This document shows positions 1 through 64,000 of a stretch of DNA of 64,000 nucleotides, piece by piece; position 1 is the first letter of the stretch; the number at the start of each line of letters is the position of its first letter. The notes beneath the pieces were generated by a model. The model ran no database searches. It had not been told where the DNA came from and saw only the letters and a list, made by a program, of their open reading frames with translations. The DNA is from Buddleja alternifolia. Its lineage: Eukaryota > Streptophyta > Magnoliopsida > Lamiales > Scrophulariaceae. The position numbers were made by a program, and so were the translations under genes. Location of the stretch: positions 2,542,001 through 2,606,000 of the forward strand of contig CM033404.1 of assembly GCA_019426215.1 (NCBI GenBank). Reading direction: 5' to 3'.

Positions 1-115
1 ATTGATGTTTCGGGGGATCGGAATTAGATTTGTTGTAAATTCTATTTCCGTGGCTCTCATTTTATGGAATCCAAACACACACTTATGTGTTTTTTGATTT
101 ATGGAATTTGTGCAG

Positions 116-2125
116 ATTTTGGGTGGTTTGCTGAATCCAAGTGGTGGTGTTTTGCACGTGAAGAAGCCGAGGAGTTTCGTGTTTCAGAATCCTGATCATC
201 AGGTTGGTTTATCTTTAGAGCTTAAAATTATGGTTTGTGCAATTCTCTATGCATTGATTTGATAAACTATGTTGGCAACTATACCGTCGGATTTCTCACA
301 GTTCCTTGCTGTATCGCATATGAACATTTTATGTTTGTAATTTCTATTGGTGAATCTACTTGACAAGGATAAGCTAACAGTTAGTTTTTGGACTTTTTAA
401 GTCCACAAGTATGATATGTTGTTAGCTGTTAGCATTGAATCTACCTAGCTTTGACTCGGTGAAGCTATCATAACATTACTAGGATCGTTCATAGTATCCC
501 CATGAATGCATTCCATGCCTCTTGGGACTCGGGATAGATTCATCTACTAGTAACAGGTGTTAGATGTTATAAAACTTCACTGTCAAGTACATTTTTCATC
601 TATGGTATGTTCATGGATTTTCAGATGGGTAGAAGTTGGGAAACAGGTAATCATTAGGAGGCTAAATTAGCTAATACAAATTGAGATTTGTCAAAAAGTT
701 TCTTTGGGTGATGGTCTAGCATGATCCTTTAAGATCCATTCGGTTTCACCTACATAAAATGAATTGGTGAGAAGAATATCCGAGGGAAAACGTAATAAAT
801 TACAAAAATGAGAGAATGGTTTCAAAAATATTTTCTAAACGAGAAACTTTTCTCTTACGTGCATTGAGAAAGATTGCCATCCCTATCTGTAGTAGATGAG
901 AGAGAATAAATGGAGGAAACACAGGTCAGGGTGAGATGCGTTTTTCTTTATTATTTCAATTGTATTCTTTCTGGTAAGTGTGTCAATGCTGGGGATTCTT
1001 ACTGTAATGAAATTGGAGTAAAACTCAGTTACGTGGTATGATCAAAAAACTTTGGTAGGCTTGCCTCCTTCCATTATATTAATTATTATTAGGAACCATA
1101 TTCTAAATCTCATATATAGGAAGAAAATTGTTTTCCAGGATAAGCAATTTGGTGACATGACCTCTTAATTTGCAGGTAGTTATGCCCACTGTGGAAGCAG
1201 ATGTGGCGTTCGGCCTTGGCAAATTCAATATATCCAATGATGAAATTACATCTAGAGTGGCTAAAGCTTTGGATGCCGTAGGCATGTATGAATATTTGCA
1301 AGTATGTCGAGAAAACCTATATATTCTGTTATGAACTAGATGTTACATCATGCTTAACCCGCAGTTTCACTCCTTTAGAGACCAGTTCAAACCCTTAGTG
1401 GTGGCCAGAAACAACGGGTCGCCATAGCCGGGGCTCTGGCAGAAGCATGCAAAGTATTGTTACTAGATGAACTCACTTCATTCTTGGACGAAAAGGATCA
1501 GGTACGGATAATTTAATATCATTTGACTGCTGTTGGAGTTCTATAGAGTATAGATGGATGGATTTAGAAAGGATTTCTTATGAGTTCTTTCTATCTGAAA
1601 CAAAAAATCTGTCCTTTATTTGGTATATTACATGGACACCACACGTGTGAGACTCTCTAATTACGAAAAAAAACTGGATGTTTTGAAAATTACCATATCA
1701 GTAAAAACATATTGCAATTTCACCCCATGTCTGTAAAAAGTGAATTACGGGTTCACCCCTATTTTTCAAGTTGTCGAGATGTGACATGAGTTGTTTCTGT
1801 AATTTGCAAAATTTCAAAGGCTCGTGGTAATTACCTAATAAGCAAGTGTTTGCATATAGTTATTCCTTTCTTCGTTTCTTTCTTTGAAGAAAGATGTTTT
1901 GGTGCTTTGTGATAGGTGGGGGTTATAAGAGCAGTTAAAAACTCTCTGGCTAGTTCTATAGGAACAACGGCATTATGGGTTACTCATCGTTTGGAAGAGC
2001 TTGAGTATGCAGATGGTGCTGTGTATATGGAAGATGGCAAGATTGTTTTACAAGGAGATGCTTCAACCATAATGAATTTTGTTGATGCTAGACAATCCTC
2101 TTACATTAAGAAAATTAATTCTTGA
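116..2125 (+). CDS. ABCI10: Plastid-type ABC ATPase, ABCI10-like, 3' four exons (5' end outside window)
   Basis: Four exons join in phase 0: 116-202, 1176-1301, 1379-1501 and 1916-2125, all with GT-AG borders; the stop is at 2123-2125. Visible motifs are the Q-loop region [20 protein letters not shown], the ABC signature TLSGGQKQR (about 1391-1417), Walker B KVLLLDEL with Leu where Pro is usual, and the H-loop WVTHR. The order and spacing are those of a nucleotide-binding subunit, and the end (SSYIKKINS) looks like the ABCI10 family C-terminus. Walker A must lie upstream of the window. Family knowledge: ABCI10 is a soluble plastid ATPase that works with ABCI11 and membrane subunit ABCI12 in a prokaryote-type ECF-like module linked to chloroplast metal homeostasis. 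No frameshift or internal stop is seen, so the gene looks functional. The subfamily assignment rests on remembered motifs. Confidence 0.85.
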
Positions 2126-3028
2126 ATAATAATAATGTGCATGTATTTCTCAATCTCAATCGGAACCCTCGGATACTACGGTCAGTCTCGATGGGAATGG
2201 TTCACGTTCGTGAAAGTGATGATTACGGGGATATGGTTAATGTATCTTTAATTGCCTCAGGATTCAGAGTTCCAACATAATTGCAATTATTTATGTAATA
2301 AAATTTGCTCAGAGTATAGGAATAGTTAGTGAATATGCCGAAACTATAACTCCTTTAAACTCCCTTTCAAGTCCTAAGATTTCCCAAGAATCCCTTGTTA
2401 ACATGGGCATTGAGACAAAAGATGTGTTTAATTCATGCCAGCCACATAGGTAATATCCAAGTGTATTTGTGAATCATTGAATATGTACATGATGATGTCA
2501 TAAAGTGAAATAATGACAACATCATGTATGATCCAACGGTATAAAATTTATAAAGTGAAATAATAACATCATGTATGATCCAACAATATAAAATTTAGTT
2601 GGGTACGTTTGGGTAGCATGGAATGAGCAAGAAAGATAGACACAAGGGAATAGATATCAAAGATTAAGTTTGAACTCTGTTAAAAAAAAAAAAAAAAAGA
2701 TTTAAGTTCGAACTAATCAATTTACCAAAAATAAAAAATATAAAGACATGAGCAAATCACCGCTTAATATTAGACCATAGCATTCTAATTTCTAAAACAA
2801 CACACTAAATTTGAAAGACGTTGCAGCATTTTTCAGTGTAGATAAATATCACCTATAATTAATTATACAGGTCACTCAAAAAACTATATGTGTAATTGGA
2901 TTTTTCCTGGGTCCAGAAATGGCTAATACCACTACAAATTTCATAAAACATTAAAAATGAAATGAAAGAATTGGGTTCTCAATAACTCAAAAGGGTAAAA
3001 GAACAAGGCAGAATATGATCTCTTTCCA
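2126..3028. other. Intergenic spacer between convergent genes
   Basis: This 0.9 kb separates the ABCI10-like stop from the TLDc stop and must hold both 3' UTRs and poly(A) regions. It contains a 50-bp tandem duplication at about 2500-2597 and an A-run at about 2682-2698. No other coding signal was seen. Confidence 0.6.
2500..2597. repeat. 50-bp tandem duplication (two copies)
   Basis: The block beginning TAAAGTGAAATAATGACA is repeated 50 bp later with a few changes; both copies contain ATCATGTATGATCCAAC. It lies in the 3' flank of the ABCI10-like gene. Confidence 0.75.
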
Positions 3029-6000
3029 TCAGTGAAGGTATTGAGAAACATGTGTAAAACCCCAAAGCTGCCAACAGAAGGAAAAAGAACAATAAGAACC
3101 AACACAGAAGTAAAAATACAAAGAAACATTAAAGAAAAGGCATTGTTCCAAATATTCAATCAGAAATCTAAGGGCACAAGAAACCCTTGTTTTTCAGGAG
3201 ATTATGTGACGTATTTCGAGGGTTTATTTTTTCTCATTAAGTGATTTCTGGAATATTCTTCACCGGGGAATCAACAGTTCAAGAAATTTACAAGTGAACC
3301 AACATCATTTGTGCCCTCACTAATTGGTAGGCTGCACCGCATCTGGCCACACATGCTGAATCGGCATCACTTTCGTCGGGAAAGACAAGACGCACAGCAC
3401 AAGGGGGTCGGCATAGGACACCCACAAGGTAGCACCAAGATGCAAACTCGAGTAAAATATCATCAACATATGCTTATATCAAATGCCATAATGCTAATCG
3501 ATTTTCTTAAATATAAGTTCCAAATCCGTGCAAAACTGTTTACACAAATTTTTAACCAATCATGAAGTTGATTATATTGTTCTGTATCATTGAATTGTAA
3601 AAGCGTATATCATTTTCACATTACAGCTGTATGGAATTTGACGTTTTTCCAGGATGAGATATATTAAGTAAACAAATCACAGATGAAAGAATTCATTACC
3701 TCAACATTCTTTACTTGAAACTCCTGATCATGAGCTAAACACATATTGCCAAATGTTTCACAAGGTCCACTAGTTCCGGATAATCTATTACAAAAATTCA
3801 AGGACGAGGTCAGAAGATCTACATTTTTTCCATACAACATTAGAATAATAGATAATTTGTTATAGAGAGAACTTACAGATCTTCATTCAAGCATAAAGCA
3901 AAGTTTGACCCTCCTCCAAGGGCAAGCAAGTCATTCAAGCACAAATAGAAGTATCTGTTGGCACCTATTCAAGTGATAATAAAATATTAGCTGACTTTTG
4001 AATATCCGCACTAAAGTTAATAATCAATTCTATACCAAAAATTTCATTAGATTCCAATTCGATATTGGCTTTAGCCCATCAGCAGCCCATGTTCAAATTA
4101 TTTTTCAGTATCTCTGTTTCTTCTTCCACCTTTTAGTCCAAGGTCGTTATAACTAAGTGGAAATAGCATGATTATACTAATTTCTATCATATGAAATTCC
4201 TTCTCAAAGACGTCTAGGCAATATCTAAAAAAATCAGCACATGTTTGATATAGTTATCGTACCAGTTGGTCTAAATAGCCTTGGTTCACCATATATGGTT
4301 GTGAAAATAAAACTTTGATTTGTTCCCTGTAAGATAGGAGGCAAAGGAGTTCGTTAACGAACTAATAATAATTCAAAATAAATGAGAAAATAAGGACGAG
4401 CTTAAATATTACACAATAAATATCATTTCGAGGAGATAGAAGCGTATTACATACTTGATATTTCCTTTTTGCAGTAGGCTTAAGGGGGCAATCAAGCAAT
4501 CCACCAAATACAGCGCCTTGCTTATCACCAGTAATCTGCATGCAAAAGAGGGCTCAATTTGTCAGGAACAAATCAAGCGAGAGAAGACTATCGAAAGTGA
4601 AATCACACATAAAAGACAGAATTTACTTGGTTCAACTAATAATGCTTACGCCCAAGGCGCACTAGAGATTCTTTTTGATTTCATAGTTACAGATTCCAAG
4701 TGAAATGCCTAATCTATTATAACTGGAGTCTAGAACTACAACAACGATGTAAAATGACCTAGAATAGTCAAAATCATTTTCACAGTGCTGTACTTCCTTT
4801 TAATCACACTCCACAATCACATTACAGTTTCAACCGAGAAAAGGGTAAAACATGCGACTTGGAAGAGCTTGTTGAAATTGTAATATAAAAAGTCTACATA
4901 CCAATAGACAAGGACCAGAAAGATCTGCACTCTTTCGGATGAGCGTACGAAGTGATATACCATGTCTTACCGTACTGCCCTTCATTCAATAAGAGAACAT
5001 ACATCAAGACCTAACTGTGGAATCACATAATTAAATGCATTCTGAAGCAACATTTTTCACAAGTTTTACCTGTACAACAAGACCCATTGGCAACCCTTCA
5101 CTATATTAGGAAGAGAAGCTTCCAAGAACTGATATAAATCTCGAGAAATGAAAAGGGATTCATCCATAAGGCTCGGCATTGCCTTCTCCTCAAAGTCATC
5201 CATAAGGCTCGGCATTGACTTCTTCTCAAAGGTATTTGGAGTAGCAGAGTCTTCAAATACATCAGAGCCACTACTAGTGCTTGTTCCCGAGCCAGGTTCT
5301 TCATTTTCTAAGTGGCTATTGGATAGTTGATGATTTTTACCATTTTCTTCATGAGATTTTATATTCTCTTTAGTTTCATACTCGTTATTGCCTTCTGTGT
5401 ATGTGTCCAAGGGTTTATCTTTCAATGAAAAACTTTTGCTTCTCCATTTGAACGAATGTGAGTCAAGAGGTTTGACCTCGTTATTGGCATTTGGTCTGAA
5501 CCAATCAAAATTAGGTGAGGGGAGAATAAAGGCCAGTTTAGAAGATAGCGACTTCCCATCCTTAGCTTGTGGACTGGCCTACACAAGTTGAACCCTAATG
5601 TTATAAAGATAGTCTGTAACAGTGTGAAACATTAATGAGACCTATCAGCAGACGGTATCACAAATTCACAGATGTTCAGAAATCGGAAGAAGTTCTTTTA
5701 ACTCAGGTCTCAGCTATTATCAAGCAAGCATACTACATATATCCATATAACATTAAATATATATATATATATATATGCATGCGTGTATGTGTGTATGTAC
5801 GCGTATATAAAAAACATTCCACGATCATTTAAACAAAAATATACTCACTGTTGCCTAGTACTTTTATGTTTCAAAGGGGATAGAGACGGCAATATTTTTC
5901 CTGAATCTTCCTATACATGTGATTAGTCATACTAACAAATAATATTTGATGACCTTGGAGATCTCTTTTTATTCTTTACAAAAATTTAAAGCACAGTTCC

Positions 6001-7248
6001 TAGATGCCCTCTTTCCTGTTGTAAGTAAAGAGTAAAGAGATGAGATATGGCTTGTTTGCAAAATGAAAAACTACAAAGAGAAAGGAGAGGTTAATGGTTT
6101 TGTATCTCCAAAGGAGTATAAATTAACTCAAAGAAAAATTCATCAACTACAGAACCACATTTTCCTCACAAGTAACTGTTAGAAAGAATGAACATTTCCA
6201 AAGATATTCACATGTTGATTCACCAAGCATACATACGGCGACACTCTTTCCCGTGAGATATTTCATGGTACACAATTCGGTACTAAACAAGTCGGTTTAA
6301 GAATCGTTTGATATGTATTTGATGATATGATAAAATGTGGCTCGTTAGCATCTAATGAGCCCTTACCTATACAATTGTTTGAGACAGTTGGGCCAAAACA
6401 AATTCCTCCTTAGATGTTTAAATTTCATCTCGTAATTTCTTTAAATCACTTTCTTTCTTAACAATAAAACAAACAGTCAATTCGTCAGTAAACAGTTCAG
6501 TATCAGAAATCCTTTTAACCTCGAAAAGGATTAACCACAAAAAAGACGAACATTACTCAAAAAGTGGCAAATTTGATAAGTTCTTCCCAATTATAACAAA
6601 GTTTATTTTTGCTTTTCTTTCTGCTTTTGACTCTCATGATCTATCTGATATTCGTAAACTTTCAAAAATTCCAGCTGGTTTCATTTTATCAATTTTTTTA
6701 ATCTCTCTATTTTGTGATGTGTCAAAGTCCTAGACCCAAATTTAGCAGAAGGCCCATGATTAAAATGCTTGTTCTGTTTCTCCTCCTCTCCCGTGGAGGT
6801 AGTCAATTGTCGAACCTCGTAAATTACTGTTTCGTTTAGATCTTTTATACTACTATTTTCGTGTTTGCTCTAATATATTCAGATCAGATCGACATGAACA
6901 TAAAATGTTGCATCATACACTACAAAATTACAGCATCACCCTATACGCAAAAGCCATCCTCAAAAGCACAATCACATTCCATTCAAAAAACCCAGATCAA
7001 ATCTACATTCATATATCAATTAACAAACATTATTTAACCGGATCACCTTGTTCATAAACAAAGCTAAAAAAAAACTAACAGTTTAAAGCAACAAAATGCA
7101 TGCACATATATATATATATATATATATAGATATATATATATATATAGAAGGGTACCACAGATTCTTGATCTAGCGGTTGATGAGAAGACGGTGAATCAGA
7201 AAAGAATCTGGAAAGCTTGTCGGAAACTCTGTCTTTAATAGCATGCAT
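3029..7248 (-). CDS. TLDc-domain protein, complete eight-exon gene
   Basis: Minus-strand exons are 7248-7156 (ATG at 7248), 5578-5070, 4974-4902, 4535-4455, 4326-4263, 3964-3877, 3784-3700 and 3067-3029 (TGA). All have GT-AG borders and phases that agree, giving 1,032 nt or 343 residues. The N-terminus MHAIKDRVSDKLSRFF is basic and amphipathic. A Ser/Glu-rich, probably disordered region follows. The TLDc domain then starts near LPNIVKGCQWVLLYS and runs through RHGISLRTLIRKS, ITGDKQGAVFGGLLDCPLK, TTIYGEPRLFRPTG, LALGGGSNFALCLNEDLL and the terminal LWGFTHVSQYLH. TLDc proteins (OXR1/NCOA7-like) are linked to oxidative-stress resistance, and in animals and yeast to V-ATPase binding; the plant role is less clear. 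The first intron is 1.6 kb and holds AT microsatellites. The exact donor of exon 1 could be 3 nt different. No lesion is seen. Confidence 0.9.
5159..5228 (-). repeat. 36-bp in-frame tandem duplication within TLDc exon 2
   Basis: The 36-bp unit CATCCATAAGGCTCGGCATT... occurs at 5161 and again at 5197. It encodes a duplicated 12-residue acidic unit (MPSLMDDFEEKA then MPSLMDES) just before the TLDc domain. The reading frame is kept. Confidence 0.85.
5757..5777. repeat. AT microsatellite in TLDc intron 1
   Basis: An (AT)n run of about 10 repeats is followed by GT-rich sequence. It lies within the first intron of the TLDc gene. Confidence 0.8.
7107..7146. repeat. AT microsatellite just inside the first intron of TLDc
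   Basis: An (AT)n tract interrupted once lies about 10 bp downstream of the exon-1 donor on the minus strand. Confidence 0.8.
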
Positions 7249-7548
7249 GTTTTTGCTCTGATTTTGTTGATTTGTTTTCTGGTTTTCAAAATGAGAAATG
7301 TATATGATGTTTTTCGAAAAACCCAGATTTAGATTTTGGTGAAAAATGGAGGTATGAATTCGTGTAAAAGGATTGGTGGTGGAGATGAAAGAAATGAATG
7401 TACAGATGGAAAGCGCAGCACCGACTGTTTCTATTTGTTGTCAATTGTCATTAAAACCCAAAATTAGGGGGGGGGGGGGGTGCAGAATTTGGTACTATTA
7501 TTTTTTATTAGAAAAAGATCATCATTTAAAGGTGTGTGCTCTTTTATA

Positions 7549-7583
<35 letters not shown>

Positions 7584-7620
7584 TAGACGCGTATGTTGAA
7601 TAAATGATTCTTAAAATGTT
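7249..7620 (-). promoter_or_regulatory. 5' flank / UTR of the TLDc gene
   Basis: This is the region immediately upstream of the TLDc start codon. It contains a run of 14 G on the plus strand (7467-7480, C on the sense strand) and an (AT)n microsatellite at 7548-7580, which could serve as or mask a TATA element. No precise start site can be called. Confidence 0.4.
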
Positions 7621-10600
7621 ATGAGCTTTCAAGATTCTCTATATGATGTAGCTCGAATTTTACTGGATCAACCCGAATCAAGTTTACGACCCAAGTGGGT
7701 CGAACCAAATCTCAAATAATGTATCTAATTATAGATTAGACGTGATATAGTCAAGTTGTTTACGTATCTAATTAAATAAGATCAAATCTAAACGTAATTT
7801 AAATTGAATATTTGAGACTATTTTAGGTAGTTCATACAGATGAAGTAAATACAAGGTAAATTATGAGGTAAATACGAGATAATTTATGATGGTAGTGTAT
7901 TTATAAAATTCAAAATCACTATTCTTGATTTAAAACATTTGGGTTAACCGGATCATGCCATGTGTCCTATAATCAATGGTTTTGGTTGATCAAGTCACCG
8001 AATCGGGTCGTATCGATGACCCGACCTGAAAATCAAAAACGCTAATTCTTAGGTAATATTGTAATTACGATGACATTCAGGATAAAATTGACCATTGCCT
8101 CGTAAGAATGGGTTATAACTCATCATAATTTAATTACAATTATATATATGTATATATATTTTGTTATATAATATGTGCTAAACTTAAAGTAAACTTAAAG
8201 TAAAGTTAAAATAAATTTCACAACATAAATGGAAAATTTGTCTTGCAATTGTGACACTATAACCGTGTGATAATGACTCATATAGGATAGTTGAATCATG
8301 ATGCTGCAGACAAGGCAACTCATAAATAAGTCTATAAATTAATATAAAATAATGAGTTTTCATTACATAAAATTGAAGGTGTTTATCATGTGATGTATTT
8401 TGGAATTAATAATTCTTTTATTCCATTTTTTTATTTTAATAAAATTAATTCTACATTGAATTGGATGCAACAATTCAATATGAGAAAGACTGTATGTTAA
8501 TATGTTTTAAAATTTTAGGCCCAAATTAACCAGAAGATCCAAATAGTGGGGGGAAATCCGAGGCTAGGTTTAAATTTTGCACCTATTTCGTGAATAGTGA
8601 AATTCCCTCATATTCTCTAGATGTAGGCAATTATCAAACCACGTAAATTACTTCTTTTATACATTTAATTCCTGTTTGCTCTAAAAAATTGTATAATATG
8701 AAACATCAACTCAATGATTCAATTATGTAAAATGGACCGATTTTCAGGTCACATTTAAAAATAGATAATTGTGCAAAATGGACTTAAACCTTGCAATTGG
8801 ACTGGGCTGGGCTTGGCTGGGACAAGAAAATAATTAATATTGAATTGAATGACATACTTATCCACTGGTCCATGAACTAGAACATAGAATCCATCAACTT
8901 CAAATTGGGCCATTCAACTTGAAAAGTTGAATCGTAAAACACAATTCAAATCACCACCAACGGAGAATGACTTGGGTAGATGAGATTTTGATCGCTTAAA
9001 TAAGGGGTCTCGAATTTGAAATTTTGTAGGTAATTCTATAGAGTATTATTTAGCTAAAGCAACGGTTGGGAGTCGAGTTTGTTCTTGCCTCCCGCAGGAT
9101 GCTAACTCTTCTTCATTGTTTGAATATATTTTTGTGTCGTAATATATGCATCACTTTTACCCTAAAAACATGAATTTTAGCTTTTGTGTATGCAGAATAT
9201 TTCATCGAGAGACGTATCTATAGGTCGTAGCTGACAATACATGGATCATGGATGATTAATTTTGAGTGTTAGAGTATGAGTGTATTTTTAAATTGTGGCT
9301 TCAGAGGTGAAGCAAAGGTTCACATATTGTAAGAGTGGTTATCGGATCAATAATTGTCCCGTCCTTGAATGATTTGATGCTATTATGTGATAAAAATTAT
9401 ATTAATAATCGTCTTGCTATAAAAAAAAAAATGGTCGTCTCTAGCACATGGGTAGGTAACATGGTTAATAAACAAGTATATCTTATTCTCTAGTATGATC
9501 TTATTTGTCACATTTTCTATTTCTATTGAAGTAAAGTTGAATAAATTTTCATCTAATTCTTTTTATTTTTAGTTTTTATTTGTCTAAAGAAGGTGCACCA
9601 ATTATAATATAAATTGAAGTGATAAGAATGAATAACAAGGAGTACTTATAAGCAATACTAAAATTCGTTAAAGGCAAGTCCACATAAGTGTGTTGACAAT
9701 TGCACTAAAAGTTAACCCATAAAACAAGGAATTTGTGCTGTTTTATATATTGCAAATTGTGTGATAATTTAGTTTATGAAAGGTATTCAATACTTTTCTC
9801 GCAAAAGGAACCTCAATTATGAACCACATATAATTTAATTGGTCACTAATTATTGACAACAATAATATAAGCTGATTGTCACAATTATATTGACGGAAGT
9901 TTTTTTTTGACAGAATGAACTTTGGTCATTTAAATAAATATTATTGGATTTAGAATTATGTAAATGCGTAAATAGTTTTTGAAAGGCCCCAATAATTGTC
10001 CTGACAATACTTCGAGTGATTATCTTCAGGAAAAACAAATGGCTACAAATTATTGACAATACTACAATCGTCATTGAGATTGACATAACTAAATACTTGT
10101 ACTAGCAAGTGGCAAAAATATTAATATATATATATATATATCCCACATGAAGAATATCCATTAAGTTAGTTGTAAGACACCATTTTTCTTTTCACCTTTA
10201 ACACCTTGAAATATATAATTTTGCTAGGGCTGACCCTTGCGCCTTGTTTGGACCACAAATTAAAAACAAAAGCTTATAAAGAAACAAAAGAAGAAAATTG
10301 CCTTCAAGTCCCACTAATTAAATTTCAAACACGCCATATATTCCCACATTACTAATGAATATGGACTTTCGTTATTTTTGTGCCCCACTTTGGTGTTAAA
10401 GTCGATGTCTTAATTTGCCCTATTTCCACTTTTTGCATGATTTTTGATGTTAACATATGCAAACAACATGCTACGACGTCTACATCTTCTTCGTGTTCTC
10501 CACTTCTCCGTGTTCTCCACTTCTCCTTCTCCTTTTTCAATTTCAATCTTGTTTGTTTGAGTAAACACAAAATTAAAAACGTAAATGATTAAATGACACA

Positions 10601-11372
10601 GTAATTTATATGGGTCGACAATTGTCTACGTTCATCAGAGAATATAAGAGAATTTCGCTATTAATGAAAGAGTTACAAAATATAAAAAATGTCGAAAGTG
10701 CTAGCTAAACATCGTCCCTCATATTTTTTCCTATATATATGGCGGCCTTTTAATATGTGGAACATGACTTTCAATTTTGGATTTTTTGTTTAATTTGCGG
10801 TCAGGATTTTAAAATATATATAAAATTTGAGAGTCTAAATTTTATTCATTTTGTATCTTTGTTTACATGTTACATTTAATCTAGAGCATACACATATTAT
10901 GGATTTTGTTATTCTAAGTTTTAACAATTATATTAGTGGTGGCAGGTATGCCTCTTATTGATTAAAAGAAAAGAAAAGGAAAGAAAGGAATATAACACCT
11001 CAATTTACTAGCCATCAAATTTTCTACTTTATACATGCCTCACGATTATATATAAAGCTAAAAATTTTGGAATGACATTTACTTTCAACGAACTTTTAAT
11101 AGCAATTCAACAAGAAGTTTGAACTTGGAAAATCCATCAATATTGAACGATAAAAATCACTTTAGTAAATTTGTATTTTCTTTTCTCCTCATTTTCAATC
11201 TTTTTTTCCATTATCATGATTCTATTACATATACTCTTGAGTTCTTGACTTGTCACCCCAATTCCAATCTCTTTCTCATCTCACCCCCCACATTTTACAT
11301 TATAAAGGATAACTTGAAAATGACATAAAAGCCCTTCTCAAGAAACCATATCCACACAATTACCCTTCAACC
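7621..11372. other. Gene-free intergenic region
   Basis: This 3.7 kb of AT-rich sequence lies between the TLDc promoter and the 3' end of the first transporter gene. There is no ORF with family resemblance. Visible items are a diverged block at 8515-8660 that resembles 6720-6850, a small perfect palindrome (CGACCCAAGTGGGTCG, about 7688), an AT tract near 10122-10140 and a short duplicated CGTGTTCTCCACTTCTC at 10492-10528. The last few hundred bases should include the 3' UTR of the transporter. Confidence 0.5.
8515..8660. repeat. Diverged second copy of a block in TLDc intron 1
   Basis: Shared word order (GGCCCAAATTaaCCAGAAGatcc ... GTAGGCAATTaTCaAACC ... CGTAAATTACT) is seen here and, more diverged, at about 6725-6850. 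The two may be members of one dispersed element, but no termini were found. Confidence 0.35.
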
Positions 11373-14271
11373 CTAAGTTGGGCCAATAGAGCTATTCTCC
11401 ACATGGATCAACCCCTTACTCTCAAGTTTCTTTTCCTCTAACGCCATCATAGTCGACCTCCACTTAAAGAACGTCCCAAAATAAGTCTCCATTTCTTCGA
11501 GCGTTTTACCCTGAGTCTCGGGGTATAAAGTGTAAAAGAACACCCACGCAATAGCAGCAACCCCTGCATACAAAAAGAACGCCCCTCCTATAGTTATGGC
11601 GTTCGACAAGGATATAAACGTCATTGAAATAACTGAGCTAGTGACCCGATTCGACGCGATTCCCATAGCACAACCTTGGGCCCTTAACTTCAACGGAAAA
11701 ATCTCCGAACTATAAACCCAAGTAATCGGGCCCATTCCAAGCGCGAAAACGGACACGTAACACAAAATCGAAGCCATACACAAAGCCACGGCCCAAACCA
11801 ATCTTTCATCCGAGTTTCCAATATAAGTAAGCCCAATAGCCAAGCCCGTTAAACAAAAGGCACAGCCCGCGGCACTAGTTAAAAGCAAAGGGCGCCGTCC
11901 GATCTTATCCAACAAAAACGTGGAAACCAAAGTAAAACACAACTTCACAAATCCAACGGCCATCGTCGCGAGTAGCTTATGCGTGTCATTTTGTATACCC
12001 GCTCTTTGAAATATTTCCGGACTATAAAGCACCACAGAGTCTATCCCACTCGCTTGTTGGAAAAAATGTACACCCACGCCGCACAATATAATGTGGCGCA
12101 CGGCGGGGGTGGGGTGTAGGAGGAGTTCTCTCCATACGCCATCGCCGCGATTTTGTTTGGGGACGGAAACGACGTCGTCGTCGCAGTTTTCGGGTATGCC
12201 TGCGGCTTCTTTGATGTCAATGAGTCGGAGTTTGGACTCGTCTAGTGACTCGGAGGTTTTGTCGAGGACTCGTTTGGCTTCGGCGAGTCGACCCTGCATG
12301 ACGAGCCAACGAGGCGACTCGGGCATGAAGATGATGACCGTGGCGAGGAATAAAGAGGGGATTGTGCCGACGCCGAGCATAAATCGCCACCCTAAGTTTG
12401 TTGGGAGCTTGGAGAATGCTAAGTTTGATACATAACCAAGTAGTATGCCTGCATGGAGAAAGAATAAAGAATAAGGGAAAGAATATCATTTATTTTAATA
12501 AATAGGTTACATGATACCTTGTTACAATCAGCTAACAATTACAATAAAACTAGAGAAAAACCCATACGCCTTCGGTGAGAGTAGAACTCAAGACCTCTAA
12601 AATCTTGAGATTAATATCGCCAGTAGAACTAGATTTCATTGGGAGGAGAAAAAAATAGAATTAATTTTTTAAAATATCAAAAACTCTAAAAATTTAAAAT
12701 TAAAATCCTAATTAAAAGAATAAGGAAAATAATAATAAAAAAATTAAATAAATCGGTTACGCGATACAGTATTACAATCAACTAACAATTACTATAAAAA
12801 TTTTTAAAAAAATCTACACGATTTCGGTGGGAGTAGAACCCAAGACCTTTAATATCTTGTAACTTCCCCAATATAGATAGGCTTAGAAAAAAAGTAGACT
12901 TATTTTTTCATGTATAAAAATTTTGAAAAATTAAAATTAAATCATAATTAATATAAATTATCAATATAAAAATTCTAAGTAAATAAATTTTTATACAAAA
13001 GTATATTTAATTAATTTTTAATCCAGAAAACTAAGCGTGTTCAAATTCAAAAATTTATTAACCTTAAAGTTTGGGTTTTTTTTAATGAAAAATTGATGGA
13101 ATGGATTTTTTAGATTGAAATTTCTTATCATGATATTTTTGGATATAAAAGTTTTTTTGATGGGTTTTTAGTAATTTTTTCTAGAATTGATTAACAAGTT
13201 GTCCATGAATAAATAAATAAAGTATGCACATATATATATATATATAATAATACTTTTGTGGTCACGCGACATGCTACTCACTTAACAACTATTAAGCAAA
13301 ACCGTAAACGATCAAATATAAATTAATATATAATACATATCAATAATATATTCATTTTATGATATTAATATATTTTATTTAAGGATTCCCAATAAAATTT
13401 GGGTAAGTAAAACTTTTTAAGCAATTAGCATGATAGTCTCTATACTTAATTTGTATAATTTGATTCAAGTTGTATCTACTTTTGAATTTCAATATACAGA
13501 TACATATCTAAGCCTATATGGAATTGGTTTAAGTGTATATTTAAAATAATATGTAACGTGAAGTTTTTGTACCTAGCTAATTGTTGAGAGTAGTCAACAA
13601 CAATATGCATGTGACGCAATTTTAAAATTGACCGTCTTTATATTTTAGTGTTAAATTGTGAAAATAATTGCAGTTGTGAATGTGACTTGCAACTTGTTAA
13701 AAGAAAAAATATAGCAAGCCACCTCAAACAAAAAATTTGTGCGTAACTCTTGTCTATTCAAGGGGTATGGGTAGACAGGTGTATAAAGTCAAATATTGGA
13801 TCCGATATATGTAAAGAATTTGCAACGTAACTATAACATTTTTAAATATAAGATACATGAATCACAATTTTTATTTTTTTTTGCTTTTAAACATTTATTG
13901 AGACAAAAACTACATTATTAGAAGAGAACTAAAATATTAATGATTAAGTTAAAATTCTATTCTTTTTTTGCATGAGTTGACACGTTTATAAACTCTTCCA
14001 AAATAAATTATGAATTTAATAAAAAAATTCATTTGCCCGAACCCAATTGGCTTAAAAATAAAATAAAAAAATACACTAATACTGGCACCTTGTGCGTTGC
14101 ACGAAAAGAATTTTTTATGCAAAAATTTCTTATAATTTATTATTTTCGAGTTAACCTTAGATTAATAAAAAACTAATTTCTGTTTTATATCTTTGTATCA
14201 TCTGATATATATAATGGTATCATATTGTGACTATTAATATGTAGCTGGTTCAAGTGTATGTTTAAAAGAAT

Positions 14272-14329
<58 letters not shown>

Positions 14330-16366
14330 GCGTGTGTGTGAAGTCTTTGTACCTAATTATTGAGAGTAGTCAACAACAATATGGGACGCAATTTTAAAAT
14401 CAACCATCTTAATTTTTTAGCATTAAATTTTGAAAATTATTGCAGTAGTGAATGTGACTTATAGCTAGTAGACATATGTAACTTCGCAAAAGAAAATTTA
14501 TAGTTAGCCACCTTCAATAAAAAATTGTGCTCAACTTTTGTCAATTCATGGCGCATGGGTCGTATAAATTAAGGCATAGATTGGACCCGATGATAAAGAA
14601 TTTTCAACCATAACATATAGAAAAAAATAAGTTACACGCATGGGTATATTATAAAAGCATTTGCCTCAATAATTAGGCTAGTGGATGAGTCAAGTCAAGT
14701 CGAATAGAACAAATTGTTGTTTAAACTTGTTTGAATTATTATCGAGTTTCAAAATTTGTGTTTGAGTTTGGTTTATTTGTTAATTGAGCTGAGATTAAAC
14801 TAACTTTTATCGAGCCAAATTCGAGTAACTTGATTTTTTTTACACATATTACTTCATTAATTTTTACTAATCGATACAACTTTCAAAAGTTATCGAACAC
14901 AAAAACTTGTTCAAACTTGGTTTAATGTGTTAAATGAGTTGAGCTCAAACGAGCTTCAAATAATTAATCTCGAATTGAGCATCGTATAGTTTGGTTCGTC
15001 TTTTAACCGTATCTATAACAATTATCGAGACAAAAACTACATTATTAGAAGAAAATTAAAATATTAATGAAGTTAAAATCCTATCATGTTTGCATGTGTT
15101 GACACATCTAGACTACACCTCCCAAAATTAATCAAGAATTTTTAACAATTTTTTTCACATGCCCCAGCCCATTTGAATAAAAATAAAAATAAAAGAGACA
15201 AAAAATTACGTAAAACTCAAAGGCCCATAATTAATTATAATACTATTATAAATCCTTACCAATATTGATGAACACTTCTGGGAAAGAAAGGAGGAAGCCG
15301 CGACAAGAAGTAGGCGCCACTTCAGCCGTGTACACCGGCGCGATCATCAGCGCGTAGCCGACGCCGATGCCAGCTACGAAGCGGCCAATCATGAGAAATG
15401 CGTAGTTGGTGGCTAAGCCCATAAGCAGCGCGCCGACGAAGAATATGGCTCCGGCGAAGACTATAGTGAGACGGCGGCCAAAGCGGTCGGAAATGCGGCC
15501 GGCTAGAGCCGAGCCGATGAGCGAGTACAGGCTAAAGATTCCCATTACAACTTCTTTTTGTACGTCGGTAATTTTGAGGTCTTTTTGGATGTAAATTATT
15601 GCTCCACTCATCACTCCTATATCTGCATGTAAATAATTAAGAACAATAAATAAATTTGTATGCCTAAATGTTAAGCCCTATACGCTCATAACAAGTGTAT
15701 ATATATATATATATATATATATATGATTGCAATATAATAAAATAAGTGTTTAGGGATTGAGATTTTGTTTCGTATCCAAATTACAAAAATCAAAACGAAA
15801 TTTTCTAAAAAAATATATTTGAGTCTCAATTAATGTCACAGACAAATTAACTTGAGTGAAATTCTTTCTTTGCATACCAGTCATATATATATGTAAAATC
15901 TTCACATAAATATTAGTATAACACGAAAATATTATACAGATAAGTAAAAGAAGATCTGAATTACACACACATATATATACATATATATGAAAAATAAATG
16001 TAAATTCTTCACATAAATATTAGTGTAACATGAAAATATTATACAGATGTGTAATCTGAATTGCATGACACATTTATTTTTCATATATGTCAATAAACAT
16101 GTACTTAAAGTCCACTTCAAAAAAAAGCAAAACATATACTAAAAAATCAAAAGGAAAAAACTTGTAATCATTTATACACAAAAGTGCTATATATATAAAT
16201 TGTATATACCATATCCAAGTAAGATGGAGGTCATGCAAGCTAAAAAAGAACAAGCTAAAGCATACTTGTTCTTTTTTGGTTTTTGGGGCGGGTCGAAAGC
16301 GGGTATGGGTAAATGTGATTGGCTGGTGAAGATGACACCATTTTTCTCCATTTTGCCGTCGGCCAT
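11373..16366 (-). CDS. Polyol/monosaccharide transporter, PLT family, copy 1
   Basis: Minus-strand exons are 16366-16210 (ATG at 16366), 15622-15260 and 12448-11373, GT-AG, phases 1 and 1, encoding 531 residues, the usual PLT length. Family marks are an N-terminal first membrane span ending SILLGYD, DRFGRR between TM2 and TM3, GRFVAGIGVGYA, PESPRWLVMQGR after TM6, FFQQASGID in TM7, DKIGRRPLL between TM8 and TM9, GPITWVYSSEIFPL in TM10 and PETQGKTLEEME after TM12. PLT proteins are 12-span H+ symporters of the plasma membrane that move polyols, cyclitols and various monosaccharides, often in sink or phloem cells. The start matches that of the paralogue at 36535 (both begin MADGK). Intron 2 is 2.8 kb and holds two SINE-like insertions. 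No disabling change is seen. Substrate cannot be read from sequence. Confidence 0.93.
12480..12640 (-). mobile_element. SINE-like fragment, antisense in PLT copy 1 intron 2
   Basis: Read on the minus strand, it has a degenerate tRNA-like B box (GGTCTTGAGTTCTACTCTC), then CGAAGGCGTATGGGTTTTTC, then GTAATTGTTAGCTGATTGTA. The same order of words is found at 12725-12870 (minus) and 16565-16777 (plus), so the three are one family. Ends are approximate. Confidence 0.5.
12725..12870 (-). mobile_element. Second SINE-like fragment in PLT copy 1 intron 2
   Basis: On the minus strand, GGTCTTGGGTTCTACTCCCA resembles a Pol III B box, and it is followed by GTAATTGTTAGTTGATTGTA, as in the neighbour 245 bp away. 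Both lie in the same orientation as the host gene. Confidence 0.5.
12871..15240. other. Remainder of PLT copy 1 intron 2
   Basis: AT-rich intron sequence with a compound microsatellite at 14272-14325. Two blocks about 0.8 kb apart share the words GAGTAGTCAACAACAATATG (about 13586 and 14361) and are probably a diverged duplication. No coding signal was seen. Confidence 0.5.
14272..14325. repeat. Compound (TA)n(GT)n microsatellite
   Basis: About 14 TA units run directly into about 13 GT units inside intron 2 of the first PLT gene. Confidence 0.9.
15700..15724. repeat. AT microsatellite in PLT copy 1 intron 1
   Basis: A pure (AT)n run of about 12 units lies in intron 1. Further on (15880-16080), a block containing AATCTTCACATAAATATTAG recurs in near-identical form about 110 bp later. 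Confidence 0.8.
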
Positions 16367-16460
16367 GTTAGGGGTAGGGGGGGGGGGGGTATATATTTTT
16401 GGATTGCTGTAGTGTGGCGTTTGAGGGTTGGGATATATACTATATATATAGATATTTACA
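16367..16460 (-). promoter_or_regulatory. PLT copy 1 leader and probable TATA region
   Basis: On the minus strand an extended TATATATAG block (about 16432-16451) lies about 80 nt upstream of the ATG. It corresponds to the TATATATA of the second PLT gene, where the same box is followed by GACAAGAAG. A run of 13 G (16377-16389, plus strand) lies within the leader and is absent from the paralogue. Confidence 0.45.
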
Positions 16461-16564
16461 AGAAGAGGATGACAAAGTTTCAAGGATTACATCAAATATT
16501 TTTTAATCAAATATTATATTATATCTTATTTATCAATGAAATGTCAACTATCAACAATCAATCA

Positions 16565-16777
16565 TTAATAACTACTCGATAATCATCAAGAGGTTATGGG
16601 TTCGACTCCCACTGAATGCATGTGGGTTTTCTTTCTACTTAGATGGTAGTTTAGTTTGTAATAGTTATTAGTCTTTGATTGTATTTGCTCATAATACTTA
16701 CTTGTAATAGATTCTCTTGTAATTGATACAATATAATGTTGTAATCGCTTCTATCAAAAAAAAAAAAAAAAAAAAAG
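16565..16777 (+). mobile_element. SINE-like retroposon with poly(A) tail
   Basis: The plus strand shows a consensus-like Pol III B box in GAGGTTATGGGTTCGACTCC, then a tail region and a run of about 22 A ending at 16777. No A box is evident, so the copy may be 5' truncated. The family is shared with the two antisense copies in PLT copy 1 intron 2. Confidence 0.55.
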
Positions 16778-16936
16778 AAACTAATCTACGCTTTTAATTA
16801 AATAGGACTTGAACTCATGTGATCATGATTATGGTACGTTAATTCGACTTCGCCATATATAACATTGTAACTCATTCATTTGAGGAATAAAGTTAAATCA
16901 TTTGCGACTTTTTGAAAATTCTCAAAGCACTTAATT

Positions 16937-17165
16937 TATATATATATATATATATATAAATATATGTGTGTGTGTGTGTGTGTTTTTACTGCATAGTTTT
17001 AAGAGGTTAAAAGACATAATTGTCTTTTCATTAAAATACAAATGAAATCTTGTTATATGTATATATGCTGTGTAGCTAAATTTCTATATTTTTTTAAAAG
17101 AAAAAATTGTATTTAATTAATTATCATATATATATATATATATATGTGTATGTGTGTGTACGTAT
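16937..17165. repeat. AT/GT microsatellites in a short tandem arrangement
   Basis: (TA)n(TG)n tracts at 16937-16983 and 17126-17160 are each followed by related text (GAGGTTAAAAGACATAATTGTCTTTTCATTAAA and TAAGTTTAAAGGACAAATTTGTCTTTTCATAAA, quoted here only as similar blocks at 17003 and 17211). This suggests an old duplication of about 200 bp. Confidence 0.5.
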
Positions 17166-17635
17166 ATGTATATATAGATGTGTTAGTATCACTGATCAAC
17201 CTAACTTTAATAAGTTTAAAGGACAAATTTGTCTTTTCATAAAGTACAAATCAGATCTTGTTATATGATGTTGTACATGTTGCTAAATATTATATCCCAC
17301 AAACTATATTACATATATATCATATATGTGCAATAAAGGTATTCCTCATTAAAATAGCTATATATCCCAAGATAAAAAGTATGATTAAGTATGCAGGATT
17401 TAGAATAATATCTCGTTGAGTTGATAAGTAGCAGTAATTTTCAATTTAACTTAATTCATATGATGTCAATTATTCATCTAAAGAGAAACAATAAAGCCAA
17501 GCTATCAAAGCAATAAAATATGGTGATCTCATTTAAATATTAGTACTTGCACATGACAACATAATTTACTTGATCATTTTTAATCTGTCATACATGTTAT
17601 GCAAATAATGACAGAGGTTGCCAGTTATTAGTTAA

Positions 17636-18321
17636 TGGGATAATTGGCAAATTGCACCCTTAAATTATTATATTTTAGCACCCTTAAATTTGATTCTTGA
17701 CAATCGAATTATATATAAATTGGCATATTGCACCCTAAAGTGAATTTACACCATCCAAACTCACCCAAAAAATGACTTCAATATTTTTTTGGAGGATAAT
17801 ATTATAAATACAAAGAGGCAAAATTGTATGTGAAAATCTATAGAAGTCCTCCCAATTCTAAAATTAGCTAGTTAATAAAATAAAATCTTTAAAATTGTCT
17901 TTTTAGCTCTTGGAGAAATCCTTTGAGAATCTCCATCGATCTCAAGCCTCAATATCCCCACAATTATTGCCGAAGGGTTTCTCCAAGAGTAAAGAGGGGA
18001 TTTTAGTTTATTGATTAACCCTAAGATTAAGAGAATTATATTCTACAAATATTCACTATTTTAGGTATAAAATTGCCTTCGACATGACAGATTTTCAAGT
18101 TTTTTTTTCTTGGTACAATTTTTGATTTCTTTGTATTTATAATTATACCCTTTACAACATAGTCAACTCGTTTTTTTGGTGAGCTAGATTGTGTAAATTC
18201 GCCTCATAGTGCAAAATGCCAAACTATATGCAATTAGAGGATGCAAGCTGTCAAAAATTGAATTTAAAGGTGCATTGTGCCAAAAGGTGACAATTCAGGG
18301 TGCAATCTGACAATTACCCCA
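17636..18321. mobile_element. Foldback (long inverted repeat) element
   Basis: The left arm, beginning TGGGATAATTGGCAAATTGCACCC, is matched in reverse complement by the right arm, ending GGTGCAATCTGACAATTACCCCA. Similarity continues about 200 bp inward on each side through TTTGGCAT..GCAC and the ATTATAAATACAAAGA blocks. It has no ORF. No clear target duplication was recognised. Confidence 0.6.
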
Positions 18322-19670
18322 ATATATGCCGCCAAATTTCAATTACCTACTCTACAATGGAAAATTTTAGTCCGATCTCGACTTGGCCACACTCAAGTAT
18401 ATTTCACAATGTGAGTGAATTCCAATCTTCATATAATTGGTCATCTATTTTGTAAAATATACTAGGGATCGACCAAATAGGAAGCGAACTAGAATGGTGA
18501 TAGTACGAATACAAAATATCGCGGTAGAAATCATTATCTTCTATTTTGTTTGCATAGTGTAACATATTTCAATATATTGATTAAATCAATCCCACTTAAT
18601 TAGATAGATAAATGTCAACATAGTTTGATATATATTTCGTCACTCAATCAACGTTTTTGTTTTTTCTTTCTCCAAATCTCCTCCAACAATATCATTTATT
18701 TGTTTTCTCCTCTCAAACATCCTTTCTGGCCTCCCCGCCCTTTCTTCCCAACAACGTACATATTCAATATAATAAACCACACATATATTAAATTTATTAA
18801 ATATTATACCCGTATAAAGAAATAGGAAAATATATATGTGTGATATACTAATATGTAACCAAAAATAAATAAATATGTGTAATATTAAATAGTAATCAAT
18901 ATTCATGCCATCATTTTTAGTTGAGATTGCTAATTAATAAGTTTTTGAACAATTAATGACGACCTTTCAATTTGTAAATCCCAACAAGTATTTCAATTTG
19001 TAAATCCCAACAAGTATTTCAATTTGTAAATCCCACGAATTGAAAAGTGGTGATGGATTAGTTTTAGGACCAACCAAGACATTTCTTTGAAAAAAAATAA
19101 AAAAAATCTGTTTGTAGGTAGTTGATGGGGAAAACACATACTGCATGGTACTTAACTAATTAATTAGGCTTCGTATGTACCTAATTGATGCTTCACAATT
19201 GCCTAAACATTTCATAAATTGTTTATATTCATGTAACAAAATTGCTTATACTTGTCTATCCTCAATTATATAATTAAATTATAATTCTCATATTTGTCCA
19301 AACAACAATATTCCTCTATTACCAAATGATCATTATTATTTTATGTGTGATTTCGGTAAAGAACATAACTCAAATAGAAATTTAATTTGTATTTATCCAA
19401 ACAAAAGTATATATCTTTTAATTACAATAAATATATGGTCATTTATGTGTGATTTTGAATGAGATGATGCACGTAACTTCTTGAAACTTTACGTAAAAAT
19501 ATTCTACGGAATACACCCCTAATAATTTCCACGTGTAATTTATGTTGGTGTCTTTTGCACAAAAATATGTAGATTCATGCATTGTGCATTTTCTTTGTAT
19601 TGAAAGAGACTAAATATAAAAATTATTTGAATTAATATTAAGTGTACCATGTATTTTTCCAACTTATATA
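18322..19670. other. Intergenic, no gene seen
   Basis: AT-rich sequence upstream of the first PLT gene. It contains a 26-bp tandem repeat (18964-19035) and nothing that resembles a coding exon. Confidence 0.5.
18964..19035. repeat. 26-bp tandem repeat, about 2.7 copies
   Basis: The unit TTTCAATTTGTAAATCCCAA plus CAAGTA occurs head to tail, the last copy being partial. Confidence 0.9.
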
Positions 19671-19674
19671 TAGT

Positions 19675-21540
19675 CGACACAATTGACATGCTTCTTTTTT
19701 TATGCAGGTATAAAGGGTGGGAGTGAATTTTATTTATATAAAACTGAGGAAATATAATTATTAGGGAACAAGATGCATGTACAAAAAGATAGATTATAAT
19801 AGTGACATGAGAGTAAGGAATACGTTTCTTGGTAGGTAGGGTCAAGTTGTTGAGGGGGCACTTATCAAGCTACTTAACCTCAATATGTGGTTTAGCTAGG
19901 GCTGCCGAACCCTCAGATGCCCATAATTCTATTTTTAATCTAATAAATAATAATTTTAAATTTTGTGTCCCTTTCCAAAATATAATAATATGCTTCGGTG
20001 TGCAGAAATTATCTATTTTAACCACTAAATTATTAGGTTCTCTTGGAATACTTTCTCTCAACTTAGGAGTTTCACATCAAGATATTTCCGAAGTTCAAAA
20101 TATCTCTTAATTCTCAACTAATTTTTTTTTTGTTCTGTTCCAATAGGCGATGATAAAGAAATGCTAATTGAGCCTAGTTTAGATAACCTTTAAAATAAAC
20201 CAAGTTTGATTTTTTTTCCCAAATAAAGAAAGCTACAATTTCTAAGTAAAATAAGTGTCATGCGAATGGACCCGTGACACAAATAAAATGGCAGTTTTAT
20301 GAGAACTAAAATGTGAGTGTGATTTGGTAAAGTGAAATGTAATCAATTATTGGAGAATGTGAAAGTTGAAAATGAAAATAGTGTATCTTTAGCAAGGTCT
20401 TAAATTTCGGTCGAAATTTCGGGTTTCCGGAGGCCCAAAAGCGAAATCAACTTTGATCCAATTTTACAGAATATCTTCCGAAATTTCGACCGAAACCTGA
20501 AATTTCTCTAAATTTTTGTCGAAACCCGAAATTTCCCGAAATTTAAAATAATATTTGTTAAATATCCATCGAAATTTTGACTGAAACCCGAAATTTTCTG
20601 AAATTTTCATCAAAACCCAAAAAATTTTGAAATTTAAAAGAATATATATATTTTTTAAATATTTATAGTTAAAAATTAGGGTCAAATGATCATTCATATT
20701 AAAAGAAAAGATAATAAATGACCAATTATGTAAACCAATAAACAATAAATTTAAATACGAATATGAAAGTGATATTAGGTAATAAGTTAATAAATATTTG
20801 GGTCTGAACACAAAAATTATTTATATAAGATCTTATAAAAATCCTTTTAGAAGCTTGATGTGGTTTTGAATAATGATTTTTACTAAAATTGTTGTACATT
20901 TTATTTTAATAAAATTCTTATGATATTTGATTATTATTTGACTACCATTATTTCATATTTTTCACACCAGGTTTTAGTCATTCTATTTAACAAGATTCAT
21001 TATGGTTATATTACACATGAAATATTACTAATGCAAAAAATGCATAATTATGATATTTAAAGTTACACAAAGTTTTATTGTAATTTTTCAAATATTTCTA
21101 TAAATTTCCATGATTTGTTTAAAATCGAAACCGGAATTTTGAATATCCCCGAAATTTTCATCGAAATTTTCGTAAATTTACTACCCTGATATAGACACCG
21201 ATACCGAAATTTAATACCTTGATCCTTAGTTAAGAATGGTATAAATTAAGTATTTTCATTTTCAAATAAGAAATGAAAATGAAAATATGAGTTTAAAAAC
21301 ACAAACAAACATAGTCATGTTTGAATATTTGATTATCCTTATAATCATCGAACAATCCAACTCCTAATTTTCGGGCACAATCAACATTTCTTTCTTTCTT
21401 ATTTATTTATTTATTTTACCTAATTATATGATAGAGACAACGACTAGTAGTTCCTTAAATAATTTTATTGGTTGCCACAAGTACTCACATCTCACGGCTA
21501 CAAGTGCAATTTTAAAAAAAGTCCTAACCGTTATGAGACC
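19675..21540. repeat. Duplicated intergenic segment, copy A (left part)
   Basis: Blocks collinear with copy B are seen at 19680-19727 (similar to 28213-28266), 20030-20310 (29510-29790) and 21305-21490 (30370-30560). For example, AAATAAAGAAAGCTACAATT occurs in both copies. Copy A continues beyond the LINE at 27777-28170. It is interrupted by a hAT-like MITE and by the LINE. Confidence 0.75.
20393..21221. mobile_element. hAT-like non-autonomous element in copy A
   Basis: The terminal inverted repeats read CAAGGTCTTAAATTTCGGT at the left and CAAGGTATTAAATTTCGGT (reverse complement) at the right. The flanking 8 bp are ATCTTTAG (20385-20392) and ATCCTTAG (21222-21229), 7 of 8 identical, as expected of a hAT target duplication. 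Near the left end a GAAACCCGAAATTTC-type motif recurs several times. It has no transposase ORF. The corresponding place in copy B is uninterrupted by this element. Confidence 0.7.
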
Positions 21541-21589
21541 AAACTATATATATATATATATTTTTTTTGAGAAGAAACGGTAAATATGA

Positions 21590-24500
21590 TTAAGAAGAAA
21601 TATCCGAAGATAAGGCAGAAATAGCAAGAATGGGGATTTCAGGGACAGGCCCCCGAGCACCTAAAACAGCTCTAGCAATAAAGTACGCAACAGAGTTACC
21701 TGAACGTTTCACAAAAGAACATTTAAATGAAGAAAAAGAAAGAGAGAGTTTTAAAATATCCGAGATGAGATTGCCAATAGGGGAGAGATCCATTGTCGCT
21801 GTTTGAACTTTGGATATAACTGAAAGGCAGTCCCCCTCTAGCTCGACAGCTGGCCAACCTTCCCGAGCAGCAAAGAGAAGGCCTTCCACCGCAGCCAACG
21901 CTTCAATGTATTCCGGTGAAAGAGCAAAATCTAGAAACCTCCCTGTCCACCCCACACATGAACCCCTCCAATCTCTAATAATAACCCCAACCGCTGCTTT
22001 ACCTCCAGTCATATCCACAGCTCCATCAACATTAATCCTCATGACCCCGAACGCCGGAGGCTGCCATTGAGCTCTGTGCGGCGAGAGTTTCTGAACCGAA
22101 TTAATTACCGAGCTATCTTGAAAACATTCAAGGAAACGGCGCACTGAGTTGACAATACTAGTAGACGAGGAGGCCGAATTATCCATAAGAGAAGAATTTC
22201 GATTAAACCAAAGAAACCAAAGAGTAACAAGAACTTGACAGTAGGCCTCTTCAGTTAATCGGTTATGAAGACCTCTTAGCCAGGCTTCCCCGTAACCAAA
22301 CCAAGAATTGATGTCGTACCATCGAATATGAGATAAAGCCCATACCTGACGAGAGATAGGGCAACCAAGAACTATGTGATACTCATCCTCGACTTCACTA
22401 TTACACACCGGGCAAGAAGTTGGTACCTCAAGATGACGTTTGAGAAGATTCTTACCAACTGGAAGAGCATGTTTACAGAATTTCCAGGCATGCAATCTGA
22501 TTTTTGGTGGAACCTTTGATTTCCAAATGAAGTCCCACTCTCCCCTACGTGGTTCGACCAATTCCGAGGATGTGATAGGTGCAAACCGGCGAGCCAGATC
22601 CCGGGCTAGATGATATGCTGACCGAACAGAGAAGTGACCCGATTTTGTGAAATGCCACATGATAGAGTCCGGGTTGCTTCTCGAGCCAAGGGGAATAGAG
22701 AGAATACTCGCTGCATCCTCCGGCTGAAAGATCTCGCGAACCCGAGTCGTATCCCACCAACACGTCGCATTGTCGAAAAGTTGATTCACCCGAGCATCCA
22801 CCGGTAAGAGATTCGGTGATGTGAAAACAGAAAAGTCCGGCGTTCGAGGTAACCATTTAGATGACCAGATTCGAACATGAGATCCCGATCCAATTCTCCA
22901 CCTAATACCCGCAAACACCAAATTCCGTGCCTCCCAAATTCCTCTCCATGTGAGCGATGGTTTATGCCCCAACTCCGTTTCGAAAAGAGATGATCCATAG
23001 AAATACTTGGCACGAAAGAGTCGGCTAACAAGGCAATCTGGTCTTGTCAATATCCTCCATGCCTGCTTGGCTAACATGGCTAAGTTAAACGCTCTGAGTT
23101 CTCGAAAGCCCAAACCACCTTCATCTTTTCTCTGGCAAAGCTTACTCCAGGCGAGCCAATGAATCTTTTTTGTTTGTCTGTTGTGCCACCAATAGTTTGC
23201 CATTTCAGATTCAATCTCAGTCAACAACGAATCAGGGAGCTTAAAGCAGCTCATACTATATGTGGGGATGGCTTGGATCACTGCTTTAAGAAGTACCTCT
23301 TTACCCGCCTGAGATAGAAAATTCGAGTTCCATCCATTTATTCGAGCCCGAATCCGATCACGAATAGAAGCAAAAATTTCCTTTTTAGATCTACCAATTA
23401 CTGATGGGAGTCCCAGGTACTTATCATGTTTGTCAAGAACCTGGACCCCTAGTGTATTTGCCATTTCAGCTCGAGAATCCGATGAAACATTTTTGCTGAA
23501 AACCACACCTGACTTATCAAGATTTACCTGCTGTCCCGAAGCCAGTTCATACTTCAGTAAGATATTTTTGATACATGTGAAGGCTGAAACCGACGCCTGC
23601 ATATAGATCAAGGTGTCATCGGCAAACAGTAAATGAGACACCCGAGGGGCATGTCTCGCAATCGCCACACCTTCGATTTCCCCCCTATTTTCTGCAGCTT
23701 GAATTAAACAATTTAGAACCTCGGCAACCAGTAAGAATAGATAAGGCGACAACGGATCACCTTGTCGGATTCCCCTTTGAGGTCTAATATATCCAAACTG
23801 GTTGCCGGTAAGCATAAAAGAGTAAGACACGGACTGGACACAGAGCAAAATTAAGTCAATAAAACCCCTCCCAAACCCCAATCTTACCAAAAGTTTCTCA
23901 AGAAAAATCCACTCTACTCTGTCATAGGCCTTACTCATATCCAATTTCAGCGCGACATGACCTTCTTTGCCCCACGATTTGTTCTTAAGGTAATGATTAA
24001 TCTCAAAAGAGACAAGGACATTATCGGAAATAAGACGACCTGGAACAAAAGCAGACTGAGATTCAGAGATAATATTATCAAGCAAAGGTTTAAGGCGATT
24101 AGCAATAGCCTTGGAGGCAATTTTATAAATAACGTTGCACAGACTAATGGGACGAAAATGGGAGACAAACTCAGGTTCATCTTTCTTAGGGATAAGCACT
24201 ATATGTGTAAAATTCATCTTATGAGGAAGAGATTTTTTACTAAGCATATTAAGGACACAAGAAGTAACATCAGCCCCTATAACATGCCAAAATTTTTGGA
24301 AAAAAATCGGAGACATGCCATCAGGGCCGGGGGATTTAAGGGGATGCATAGAAGAAAGAGCACAAGTTACCTCCACCTCAGAGAATTCACGACTTAGAGA
24401 ATCATTCATTTCAGGTGTTACCCTCGGTTGCACATTCTCAAGAACTTCATCCAAATCCGAGCTCACTGGCTGAATAGACGTGAACATATCCCTAAAGTAG

Positions 24501-25699
24501 CTTGTGATAATATTTTGAATAGTTTCGGGGTTATCTTGCCAGACGCCTCTATTGTTCCTAATTTTTGAAATATCATTATGGCGTCGGCGCTCAGAAGCGC
24601 AATTATGGAAAAATTTTGTGTTTCGGTCACCCTCCTTCATCCACAATGCCCGGCTCCTTTGGTGCCAAGCAATTTCCTCACTAGATTTAAGTTCTTCTAA
24701 TTCATTTCGAAGAGTATTTTCACGGCCCTTAGAGTCGACAGTGATCTCTCCGGAGCAAATAGAAAGAATTTCCTCTTCAATCTCTTTTATTCTACGACAT
24801 GTATCCCCAATAGACATACGACTCCACTAAAGAAGACCAATCCTACAATTTTTAATATTGTCCCACACGAGTTCGATGGGATCATGAGTAGAATTTGACT
24901 TCCAAGACTCCCTAATCACACGCTCACAATCTGAAGACCTAAGCCAAACAGATTCGAAGCGAAATTTACGTTTTTTCTTATGAGGTCGAGGCATGATTGA
25001 CGGGTCAGATTGGATCAGAATAGGACGATGATCAGAGGCAATAGAGTTCAGATTCGTGACACAAGAATTAGGAAACAAATTAAGCCACCCTGAGTTCCCA
25101 CAAGCTCGGTCGAGTCTAAGTCGGACCGTGCGGGGGTGGATCCATTTGTTTGACCAAGTAAGTTTGGGGCCCGTAAAACCTAAATCGTGAAGGTCGCACT
25201 TATCCAGGGCATCCTGAAAATCACGGATTTGCCAAAGTGGTCGAGGTAGGGTAGCTTCTTTTTCATCCTGATGAAGGATTTCATTAAAGTCCCATGCCAC
25301 AAGCCAAGGCGAAAAGACATTTTGATTGAGTCGTTCAAGGAGTTTCCAAGATTCTTTGCGTTTAGTACTATCAGGATCCCCATAGAACCCCGTGAAACGC
25401 CACGAATCAGAGGAAGCATTTGGATAGACTCGAACATCAATATGGGACTTCGAAAAAGTTTGGAGAACAACATCAACTTTTTTATCCCAAAGGAGACCAA
25501 GCCCACCCCCTTTTCCCACCGAGTCGACACAAAAACCAAACATATTAACACGAGCTTTCAAGCGATCAAAAACAAAAGACTTGCACTTTGTCTCCGAAAG
25601 GAAGACGATTGAGGGGTGATGGACACGAATCAGGTCCACAAGATGATGAACTGCCCCGGAACCCCCCAGTCCTTGGCAGTTCCATGCTAGGATATTCAT
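21590..25699 (-). pseudogene. LINE ORF2: endonuclease, reverse transcriptase, zinc finger, RNase H; one nonsense codon
   Basis: This is a single frame of 1,369 codons from ATG 25699, broken only by TAG at 24829-24827 (codon 291). Residues 1 to about 230 are an AP-type endonuclease (MNILAWNCQGLGG; SETKC; SDHRPILI). The reverse transcriptase follows (SPGPDGMSPIFFQKFW; LDMSKAYDRVEW; GDPLSPYLFL; the catalytic HLLFADDTLIY near codon 690). Next comes a zf-RVT region (CPVCNSEVEDEYHIVLGC), and then a C-terminal RNase H of the plant type (INVDGAV; EALAAVEGL; EGDCLSVI). In the last RNase H motif the usual NxxAH is NSVAY, so the His is replaced by Tyr (codon at 21685-21683). It makes the cDNA and nicks the target for ORF1-bound RNA. 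The ORF2 ATG overlaps a TGA in the ORF1 C-terminal frame. Confidence 0.92.
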
Positions 25700-27308
25700 T
25701 GAGTCCGGCGGGACTGCTTAGCAGTCGCCGCCTAATCCTCATCCATTTCAGGGATAGTCGTAGAGCAGTTCCTAATCTGAACAAACTCGGAGACCGGGAT
25801 ATCTGTTAACCGAAGGGTTTGATTATTAATCTTGAGGGGAGGGGAGTTTTTCTTACGTTTATTTTTCCCAATTTTATGATTAACCGAGAGGGCTTTTGAG
25901 GTTTTTGGTGGGGTTAAGTTGATTTGCAACAGGATATTAATAAGCATAGGAGATGTAGGTATCTGCTGGTACGACATGGGTTGGCTAGGGGGGGTGATAT
26001 TTTGCATAGGGGGCGTGGTGTGCATGGGGGACGTAGACAGAATGGGTGAGGAAGAATTGTGCATGGGATTTATTTTAGAATTCATGTCCGAATAGGGCCT
26101 GTCACACTTATGTTGTGTGATTGTGATTGGATGTGTGATTTCAATGAGACGGGATGAGTTGGCGGAGGCAAATTGGGGAATGGGTTGGCTAGCCGGAACA
26201 GTGACAGTGTTCGGCTGTAAAGAGCCGAGCCCTCATTCATTGATGATGAATTGACAGGAAGCGAGCTTGGAATTATTGTGCCTGGTAGAGGTGATGTTTC
26301 ATGATCGGGAGAAAAAAGGTTTTCACCTTCGAGATCATCATCCGACTCGTCAACCAACCGAAGTCGATAACGAGGACGAGATCCACCCGAGTGAGCAGGA
26401 ATCCGCGAGGGATTATGAACATCATCTTTAGCCGAGCTACGACGAGCTTGAGGGGGGCGATAGACCGGACTGGTTGAACGGGACTGGATATCCGTTTGGT
26501 TACCAATCGGAGTTCTCCAGCTGTTTGACTGACCTTCACGGTGAGGTGGTATAAAACCGAATTTCAGGGAAACCAGTGGGTTTGAACGACGATTAGAAAA
26601 CTTCAGCCAAGGACCATATGGAGTGCGTTCACCAGGATGAACAAAGTTTTGATTATATCGAAGCTCACAACCATCTTCGATATGGCCAATCACTCCACAT
26701 AGATAACAAAAATTTTGGAGATTTTCATAGGAAAATGACAATTTTAAGTCTTGCCCACCTGGGATGCTAAGAGTCATAACACGGAGGAGAGGTTTTGAAA
26801 CATTAATATGAACCCTAAGACGAAACATCGAGTCCCAGAAGAAACCACTTTTAGACAGATCCATATCAACAAAAATGCCCATATGATTACCGATAATAGT
26901 AGCAATATTTTGATTCATCAGACTCAAAGGGAGACCCGAGACCCTAACAAAGATATCATTCCAATCCAGATTAATCGCTTTTGGGTCCTCAAATTCATTC
27001 AGTTTTTTCAAAATAATCATATCATTGTCAAAATTCCAAGGACCTCCTTCTACGACTCGATCTAAATCGACACTGTGATTAAACGCAAACAAGAACCGAG
27101 AGTTGCCAAGGCGTGATATCTCCATCCCCCGCCTTGGACGGAAAGAACCCATAACAGTGTCTCTAAAGGCCGGGAAGTTTATTCGACGATCAGTAGCGAT
27201 ACGTCCCACAAGGATCCTAGGGTTGTAGCCCTCCCCTGGGTGACAAATATCAGCCGGAATACTCACCTTAACAGATTCACTATCAGTCAGAGTAAAATCA
27301 CGTGCCAT
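25700..27308 (-). pseudogene. LINE ORF1: DUF4283 RNA-binding protein with CCHC zinc knuckle, frameshifted near the end
   Basis: ATG 27308 opens 408 codons to TGA at 26084-26082. The N-terminal half resembles DUF4283 (NSRFLFAFNHSVDLDRVVEG, GGPWNFDNDMIILKK, FVRVSGLPLSLMN), and is followed by the knuckle CYLCGVIGHIEDGC (CX2CX4HX4C) and a Ser/Pro/Arg-rich tail. A second frame overlaps the stop as ATGA at 26085 and runs to TAG 25734-25732. Beyond that TAG the same frame stays open for 11 codons and ends in TGA, overlapping the ATG of ORF2. The simplest reading is one ORF1 with a frameshift near 26085 and one nonsense codon. ORF1 proteins coat LINE RNA as a ribonucleoprotein. Confidence 0.85.
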
Positions 27309-27776
27309 TCGATAATTCAGCGTCCATACCGCTCTGTAGATTGGATTTTAGATGAAGTCGATGAACAGTAGCAGAACCGGGATCCCACTAGAGTCGAGAG
27401 TGAACCCCTAATCCGCGAAAGCATGAAAAGAGACGGAAAAAACAAACAAACGCGATTAGCCAAAGAAAACTAAGCAAAAATCGTAACAATACGCAGAATC
27501 GACATAGAAAAAAAAGGGGCGATGAGGTGCGAGAAAAGTGCAGAGATTCCCGGCGAGGGCAAATCCGGTCGGGGGACGCAACGAGATTGTCGAAGTGAAA
27601 GGCCTCGACGAGTAGACGTGGATCTTTCCCAAGAAGCTAGAACCTCGTGAATCACTTAAGAGGGAGATTGAAGGAGAAGGAGGTGCAAAAACCAGATCTG
27701 AAGAACCCTTTGCTCTCAAACAGAGAGAGAGAAAGACTCCCAGAAGGGAGAGAGAAAAATATCGCCTTTTAAATTC
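27309..27776 (-). promoter_or_regulatory. LINE 5' UTR / internal promoter region
   Basis: About 470 nt lie between the 5' terminus and ORF1. The region is rich in CT on the sense strand (GAGAGA runs at 27720-27755 on the plus strand), as is common in plant LINE leaders. No motif can be assigned with certainty. Confidence 0.5.
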
Positions 27777-28035
27777 GACCAAACTATATATTAAGTGGGT
27801 GTGAAAGATCATTTGTTGAACCGTGGGATGAACCATTGTCAAACTAGCGATGTTATAGTTATATAATACATAATAATATATCTCCTTAATATATATATAT
27901 ATATATATATATTATGAGACCAAACTATATATTAAGTGGGTGTGAAAGATCATTTGTTGAACGTGGGATGAACCATTGTCAAACTAGTGATGTTATAATT
28001 ATATAATAAATAATAATTTATGTACTTAATATAAT
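27777..28035. repeat. Tandem duplication of about 135 bp that received the LINE
   Basis: GACCAAACTATATATTAAGT and about 100 following bases occur at 27777 and again at 27917 with few changes (for example GAACCGTGGG against GAACGTGGG). The LINE entered the first copy, so the duplication is older than the insertion. AT and ATAAT microsatellites close each unit (27890-27913; 28029-28052). Confidence 0.85.
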
Positions 28036-28179
28036 ATAATATAATATAATATATGTGTATATAATTAAATAATACATATGAAAAGTATTCAATCATAACA
28101 AAGATTTAAAATATTCCTAAATTCAATACACTTGATATTCTAAATCAATCGCGTTTAGTTTGAAAGAAACAAAAAAAAT

Positions 28180-28180
28180 A

Positions 28181-28213
<33 letters not shown>
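28180..28213. repeat. (AAT)n microsatellite
   Basis: About eleven AAT units lie at the junction between segment copies A and B. Confidence 0.85.
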
Positions 28214-28268
28214 CCACACGATTGACGTGCTTTTTCTTTTTTATGGAGGTGTAAAGGGTGGGAGTGAG

Positions 28269-29204
28269 TAGGAGTGTTCATGGTTATTCAAAATCGTACC
28301 ATACCGGCCGTACCGTACCTAGTTGTATCGAAATTACGATTTTTTTCTATAAAAATTTAGGTTTTCATATGAGCTGTGACCGTAATGATTATTTGGTATG
28401 GTTTTGATTTTAGAAATTTTAACCCGAAAAAAATCGTATCAGGTCGTATATTATATATGATAATTAATTATATTATTTATGTTCTATATAAGTGATTCTA
28501 CTAAAGAAACTTATAGAACGTAGAACGTATAGGGACAAATACACTAAGAATCAGATTTGTTATACAACTAATGTGAGATTTTGAGGATTTTAAAAAATTA
28601 TGAATTTAGGAATTAGTTAAAAGAATTTATCACTCAAACTTTCTTTGTTTGATTTCTATTGAATTTATATTTTTAACTAAATTCTGGTGAATTAGTATTT
28701 TTTTTGTATTGGTTTCAACTATAATAATAAGAGTTTCATTCTTATTTTTTATTACCTTTATTTTAAAGCTCATAACTTTCTTATTTTTTAGTATATCATG
28801 TAAAATTTCACTAACTCAATTCTTTTCGAAATCCGTCAATATTAAATAATAATATTTACTAAGATATTTATGTACACTTATAGCTAACTTTTTGTATATA
28901 CTTTGTATTTGATAATATGTAAAATGTAAAGGTCTCTTATGTGATCACGTCCGAATTAATTAAGTATATGATAAATTTCACTAGACTTTTATGCATAAAA
29001 AGGTTGAAATAATACTATGTAGATAAATTTATAAAAATACCGCAAAATAGTACCGTACCGAACGGAAACCGCATAATACCGTATGCAATGGTACCGGTTC
29101 CAAAAGGTCCGATTTTGATTTTAACTATCTAAATACCGTAACTATTGGTATGGTATAAATTTAGTGGAAAAAAAACCGCAACAATCGAACCGTGTCCACC
29201 CCTA
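28269..29204. mobile_element. hAT-like element of 936 bp in copy B
   Basis: The left end is TAGGAGTGTTCATGG, and the right end read in reverse is TAGGGGTGGACACGG. The flanks GGAGTGAG and TGAGTGAC share GAGTGA, consistent with a decayed 8-bp duplication. Sub-terminal blocks contain many ACCGTACC/GTACCG words on both sides. No transposase is encoded. Confidence 0.65.
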
Positions 29205-29348
29205 TGAGTGACTGACCACGAAATGTGCTCCATTTCCTATGGGCGAGGATCAAACTCCCAACCTCATGGTTACAGGAACAAGACGAACTACCACCACGCC
29301 ACACTTCGTGGTTTTTTGTTTCAAGCTTTTACTTAGGTAAGACAGGAA

Positions 29349-29351
29349 ATT

Positions 29352-29384
<33 letters not shown>
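29349..29384. repeat. AT microsatellite
   Basis: A pure (AT)n run of about 15 units lies within copy B. Confidence 0.85.
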
Positions 29385-29385
<1 letters not shown>

Positions 29386-29864
29386 CTATAACGTTCATTT
29401 TTTTTTCGCTTTCCAAAGTACCTTAATTAATTTTTTCTGTAATAGTAACATTAAACTATGTTACTCCTCTGAATTGTATTGTTCTTTTAGAATATTTTTT
29501 CATTCGATTTAGGAGCTTTGGAATCAATGTATTTTCGACAATTCAAAATTTCTCTTCCCAAAAAATTCTAGTTCGATCTTAATACATAGTGATAAAGAAA
29601 AGGCATTTGAGCCTCAAGTTTATATAGTCTTTTACCTAAAACAAGTTTGACTTTTTTTTTTCTCAAATAAAGAAAGCTACAATTTCTAAGTGAAATAAGT
29701 GTCACGTCGAATGGAAATGTGTTTTTGATAATAAATGGAAATGTGACATTTGTGGACATATAAAATTGCAACTTTATGAGGAATATAAGTCAACGTAACT
29801 AAAGTTTTGTGATAATAAAGACACGCTTTAAACTTTTAGATAAGGCGGGTACATTATTTTTTTA

Positions 29865-30252
29865 GTCCGTTAATTTGGTTTCTCTTGCGTTTTAGTCTTT
29901 TCAGTTGTCACATTACAAAATTAGTCTGTTATCTTCGGACTTTTTGTAATTTTAGTTCTTTTGTGCTTATAAAATTGATAAATTTAGTTTGTGGCACAGT
30001 CTTCCCTCAAAATGGTATCCGGAAGACGATCTAACCCATAAAAACGAGGATTTGGAATATTCGGTGATACGGCGATCAAACAAAAGTATAAATTTATGAA
30101 AGTCAAATTTTATTTCGGAAGCATGTTGAGCCTGATTTATTTGTGGGGATTATGTCATGGATTAAAATTACAAAAAGTCAGAAGATAGCGGATCAATTTT
30201 ACAATGCGTCAACTTAAAGGATTAAAATTGAAGTAAGATCAAATTAACTTTT
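29865..30252. mobile_element. Foldback element in copy B
   Basis: The left arm has GTTAATTTGGTTTCTCTTGC and TTACAAAATTAGTCTGTTATC. The right arm read in reverse has GTTAATTTGATCTTACTTCA and TTGTAAAATTGATCCGCTATC. The two arms enclose a short unrelated centre. No ORF. Confidence 0.6.
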
Positions 30253-31423
30253 TGTAAAAAATAATTTTTCTGCTAAGGTGGTCATAAATGATTTAGAATA
30301 TATTGATATTTACTACGTATTAAATGGAACCCCCACTTGGCTTTTTCTATAGTAAAAAGCATCTAAAGTCGTGTTTGGAGATTTGATTTTCCTTATAATA
30401 ATCATCGAACAAGCCAACTCCTATTTTCCTGGCAAAATTTAACTTTTCTTTCTTTCCTTCTTTTTTTATTTTACCTAATTAAAGGATTAGTGACAACGAC
30501 AAGTAGTTCATTAAATAATTTTATTGCTTGACTACTCGCAAGTGGCAACTAACAAGTTCAATTTTTGTGAAATTCTAGTAGCCATGAAATCAAAATATTA
30601 AGTGGGTGTGAAAGATAAACAGTGCTCGAGCGCTCCGATCATTTCATCTCGAGTAGGTTGCCGATGGGATGAACCATTGTTAAATTACAAGGCCCAAATA
30701 GCCCGAATTGTAGGCATTTGAAAATATAATGAACCTACCAATCATCTGTATTGAAATTATTTGAAAAGAGCATTGAATTGAACAATTTAAAGACCCTGTA
30801 CTTCTCCAGATATAATTTTCATATAGTTCTAAGGAGTTTTATAAATGTAATAAATATGAGTAAAGTTATTCTGTTCTTAGTCAGATAACAAAGATTTAAA
30901 ATATTTCTAAATTCTACCACAAGGGTGATTTTTATCTTGATTTTCTAAATCAGTAATGCATTATTTAGTCGATAGATGACGCGAACAAAATCCCTCCTTA
31001 TTCTAGTTTGTTTTATATTCGAAACAGAAAGATAATTTGTTACCATTGTCAAACTAGTGGCGTTATAATTACATAGTATACATTGAATAACAATTTATGT
31101 ACTTAATATAATATATATCTAATTAAATAATAAATATGAAAAGTCATCACCAAATTCTATTGAAAATCAGTTCTTTGACAACAAAATATTATAATAATAA
31201 TAAATTATTTCCTATTATATGAAGTCATACCAATTATGTGAGGAATCTAATTAGCAAAACGAAATGTAAGAAATCATTACGATTAATGAATATATTTATA
31301 AAAATTGATGCCAAAGAGATGCGTGATTTACAATTTGTATGAAACATTTGATTTGATTTGAAGTCAAGATTATGCAAATGCAATCACTTCGACATTATTC
31401 TAGGTTATTTGATCTCCACCCAC

Positions 31424-31755
31424 TTTTTTTTTTTTTTTTTTAAGAAACAATAGAAAATATTATTAAGGAAAATCAGCAATAACAAGTGTTCATAGTTGAT
31501 ACTTGGTGGCTCGGGGAGTCTAACTCCCAGAGCTTATCTACCACACAAATAGTTAAAATATAATAAAATATATATAATTGGGTGGACCCTACACGTGTTT
31601 TAACACTGTTTGTACTGAATATTTCCAGAGATTTGAATTCCCAGAAGCCACCAAATATCACCCAGCGTTCACAATGTGTGGAGGAAGGACAGACTCCCCT
31701 TTGATATCCACAACAGCACTACACGCAAGCAAATGAGCAGGGATATTTGATACGA
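31424..31755 (-). mobile_element. 5'-truncated LINE fragment (RNase H end plus A-tail)
   Basis: The minus strand reads NIPAHLLACSAVVDI, the terminal AH-LA motif of plant LINE RNase H, followed by about 290 nt of 3' sequence and a run of about 20 A (T run 31424-31442). The flanks TTATTTGATC and ATATTTGATA share TATTTGAT or ATTTGAT and may be a short target duplication. Confidence 0.6.
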
Positions 31756-31759
31756 TCCA

Positions 31760-32574
31760 ACATCATTTGTTCTTCAATTCGAGTAGAAGAATGATACTCC
31801 AAAAAATAAAGAGAGAGAAGAGACATTAATTTTTTAGGCTAAAACTTTTCTGCCTCTTTTATCATTCACGTTACTGATATTTAAAATACAAATTCCTAAT
31901 AACTAGCCACTATGAGATAAGGCTCAATCTAAAACTACCCACAACTAATAATAACTCCTACTATTTTAAAACACTATTAGATAATAACACTAATAAAAAT
32001 CAAACGTGAAATAGCTGGAAAGATAAGAGCCTAAATAATTAATTAAAATCTAAATTGGAAATCGATTGAAGAATTTAAATTGTTCTTCTTCAGCAATTTA
32101 GGCCAGACGCATATCAATATTCCACCCATTTTGTGCATGAAGGGTCTTAAGTCCCAATACAAGAATTTTTGTGAAGAAAAATCAATAATTAGTTGGTTCC
32201 CATAATTCAGTACTAAGTCAACTGTTTTATTGGTTGCATTATTGGTTTTATTGATTTTTCAAAAATGGAGTTATTTTGAGATTTGTTTTAGTTTTATGAT
32301 CTGTCCCCAGTCCACTAGCTCAATCCGGATTTTCTGTTGTACATTTGTGTTACACTTTATGTTACATGCACAAATGCGTAACCGCCCGTGTATATACTTA
32401 TTACGCAATTTGTACAGTTTATAAATTAGGTGACGGTTCGATTTATCCGATTAATTATAAAGAGTTACAAATACTCGTAGCAACTGCAAAAGATTTATAC
32501 TACTCCATTTTTGTTATATTTAATACAGGAACAATAAAACTAGAAGTAACCGCATTGATAAGTCTACCCTTACT
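31760..32574. other. Spacer downstream of the second PLT gene
   Basis: AT-rich, with no convincing ORF. The right end should hold the 3' UTR of PLT copy 2. Confidence 0.5.
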
Positions 32575-35500
32575 CTAGGTTTGGGCATTAGTGGTATTCC
32601 CCATTTGGACCTGCCCGTTATTTTCGCCCATCTTTTCCTTCAATGCCCTCGACGTAGCCCTCCACTTAAAGAAAGTCCCGAACAATGTCTCCATTTCCTC
32701 GAGCGTTTTTCCTTGAGTCTCAGGGAGTAAAGTGTAAAAGAACACCAACGCAACACAAGTAACCCCTCCATACAAAAAGAACGCACCTCCAATACTTATA
32801 GCCTTGTACAAGGATATAAACGACATCGAAAGAACCCCACTTGTGACCCGGTTCACCGCGACTGCCATACTACACCCTTGGGCCCGTAACTTCAACGGGA
32901 AAACCTCCGAACTATAAACCCAAGTAATCGGGCCCAACCCGATCGAAAAAAATGCCACGTAAGACAGAACAGTGGATATACACAAAGCTACGGCCCAAAC
33001 CAATTTATGATCCGAATGTTCAATAACAGTAAGCCCAACACCAAGGCCACATAACGACACAATCATTCCAACCACACTTGATAGAAGCAACGGCCGCCGT
33101 CCGATCCTATCCAACCAAAACGTGGCAACCAAGATGAAAACAGTCTTCGTAAATCCAACGGCCATCGTCGCGAGTAGCTTGTCCGTGTCATTAGTTATAC
33201 CCGCTCTCTCGAAGATCTCCGGACTGTACAAAACGACGGCGTCTATGCCACTCGCCTGTTGGAAGAAATGTATCCCCACGGCGCATATTAGAATGTGGCG
33301 CACCGCCGGCGTGGGGCGGAGGAGAAGCTCCCGCCATACGCCCTCGCCGTGGTGTCGTTTGGTGACGGAAACGACGTCGTCGTTGGAGTTTTCGGGTATG
33401 CCGGCGGCTTCTTTGATGTCGGCGAGGCGGAGTTTGGACTCGTCCAAGGAGTCGGATGTTCGGTCGAGGACACGTTTGGCTTCGCCGAGTCGGCCCTGCA
33501 TGACGAGCCAACGCGGGGACTCGGGCATGGCGAGGACGCCGATGGCGAGGAATATGGCGGGGATGGCGCCGATTCCGAGCATGAATCGCCAGCCGAGGTT
33601 GGTTGGGAGCTTGGAGAAGGCGAAGTTTGATACATACCCCAGTAAAATGCCTGTACAAGAACATGAATCAAGTGATCAATGCATGGTAATATGCTAGCTA
33701 ATAAAACAATAACACTACGGACGGAGCCAGGATTTGTGGTCTCGAGAGGGAATACAAAAACAAAGGGGATAAAATTTGATATTTTTTAATTTTGGAGGAG
33801 CAAAATTGTAAACATAAAAAAATTATAGAGTAAAAAAGTTATTTTAATAAAGTCGAGAGAGCCCACCACCAGCCCCTTGGCTCCGTCTCTGACTACAAGA
33901 ATAATATTAGCACAAAACTTAAGTTAGTAGATCAAAGGTGTAATTGAAGATAAGTGTTAGTATAATAATTATACATAAAATTTCATTACATATAATTACT
34001 AGTGACACATTTGTTATTTTCACGCGTGTACCAATAAATGTTAAAAAGACAACTTTATATATAAATTTTTGTAAAAAATGTTATATATCAATGTTTTTGT
34101 AGCACTCTTTTTTCACATTTTCTTGATTTGGAAATAAATTATAATTAGTTGACTTTGATGACATTAGTCAATCAATACTTTCTAAATTAAGAGAATGTAA
34201 AAAAAAAATATTATGAAGACGGTGGTATATAAGATTACTCAATTTTTATTATTAAATATCAATAGCAACAATTTATATTTAAATTTTCATGACTAAACTT
34301 GTCATGACTTGATTTGAGATACCATTTTATTACGTTTGATAGTTCATGAACCTAAATACGACAAAGTGAATAATTTAGGGGTACAAAGTGTATTTCGCAC
34401 ACGTTTTAAAGATAAGAAGAATTGAGTCTTCATTAATTTTATTTTTAGCAAGAAGTTAGATTATTGATGTATCAGAGGGAATCCCATACTTATTATTACT
34501 CGCTAGAAAACATTTGACCATAATTACATCAAACATTTACGACCATTTAATTATGAGAAGAAATACTCATTTTTAGTATTAGAGGGTATTTTTGACTAAG
34601 TTTATAAGCTCCTCTAAACATCTTATAAGATGTTTTAGAGCTTATAAGCTCTATAAATTTATTTCGTAATTTAAAAAAAAAACAGCTTATAAGACCAAAA
34701 AATAAGATGTTTGGGTCTTATAAGCTGTTTTCAAAAAAGTAATTCAACCCATCTTTTTTTAAAGATCTTATAAGACGTTACATTTTATAACCTCCTAAAA
34801 CATCTTATAAGATGTAGGAGCTTATAAAATATTTTGAATAAACTTAGCCAAACAACTTCGTAATACATTCAATTATTCAACCATGTGCGATTGCACATGT
34901 TGCAAACCTGATGCAATTTCTAAAATTTGGTTGTACCATTTACTCCAACCCATCTTTTTCAGTGTTAAATATTGTCAATAAATTGATCACGAGAGTTTAA
35001 AAAAAATAAAAATTGAACTATCAAAGCAAATAGCTAGCAACAAAAATTGAACACAACTTTTGTCTATTCATGAAGGGTATGGCCGTATGGGTAGGAAAAT
35101 GCAAACCACGTTTTCTTGCTAATTGTGGGCACGACATAATTTATTAATTGGACCCCATGATGTATTTTTATTCAAAAGTTCTGGAATTTGTATTAGCTGT
35201 CCTATAAAAAAATTGTTTGCTTCTGTCATTGTATTTTTCATATAAGAAACAATTATAGTTGTATTATTTATAAGAAATATAAATAATATTATCAACCACA
35301 TGAACCTAGGTGAATCACTATCTAAGATATTTTATTTTATATAATTTAAATTGATTCTTATATATGCATCGAATCTTGTTAACACGAAGTAATTCAAATA
35401 ATTAATATCACATTGGTAGCGATATATTAATGCAATCATGACTCGATTTAAGTAAGAATTATTCAATTAAATACAGCGTAATCTTGTCACGTAAACTTAT

Positions 35501-36535
35501 AAAAAAATGAGGAAAATCAAAGAAAATCTTTTTAATCCAATGTTTTATTTTATTAATTATTTTTAGTACCATCCAATCATGTTACTTTTCTTGCTGGAAA
35601 TTTTGATTTGCATGAAAAAGACAAAAAAAAAAAAAACTACGTAAAATTCAAAGCCACATAAAAAAAAGAAAAAGAAAAAAAGAAATTAAAATTACTTACC
35701 GAAGTTGATGAACACCTCCGGAAAAGAAGTGAGGAAGCCGCGAGAGGAAGCCGGCGCCACCTCAGCCGTGTAAACCGGCGCGATCATCAGCGCGTAGCCG
35801 ACGCCGATGCCGGCTACGAAGCGTCCAACCATGAGGAAAGCGTAGTTGGTAGCGAAGCCCATAAGCAGCGCGCCGACGAAGAATATGGCTCCGGCGAAGA
35901 CAATCGTGTAGCGCCGACCAATCCAGTCCGAGGTTCTACCGGCGGCGGCTGAGCCGAGGAGCGAGTAGATATTCAGGATGCCCATTACAACCTCTTTTTG
36001 TACGTCGGTAATTTTGAGGTCTTTTTGGATGTAGATTATTGCTCCACTCATCACTCCAATATCTGCATGTAATTAATCAAGAATTATTTTAGTGGACTAT
36101 AATTTTTTTTATTTTTTTTGAAATTTGTTACATAGTTTCTAGATAATTATTTCTAAGTGGGTGATTTTACAAACTATAGAAATTAAATAGTACTTAGTTA
36201 ATTATATCATATATGTGTTTAGAAATAGAATTTAAAAGTGCATAAACTATAAAAAAAAAAAAAAATTTCTTGTAAAATTTTGTACATAGTTTCTAAATAA
36301 TATTTTGTGTGTGCGTTGTTTTACAAAATGTAGAAATTAAATAATACTTATTGTTTGAAAATAGAATTTAAAGAAACATACCATATCCAAGTAGGATAGA
36401 AGTCATAGAAGCCAAGAAAGAACAAGCCAAAGCATATTTGTTTCTTTTTGGCTTTTTGGGCGGGTCGAATGCGGGTATGGGTAAATGTGATTGGCCGGAG
36501 GAGACGCCACTCTTTTCCGGCTTCCCGTCGGCCAT
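32575..36535 (-). CDS. Polyol/monosaccharide transporter, PLT family, copy 2
   Basis: Minus-strand exons are 36535-36382 (ATG at 36535), 36062-35700 and 33650-32575, GT-AG, phases 1 and 1, encoding 530 residues. Exons 2 and 3 are exactly the same length as in copy 1 (363 and 1,076 nt), so the two are tandem paralogues. Motifs: DWIGRR between TM2 and TM3 (copy 1 has DRFGRR), GRFVAGIGVGYA, PESPRWLVMQGR, FFQQASGID, DRIGRRPLL, GPITWVYSSEVFPL and PETQGKTLEEME. Function as for copy 1: plasma-membrane H+ symport of polyols or monosaccharides. Differences cluster in TM9-TM12, the central loop and the C-terminal tail, so the substrate range or regulation could differ. Intron 2 carries two MITEs. No lesion is seen. 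Confidence 0.93.
33719..33891. mobile_element. Small MITE in PLT copy 2 intron 2
   Basis: Inverted termini GGACGGAGCCAGG and (reversed) CAGAGACGGAGCCAAGG are flanked by ACTAC on both sides (33714-33718 and 33892-33896). 173 bp, non-coding. Confidence 0.65.
34584..34859. mobile_element. Inverted-repeat MITE rich in CTTATAAG motifs
   Basis: The left end is GGGTATTTTTGACTAAGTTT, and the right end reversed is GAAGTTGTTTGGCTAAGTTT. The interior repeats ATCTTATAAGAT and CTTATAAGCT palindromes several times. It lies in intron 2 of PLT copy 2. Confidence 0.6.
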
Positions 36536-36720
36536 GAGTGGTAGTGGCGGGGTGGCGGCGGCGGCTGAATTGAAGTAGTATGTGTAGTAATGAGTTGGTG
36601 GGAGGAGGGGGGTTTCAAATGAGAATTACAAAGTAGTATAGTATTTAACTTTGGATAGCTTGAGTTTGGTTCTTTGAGTGGTGGAAAAGTGTTGTATATA
36701 TAGACAAGAAGATAGGAAAG
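36536..36720 (-). promoter_or_regulatory. PLT copy 2 leader and TATA box
   Basis: On the minus strand CTATATATAC (36703-36694) is a good plant TATA box about 160 nt before the ATG. The leader between them is rich in CT and Pro-like CCN triplets. Confidence 0.55.
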
Positions 36721-37384
36721 TATAAAAAATTATATCAATTTGACTAAGGGAGGTAGGACTTAGGAGCGAAAATTAAATCTAGTACTAGTGGCATATTCGA
36801 TATGTGTGTTTGGTTATTTAAAAGCTATAAAAATGTCATACCAAATGCAATGACCAAAGTTAATTACTCATATCATGTTATTGTATAGTGAGTCATATAT
36901 CTCCTCCATGTTATTGTATAGATGAGTACGTAGTTTGTAGGTCATTTCGATAATCTTTTGGATCTTGATATAATTGTAATTATTTTTGTATGATAATTAC
37001 CATGTAGTCATACTATATATATAAATAATTGCGATTGTCTTGAAATCATAAATTTTAAAACTAGCTAGTCAATCATTTACGATAAAAAGATTTCATATAT
37101 GTCAAAGTTTTATGGCCAAAATCACCAGCCCCCAAAATCAAGAGGTCATTTTTCAAAAAGAGCAAGAGCTCGAGAAAAAGGCTTGGTTAGGTTCCGTGCC
37201 GTACCATAACTATAAAGATGAGAGAATTTTTGAGATTATGATCATCACCATTTTTTACAACATCTTATAATTTCATTGCACTAAGTTGAACACATAGATT
37301 ACACTCGACCTGAGTCCAACAAATCTATCACAGTTATGGCTTCTTGTGCCCTATCATGGAAAATTATAATATTAGTCTTTCTAA

Positions 37385-37435
37385 GATTAAATGAGATGGT
37401 GAGGCCAAAAAAAAAAAAAAGATTAAATGAGATGG
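37385..37435. mobile_element. Micro-retroposition scar
   Basis: The 15-bp GATTAAATGAGATGG occurs at 37385-37399 and 37421-37435. Between them lie only TGAGGCC and 14 A. A target duplication around an A-tail with almost no body is the expected trace of an extremely 5'-truncated LINE or SINE insertion. Confidence 0.6.
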
Positions 37436-38000
37436 AACAAATATATTCTTTAAGGTTATATACATATGAACTTCTCCTGATGATTTCTGACTTGAGCGTC
37501 GTATCGTTGGATGATTAAATCAAGAAACTCCTCGCCGCGCCTTCTAACTCTTCATTTATTTACAGGTCTAGAGAATTCGGAAATCTTAAATAGAAATGAT
37601 GCAAAAGTCACCCACACATCATTACTTTCTGATATTATAAAAAGAATTCTACTCTGTAGCCAGATGACCACGAATGGTAGAGCCGTAGAGGTGATGTTTG
37701 TTTTTTTGTTTTATTATGGCTAACAAGAACATAAAAGTCAAAGATTGGTGTTTCCAGCTTCACGGCATCCATATAAAATTATAAATTAACAATTATTTAG
37801 TAGGTAATTATATATCATTGGTTTGAAGGGAGAATCTCATGGGACTACTTGGGCTCCATTCTGTATTACGTTAGATTTCAAATCATCTTTCAATTGAATA
37901 TTGCACTTTTAGTTAATCCATCTTATTTTGCATATGTAAACCTTAAATTTTCTCATAATAATATTAAATTCTATCTACTGATATAGTAAAAGGTAGAGAA

Positions 38001-38002
<2 letters not shown>

Positions 38003-38066
<64 letters not shown>
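38003..38066. repeat. (CT)n(AT)n compound microsatellite
   Basis: About 20 CT units run directly into about 12 AT units. Confidence 0.9.
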
Positions 38067-38067
<1 letters not shown>

Positions 38068-39524
38068 CATATAATAATTGGTTTTAGACAACATTATTGG
38101 GTACTTATATATTACTAACCAATTATTAATCACTTAACTATTATAAAACTGTTTTGCTCTTTGTAGATCTATGCTTTTCATTTGTGCATATAAATGAGGA
38201 AAGAAGTTCTCTAACATGTCTAGGTTATATATATAATCATATGACTTAAGCATATATATATATATATATAACACAATAATGTGGAACAAATTGACAAATA
38301 ACTAATGTGATAGGTCTTTTAATCTAAAATTTTTTTTGCGTATTGCAAAAGTGTAAATTGATGTAGGATGTCATAATTAAATGAACCTCAGAAATACCTA
38401 ACCAATGTCAATAATGGAGAACATGGAGGTACTAAAATTAAGTGTCTCGCTTCGTTTCTTTTTTAGCATGAAATTGCATTCGTCTAAATATTTAAAATAA
38501 TTTTCAATATTATCTTGAAGGAATTGCATGTAAATAATTAAGATTCAATGGTATTTGATGCAAAATATTTTGACTTGCTTCTTTGGAAGCACAAATGGAG
38601 AAAAAAAATGTTGGATAGAAATCAAGAATAAAAGAAATATACGTACAATTACTTATAAGTTGTATATAACCAATTAAGTATATCATGAGCCTTAGGTTTC
38701 CTTTTTTCTTCTTCTTAAGTGGCAAGAATTTTTATTTCAAATCAAATTTAGATGAAATAAATCAATCCGATGATAAATTTATATATATATACACTCGGGA
38801 AGAGAAAAAAGACCAACTGAAGGATAAATATATTGTCATGGAAGCGATTATGATTAGAACATTTCAATCTAGTTTAATAAGAATCGATAATTAGTACAAA
38901 TAAATTTTGTTACAAATAATTTTCTTCTGCCCCCAAAAAAAAAATAAAAAAAGAAAAGAAAAGGAAGAATCTCGCATTTCTTTAGTCAATCTAGTCAACT
39001 GCTGAATGAAATGTGACAACTGACATGTATTGAGGCAATAAAGACGTAATTCTAATTTCTATGAGGAAATATAAATCAATTGAATTATGATTTGTGGTTT
39101 GGCGGTCAACATTGACGGGCTGAACGGCTGAACCTGATCATAATTTTACATTAAATCGGTACGCACTCAAGTGAGTTCTGAACCGTTAAATCATATATAA
39201 TAATGTCATTAATTGATATTATTGTGTACAAATTTAATAACTTTACATACATAATTGAATACCACCAAAATTTGTGGCATAAAATAAACGAGTATGGATG
39301 GAACGCCCCACCTCACTTTTTTTATAATCACATGTGTCTCCTATATTTGTTGACTTGTATTCTATTTATGATTCTCTATTTTAAATGATATTTTACTATT
39401 TAGCGTATAATTTTTTTAAATATATATTGATGTGAATTTTGTACATTCAATATAATATATTATTTTAAAATAGAGTATCGGACATGCTTGTTATCATTGA
39501 GCAATGGACATCAACCATTGTCTA

Positions 39525-39960
39525 TTGATGAGACATGCATTTGTCTTTTAGTATATCGAACTCACTTGCGAGAGTTATTGTTCCTTTTTGTCAGAAATTC
39601 ACGAGTTTATCCTTAAAAGGTATCTCGCTAGAGTGGGAAGTATAGGGCTTATAGTCCTCTAAAGCCCCTCCTCTTTATCTGATGTGGGAGGTGGTAACGT
39701 ACACATCATCATCCCCCTCAGACGAGGATCTTGGGAAGGGCATATTGCCGGTTCCCACAGACGGCGCCAGAATAATGTAACACGCACTTGCCTTTTAGTA
39801 CACCAAACACCCTTGCCCGATGTATTGTCTGCTTTGGCCGAAACCTCACGAGTTTATCTTTAAAAGACGACTCGCTAGAGAAAGGGAAGCTTAAGTTTTA
39901 TAAGACTCTCAAATCCCTCGTCTCCATCCAAATTCCAATGTGAGAGATGGTTACATGCAT
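39525..39960. repeat. LTR-like block present as two diverged direct copies
   Basis: CTTTTAGTATATCGAAC ... CACGAGTTTATCCTTAAAAG ... CTCGCTAGAG near 39545 recurs near 39795 as CTTTTAGTACACCAAAC ... CACGAGTTTATCTTTAAAAG ... CTCGCTAGAG, about 250 bp later. Between them TCCCCCTCAGACGAGG and GGCGCCAGAATAATGTAACA look like an LTR end or start. It could be a degenerate LTR/TRIM relic. No coding sequence. Confidence 0.4.
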
Positions 39961-40174
39961 GATACACCTCATCTACCAATTAATTTTAGAAGTTTCACTG
40001 TTTACCCTCTAATCTATCTCTCGCGAGAGTTATCTTAATTAATAATTATATTTATAAAGACAATGTAAAGAATAATCTACAGATCAGCTAAATATTTCTT
40101 ACCAAATAAGTACAATTAAAGTATCTTAAAACCCGTCAATGACAAATGATAAGACTTCTGACTTCAAGAATTGT

Positions 40175-40452
40175 GATTAATGATGCATTGAATTTAAACC
40201 CCTCAAATGGGATATCAACTTTCATTTTAATTTCTGATGTAGGATTTGCTAATAATTATTTGTGTTGTACAATTTAATGCAAGAAGAAAAATGAAAAGAA
40301 AAAACATCTTATTGATTAATGATGCCTTGAATTTAAACCCCTCAAATGGAATATCAACTTTCATTTTAATTTCTTATGTAGGATTTGCTAATAATTATTT
40401 GTGTTGTACAATTTAATGCAAGAAGAAAAATGAAAAGAAAAAACATCTTATT
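40175..40452. repeat. 139-bp tandem duplication
   Basis: The block starting GATTAATGATGCATTGAATT repeats 139 bp later with about three differences (GCATTG/GCCTTG, GGGATA/GGAATA, CTGATG/CTTATG). The high identity means a recent event. Confidence 0.9.
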
Positions 40453-41131
40453 TATTTATGATACATGATCTCATGTAGATCACATGTACAAAATGTGAAA
40501 GTGATTGACAATCACTTCATATCTTGTTCCAACAATAAAAAATGAAAACATCATGTCCTAGAGAGTCCTCTTCGAATTTCTCACTATTAATCTATCTGGT
40601 CATGATACATGAACTTGAATTCGACGACCATCAGCATTTTTAATTTTTAGCTAGTATTTGATGTGTTATTATTTCTCTCATATGAGAGATATTGTCTCTT
40701 CTGTAAGAGTTTTGATTTTTAAAGTTTAATTTTTGTCTATGATGCAGATATTTTTTGATTTCTTGACGTATACTTCAATAGTTTTTAATTTATAATGAGG
40801 TATGTAATACTTTATATTACATTGTAATGTGTGCTGTAAACTTTTGGTCTTGACTCTTGAGTAATGGAATAATAGGATTTCCAAAAAGAAAAAGAAAACG
40901 TTATTACTCATGTTATTGAAACACAGTTTAAGATTTTACATAATTTATTATATTTTATGTAGAATGATTTTTACTAATATTCATAAGATATTGCCATGGG
41001 CACATTAATAAGGTAATTAAGGTGCAATATCAAAAATAAGTACGCTCTTTAATATTTCTGGAAATCATCATTTTATAAGCACAATAAGGAGATAGATTTC
41101 TTTCTTTCTTTCTTTGTTGTTTTTTTTTTTT

Positions 41132-41570
41132 GGTAATGTCACTATTAGTCCCTCAACTTTACATTTAAAATTATTTTAGTCCCTCAACTTCTAATTGTGT
41201 CGATTGAGTCCCCTCAACTCAACAATTTGTTTCAATGTGGTCCCTCGCCTCAATTTGCAGTCAATTTTGTCCGAAAAGTTGGTCATGTGACACACACATG
41301 TATGTTTTATTAATTACAAAATATCAGTTTTTCCCTTTAAGTTGGCTACGTGCGTGTCACATGACCAACTTTCCAGACAAAATTGAACGAAAATTGAGAT
41401 GAGGGACCATTGAAATAAATTGTTGAGTTGAGGAACTCAATCGACGCAATTAGAAGTTGAGGGACTATTGAAATAAATTGTTGAGTTAAGGAACTCAATC
41501 GACGCAATTAGAAGTTGAGAGACCAAAGTGATTCTAAAAATAAAGTTAAGGGACTAATAGTGGCGTTACC
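41132..41570. mobile_element. Foldback MITE (Mutator-like), 439 bp
   Basis: The termini GGTAATGTCACTATTAGTCC and (reversed) GGTAACGCCACTATTAGTCC begin arms that pair over about 150 bp, including ACTTTC/ACTTTTCGGAC and GTCATGTGACAC. The right arm has a 65-bp internal duplication (TGAAATAAATTGTTGAGTTR...). T-rich flanks hide the target duplication. No ORF. Confidence 0.7.
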
Positions 41571-42030
41571 CTTTTTTTTTTGTTTGGCCCAATGGAAAAT
41601 AGAAAGGTAAAGGGAGACGTCAAGTGAGACATGTAATGATGTAAGTTTGACTTGGTATTGGGAATTAGGATATTTTATTTTGTATTTCATTTCATGATCG
41701 AAGAAAATTATCAACATACCCCCTCATGTTATGATAAATTATCAAAATCACTTTGACATTTTCGAAATTACACCCCTTATATATTTTCTTACAATTTCGC
41801 TCTCTGTAAACCTTAGACAGACCCCTTGCAGGGGTCTTGTTATAATTTACCCAAAGTCAGGAAATTCTTAGTAATTAGCAGTGATGTGAGGGGGCGTGCA
41901 TGGAATTCACCCTTAGTGATATCCAAACTTTTCTTTAGGCTCCAATGACAATCGTGTGGGCACAAATGTATTTCCATGTAATTAAAAGTTATTTAAAACA
42001 TTATAAACTAAAATAAAATCCCATATTTCA
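41571..42030. other. Spacer before the retrotransposon
   Basis: No gene or repeat was recognised. It ends in the CTCCC target sequence at 42031-42035. Confidence 0.5.
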
Positions 42031-42035
42031 CTCCC

Positions 42036-42890
42036 TGTTTACACAAAATGAAAATGGGTTTTATGAATTAAAAAACTCAAATGGCCCGACACTGATTAAT
42101 GGGCCCCGAGATAAAAAATTAAGCCCATTATAACAATAACATTGCACAAAGTGATGGAATGGGCCCAATGAGAGTCTAAATTTGGCAAAATAACAAGGCG
42201 GGCTCAAAGGTGTTAATTCCAAGGCAGGTTCAAAGAGTCGGGAATTCCGTAAGAAAAGCAACCCGCCAAGACGAAAGAATTTTGAAAAAAAGAAGTTAGA
42301 AGCAGTTCCCGACGGTTGAGAACGTGGGATCACGAAGCGGAGATAAAAACGAAAGAGGAAAGAAAAAGAAAAAAAAGGAACAGAATCATCAACAACTTAT
42401 TTACTATTTTCTTAGGAATAGTCTATAGCGTAGATTAGCAGTAGTCGTAAGTAGTAATAGTTTATCAAGAATCACTGGATCCGGCCTTTAGGGTTTGTAT
42501 TCAATCAGTTGTAATCTTCCCGAATTGAAGGCCTTCATGGATGAATAAATTATCTTTTTTCAGATTTCAGTATTTGATAAGTGATTTGTATCTTGACTTA
42601 AGTTTTCCGTTCATCACTATCGTATTCAAAGGAAAGATTCTCACGTAGGTATATGATTATCTTTTGTCAGGTTTAAGTATCTGAGAGATAATTTTTATCT
42701 GGACTTGAATCTTATCTTTCATCTTATTATTGCATTCGAAAACAATAATCAACTTCTAATTTAAGACTTGAACCACCGAAATAGCGTGTCGAACGCAGGG
42801 GTTGAAAGATAATCTCAAGATATAGATTATTGCGGGGCTCGGAACGCGCAATTGGATCCACCCTAGTCTAGTTTGTTTTTAAACGAAACA
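42036..42890 (+). repeat. 5' LTR
   Basis: 855 bp, from TGTTTACAC to AAACGAAACA, repeated at 55343-56223. The first half contains much of a short open frame on the reverse strand that is not significant. A sense TATA box was not obvious. Confidence 0.92.
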
Positions 42891-42896
42891 AGTTTT

Positions 42897-42916
42897 TGGC
42901 GACCACAGTGGGAGTC
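42897..42916 (+). promoter_or_regulatory. Primer binding site complementary to tRNA-Arg
   Basis: TGGCGACCACAGTGGGAGTC lies 6 nt after the 5' LTR. TGG pairs with the CCA end, and the rest corresponds to the acceptor and T-stem of a plant tRNA-Arg whose T-arm I recall as GTTCGACTCCCACTGTGGTCG. The tRNA identity is from memory. Confidence 0.75.
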
Positions 42917-42967
42917 GGTTTTGATAACTGACGTTTTAAAATCCTTTAAAAACAAGTTTCTTGTATA

Positions 42968-45313
42968 ATGTCTGAGGATTTACTCAAAGGCGATTTGGGT
43001 GATGATTGTGATACTCAACCAATTGCGAGACAAAATGTTAGAGCAGACAAAATGTACGAACAATTTGTCCGGGTTATGAAACAGATCTTAGCGGGTGCTT
43101 GCGAAGATCAAAGAAGAGAATTCGATGATCAGTACCGAGCATTAGCACAAGAGTCGGCCCAAATACTCACTGCAATTGTGCAAGACATTGCAGTGAACGC
43201 TCGAGATGGACTGGCTCGAGAGGTTACTCGAGTAATCACCGAATTAGGAGAAATCTTTAATCAAACATGTGATGTTTTCTCGAATATGATAAATACCCAG
43301 GTAGCCTTAGCACTCGAACCTTTAATTAGCAGGCATAACACTCTAGTAGAAAAAGTATCTCAATTAATATTAATAGAACCTAGGATTCGAACTAGGACAG
43401 TCAATCCAAATGAAGTTCCCCTCGGATATCCTCGAGATGCTCGAACTCGAGAAGAAAGATTCGAGATTTGCCAGTCTTCGAATCAAGTACCGTTTCCTTC
43501 GAGTCAGGTTCCATTCGAGGAGCAGCACTTCTCGAATCCACAAAATGCTGGGGGGGGCATCCACGTGTAAGTCAAGTGAATGCCTATACGAGTCAATTTA
43601 CTCCTCAGCCAGCAAGGCCAAATGTCTCTGTACCACCGAATGGTCCGGAACAAATGCCCGCTGGGTATCCGCCAAATGTTAACCTTGGAAATCCTGAGCC
43701 AAATATCGGTTTTACCCAAGGGTATTATAGTGGAGTTCAAAATATGTCTCAAAGGCCACCTGGGCTTTCGAATATGCCTTTTGGAATGGGAAATCAAGGT
43801 TTACCTAACTATCAGACCAATCATAATTTTCCTTGTATGGCTAACAATTTCCAAAACCCGTATACTGGAGGGTACTATATGCCTAACAATTATATGGGTG
43901 GAAATTTGGGGCCAGAGGTACAAAACCCTCTACAGAATCAAGTAGAGATAGCCATAGAAAGAATATACGGGCCTGGTTTTCGAAGAAATCACCGGCTGAT
44001 TCCGGGAAAACCTTACCCTAATTGGGTAGATAAAAATTTTCCTTTCCCGAGAACCTACAAAATTCCTAACTTTACCCTGTTTTCTGGGGATGACCATGTG
44101 TCAGCCTTAGAACACCTATCTCGATTCACATGCCAATGTCGAGAGGCTGCTGACCAGGAATACCTTAAACTAAGATTGTTTCCCAATTCTTTAACCGGAT
44201 CTGCCTTCAACTGGTATACGAATTTATCTCCTAATTCGATACATACTTGGGATGAAATGCAATTCCAGTTTCAGAATCATTTTGCCCGAACCGAACCGAG
44301 CATGACTATGAGTGACTTAGCCAAAATTAGGCAGAGTACTGGAGAGTCAATAGAGGAATTCTTAGCCCAATTTAAGAAAGCTAGAATCAAGTGTCATATG
44401 AACCTCCCCGAGTCCGAATTTGTACGGTTGGCCCAACAAAACATGGCCTTCGAATATAGGGTAAAATTTGACGGAATGATGTTTTCGGATTTTCGAAGCC
44501 TAGCAGAAAGTGCAATAAGATACGAAAATATGTTGAAAGATGAAAGCCAGAGAAAACATCAGTGATTCAATACCTTTGAAGTGGGTATTCCATGGGCATT
44601 CGAAGATGCCTATGAAATAGACCTGGCAGAATTTATCAAAGGACCCCCCATTTCAGTGTGGGGCCCTCGAAAGAAAGGACTGTGTAGCTACAGGTTCTTT
44701 ACAAACGAAAAAGGGAAAAGAGTATAATTTCGATGTAACAAAAACAGAGAAAATATTCAATTGGCTTCTTGCGAATAAAAAAATTAAATTAAAAGGGAAA
44801 CATCGAAGACTTTCGAAGGCAGAGACTAAAGGAAAGCCATACTGTAAATGGCATAATGCTTTTTCACACGAAACGAATGAGTGTATTATGTTTAGGAATT
44901 TGATACAAGAAAAATTAGACTCGAAAGATATTATTTTTCCAGATATTCAAAAAACAAATATTGATGAAGACCCATTTCCTGTTCTAAATTTCAAGATTAA
45001 TACTGTGGATGTTAACGAGTTCGAACATTCTAATTTGCAGGTACGAAAAGAGGCCAAGTTGGCAAACCGATTGTTCAATAAGCTGATAGATGAGGGAGTC
45101 CCGACATTCCCCAGGGTGAAAGATGAAGGTTTAGAAGGCATGTGTAGATGGCACATTAATACCATGCACACCACCGATGAATGCCAGATTTTCAGGTGCT
45201 TTGTCGCGAAACAATATGAGAAAGGCGTGATATGCCTGTCAGGAATTGATAAGAGAATTTTAAATTTTGATCAGGACGGAAAACCAAAAGAGCAAGGGCA
45301 GCAGTCAAGGTAA
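42968..45313 (+). pseudogene. gag region, broken by a G-run frameshift and stops
   Basis: ATG 42968 opens a 200-codon frame (MSEDLLKGDLGDD...) that runs to TAA 43568-43570. The gag core lies in another frame (to TGA 44563-44565) that overlaps it. The switch falls at eight consecutive G (43550-43557). The core shows the retrotransposon gag pattern (ALEHLSRFTCQCREAADQ, LTGSAFNWYTNLSPNSIHTW, TGESIEEFLAQFKKARIKCH). Downstream, a third frame to TAA 45311-45313 holds Cys/His motifs YCKWHNAFSHETNEC and CRWHINTMHTTDEC, which resemble the zinc-binding part of Tat gag. The product would form the virus-like particle and bind RNA. It cannot be made in one piece from this copy without frameshifting. Confidence 0.8.
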
Positions 45314-45579
45314 AGGCACCAGCTCGAGGAAAAGAGGAAAAGTCATACAAGTAGGTACTCGAAACCCCTGTGTGCGAAACTGTTTACCAAATACCTGCTA
45401 AGGTGGTAAAAAACTTGACCCAGTTACAGAAAGCACTATGTAATCAGTGTGCCGACGCACTACACTATGAACTGGTAAGGCTATAGGTGATCCCAAATGA
45501 TCCAGATTGAATTTCTGCGTATCAGAGATAATGGAATAAAAGGCAACGGTATGAGGCGAATGACCGATTCTTTGGAACA

Positions 45580-46803
45580 ATGCCTTACAATAGGCACTTT
45601 CGAGGAAGAGGAGGAAGAGGATATGAAAGATCTGCACCGTCCGGCAGGAATTCACCCTTCGACCGTTTGGGTGGATATCGCAGGCATATCGAGAAAAAAA
45701 AAGATGACCACCTGAAGGTTATCGCTCAACAGGTGGCCTACTCTCGAGCAGCGGTGGCCTTGGAAATGCAACAGGAGGCAATGATTGCCAATCTAAAGGT
45801 CGAAGAAGAGGCTTTATCGAAAGGGATCTTGAAATCGAAAATAGTGAAGAACCCTAGTGGGGAAGATCTCGAGAACGATGGTGATCAGCTGAGCGACCAA
45901 CTAAAAGATGCAAGTATGAAAGGAAAGGGTATCATGATCGAAGATGATGAAGAGTTGTGAGATTTCGAGTCTGGAGACGACCTGGATATTTTACTCGGAG
46001 ATGCGCCATATGAGGAATCAGCAAACGAAGCTGACTTAAAGGCAAAAGAAGCTTCGTTGGAAAGAATTCTGAAACTCGAGGAGGATAGGGACATAGATAT
46101 GGTAACTGTGCTGCCAGCCGAATTCGCAGCCAAATAAAGTACGGATGAGGAAAAAAATATGCTCGAGCTCACGATTGACCCGGAGAAAGGTAACCCATCA
46201 TGTTTTCAAATTACTAGTGACAAATCACTCGAAGAAAATAGACATAAAATGGAAAATTTAGCTAAACTGTTATTTTTGAAAGAAAAAATAAATAATAACC
46301 ATATGAAACCCTTGTTCATAAAAGCCAAAATCAAAGGCATTCTCATTAGTAAAGTATTAGTCGACAATGGGGCCACTGTTAACATTTTGCCCGAAAAAAC
46401 GTTAACAAGACTAGGCAAAAGCTCGAAAGACTTAGTAACTGCTGATGTAGCAGTCTAAGGATTTTCGGGTCAAGGTACCAAAGTCTTAGGAGTTTTGCCC
46501 TGTCGGATCAAAATAGGAACCCAAAGTTCCTACTCCGCATTTTTTGTAATCGAGACAAACTCACCATCATTTAATGCCTTGTTAGGGAGAGATTGGATAC
46601 ATCAAAACTATTGTATCCCTTCAACCTTACATCAAGTGTTAATTTGTTGGAACGGGCACCTATTCGAGGTGGTCAAAACAGAGAGAAATAATTATTTCAT
46701 CGATACACAAATTGTCAATGTCAGGTATGAAGCGGGAAAGCTCGAGGGAAGTGGCCGTTTAAGATTCACGGGAGAAGCCATCGAAGAGGCGACAGAAGAA
46801 TAA
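45580..46803 (+). pseudogene. Aspartic protease region
   Basis: One continuous frame runs from 45580 to TAA 46801-46803, broken by TGA 45958, TAA 46135 and TAA 46456 but by no indel. The retropepsin motif is VLVDNGATVNILP (Asp-Asn-Gly in place of Asp-Thr/Ser-Gly) near 46354, with the second half LLGRDWIH near 46585. The N-terminal part is an Arg/Gly then Glu/Lys-rich linker (RGRGGRGYERS; IMIEDDEEL). The protease cleaves Gag-Pol in the particle. Confidence 0.8.
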
Positions 46804-47039
46804 GGAAGAAAAGTTCAAGAAGAGTATGCACTCGAGATAGGCTCTAAGTTAGCCGAAATCGAAATAGGGCAAGTTTAGGCTTTGTATATGTTATGAAGAA
46901 AGCAGTTGTAAATAAGGATAGCTTTGTTTCAGATGTTTTTCGAAGACTAAGTATTGAACGAATCAAATCAAAATTATATGATTATGATCTTGATTATATT
47001 AGTCATGATAAGTTTAATTCGATATACTGTCATAACGAA

Positions 47040-47270
47040 ATATGTAAGGCAAATTCTTGAGAGACAACCTCTCGAGATCCAGTATGTAAGGAAGACTGTC
47101 GAGAAATAGCTTTTCGAGATAAGGCATGTAAGGCATATTCTCAAACAACCACCTCTCGAGGTGAGACATGTATGGCAGGTTCTCGAAAAGAGGGTACTCA
47201 TGAGGAGGATTCTCGATACAAAGAACGTAAGACAGACTACCAAAACGAAAAAAATGTAACAAACTCTCGA
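47040..47270 (+). repeat. Degenerate 42-bp (14-codon) tandem repeat between protease and RT
   Basis: About four or five units, each with a CTCGAG or TTCGAGA core and an ATGTAAGGMA core 42 bp apart. On the opposite strand the periodicity is clear as NLPYMSHLERWLFE / NMPYMPYLEKLFLD / SLPYILDLERLSLK. Which strand, if either, is coding is unknown. Confidence 0.6.
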
Positions 47271-47438
47271 GCTGAAAATACCAAACAAGGGATCCTAGAA
47301 CCAGATGAAAATATCAGAAAAAATGTTCAAGATCAGTTAGAAGAAGTTAATCTAGGAACAATCGAAAACCCTCGAATAACATATGTAAGTTCGAAGATGG
47401 ACCAGATAGAGAAGAAAGAGTTAATCGAAATGTTACAT

Positions 47439-48765
47439 TAATTTAAAGACTGCTTCGCTTGGGCACATCATGAAATACCCGGAATTGACACAAATATAGC
47501 TCGACACGAGTTACCCATTAAACTAGGCTTTAAACCTGTGATACAAGCACTGAGGCGCCTATCCCAAATCTAATGGGAGCCATCAAAGAAGAAATAGAGA
47601 AATTGGTAGAAGCCAAGTTCATTAGACCAACTCGACATGTTGAATGGTTGGCAAATATAGTACCGGTAATTAAGAAGAATGGTAAAGTACGAATATGCAT
47701 CGACTTTAGAGATTTGAATAAGGCTACACCGAAAGACGAATACCCAATGCCAATGGCAGATGTACTGATTGATGCAGCTGCTGGGCATAAGGTGATGTCC
47801 TTTATGGATGGGTATTCTGGATACTATCAGTTGAAAATAGCCAAAGCAGATCGGCATAAAATAGCTTTTAGATGTCCAGGTTCCATAGGAACCTTTGAAT
47901 GGAGAGTCATGCCTTTCGGTTTGAAAAACGCCGGGGCAACATATCAGAGGACCATGAATTATATTTTTCACGATCTAATCGAAAAGTCCGTGGAAATATA
48001 CATCGATGATGTAGTAGTTAAAGTTCAAAATCATGAATAGCACATGCAATCTTTGATAAAGGCTTTCCAACGAATGAGGCTTTTTAATCTAAAAATGAAT
48101 CCTTTGAAATGTGCTTTCGGCGTGGAAGCTGGAAATTTTTTAGGATTCTTGATCCATAATTGAGGCATTGAGGTGGACCGAAATAAAGCCAAAGCTATTA
48201 TAGAAGCTAAGCCTCCGGGTAATAAAAAAGAACTACAACGTTTCTTAGGGCAAGTGAATTTCCTACAAAGATTCATGGCCAACCTAGCCGGGAAAACGAA
48301 AGCTTTCTCCCCTTTATTATGAATAAAAGACGAGGATGAATTTGTATGGGGTGATGAACAAAAAGGAGCATTTGACGCTATAAAGAAATATTTAATTCAG
48401 CCTCCGGTGTTAATTCCTCCTCGAAAAGGAAAAAAGCTAAGATTATATATATCGGCAGCAGAAGTATCAATAGGCTGCCTATTAGCGCAGGAAAATGACA
48501 GGGGCTACGAACAAGCTGTGTTCTACTTGAGTAGACTTCTAAATGATGCAGAAAAAAAGTATACCTAGATGATGCAGAAAAAATGGTGCCTCAGCCTATA
48601 TTTTGCCTCTATAAAATTAAGGCATTATTTCGCTACATATTCTATCGAAGTAGTATCCCCGACTGACGTCATCAAATTTATGATCAATCCACCTTTGGTT
48701 AAAGGTCGATTGAGTAAATAGAGTCTTAGCTTACTCCAATTTGACTTGATCTATGTGCCACAAAA
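47439..48765 (+). pseudogene. Reverse transcriptase - RNase H
   Basis: The frame at 47442-47570 (DCFAWAHHEIPGI...) is joined to the main pol frame by a one-base shift near 47560. The main frame then runs unbroken by indels from 47573 to 50683. RT marks: VRICIDFRDLNKATPKDEYP, FMDGYSGYYQLKIA, MPFGLKNAGATYQ, the catalytic YIDD (about 47998) and LKCAFGV. The RNase H connection (FVWGDEQKGAFDAIKKYL; LYISAAEVSIGCLLAQ) follows. Stops: TAG 48038, TGA 48161, TGA 48320, TAG 48566 and TAG 48719. The product copies the element RNA into cDNA. Confidence 0.88.
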
Positions 48766-49240
48766 AGCAGTAAAAGGTCAGGCCTTGGCTGATTTTTTAG
48801 CCGATCACCCATCTATCGATAAGGGAACTATGGGACATTTTGAAATTGATGTCATTAGCACCGCTCCTTGGATCCTCTATTTCGATGGATCAAGCACTCG
48901 AGATAGCGCAGGGATCGGGATATATATCATATCCCCATCTAAATTAATCACCAAAATGTATGCGAAAATCGAAAGTGACTGCACTAACAATAGGGCAGAA
49001 TACGAAGCCCTTATGTTGGGTTTAGAGGTGCTACGAGATATGAAAGCAAAGAATATAAAGATCAAAAAGGATTCCTAGTTGATAGTAAATCAAGTGAAGG
49101 AAATATTTAAATATGTGAGTGTTGTAGCAATATCCTCTTTTGCTCGAATAAACGAGTTGTTCAAACATTTCGAAACAATCGAAGTTTCATACATACCACG
49201 AGAAAATAATCAAATATCTAATGATTTAGCTCAACTAGCA
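48766..49240 (+). pseudogene. Second (archaeal-type) RNase H domain
   Basis: WILYFDGSSTRDSAGIGIY, NNRAEYEALMLGLEVLRDM and the KKDS motif give the D, E and D residues of a type I RNase H with the NNRAEY pattern typical of the extra aRNH of Tat elements. In-frame TAG at 49076-49078 stands where Gln normally follows the third Asp (DSQ). Confidence 0.82.
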
Positions 49241-50683
49241 TCTGGATATAAAATTGATTCAGACATGTTCGAGTCAATTATCCAACTCAAACCAAGAATA
49301 ATACTACCTTTCGAACAAAGGGTAACTCGAATTCACAAAATCGATATTCGTAAAGAAGAACGAGATTGGCGCTTAGAAATCATCAAATACCTCCAAAGCC
49401 CAGCTAGAGGAGGCTTCTCGAATAAGTTAAAACTGATGGCCCATCACTATTTTTACGATGGACAAGAATTATATAGAAAGGATCCTCAAGGGGTTTTGTT
49501 GAAATGCCTCGATCTAGAGGATGCACTAATTATAATGGCAGAAACCCATAAAGGGGCGTGCGGAGCCCATCAGTCAGGACAGAAAATGAGATGGATGATA
49601 CAAAGATATGGATTCTACTGGCCAACTATCTTACGAGATTGTATAAGCTATGCTAAGGGATGTAAGCAGTGTCAGAAACATAGAAAAATATTGAGGCAGC
49701 CGACTGTCAGTTTAAACTCCATAGTAAAACCCTGGCCATTTCGAGGTTAGGCCATGGACATAATCGGAGAAATTAAGCCAGCTTTATCTAAGAAACATAG
49801 GTATATCTTGGTGGCCACTGATTATTTTACCAAATGGATAGAGGCTAAAGCTTTCAAAAATATAAGTTCAAAACAAGTGGTCGAATTCATTAAGGAGTAT
49901 ATCATCACAAGATTTGGTATCCCAGAAACCATAACCTTCGATCAGGCTAGAGTATTTAATAGCACAGAAGTGCTCGAATTTCTAGAACAATTCGGAATAA
50001 AGTTGATAAATTCGACACCTTACTACGCCTAGGCAAATGGCCAAGCTAAATCATCGAACAAGCTAATTAAAAGTTGTATCTCAAAAATGATAAGCCAAAG
50101 CCCAAGAAATTGGCACGAATTGTTAATCGATGCGATTTGGGCACTAAGGATAATCAAGATAGACATTCTAGGAATATCCCTTTTCCAATTAGTATATGGC
50201 CACGAGGCTGTAATTCCTTTGGAAATCAATATTAAGTTTAGACGAATACTTGAACAAGCACAACTTTCAACCGAAGAATACGTGGAAAATATGAATATCG
50301 AAAAACTAGACTATGAAATATTGCAAGTTCAAGCGTTGCAACAAATAGAACTTCAAAAGAATAGAATCGAAAAAAGTTATAATAAAAAAGTAAAGGCGAG
50401 ATCCTACGAAGTAGGGGATTTAGTTCGAAAAATTATTCTACCTGAAGGTTCAAAAGATAATTTTTATGGGAAATGGTCATCTAAATGGGAAGGACCATTT
50501 TTAATTTTGAATAAATTATCTGGGAATGCTTTCGAACTCCAATGGATAAATGGGGACAAGTATGGTAAAGCATTAAATGCAAGATATCTAAAGAAATATA
50601 CACCAAGTATATGGAAAGAAAATGAAACCATTATATTCGAAAGGTTACCCGCAACGGGCCAAAACTTCTTACAATCAAAGTAG
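49241..50683 (+). pseudogene. Integrase
   Basis: The zinc-binding HHCC motif is visible (HKGACGAH then CISYAKGCKQC), followed by the core: MDIIG, with the first Asp at 49757, and ITFDQARVFNS with the second Asp. The third catalytic position reads NGQAKSSNK, Lys (AAA 50048-50050) where Glu is expected, so the enzyme would be dead. Stops TAG 49748 and TAG 50030 precede it; the normal end is TAG 50681-50683. The C-terminal part (YEVGDLVRKI ... KWEGPFLI ... LNARYLKKYTP) is the usual SH3-like region. It inserts the cDNA into the genome. Confidence 0.88.
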
Positions 50684-50713
50684 AAATATTAAAGCAACAT
50701 TGTTCGAAAATGT

Positions 50714-53700
50714 CTAGGGTTGGAGGAAAAACAAAGAACTAGATAAGATATCTAAAGCCGAATCAAAGGCATCTCTTTCGAGTACAGCAGGTTTGGCTAT
50801 TTCTTCGAGCTCGAACAATAACGCAGCAATCTGGTCGTTCAAAGCTGAGATGTTCTCTTCGACTTGGTCAGCTGACTGGATCAGGCGATCCAGTTCGAGT
50901 TGAAGATCGGCGATCTGGGCATCAAGAGCGGCAATTCGAGCCAAATAACTATCACGAGAACCCTCTAGGACGGTGATCTGGCCATGGAGTTGATTCATTT
51001 ATTGGAAATGGCTAGAAGACACTGCTTCAGTGAAAGGGTTGATACCCTGATCTGCAAGAGAGCGGAGACGAGCGAGGCTATTCTCGAAAACCTCACGGGC
51101 CGTTTGGAACATGGATAGTCAAGTACTAGCCATCCTCGAAGCTGCTTCATCAAGGAGAAAACGGAGCTCCACTAGCAGATGAGAATCATTAAGCTTATGT
51201 TTTATGTCCATAAGGGCTTCGTTTAGGGAAACTTGAGAGAACACGATCGACGCCGCCTCATCTAAGAAAGAAAATCCCGAAGTTAAAATGTCAAACTATA
51301 AAGGCTAATGAAATATTGTACAGTCGACGAGATAGATATATACCTTCAGCCGGGGCAGCAAGAGCCATGGTAGAGCTCGAAGGTCCAGGGTCCGTGACCA
51401 AGCTAGATGAGATAGCCAAAGGAGAAACGTCTTCAACTTCTTCTATTTGAACTGAAGAGGAAATATGAAAGAATCCAGCGCAGGTCGAACTTGGGATCCA
51501 AGAACAAGGTTCTTGCCGATGTTGTGAAGAATAGAAAAATCCACAACGATGGTGGATACTCCCGCTGTAGTGCCAATAGAGAATCGCACCGAGGATGGTA
51601 AGCCAGATATGCCTAAATTTTCAAGAGAAGAAGGTCCTGAAAAGAGTTGTTCATAAATATAAATATATGGGGTGTCGAAATCTTCCTAAAAATATAAAAC
51701 GTACATATGACACAAGACTTTACCTAACAAAGAAAGTCTCGAGAGGTCGGGAGCAGTGCTCGTAATAATCTCTGGACGGGTATCTACTTTCTCGAAAGCA
51801 GTACTCGGTAAACTCCCTTGAGTAAAAGGGAGAGTAAGAATATCAAAAGAAAGTATTGCAACAAAGACGCACCAGTGACTATATGGCACAAAGAAACCTC
51901 GAAATGATTAACCAATTAAGAAAACTAAATGATACCTTCGAAGGTGCCCAGAGTAAGGTCTTTTTCGATTGGAGCCTGGTGAATCCCAAGCTCAGGCAAA
52001 GCTTCCTCAGTAATGGGCGAAGCCGGTTAGGTCTCAAAATTCGACGAACCCTCTTCAAGGATGGTCGCAGTATTATCCTCGACATCTGTTTCGATAGCTG
52101 ATGTCTCAGTTTCGAAAATAGCGGCTCCACCCGAAAAACCTGCAAAAAAAAACACAAATATAAACAATTTTCAGAGCAAAGAAATAATCTTCGAATAAAG
52201 GGTTAAGAATAGTCGAGTAATTACTTGGTGCTCCGAGAGACCCTTGTGTGCAAAGGCGTTTCCTGGACCATGGTTGAAGAGCATATTGTGTTGCGTCATC
52301 CTCTTCATCTTCTCCTTCGCCAAATACTCAAAGGGGTTCTTCTCGAGGAACAGAAGTTGGAGGCTCCCCAATGGTGATTGCACTCCATTTACGAGTGGCA
52401 CGTGCAGGAATATCAGGCAACTTAGTTGCAGTGGACGAGTCTCGAAGAGCTCGAGACAGAGCAACATCTTCTTGAACTTGAGGATCATCTCGCTCGAATC
52501 TCCACCCCGAGGCCAGATCATAAAGGATGATGTAATCATTATCCTGTAGAAGGAAAAAGATAAATTTAAAAATACGAAAATATATTGACTAAAAATTACA
52601 TGAATATTCTATGTTACCTCGTTCGATAAGAGGCCCGACAATTGAGCCATATTCAATGTGCCAACATAAAGTCGTGTAAGATCAATAATCTACTTGCGAA
52701 TAATCTGTCTCGAATAACTACGTATCAAGACAGAATTCCAAAAGTTCATGAAGCATTGTTCCAGTCGGAGGATTTTGCAAAAAATAGGAATGAAACACGG
52801 AAGAACTTGACAAGAAGTTCGATTTCGAATAAGAGCTTCAGTCTTGGCTCTCTGTTGGTTTGCAATATAAAATTGCCTGGTTGACTAAGGGCGATTCAGT
52901 GTGCCCAGGAAGGGTGGAGAAAAGCATTGGGTTATGCCAAATTGGCGCGAGCAAAGCTGCAAAACAGGAAAAATAAGTGTATGTTGCTAAACTTGTATAA
53001 TTCAAAATAGGACGTGTTAAAAATGCCACGTATTCGAGAAAAAGTTATTGAAAATAGGATAGACTCTAAGTATGACAGGTTCAAAAATAAGAGGACTCGA
53101 AAAACTATGATTTCAAAATTTAGAGTACTCGAAATGCCATCCTTCTCGAAACTTGATGTACTCGAAAGAAAGACATCGAATATGGTCATGCTCGAAAATG
53201 TCATGTTCGAAAACCAGAAAATCCGAAAATACATCATGCTCAAAACCACCATGTTCAAAATAAGGAAACTCGAATCTCATCTTGTTCGAAATAAAAATTA
53301 TATACTTTACAAAAATACCCATGTGCTCGAAGTAAAGCGTGCTCAGGAACATATATGTTCGAAAGTGAGATATATTCAGAATGAAAACATTAATATACGA
53401 CTATTACCTGTGGGTTGTAAACCTCGACCCCCGGGACATGGTAGGCATAAAGTAAGTCCCGAGCAGACAGAATAGCCCTCCAATATGAATGATCATCGGT
53501 AGAGGAGTCGAGTGAATCAATTACTCGCATCCAGCTAGGCAAAGCGATGTGAGACCAATGAGTGTGCGCTTGGTCATGCCGGGTTTCAAAGAAGGGGCAC
53601 CAAGTAGAAACGTAACGCGGATTATAAACGGCAGCCAGAACCACTAGGTAGGAGATCTTCTCAAGGGGGATCAACAAATTCACACAAGCTTCTCCATAAC

Positions 53701-54831
53701 ATACCCCTTTCAAGACAGGCTCAAATCGAAGATTCATTTTCTTACGTTTCTGAGATTCATTTTGAATTGAACTCTCGAGGGCCCCAACATATCGAGTGTT
53801 TAACACTTCAGAATAATATAGGAATATCCAACAAATCAGCAACCAAAGGGGTCCAGCTAACTTGTTGGCATTCTAAGGATCCTGATGAAGATTAAACATC
53901 ATCCGGTAAAAGTGGGCCAGTACTAACAAGACCAATTCAATAGGCCCCATGGTAACAACAGCATTAACGGCCAAATTAATGAAATCATTGTTCACCACAC
54001 AACCGGCATCCATGAGCAAACGGCAAAAAATGAAATTCAAGAATAATACCTCCTTGAAAGGAGTAGGAGGATCATTGCAACTGGTAAAATGCTTGACTAA
54101 GGCAGTGTAAGCAATATTCACACCATTGTTTTTGCCATGATGCCTCAACCAAGTTTCTATGGACAACAACAGAACTCGAGCATTAGGAAGCGGCTCACTA
54201 GTAGGAAGGGTTGCACCAGTCGGAGAAAGGCCAGTAATTAGGGAAACATCTTCTAATGTGATCGTTTGAAAGGCCCGAGGTAATACAAAATAATTGTATG
54301 AAGGATGCCAGGAGTAGGCCAGATCATCTGTCGCAACCTGCTCGAAAGAGAGAACCTGATAACAGGCTAATCGAATAAGCCCTAAAAGTTGATTACCCTC
54401 CCACTTACTATGTAGATGATGCAATCTTTCGAACCAAGGATATGCGTCGATGACTCCAATCCAGTCATTGATTGGTTTGGTTTGGTTCGGTTCGTCCAAC
54501 CAAATTTAGTCTCCACTCTACACTGAAAGAGTGGAGCATCATTCTCCAGAGCGGGCCAAGTACCCAATAAGTTGGGGTTACCAGCATCAGAAGGATCGAA
54601 GGCTTCGGATCGAAATCGGGGCCCAAGGCCGATATGGTTGATGGATTGACCACGACGATCGAGAACCCATGGTGGAATAACATGGGTAGACCCGAGAGGA
54701 GATATCTTCGTATCACTATAATGGGCTTCAAAATCCTTGATAGTTTGATATAAATCTTAGGCATCTTCACAATCCAAGATATCCGACCGAGCCACTAAAC
54801 GAGAAAGGTCATGGGAGTTGGACATGGCCAT
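50714..54831 (-). pseudogene. Antisense seven-exon plant mobile domain (PMD) gene inside the retrotransposon
   Basis: Exons on the minus strand: 54831-53408, 52956-52618, 52543-52225, 52139-51936, 51816-51724, 51636-51344 and 51261-50714. All six introns (74-451 bp) have GT-AG ends, and exon phases agree at each join. Exon 1 encodes a PMD (MAIN/MAIL1-like) region: VIPPWVLDRRGQSINHIGLG, NDWIGVIDAYPWFERLHHLH, AFQTITLEDVSLITGLSPTG, YRAILSARD-like SYWRAILSARDLLYAYHVPG. Middle exons are acidic and Ser/Pro-rich; the last is coiled-coil (LHGQITVLEGSRDSYLARIA, LQLELDRLIQ). Lesions: TAA 54759, a frameshift near 54490 at an ACCAA-type run, TAG 53875, TAG 52887, TAG 52692, TGA 52330, TAA 52029, one indel in exon 6, TGA 51121 and TAA 51001. 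PMD proteins MAIN and MAIL1 act in transposon silencing and genome stability in Arabidopsis; a role against silencing here is inference. Confidence 0.85.
53010..53400. repeat. Degenerate TCGAA-rich repeat filling intron 1 of the antisense gene
   Basis: About 20 short units with the core TTCGAA or CTCGAAA followed by ATG/CAT words (for example CTCGAAAATGTCATGTTCGA) are spaced roughly 15-25 bp apart. Open frames on both strands across it come from this repetition, not from a protein family. Confidence 0.6.
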
Positions 54832-55030
54832 TATTGTACTCGAATACGAAGAAAAGAGGTTGTAAAATGAGAAGTGAAGAAGACGAAATCTTCGAAGGAT
54901 GCTGCGAGAGAAGGCAAAGTTTTCGAAAAGAATACTGAGAGCTCGAGGATTTGTTTTTCAAAAAGAAAAGGAGAGAAAAAATAAAGTTAACAGTGACGGC
55001 TAAGAGAAGGCAATGAGGTATTTATAGGTT
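54832..55030 (-). promoter_or_regulatory. Promoter and leader of the antisense PMD gene
   Basis: On the minus strand CCTATAAATACC (55028-55017) is a textbook plant TATA box, about 185 nt before the ATG at 54831. This would put transcription start near 54990. It is outside the LTR, so the gene has its own promoter. Confidence 0.65.
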
Positions 55031-55331
55031 TTTAGGCGTCCAATCATGAAATGACACTTTTTTACGCAGTAGGGAAGGTGAGAAGCTTCAGGCGTTTTTA
55101 CCCGCCAAAAATACGAAGAGTCTTTCACAAAAAGACGTTGTTGTAGAAAATTTGAATGACTAATCACGAAAAGACGACGCGATTGATAATCCTTAGGAAA
55201 GATGAAAAGGTATCCGTTAACCTTTATGATAACAAAAAACACGATCTTCCACACCCGACAGAATATGAAACGATGGTTAACCAGGAGACGTGTATCTTAA
55301 TATACATGAACTCGAAACGGTCACGTATATT
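55031..55331. other. Spacer between antisense promoter and purine tract
   Basis: No ORF of note. It contains AAAGACG words in tandem-like arrangement (55130-55175) and presumably upstream control sequence of the antisense gene. Confidence 0.4.
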
Positions 55332-55342
55332 AGGGGGGCATT
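55332..55342 (+). promoter_or_regulatory. Polypurine tract
   Basis: AGGGGGGCATT lies directly before the TG of the 3' LTR, the position where plus-strand DNA synthesis is primed. Confidence 0.7.
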
Positions 55343-56223
55343 TGTTTACACTAAAAATGAAAATGGGTTTTATGGATTAAAAAACCCAAATGGCCTGACA
55401 CTGATTAATGGGCTCCGAGATAAACAATTAAGCTCATTATAACAATAACAATGCACAAAGTGATGGAATGGGCCCAATGAGAGTCTAAATTTGGCAGAAT
55501 AACAAGGCGGGCTCAAAGGTGTTAATTCCAAGGCAGGTTCAAAGAGTCGGGAATCCCGTAAAAAAAAACAACTCGCCAAGACAAAAGAATTTTGAAAAAA
55601 AAAAGTTAGAAACAGTTCCCGATGGTTGAGAACGTGGGATCACGAAGCGGAGATAAAAACAAAAGAGGAAAGAGAAAGAAAAAAAAAGGAACAGAATCAT
55701 CAACAACTTATTTACTCTTTTCTTAGGAGTAGGAGTAATTAGGAGTAGTCTATAGCGTAGATTAGCAGTAGTCGTAAGTAGTAATAGTTTATCAAGAATC
55801 GCTGGATCCGACCTTTAGGGTTTGTACTGACATTCGATCAGTTGTAATCTTCCCGAATTGAAGGTTTTCATGGAGGTATAAATTATCTTTTTTCAGATTT
55901 CAGCATTTGATAGGTGATTTGTATTTTGACTTAAGTTTTCCATTCATCACTATCGTATTCAAAGAAAAGATTCTCACGTAGCTATAAGATTATCTTTTGT
56001 CAGATTTAAGTATCTGAGAGATAATTTTTATCTGGACTTGAATCTTATCTTTCATCTTATTATTGCATTCGAAGACAGTAATCAACTTCTAATTTAAGAC
56101 TTGAACCACCGAAATAGCGTGTCGAACGCAGGGGTTGAAAGATAATCTCAAGATATAGATTATCGCGGGCCTCGGAACGCGCAATTGGATCCACCCTAGT
56201 CTAGTTTGTTTTTAAACGAAACA
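55343..56223 (+). repeat. 3' LTR
   Basis: 881 bp. It is longer than the 5' LTR mainly through short insertions (GAGTAATTAGGAGTAG near 55732 and TGACATTCG near 55829). Among the substitutions, many are C or G in the 5' LTR against T or A here. Confidence 0.92.
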
Positions 56224-56228
56224 CTCCC

Positions 56229-56424
56229 TGTTTTGCTCAACAGAAACATTTAAGTTGAAAAAATAGAGATCCTGAATTTAAAACTATTATATACTATTGT
56301 TTGAATTTAAGTCCTACACGAATGTTATCTAACTCATATCTATAATAATATAGTTGATCGTTCAACTTCATGTATCCTTGTATGTACTATATTGGTCGCA
56401 TTAATTCTTTTTGACTATCTAATA
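56229..56424. other. Spacer after the retrotransposon
   Basis: Nothing recognised between the target duplication and the next foldback element. Confidence 0.4.
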
Positions 56425-56434
56425 GTCAAAACAA

Positions 56435-57165
56435 GGAAAAATTGCAATATTCATACATTATGTTGGCGTGTACATTTTTTTAATATTTTAAGTTGGCCAA
56501 CTGGCAATTTGGATACATTAACTTGAAAAAATCGGCAATTTTGGTACAAATTGGCCGGAAAATTTGGGGATTTTGACTTAAATTGAAAATTTTGATTGAT
56601 TTTGACTTAATTTGAGATTTTTTATTTTAAATATAAACTAAAAAAAATTATTATTTTATAAAAAAAAAAAACCACCCCACCCCACCCCACCCCACCCCTT
56701 GCATCACCGTATGTGTGTGTGTATATATATACTAAAAAGAAAAATACTTATATATATATATATGTGTGTGTGTGTGTATATATATGCGTGTGTATATATA
56801 TGTGTGTGTGTGACTGTGTGTGTTTGTGTGCGTGCGTGAGGGTGGCGTGGGGAAGACGACACTGTTCCCCACCCTCACTTTTCAATTTTTCTTTTTTTTA
56901 TTTAATTTATAAAATAATATATTAAATAAGTAATTTATTTTAGAAATTGAGTTTATTAAAAAAATAACTCCAAATCAGTCAAAATTCCCAATTTCAATCA
57001 AAATCCCCAAGTTTTTCAGCCAAATTCAAATTTTAAATTTTCCGGCCAATTTGTACCAAAATTGTTGATTTTTTCAAGTTAATGTAGCCAAATTGCCAGT
57101 AGGCCAACTTAAATTATTAAAAAAAGGTCCACGCCAACATAGTGTATGAATGTTGCAATTTTTCC
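56435..57165. mobile_element. Mutator-like foldback MITE with 10-bp target duplication
   Basis: The termini GGAAAAATTGCAATATTCAT and (reversed) GGAAAAATTGCAACATTCAT begin arms of about 230 bp. GTCAAAACAA is found on both sides (56425-56434 and 57166-57175). The centre holds CACCC tandem repeats (about 56672-56698) and GT/AT microsatellites (56710-56835). No real ORF. Confidence 0.85.
56672..56835. repeat. (CACCC)n and (GT)n/(AT)n simple repeats
   Basis: About five ACCCC units, then alternating GT and AT tracts, within the loop of the foldback MITE. Confidence 0.85.
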
Positions 57166-57566
57166 GTCAAAACAATGTAGTAATCTATATTGAGGGGTTT
57201 GAGGTGCAAATTAAGAGTTTATGAATAAATGTAAAAAATCGAGTTGAGCCGAACAATATTGTACAAATTTTGTTTAATATTTTTATCAACTTTGAAAATT
57301 TGTTTTCAAACTTTATTTAATTGTTAATTGAGCTAAATACAAAACCGAATTCGATATGTATTGAGTTCAGTAACTTGAATTTTTTTACACATGTTTTATT
57401 ATTTTTAAACTATTTAAGTCGAGATCCAACTTAATTTCAAAATGTATTGAACAAAAAAAAAATCATGTTCAAGCTCGATTTGTTACGTTAATAATCAAAT
57501 TTAAACAAATTTTCAGTGATCGATTTTAAGTAGAATACAAAGCGATCTGATTTTATTTGCGATTAA

Positions 57567-57852
57567 AGGTCTGTTTGCAAGAGCTTATGCTTTTAAAGAA
57601 GTGCTGAATTTTAGAAAAAGTTGTAAAAGTAGCTGAAAAGTTAAAGTTGAGTGTGTTTGCAAAACTTGATAAAAAGCAGAAAAAAGAGAAGAAGCTGGTA
57701 GAAGTACCTAAGGACCTGCTTCTAGTTTCTGCTTATTTTCAACTTTTTTTCAGTGACGCAGAATTAGAAGCAGTGAAACTAAACAGCAAAAAATAACTTA
57801 AATCCAACAAAAAACTGAAAAGTGCTTTTTTAAAATTTTTGCAAACAGGCCT
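57567..57852. mobile_element. Tourist-like (PIF/Harbinger) MITE, 286 bp
   Basis: The termini are AGGTCTGTTTGCAA and (reversed) AGGCCTGTTTGCAA, with a TAA duplication on each side (57564-57566 and 57853-57855). Interior is non-coding with imperfect internal pairing. Confidence 0.85.
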
Positions 57853-58858
57853 TAAGACTCTTTGAAAATGCCCCTTCTTTAAGTCTCCGAGTCAATTTCA
57901 CGTGGTTTTGATTCCTTTGAATGTCATTACCTATTAGATGGTGATTGATAACAGCTACATCTTGCTCCACTCCAATTATTGAAGAAAATGTGCCCACAAC
58001 TTTAGGGCGGGGGAGTGTTTGGATGGTCGGCCTCAATCCTTGACATTCAAAGGACTAAAAAATTGTGGAAAAGAGTTAGACACGATATTAAAGTTTATAA
58101 AATCAAATATATGATTAAAATTTTGTAAGATTATTAAGACCAGGTATTTACATGGTTAGGAGGTTTTTCTGATGGATAGAGAATTTGTGGATCGAAAAAT
58201 ACTTAATTTGTGTTTGATATGTTATCACATAACATGAGGCCTTACAAAAAGCAATTACTTGTACTTAAAATTTCATATTTTTTGACAAATTTAATCAATT
58301 TGTTAGAATTATACGGGATAAAGAAATAGTAACTAAAATTGTAAGCCTTTGAAAAGCTAAAATAAAATACCCCTAAAATGTGGTGAGAACACATTACAGG
58401 ATGAGGATTTGTGTGCTTTACACATTGGTCCACCCGACCCAATATCAGCAATCTAAACACTGGTTGTTGATCTACATAACCTAGGTCAATCGGGAATCGC
58501 CACATGAATCGTACATATCTTGACACATGATAATTTATAAACATCAAAACAATAACTTTATCATGTACGTATTTATCATACATATTAGTTTCTTGTGTTC
58601 TTAACGACCTCCGCAAACACAATCAAACTTGAGCAATGGAGTGTCTTAATGTGATTTTTAGATTACAAATAGTGTTTTCACCTTAGGAGCTTGAAATCTT
58701 AACGACCTCAGCTTTGGTTGACTCCTAAATCGGTAACAAATAAAAATACATAATATATATGTATAATATGCCGACGCATCAAAGGTTAAAGGGCCTTATA
58801 GAAAGAAAATACCATTTGTCATGACCAAGAAAGCAAAAGGTTTAATGTATTCGGAAGA
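57853..58858. other. Intergenic, no gene seen
   Basis: AT-rich sequence without motifs or recognisable repeats. Confidence 0.5.
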
Positions 58859-58992
58859 TTCTATGCTGGGCCGGCCCAGCCTCAGCCTTAGCCGTTGGAT
58901 CTCAAGTTGGGGGGGGGGGGGGGTTAAATTGCTAAATGACCCCCCCCCTCCACTTGGAGATCCAACGGCCGATGGTCTCGCCCAGCATAGAA
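58859..58992. repeat. Strong hairpin: inverted repeat around a G-run and a C-run
   Basis: TTCTATGCTGGGC and GCCGTTGGATCTC at the left pair with GAGATCCAACGGC and GCCCAGCATAGAA at the right. The centre has about 14 G (58910-58923) opposed to 8-9 C (58940-58948). A run of about 14 C follows at 59007-59020. It may be a small foldback element. Confidence 0.75.
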
Positions 58993-61035
58993 CGGCCCAA
59001 TGTATTCCCCCCCCCCCCCCTCTATATATTAAGAAAAAATAGAAACAAACATATCACTGGTAATTTTATGGTGAATCGAGAGTGTTGTTTTCGGTCCATT
59101 TTACACTGCACATTCAAAATGAGTGGGGTGATTTTCACACCCACCTACTTTGTGTAAATCATCTCACCTCAAGTATTTGTGTGGTGAAAAATGGATTAGG
59201 AACAACACTTTCGGTCTACTATAAAATTACCCGTGTCTATATATATAGTGTGTACATTTTTTTAATCAATTATATACAGTGTGTACATAAAACAGAAGGA
59301 TAAGGACATTGTAATATTTAAACATGAGTAAAATGTCCTAGCCGCATTTATTAAATTTGTCCTTTCTCCTTTTTACTATATTTTTTTACTAGTCAAATAT
59401 ATGTGTCACCTCAACTGGAGGAGAAAAATACGTGATATGGTTGTGGTTGTGGACAGTGGAGAAGTCCATCCTGCCGCTTAAAAATTTCTATGGTAATGGT
59501 CATCCACTTGAACTCTTTTTTGAATATATGCTCTATAGTCGTTAAGTCCAAATTGGGAAAGTTGATTATTGAATCCCCATCCTACCCTAGATCTAATATA
59601 TATTTATATATATATATTTATGTATGTATGTATGTTTGGTTCATATAGTAATTATCTGGGCATATGATCGGTGCATATATGTAAATTATGATAATCACAA
59701 GAACGATCTATTTACTTCCTACTTTTTGGAAGGTAGGTATGTAAAGAAATCGTGCAGTAACAAATAACATGTTCTTCAAACTGAGTAATTATATTTGAGC
59801 TAGAGTTGAATTTTAAAACTAATTATAAACACTAAATTTTTTGTAGAAACTTTGTTGTGTAAGGAGTTGAATCTAAAATGAAGCCTTCCCAACCCGAATG
59901 GCGAATAATTATTCAATTCTAAACCTAGTTCACATTTTTTGAACGCCAATACATGGGTGGCGTCCAAACTACTGTGATAAATAAAATATCAAGTCTATGA
60001 TATTTAAAAGATTACATATCAGAAATTCGAGTCATCTTTAAAGACTAATAATCGATATGTTTATTTTCGAATTTTCCTTGACATATTAATTGTTTTTCAA
60101 GTAAAGGTTTCTGCGCCAATTTGGAGCCATAACTACTACTCCAATAAAATGTGGTGTAATCATCCAACTCCTCTATTCCATATTCCATATGTGTAAGTAA
60201 ATCAATTCAAATCTTATATTACGCTTCATATTACACTTGGGAACTATATTATTTATAAAGAGACGGAGTATTAGAAAACTAGATTGGTCTACTTGATAAT
60301 TTCGGTATGATCATCTAACCAACCATAATAATTTGACAAGTGTCAAACGGAAATCATCTTTCTTCTCTCATATTTACTTTTCTATTTTCTCATCACTGCC
60401 AACAACTTTTCCTATCTCTCCAATTCATTTTCAATTACTTATTATATCTTTATACAAAATCCTCAAATTTCTTAGAAAATATTAAAATCATAGACAAAAT
60501 GCTATGTCTAATATAACTATAATTAAATCTATACAGTAGGTAAGAAAAGCTCAAATTACAAATCATAAATAAATTAATTAATTATTTTTATATGTAATTT
60601 TAAAATAATTAGACACACATATCGATTGTGGTACCATGACTAGTGTATTTGAATGGTTAGTATGTGCGAAATGATGTCTTGATTTGGAGCCCAAAAACAG
60701 CTCCGAAAACCCATATTACTAACCAATGATTAAGCAATCCAGGAGACCCAAAAGTTTTTTAGCTTCAAAATAAAAGCCCACAAAATAGAGACTGATTAAA
60801 TGGGCCAATACTTTTTATTAGTCTGTTTCACCTCAACTTTCCAGCCCAATACAGTGTAGTTCTCACATAGCCCACATGCTACGTGATTAATCATGAATTC
60901 CTATTTTTTGAATTTTGGGAAATTAATTATTAACGAGCGGAGCCCTAAGCCAAGACACGGAATATTGGTTATGTATATAAAAATAATTATATATATATCA
61001 TGTCAACCATTTGTTATTAGTGATAACCTATGACG
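58993..61035. other. Intergenic, no gene seen
   Basis: Two kilobases of AT-rich sequence. No ORF above background; there is an AT tract near 59600 and TATG repeats near 59620-59635. Confidence 0.5.
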
Positions 61036-61185
61036 TAGGGATACGAACACGGACACGACACTGACACGGGATACGCCAATTTTTAAAAAGATTAGTACAT
61101 AGACACGGTTCAGATACGGTTGTATTTTTTCCTTCATTTCAATAGCTAGACACGGAGCGTGTCCAACACTGCACGAGATAATTTT
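61036..61185. repeat. ACACGG-rich dispersed repeat fragment
   Basis: The sequence GATACGAACACGGACACGAC ... GACACGGTTCAGATACGG ... GACACGGAGCGTGTCC has alternating ACACGG/ATACGG words and a reverse-complement GTGTCC near the right end. It resembles the ends of common plant non-autonomous DNA elements, but I cannot fix its borders. Confidence 0.4.
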
Positions 61186-62243
61186 TCAGAGTGTTCGAAC
61201 ATCATAGGTGATATCTTTGTGGATATCATCAAAGTACCATTGTTGCCCCCACTTTAGTAAGCGTTATTTTGGCCCTTGCCTTAAGTTAGAAACGTGTCTT
61301 TTCTAGTTCCTACTACATAGCAATTCCCCACACAACACGATATTCAGAAGCCCTAACCCAACTAAAAATAAAAATATCCTCTCTGGCTGTTCTTCATGGG
61401 AAAATGAGGAGAATAGGTTTAAATTGCACAATGTCCTCAACACATAGGTTTCATTCTCCAAATAGGTCTCCTTCATAGTCTTCTCCCACTTATTGAAAGT
61501 GATATACCTATTTTACCCTTACTTTTATTTATACTAATCAGTTGCTTCTTCTCGGTCGATTGCGCTTCTTCTCAGACGGTATCAGTCGGTATCTATGGCA
61601 GGACAATATCGGTTGCTGCTGCTTTTTTTTTTCTCGCTCCTTTTTGTTCGTTTCCGCAGTATCAGGGCAGGGATCAGTGTATGTGAATAGGGGTAGGGGT
61701 TTGGGTTTTATGGGAGAAAAGGTATCTACATAATTACACTTCTCATATAAAAAAAAAAAAAATGGTTACGAAACACGTTTTACAAGAAACATGTTTCTTC
61801 AAGTGGAAATAAGTGGGGGAGTTTTTAGTCATTCTACAATGAAAAAAGAGATAATAATTATAAGAGGTCTAAAACCTTCAATGGTGTGCAAATGGAGCAT
61901 ATTTTTGCAAATGACACTTCAATAAAACCAAGTGCCCAAGCTTCACTACAACAACCTGCTTTTACAGAATATTACTTTGTTTTCGAAAGCTTTTGCCATT
62001 TTCGTTGCAGAATTTGCATTGTAATTGAGTAATTTTTGTTTTTTTTTAACTCAAGAACAGATCTAATTTTTGTGGTTCCTTCACTGTAAATGTAAATGAA
62101 AGTATGAAATTAGTTGGTTCCTTCAAAAGAGGACTAATTAGTTGTGCGTCCTTCAATGTAAATGAAAGTATGAAATTTATAGAAGAAATTTTTTCACCTG
62201 GGTTCACTCAATTCTGCTCGGCTGTGTTTAATGAGGTGAGAAG
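61186..62243. other. Intergenic, no gene seen
   Basis: One weak 63-codon frame (61542-61733) has no family resemblance. A repeated phrase GTAAATGAAAGTATGAAATT occurs at 62092 and 62158. Confidence 0.4.
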
Positions 62244-63066
62244 TTGAGGGCTCTTTGTTGTGTTTTTAAATTACTTTTTTTTATTTTTATTTGAAAATAA
62301 AAATACATATTTTACGCCGATTTTAACTGAACATTCTTATTTTTATGTTCCAATGAATTCCAATCATTACTCATCTTACAATTTTTTTTATCACTTTTAA
62401 ATTCAAAACTATTAAACTAATAATTACTTTTCAATCATTTCACACATCACAATCACCAATTTCAATTATTTTTAAAAACACAATTAAACACACCTATTCT
62501 TCCATTTTTCTCACACAAAAATAAAAAAACTCATTCCTCCATATATTTTAAAAAATGACAATTGAAAATAAAATATAAACACATCCAAAAAGAGCTTGAA
62601 GGATTTGCAAATATATAACAAATTCCTTATTTAATACATATTAAATAATAGTAATATATAGGCTTTGTATAGTTATGTTTTTTAAGTTGCATTTTCATTT
62701 TCTGAAACAAGGCAAATTTTATAAAAAATATTCAAATTTTAAATCCTACTACACATTCCCCTATATAATTACTAATCATTTTATCAATTCAATCACTCCA
62801 TTCTCTCTATTCATTAATTACATAATTCAACTATCTAACATATTCTCTTTCTTATTTTATTATTCTAATTTTTTTTCTCATCATCATTGCATATATAACT
62901 AATTCAATCAACTTTATATCACATCTACACAATTTCCAAACTTTTCTCAAAAATATATCCAAACAAACAAAAAAAATTAATATTTTCACACGAATTTCTA
63001 TAATACACATTCTCTAAAAAAACTCAAAATTCATTTTCGAAAACGCAACCATAAGGAGCCCTAATA
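62244..63066. mobile_element. Probable foldback element, about 0.8 kb
   Basis: The left end GAGGGCTCTTTGTTGTGTTTT is mirrored by the right end, read in reverse as TTAGGGCTCCTTATGGTTGC followed by GTTTTC. The interior is extremely AT-rich with TTTTCTCACAC-type words. The target duplication is not clear. Confidence 0.45.
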
Positions 63067-63152
63067 ATTGTCTATCTTCCCTTTCTCCCCCGCCAAACTA
63101 GTCCTAAGACTCTCAAGAAGACCTCGTCTGAGAGAAGATTTGGGGCATATAG

Positions 63153-63768
63153 CTTGTATGGTATTGTTTTCATTTTCAATTCTCAATTCCCAATTGGAAA
63201 TTGTAGAAAAGTGAATTTCCAAACTTTCATTGGTTTTTGTATTAAAAATGAAAATATGTTTGGATGAATTATTTTGAGTTGTTATTTTATAAGTTGAAAA
63301 TGAAAATATGTTTGGATGAATGTAATTTTGTGTGGATTTTTTTACGAAAAAACATGATGAGAATAAAAATATATTTGGATGAATACTTTTTTAGATATAA
63401 ATATAATAAAAAATTATAAGATTGATTTGACATAAAATAAATTTGATTTGTAGTTAGTGATATAGTTATATATATATATATATATGCATAGGTATATGTA
63501 TGTATAAAAGTTGTATGAATATATATAGCCATCCAAATTAAATAGATATATAGATAGGAGAATATGAGTGGTTGGAGAATTGAATTGATGAGATGGGATT
63601 AGAAATACATTGGAAATATGAATTGAGAAATAAATTCCCCAAATTTCATGGAAAAAGGAAGCCGATTTCAAATTTGTGCATGTGGATTTTTGATTTGGGC
63701 CAAACATATTTTGAGTTTCAAAATAATTGAGAATTGAAATTTGGGTTTTGAAAACAAAAACATACAAG
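63153..63768. mobile_element. Probable inverted-repeat element, about 0.6 kb
   Basis: The left end GCTTGTATGGTATTGTTTTC and the right end reversed GCTTGTATGTTTTTGTTTTC pair, followed by TCAATTCTCAATT on both arms. The phrase ATATGTTTGGATGAAT occurs three times inside. Confidence 0.55.
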
Positions 63769-64000
63769 CCAAGACTTTCAAAACCCTCGTCTTTTCTTTT
63801 CGAATCCAATATGAAAAGTAGTTATATGCACGTGACAAATTAATTAAAATATAAATTAAATTACTTATTACTACTGTGGCCTATTCGAGTTCGATTAGGG
63901 GTGTGTGTGGATAATCTCAAATAGTGTGTGTAATTATATAAAGATTATTACTTATAACATTAGCTACCAGCACCACAGTTCATAGATGCGAAGAAGAGAA
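63769..64000. other. Window end, nothing recognised
   Basis: No coding or repeat signal could be supported in the last 230 bases. Confidence 0.4.

What the first reader, a model, noticed from the sequence alone, without database searches (positions are those of the whole stretch)
50714..54831. A spliced plant mobile domain gene carried antisense by a Tat retrotransposon
Seen: seven exons on the strand opposite gag-pol, six GT-AG introns with matching phases, PMD motifs (NDWIGVIDAYPWFERLHHLH; SYWRAILSARDLL) and a C-terminal coiled coil. Introns cannot persist in a sequence carried through the sense genomic RNA if they are removed, but antisense introns are invisible to that RNA. This explains how a cell-like gene survives in a retroelement. 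Known: host PMD proteins MAIN and MAIL1 are needed for transposon silencing. Inference: the element carries a PMD protein that competes with or modulates host silencing.
Basis: partly seen in the sequence, partly recalled or inferred. Interest (0 to 1): 0.88.

Follow-up and report, generated by a model that had tools for sequence, protein, structure and literature searches.

The report
Spliced antisense gene inside a retrotransposon
A plant retrotransposon family carries, on the strand opposite its own replication genes, a gene with six predicted introns whose splice sites and coding sequence are conserved across the copies examined; its plant-mobile-domain protein, predicted to be nuclear, likely interferes with the host's silencing of mobile DNA, and the copy in this window is itself broken.

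Summary
A Tat-type Ty3/gypsy element (LTRs 42036-42890 and 55343-56223, CTCCC on both sides) carries an antisense seven-exon gene between pol and the 3' LTR; exon 1 matches the Pfam plant mobile domain above its cut-off. The gene is nevertheless a family gene. In the same genome 150 exon-1 matches were scored (of 1,414 candidates; the window's included), and 83 of these 150 have the last exon co-linear on the same strand. Eight near-identical exon-1 copies at eight loci on six contigs are open and keep introns 1 and 2. Splice sites persist while intron bodies and lengths drift; where an acceptor was lost, an in-frame AG lies just downstream. Between lineages exon 1 has dN/dS about 0.1. A TATA box lies between 3' LTR and start codon in 27 of 29 relatives. 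PMD genes in Tat/Ogre elements, antisense accessory ORFs and the counter-silencing idea are already in print; a six-intron antisense gene with its own TATA box is not described in the papers I could search. Splicing, expression and function are untested.

The parts
42031..42035 (.). target-site duplication CTCCC (left)
   Evidence: same five bases follow the 3' LTR
42036..42890 (+). 5' LTR (TG...CA)
   Evidence: K2P 0.049 to the 3' LTR
42897..42914 (+). primer binding site TGGCGACCACAGTGGGAG (tRNA-Arg type; the match to tRNA-Arg is recalled, not tested)
   Evidence: sequence; tRNA pattern search unanswered
43468..44565 (+). gag
   Evidence: PF03732 E 1.5e-13
47573..48040 (+). reverse transcriptase
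   Evidence: PF00078 E 3.2e-21
48323..48565 (+). RNase H (RT-linked)
   Evidence: PF17919 E 4e-17
48746..49078 (+). additional RNase H (aRH) between RH and integrase, the Ogre/Retand order
   Evidence: PF00075 E 3.7e-6; order as in PMC6317226
49079..50683 (+). integrase stretch in three ORFs: zinc-binding domain, rve core (49754-50032), C-terminal part; its stop is 30 nt from the stop of the antisense gene
55019..55026 (-). TATA box (TATAAATA) of the antisense gene, between gene and 3' LTR
   Evidence: found in 27 of 29 relatives
53408..54825 (-). exon 1, plant mobile domain; this copy: stops 54759, 53875 and a frameshift near 54480
52957..53407 (-). intron 1 (GT-AG, phase 0)
   Evidence: GT...AG at aligned ends in 28 of 29 relatives (two of them, L022 and L041, doubtful at the acceptor)
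52618..52956 (-). exon 2; stops 52887, 52692
52544..52617 (-). intron 2 (phase 0)
   Evidence: GT...AG in 24 of 29 relatives
52225..52543 (-). exon 3; stop 52330; basic motif SRKRL at about 52250-52270, RSRKRLR in 7 of 8 relatives (possible nuclear signal)
52140..52224 (-). intron 3 (phase 1)
51936..52139 (-). exon 4; stop 52029
51817..51935 (-). intron 4 (phase 1)
51724..51816 (-). exon 5
51637..51723 (-). intron 5 (phase 1)
51344..51636 (-). exon 6; frameshift near 51475
51262..51343 (-). intron 6 (phase 1)
50714..51261 (-). exon 7, coiled-coil-type C-terminus; stops 51121, 51001; terminal stop 50714-50716
55343..56223 (+). 3' LTR
56224..56228 (.). target-site duplication CTCCC (right)

Best explanation
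This is the decayed copy of a conserved accessory gene of a Tat-type LTR retrotransposon family: it lies antisense between pol and the 3' LTR, has seven exons with conserved splice sites and a TATA box of its own, and would be spliced into a predicted nuclear plant-mobile-domain protein that likely weakens the host's PMD-based silencing of the element. Shown here: antisense position, conserved splice sites, frame and TATA box, purifying selection on exon 1, near-identical copies that keep introns 1 and 2, and the broken frame of this copy. Inferred: transcription from the TATA box, splicing, nuclear entry through the basic motif in exon 3, dimerisation through the coiled coil, and competition with MAIN/MAIL1-type host proteins. 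The introns would persist because the replicating genome is the sense RNA, on which antisense splice sites are not read.
For: PMD hit above cut-off in the window and in open family copies (E 3.2e-21 and 5.3e-20). 150 exon-1 matches scored of 1,414 candidates, on each of contigs C1-C19, and 150 exon-7 matches of 874; 83 of the 150 exon-1 places have an exon-7 place on the same strand 2.4-4.6 kb downstream, and all 88 neighbours within 8 kb are on the same strand. Integrase on the opposite strand in 8 of 8 copies examined. Intron 1: lengths 126-458 nt in all three classes mod 3 (485 in doubtful L041), yet GT...AG at aligned ends in 28 of 29, two of them doubtful; intron 2 in 24 of 29. Introns 3-6 in 8 copies: donors GT in 7, 7, 8 and 8 of 8; where the aligned acceptors of introns 5 and 6 are missing, in the same four copies, an AG 24 or 9 nt downstream keeps the frame. 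Exon 1: third-position divergence about 0.34 against 0.12 and 0.10; median dN/dS 0.106 for 29 pairs at dS 0.6-1.2. Eight open copies at eight loci on six contigs differ by 1-24 of 1,413 exon-1 bases and keep introns 1 and 2. TATA box in 27 of 29. P0001, 52% identical, ends YNPQ-VE, so a GT follows the same codon.
Against: No RNA evidence: splicing and expression are inferred. No functional evidence for anti-silencing; the exon-1 piece is only 26-30% identical to the other PMDs of the genome that it matches, so binding to host partners is uncertain. 22 of 30 aligned exon-1 copies, the window included, are not open. Exceptions at splice sites: intron 2 ends are not found in 5 of 29; L054 has GC at donor 3; L056 has lost both ends of intron 4. 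Among the eight open copies dN/dS is higher (medians 0.46 and 0.33), so selection is shown between lineages, not within the young subfamily. Purifying selection was measured on exon 1 only. Whether intact elements without the gene exist is unknown (pol survey unanswered).
Confidence: 0.6

Rival explanations
1. Same spliced antisense gene, but its protein acts on the element itself, for example as a nuclear transcriptional regulator or integration/nuclear-import factor, as proposed for Grande GENE23 and the Retand TRP28 proteins, not on host silencing.
For: Grande gene23 lies in the same place and orientation, has its own promoter and a nuclear product (PMC7264820, passages); Retand antisense ORFs are proposed to be transcriptional regulators (PMC11963269, passages); conserved basic motif in exon 3.
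Against: The domain here is PMD, whose studied members MAIN and MAIL1 act in transposon silencing (PMC5418596, PMC7156037); no direct data for either.
Confidence: 0.3
2. The antisense transcript, not the protein, is what matters: it pairs with the sense RNA (the two genes end tail to tail, 30 nt between the stops) and tunes element copy number through siRNAs.
For: Tail-to-tail arrangement; a regulatory role of antisense RNA has been suggested for such elements (PMC7264820).
Against: dN/dS of about 0.1 between lineages and in-frame acceptor replacement point to selection on the encoded protein.
Confidence: 0.06
3. A host PMD gene was caught in this one element, or the element inserted into a host gene; the exon structure is a single-locus accident.
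For: Full-length PMD genes outside this family exist in the genome (L001-L003).
Against: 150 scored matches on each of contigs C1-C19, 83 of 150 with co-linear exon 7; integrase opposite in 8 of 8.
Confidence: 0.01
4. The introns are not spliced; the gene is a set of separate ORFs (exon 1 as a single-exon PMD ORF, exon 7 as another).
For: No RNA data; exon 1 alone is a long ORF in many copies, which is how a survey of ORFs of at least 250 codons would see it (PMC6317226).
Against: GT/AG kept while intron lengths change mod 3; acceptor shifts keep the frame; the short internal exons 2-6 are open or nearly so in relatives and joined in phase.
Confidence: 0.06

Closest known systems
PMD-carrying Ty3/gypsy (Tat/Ogre) elements: PMD in 57% of Ogre elements (PMC6317226); [quoted passage not shown]
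   Same: PMD domain in an extra gene of a Tat-type element; aRH between RH and INT
   Different: The passages seen do not mention introns in the PMD gene or its orientation; extra ORFs were called there as ORFs of at least 250 codons. The original report (Steinbauerova 2011) could not be read.
Grande gene23 / RIRE2 / Retand antisense aORF-3R genes (PMC7264820, PMC11963269)
   Same: Antisense gene between pol and 3' LTR, own promoter (Grande), nuclear product (Grande)
   Different: Domain is TRP28 or unknown there, PMD here; the term 'intron' occurs in neither text
HTLV-1 HBZ (PMC10186651, passage)
   Same: Spliced antisense gene of a retroelement with a nuclear product; its bZIP nature is recalled
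   Different: Antisense promoter in the 3' LTR there, TATA box in the internal region here; unrelated protein; six predicted introns here
MULE-encoded PMD genes (PMC5418596)
   Same: TE-carried PMD gene; in this genome PMD exons interrupted by intron-like gaps lie beside transposase-like ORFs (L012-L018, by eye; no family scan run)
   Different: DNA transposon, where introns pose no problem for replication; PMD interrupted at a different place
Arabidopsis MAIN/MAIL1 (PMD-C)
   Same: PMD domain family
   Different: Host genes; the three best PMD matches of this genome, taken to be host-type but not shown to be, carry profile positions 1 or 2 to 347 in one open frame

Membership tests
Tat lineage of Ty3/gypsy (Ogre/Retand type) | Additional RNase H between RH and integrase | tested here: met
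   RT 47573-48040, RH 48323-48565, aRH 48746-49078, INT 49079-50032
Tat lineage of Ty3/gypsy (Ogre/Retand type) | LTRs with TG...CA ends and 5-bp target-site duplication | tested here: met
   CTCCC on both sides
Ogre subclade | tRNA-Arg primer binding site | tested here: inconclusive
   PBS TGGCGACCACAGTGGGAG read; tRNA identity is recalled, the genome check did not complete; Ogre use of tRNA-Arg from PMC9289625
Ogre subclade | Placement in an RT/INT tree with Ogre references | not tested
   no named reference elements in reach
PMD (PF10536) proteins | Match above Pfam gathering score | tested here: met
   window 42.2 bits, L033 76.3, L048 72.3 against 34.9; the matches cover profile positions 6-195 at most of 347, the second half is not recognised
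PMD-A clade of Gypsy PMDs | Phylogenetic grouping with Gypsy PMDs | not tested
   reference sequences not available
Antisense aORF-3R genes of Tat elements | Coding gene antisense to gag-pol between pol and 3' LTR, shared by most copies | tested here: inconclusive
   position and orientation met in the window and 8 of 8 copies; co-linear exons in 83 of 150; the share of all family copies that carry the gene was not measured
Antisense aORF-3R genes of Tat elements | Own promoter with antisense transcription (Grande) | tested here: inconclusive
   TATA box in 27 of 29 relatives; no transcription data
Retand antisense genes | TRP28 (PF04195) domain | tested here: not met
   no PF04195 match in the window's exon-1 pieces or last 94 aa of exon 7, in exon 1 of L033 and L048, or in exons 2 (93 aa), 3, 4, 6 and 7 of L052; exon 5 was not scanned
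MAIN/MAIL1-type silencing factors | Binding to PP7L / role in TE silencing | not testable with these tools
   needs experiments

The most novel reading that the evidence does not exclude
The six introns are not passengers but a working part: because they sit on the antisense strand they survive every replication cycle, and by making the accessory mRNA a spliced, host-like transcript they shield it from the silencing that intronless mobile-element RNAs attract, so that the element keeps making a PMD anti-silencing protein while its sense RNA is under attack.
Probability: 0.2. Interest if true: 0.87.

Novelty: new variant of a known kind. Interest (0 to 1): 0.64.

Why it matters
Introns are expected to be lost when a sequence passes through spliced RNA, and plant LTR elements are described as generally intronless with few exceptions (PMC12786077). 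A multi-intron gene kept under purifying selection inside a retrotransposon would show that strand choice lets such an element carry a full eukaryotic gene with its own TATA box. It also gives a concrete protein with which to test the published idea that transposons make their own PMD proteins against host silencing, and it suggests that surveys based on single long ORFs underestimate such genes.

Tried and rejected
Relatives outside the genome: exon-1 PMD piece in viral contigs, no match; RT in viral contigs, no relative; second exon-1 piece in genome contigs, no relative; window exon 1 against 5.8 billion proteins, no hit at E 1e-3. The open copy L033 then found P0001 (50% in the table, 52% in the alignment); the two-sequence profile added only the distant PMDs P0002 and P0003.

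Structure: the single-sequence model of the 203-aa piece had mean pLDDT 41 and was not used. No solved structure matches the L001 PMD by sequence at E 1.

The first PMD survey by Pfam score lists full-length and MULE-type PMDs ahead of this family; the ten 9.9-kb stretches fetched from it gave no match to the window's pol pieces or to exons 2, 3 and 7 at E 1e-4. They hold transposase-like ORFs beside PMD exons by eye; no family scan was run on them.

One search scanned two minus-strand ORFs (52171-52539, 51879-52157) that turned out not to be in the frames of exons 3 and 4; exons 2, 3, 4, 6 and 7 were therefore scanned from L052.

Not answered: pol survey for copies without the PMD gene, PBS-tRNA pattern, both-LTR dating of three young copies. 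So intact members lacking the gene are not excluded.

Rejected: single-locus capture; unspliced separate ORFs; RNA-only function (see rivals). dN/dS used 14 of 30 aligned exon-1 sequences. Left out: the window; L021-L026, L028 and L034 (eight relatives with a net frameshift or rearrangement); L036 and L037 (net in frame, 4 and 3 stops); L041 (one stop); and L043-L046 (near-identical to copies kept). Of 91 pairs, 68 fell in the dS bins reported and 23 had dS of zero or above 1.2; the three of these printed (L020 with L031, L033, L040) have dN/dS 0.07-0.12.

Literature: all ten searches used. Passages only were read in PMC6317226, PMC5418596, PMC9289625, PMC7264820, PMC11963269, PMC11728184, PMC12786077, PMC7156037, PMC8616336 and PMC10186651; Steinbauerova 2011 is not held; PMC8770142 (HUSH and intronless elements) was seen only as a listing with the start of its abstract. 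Mutation rates for dating, the idea that introns protect plant transcripts from silencing, HBZ as a bZIP protein and the tRNA-Arg match are recalled.
Full report
What is there. The window (G000:C15:2542001-2606000 of an unnamed 853.6-Mb assembly) holds one LTR element: LTRs 42036-42890 and 55343-56223 with TG...CA ends, CTCCC on both sides and K2P 0.049 between the LTRs, that is about 1.9-3.5 My at recalled rates of 1.3e-8 and 7e-9. gag, RT, RH, an additional RNase H and integrase lie in that order on the + strand. The additional RNase H between RH and integrase is the Ogre/Retand order of the Tat lineage (PMC6317226, passages).

The antisense gene. Between pol (last stop codon ends at 50683) and the 3' LTR the minus strand carries seven exons, 54825 to 50714, with six GT-AG introns of 451, 74, 85, 119, 87 and 82 nt, T-rich as plant introns are (44% T against 31% in exons). 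Exon 1 matches PF10536 above its cut-off. Exon 7 is coiled-coil-like: many sub-threshold coiled-coil families, best E 0.0038 for the window's last 94 aa and 0.00026 for the open exon 7 of L052; exons 2 (93 aa), 3, 4 and 6 of L052 match no Pfam family at E 0.1.

This copy is broken. Eight in-frame stops and two frameshifts interrupt it. In 14 related exon-1 copies, 14 of 20 stop codons are C-to-T or G-to-A type relative to the majority codon, the pattern expected of methylated, silenced copies.

The family. The 203-aa exon-1 piece found 150 scored matches of 1,414 first-look candidates, 69-87% identical apart from the window itself, on each of contigs C1-C19. The 94-aa exon-7 piece found 150 of 874 candidates. 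The two lists, each cut at 150, agree in place: 88 exon-1 places have an exon-7 place within 8 kb, all on the same strand, and 83 of the 150 have it 2.4-4.6 kb downstream. For the other 62 exon-1 places no exon-7 place is in the cut list, which does not show that exon 7 is absent. In the eight copies for which I fetched exons 2-7 (L049-L056) the integrase lies on the opposite strand in all eight.

Splice sites against intron bodies. In 29 relatives aligned to the window, intron 1 has GT and AG at the aligned ends in 28 (L021 is rearranged; the acceptors of L022 and L041 are doubtful because what follows is unrelated sequence), although its length runs from 126 to 458 nt (485 in L041) in all three classes mod 3; intron 2 has both in 24. 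In the eight longer copies donors of introns 2 to 6 are GT in 8, 7, 7, 8 and 8 of 8 (L054 has GC at donor 3; L056 lost both ends of intron 4); the aligned acceptors are AG in 8, 8, 7, 4 and 4 of 8. The four copies without the aligned acceptors of introns 5 and 6 are the same, L050-L053; in each of them an AG 24 nt (intron 5) or 9 nt (intron 6) downstream keeps the frame. In five pairs of distant copies introns 2-6 are 53-72% identical, exons 3-7 69-79% and the end of pol 84-93%. This is what selection on a spliced coding sequence leaves behind.

State of the other exons. In the eight longer copies, exons 2, 3, 4 and 7 as aligned are open in several and carry a stop or a net frameshift in others; L052 is open in all four stretches read. 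Exon 6 is open in L049 where the window is frameshifted.

Selection. Exon 1 was compared codon by codon in 14 in-frame copies (of 30), stops skipped. Third positions differ about three times as often as first and second ones. Median dN/dS is 0.106 (range 0.091-0.168) for 29 pairs at dS 0.6-1.2, 0.181 for 14 pairs at 0.4-0.6, 0.204 for 13 pairs at 0.2-0.4, and 0.33 and 0.48 in the two lowest bins (6 pairs each), where recent decay weighs most; 23 of 91 pairs lay outside the bins. The third-position excess runs along the whole exon. Exons 2-7 were not tested for dN/dS.

Recent copies keep introns. Exon 1 is open in 8 of 30 copies (L033, L042-L048). These lie on contigs C1 (two), C2, C3, C4, C5 (two) and C17, differ pairwise by 1-24 of 1,413 bases, and all have introns 1 and 2. 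I could not fetch both LTRs of these copies (tool busy), so their youth rests on this near-identity. I name them to describe the family only.

Promoter-like element. A TATA box (TATAAATA at 55019-55026) sits between the 3' LTR and the start codon, 159-197 nt upstream of the column of window position 54831, in the window and 27 of 29 relatives (not found in L021 and L043; L031 has TATAAAGA). It is in the internal region, not in the LTR. The start codon shared by the family is 54825. A basic stretch RSRKRLR in exon 3 is kept in 7 of 8 copies, a possible nuclear signal.

Another source. The open exon 1 of L033 found P0001 (443 aa, 1,618-base contig): 52% identical in the alignment, and its reading frame ends YNPQ-VE. 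Valine codons begin with GT, so a GT follows the same codon that ends exon 1 here; the donor of intron 1 is thus probably shared with a distant relative. The DNA of that contig and its species were not seen.

Mechanism. Shown: an antisense, multi-exon gene with conserved splice sites, a selected exon 1 and a conserved TATA box. Inferred: it is transcribed from that box and spliced; the introns persist because the RNA that is copied is the sense strand, where these splice sites are reversed; the product enters the nucleus. For function I favour interference with host PMD silencing, since MAIN and MAIL1 act in transposon silencing and bind PP7L (PMC5418596, PMC7156037). The element protein is far from the other PMDs of the genome that it matches (26-30% over the matched part, six of 18 loci), so it may act as a decoy or dominant-negative partner, or not touch that pathway at all. 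The chief rival is a regulator of the element itself, as proposed for Grande GENE23 and Retand TRP28 proteins.

What is known. [quoted passage not shown] PMC8616336 for TE PMDs) are in print. A spliced antisense gene in a retrovirus is known (HBZ, PMC10186651). None of the passages I read after searches describes introns in a PMD or other antisense gene of a plant LTR element; the review PMC7264820 has no occurrence of 'intron' and asks that spliced antisense transcripts be looked for. The first description of extra ORFs in Tat elements (2011) could not be read, so priority is not certain. I rate it a new variant of a known kind.

Noticed in passing
L049-L056, window 49754-52543: The gene looks mosaic between subfamilies: L054-L056 differ from the window and L049-L053 by 28-31% in exon 7, yet L054 and L055 differ from L050, L051 and L053 by only 14-15% in exon 3 (L056 by 21-23%), and all three differ from the window by 7-9% in the end of pol. 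This suggests recombination or template switching between subfamilies.
   Followed up: partly
L009-L018: The genome holds many high-scoring PMD genes; in several fetched stretches they lie next to transposase-like (MULE-type, by eye) ORFs, with the PMD interrupted at a place different from the retrotransposon gene.
   Followed up: partly
14 exon-1 copies: 14 of 20 premature stop codons are C-to-T or G-to-A type relative to the majority codon (TGG to TAG/TGA 8, CGA to TGA 3, CAA/CAG to TAA/TAG 3), as expected from cytosine methylation decay.
   Followed up: no
window 40174-40451: Tandem duplication of a 139-nt unit, 98% identical, left of the element.
   Followed up: no
window 41132-41570 and 56435-57165: Inverted repeats (60-131 nt arms, 85-93% complementary) on both sides of the element, like small foldback elements.
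   Followed up: no
window 11361-12451 and 32565-33653: Two copies of a 1.1-kb repeat, 80% identical.
   Followed up: no
G000:C4:32904670-32921921: Two exon-1 and two exon-7 places on the same strand within about 17 kb, including the closest relative of the window's copy (L020/L049): adjacent copies or a rearranged element.
   Followed up: no
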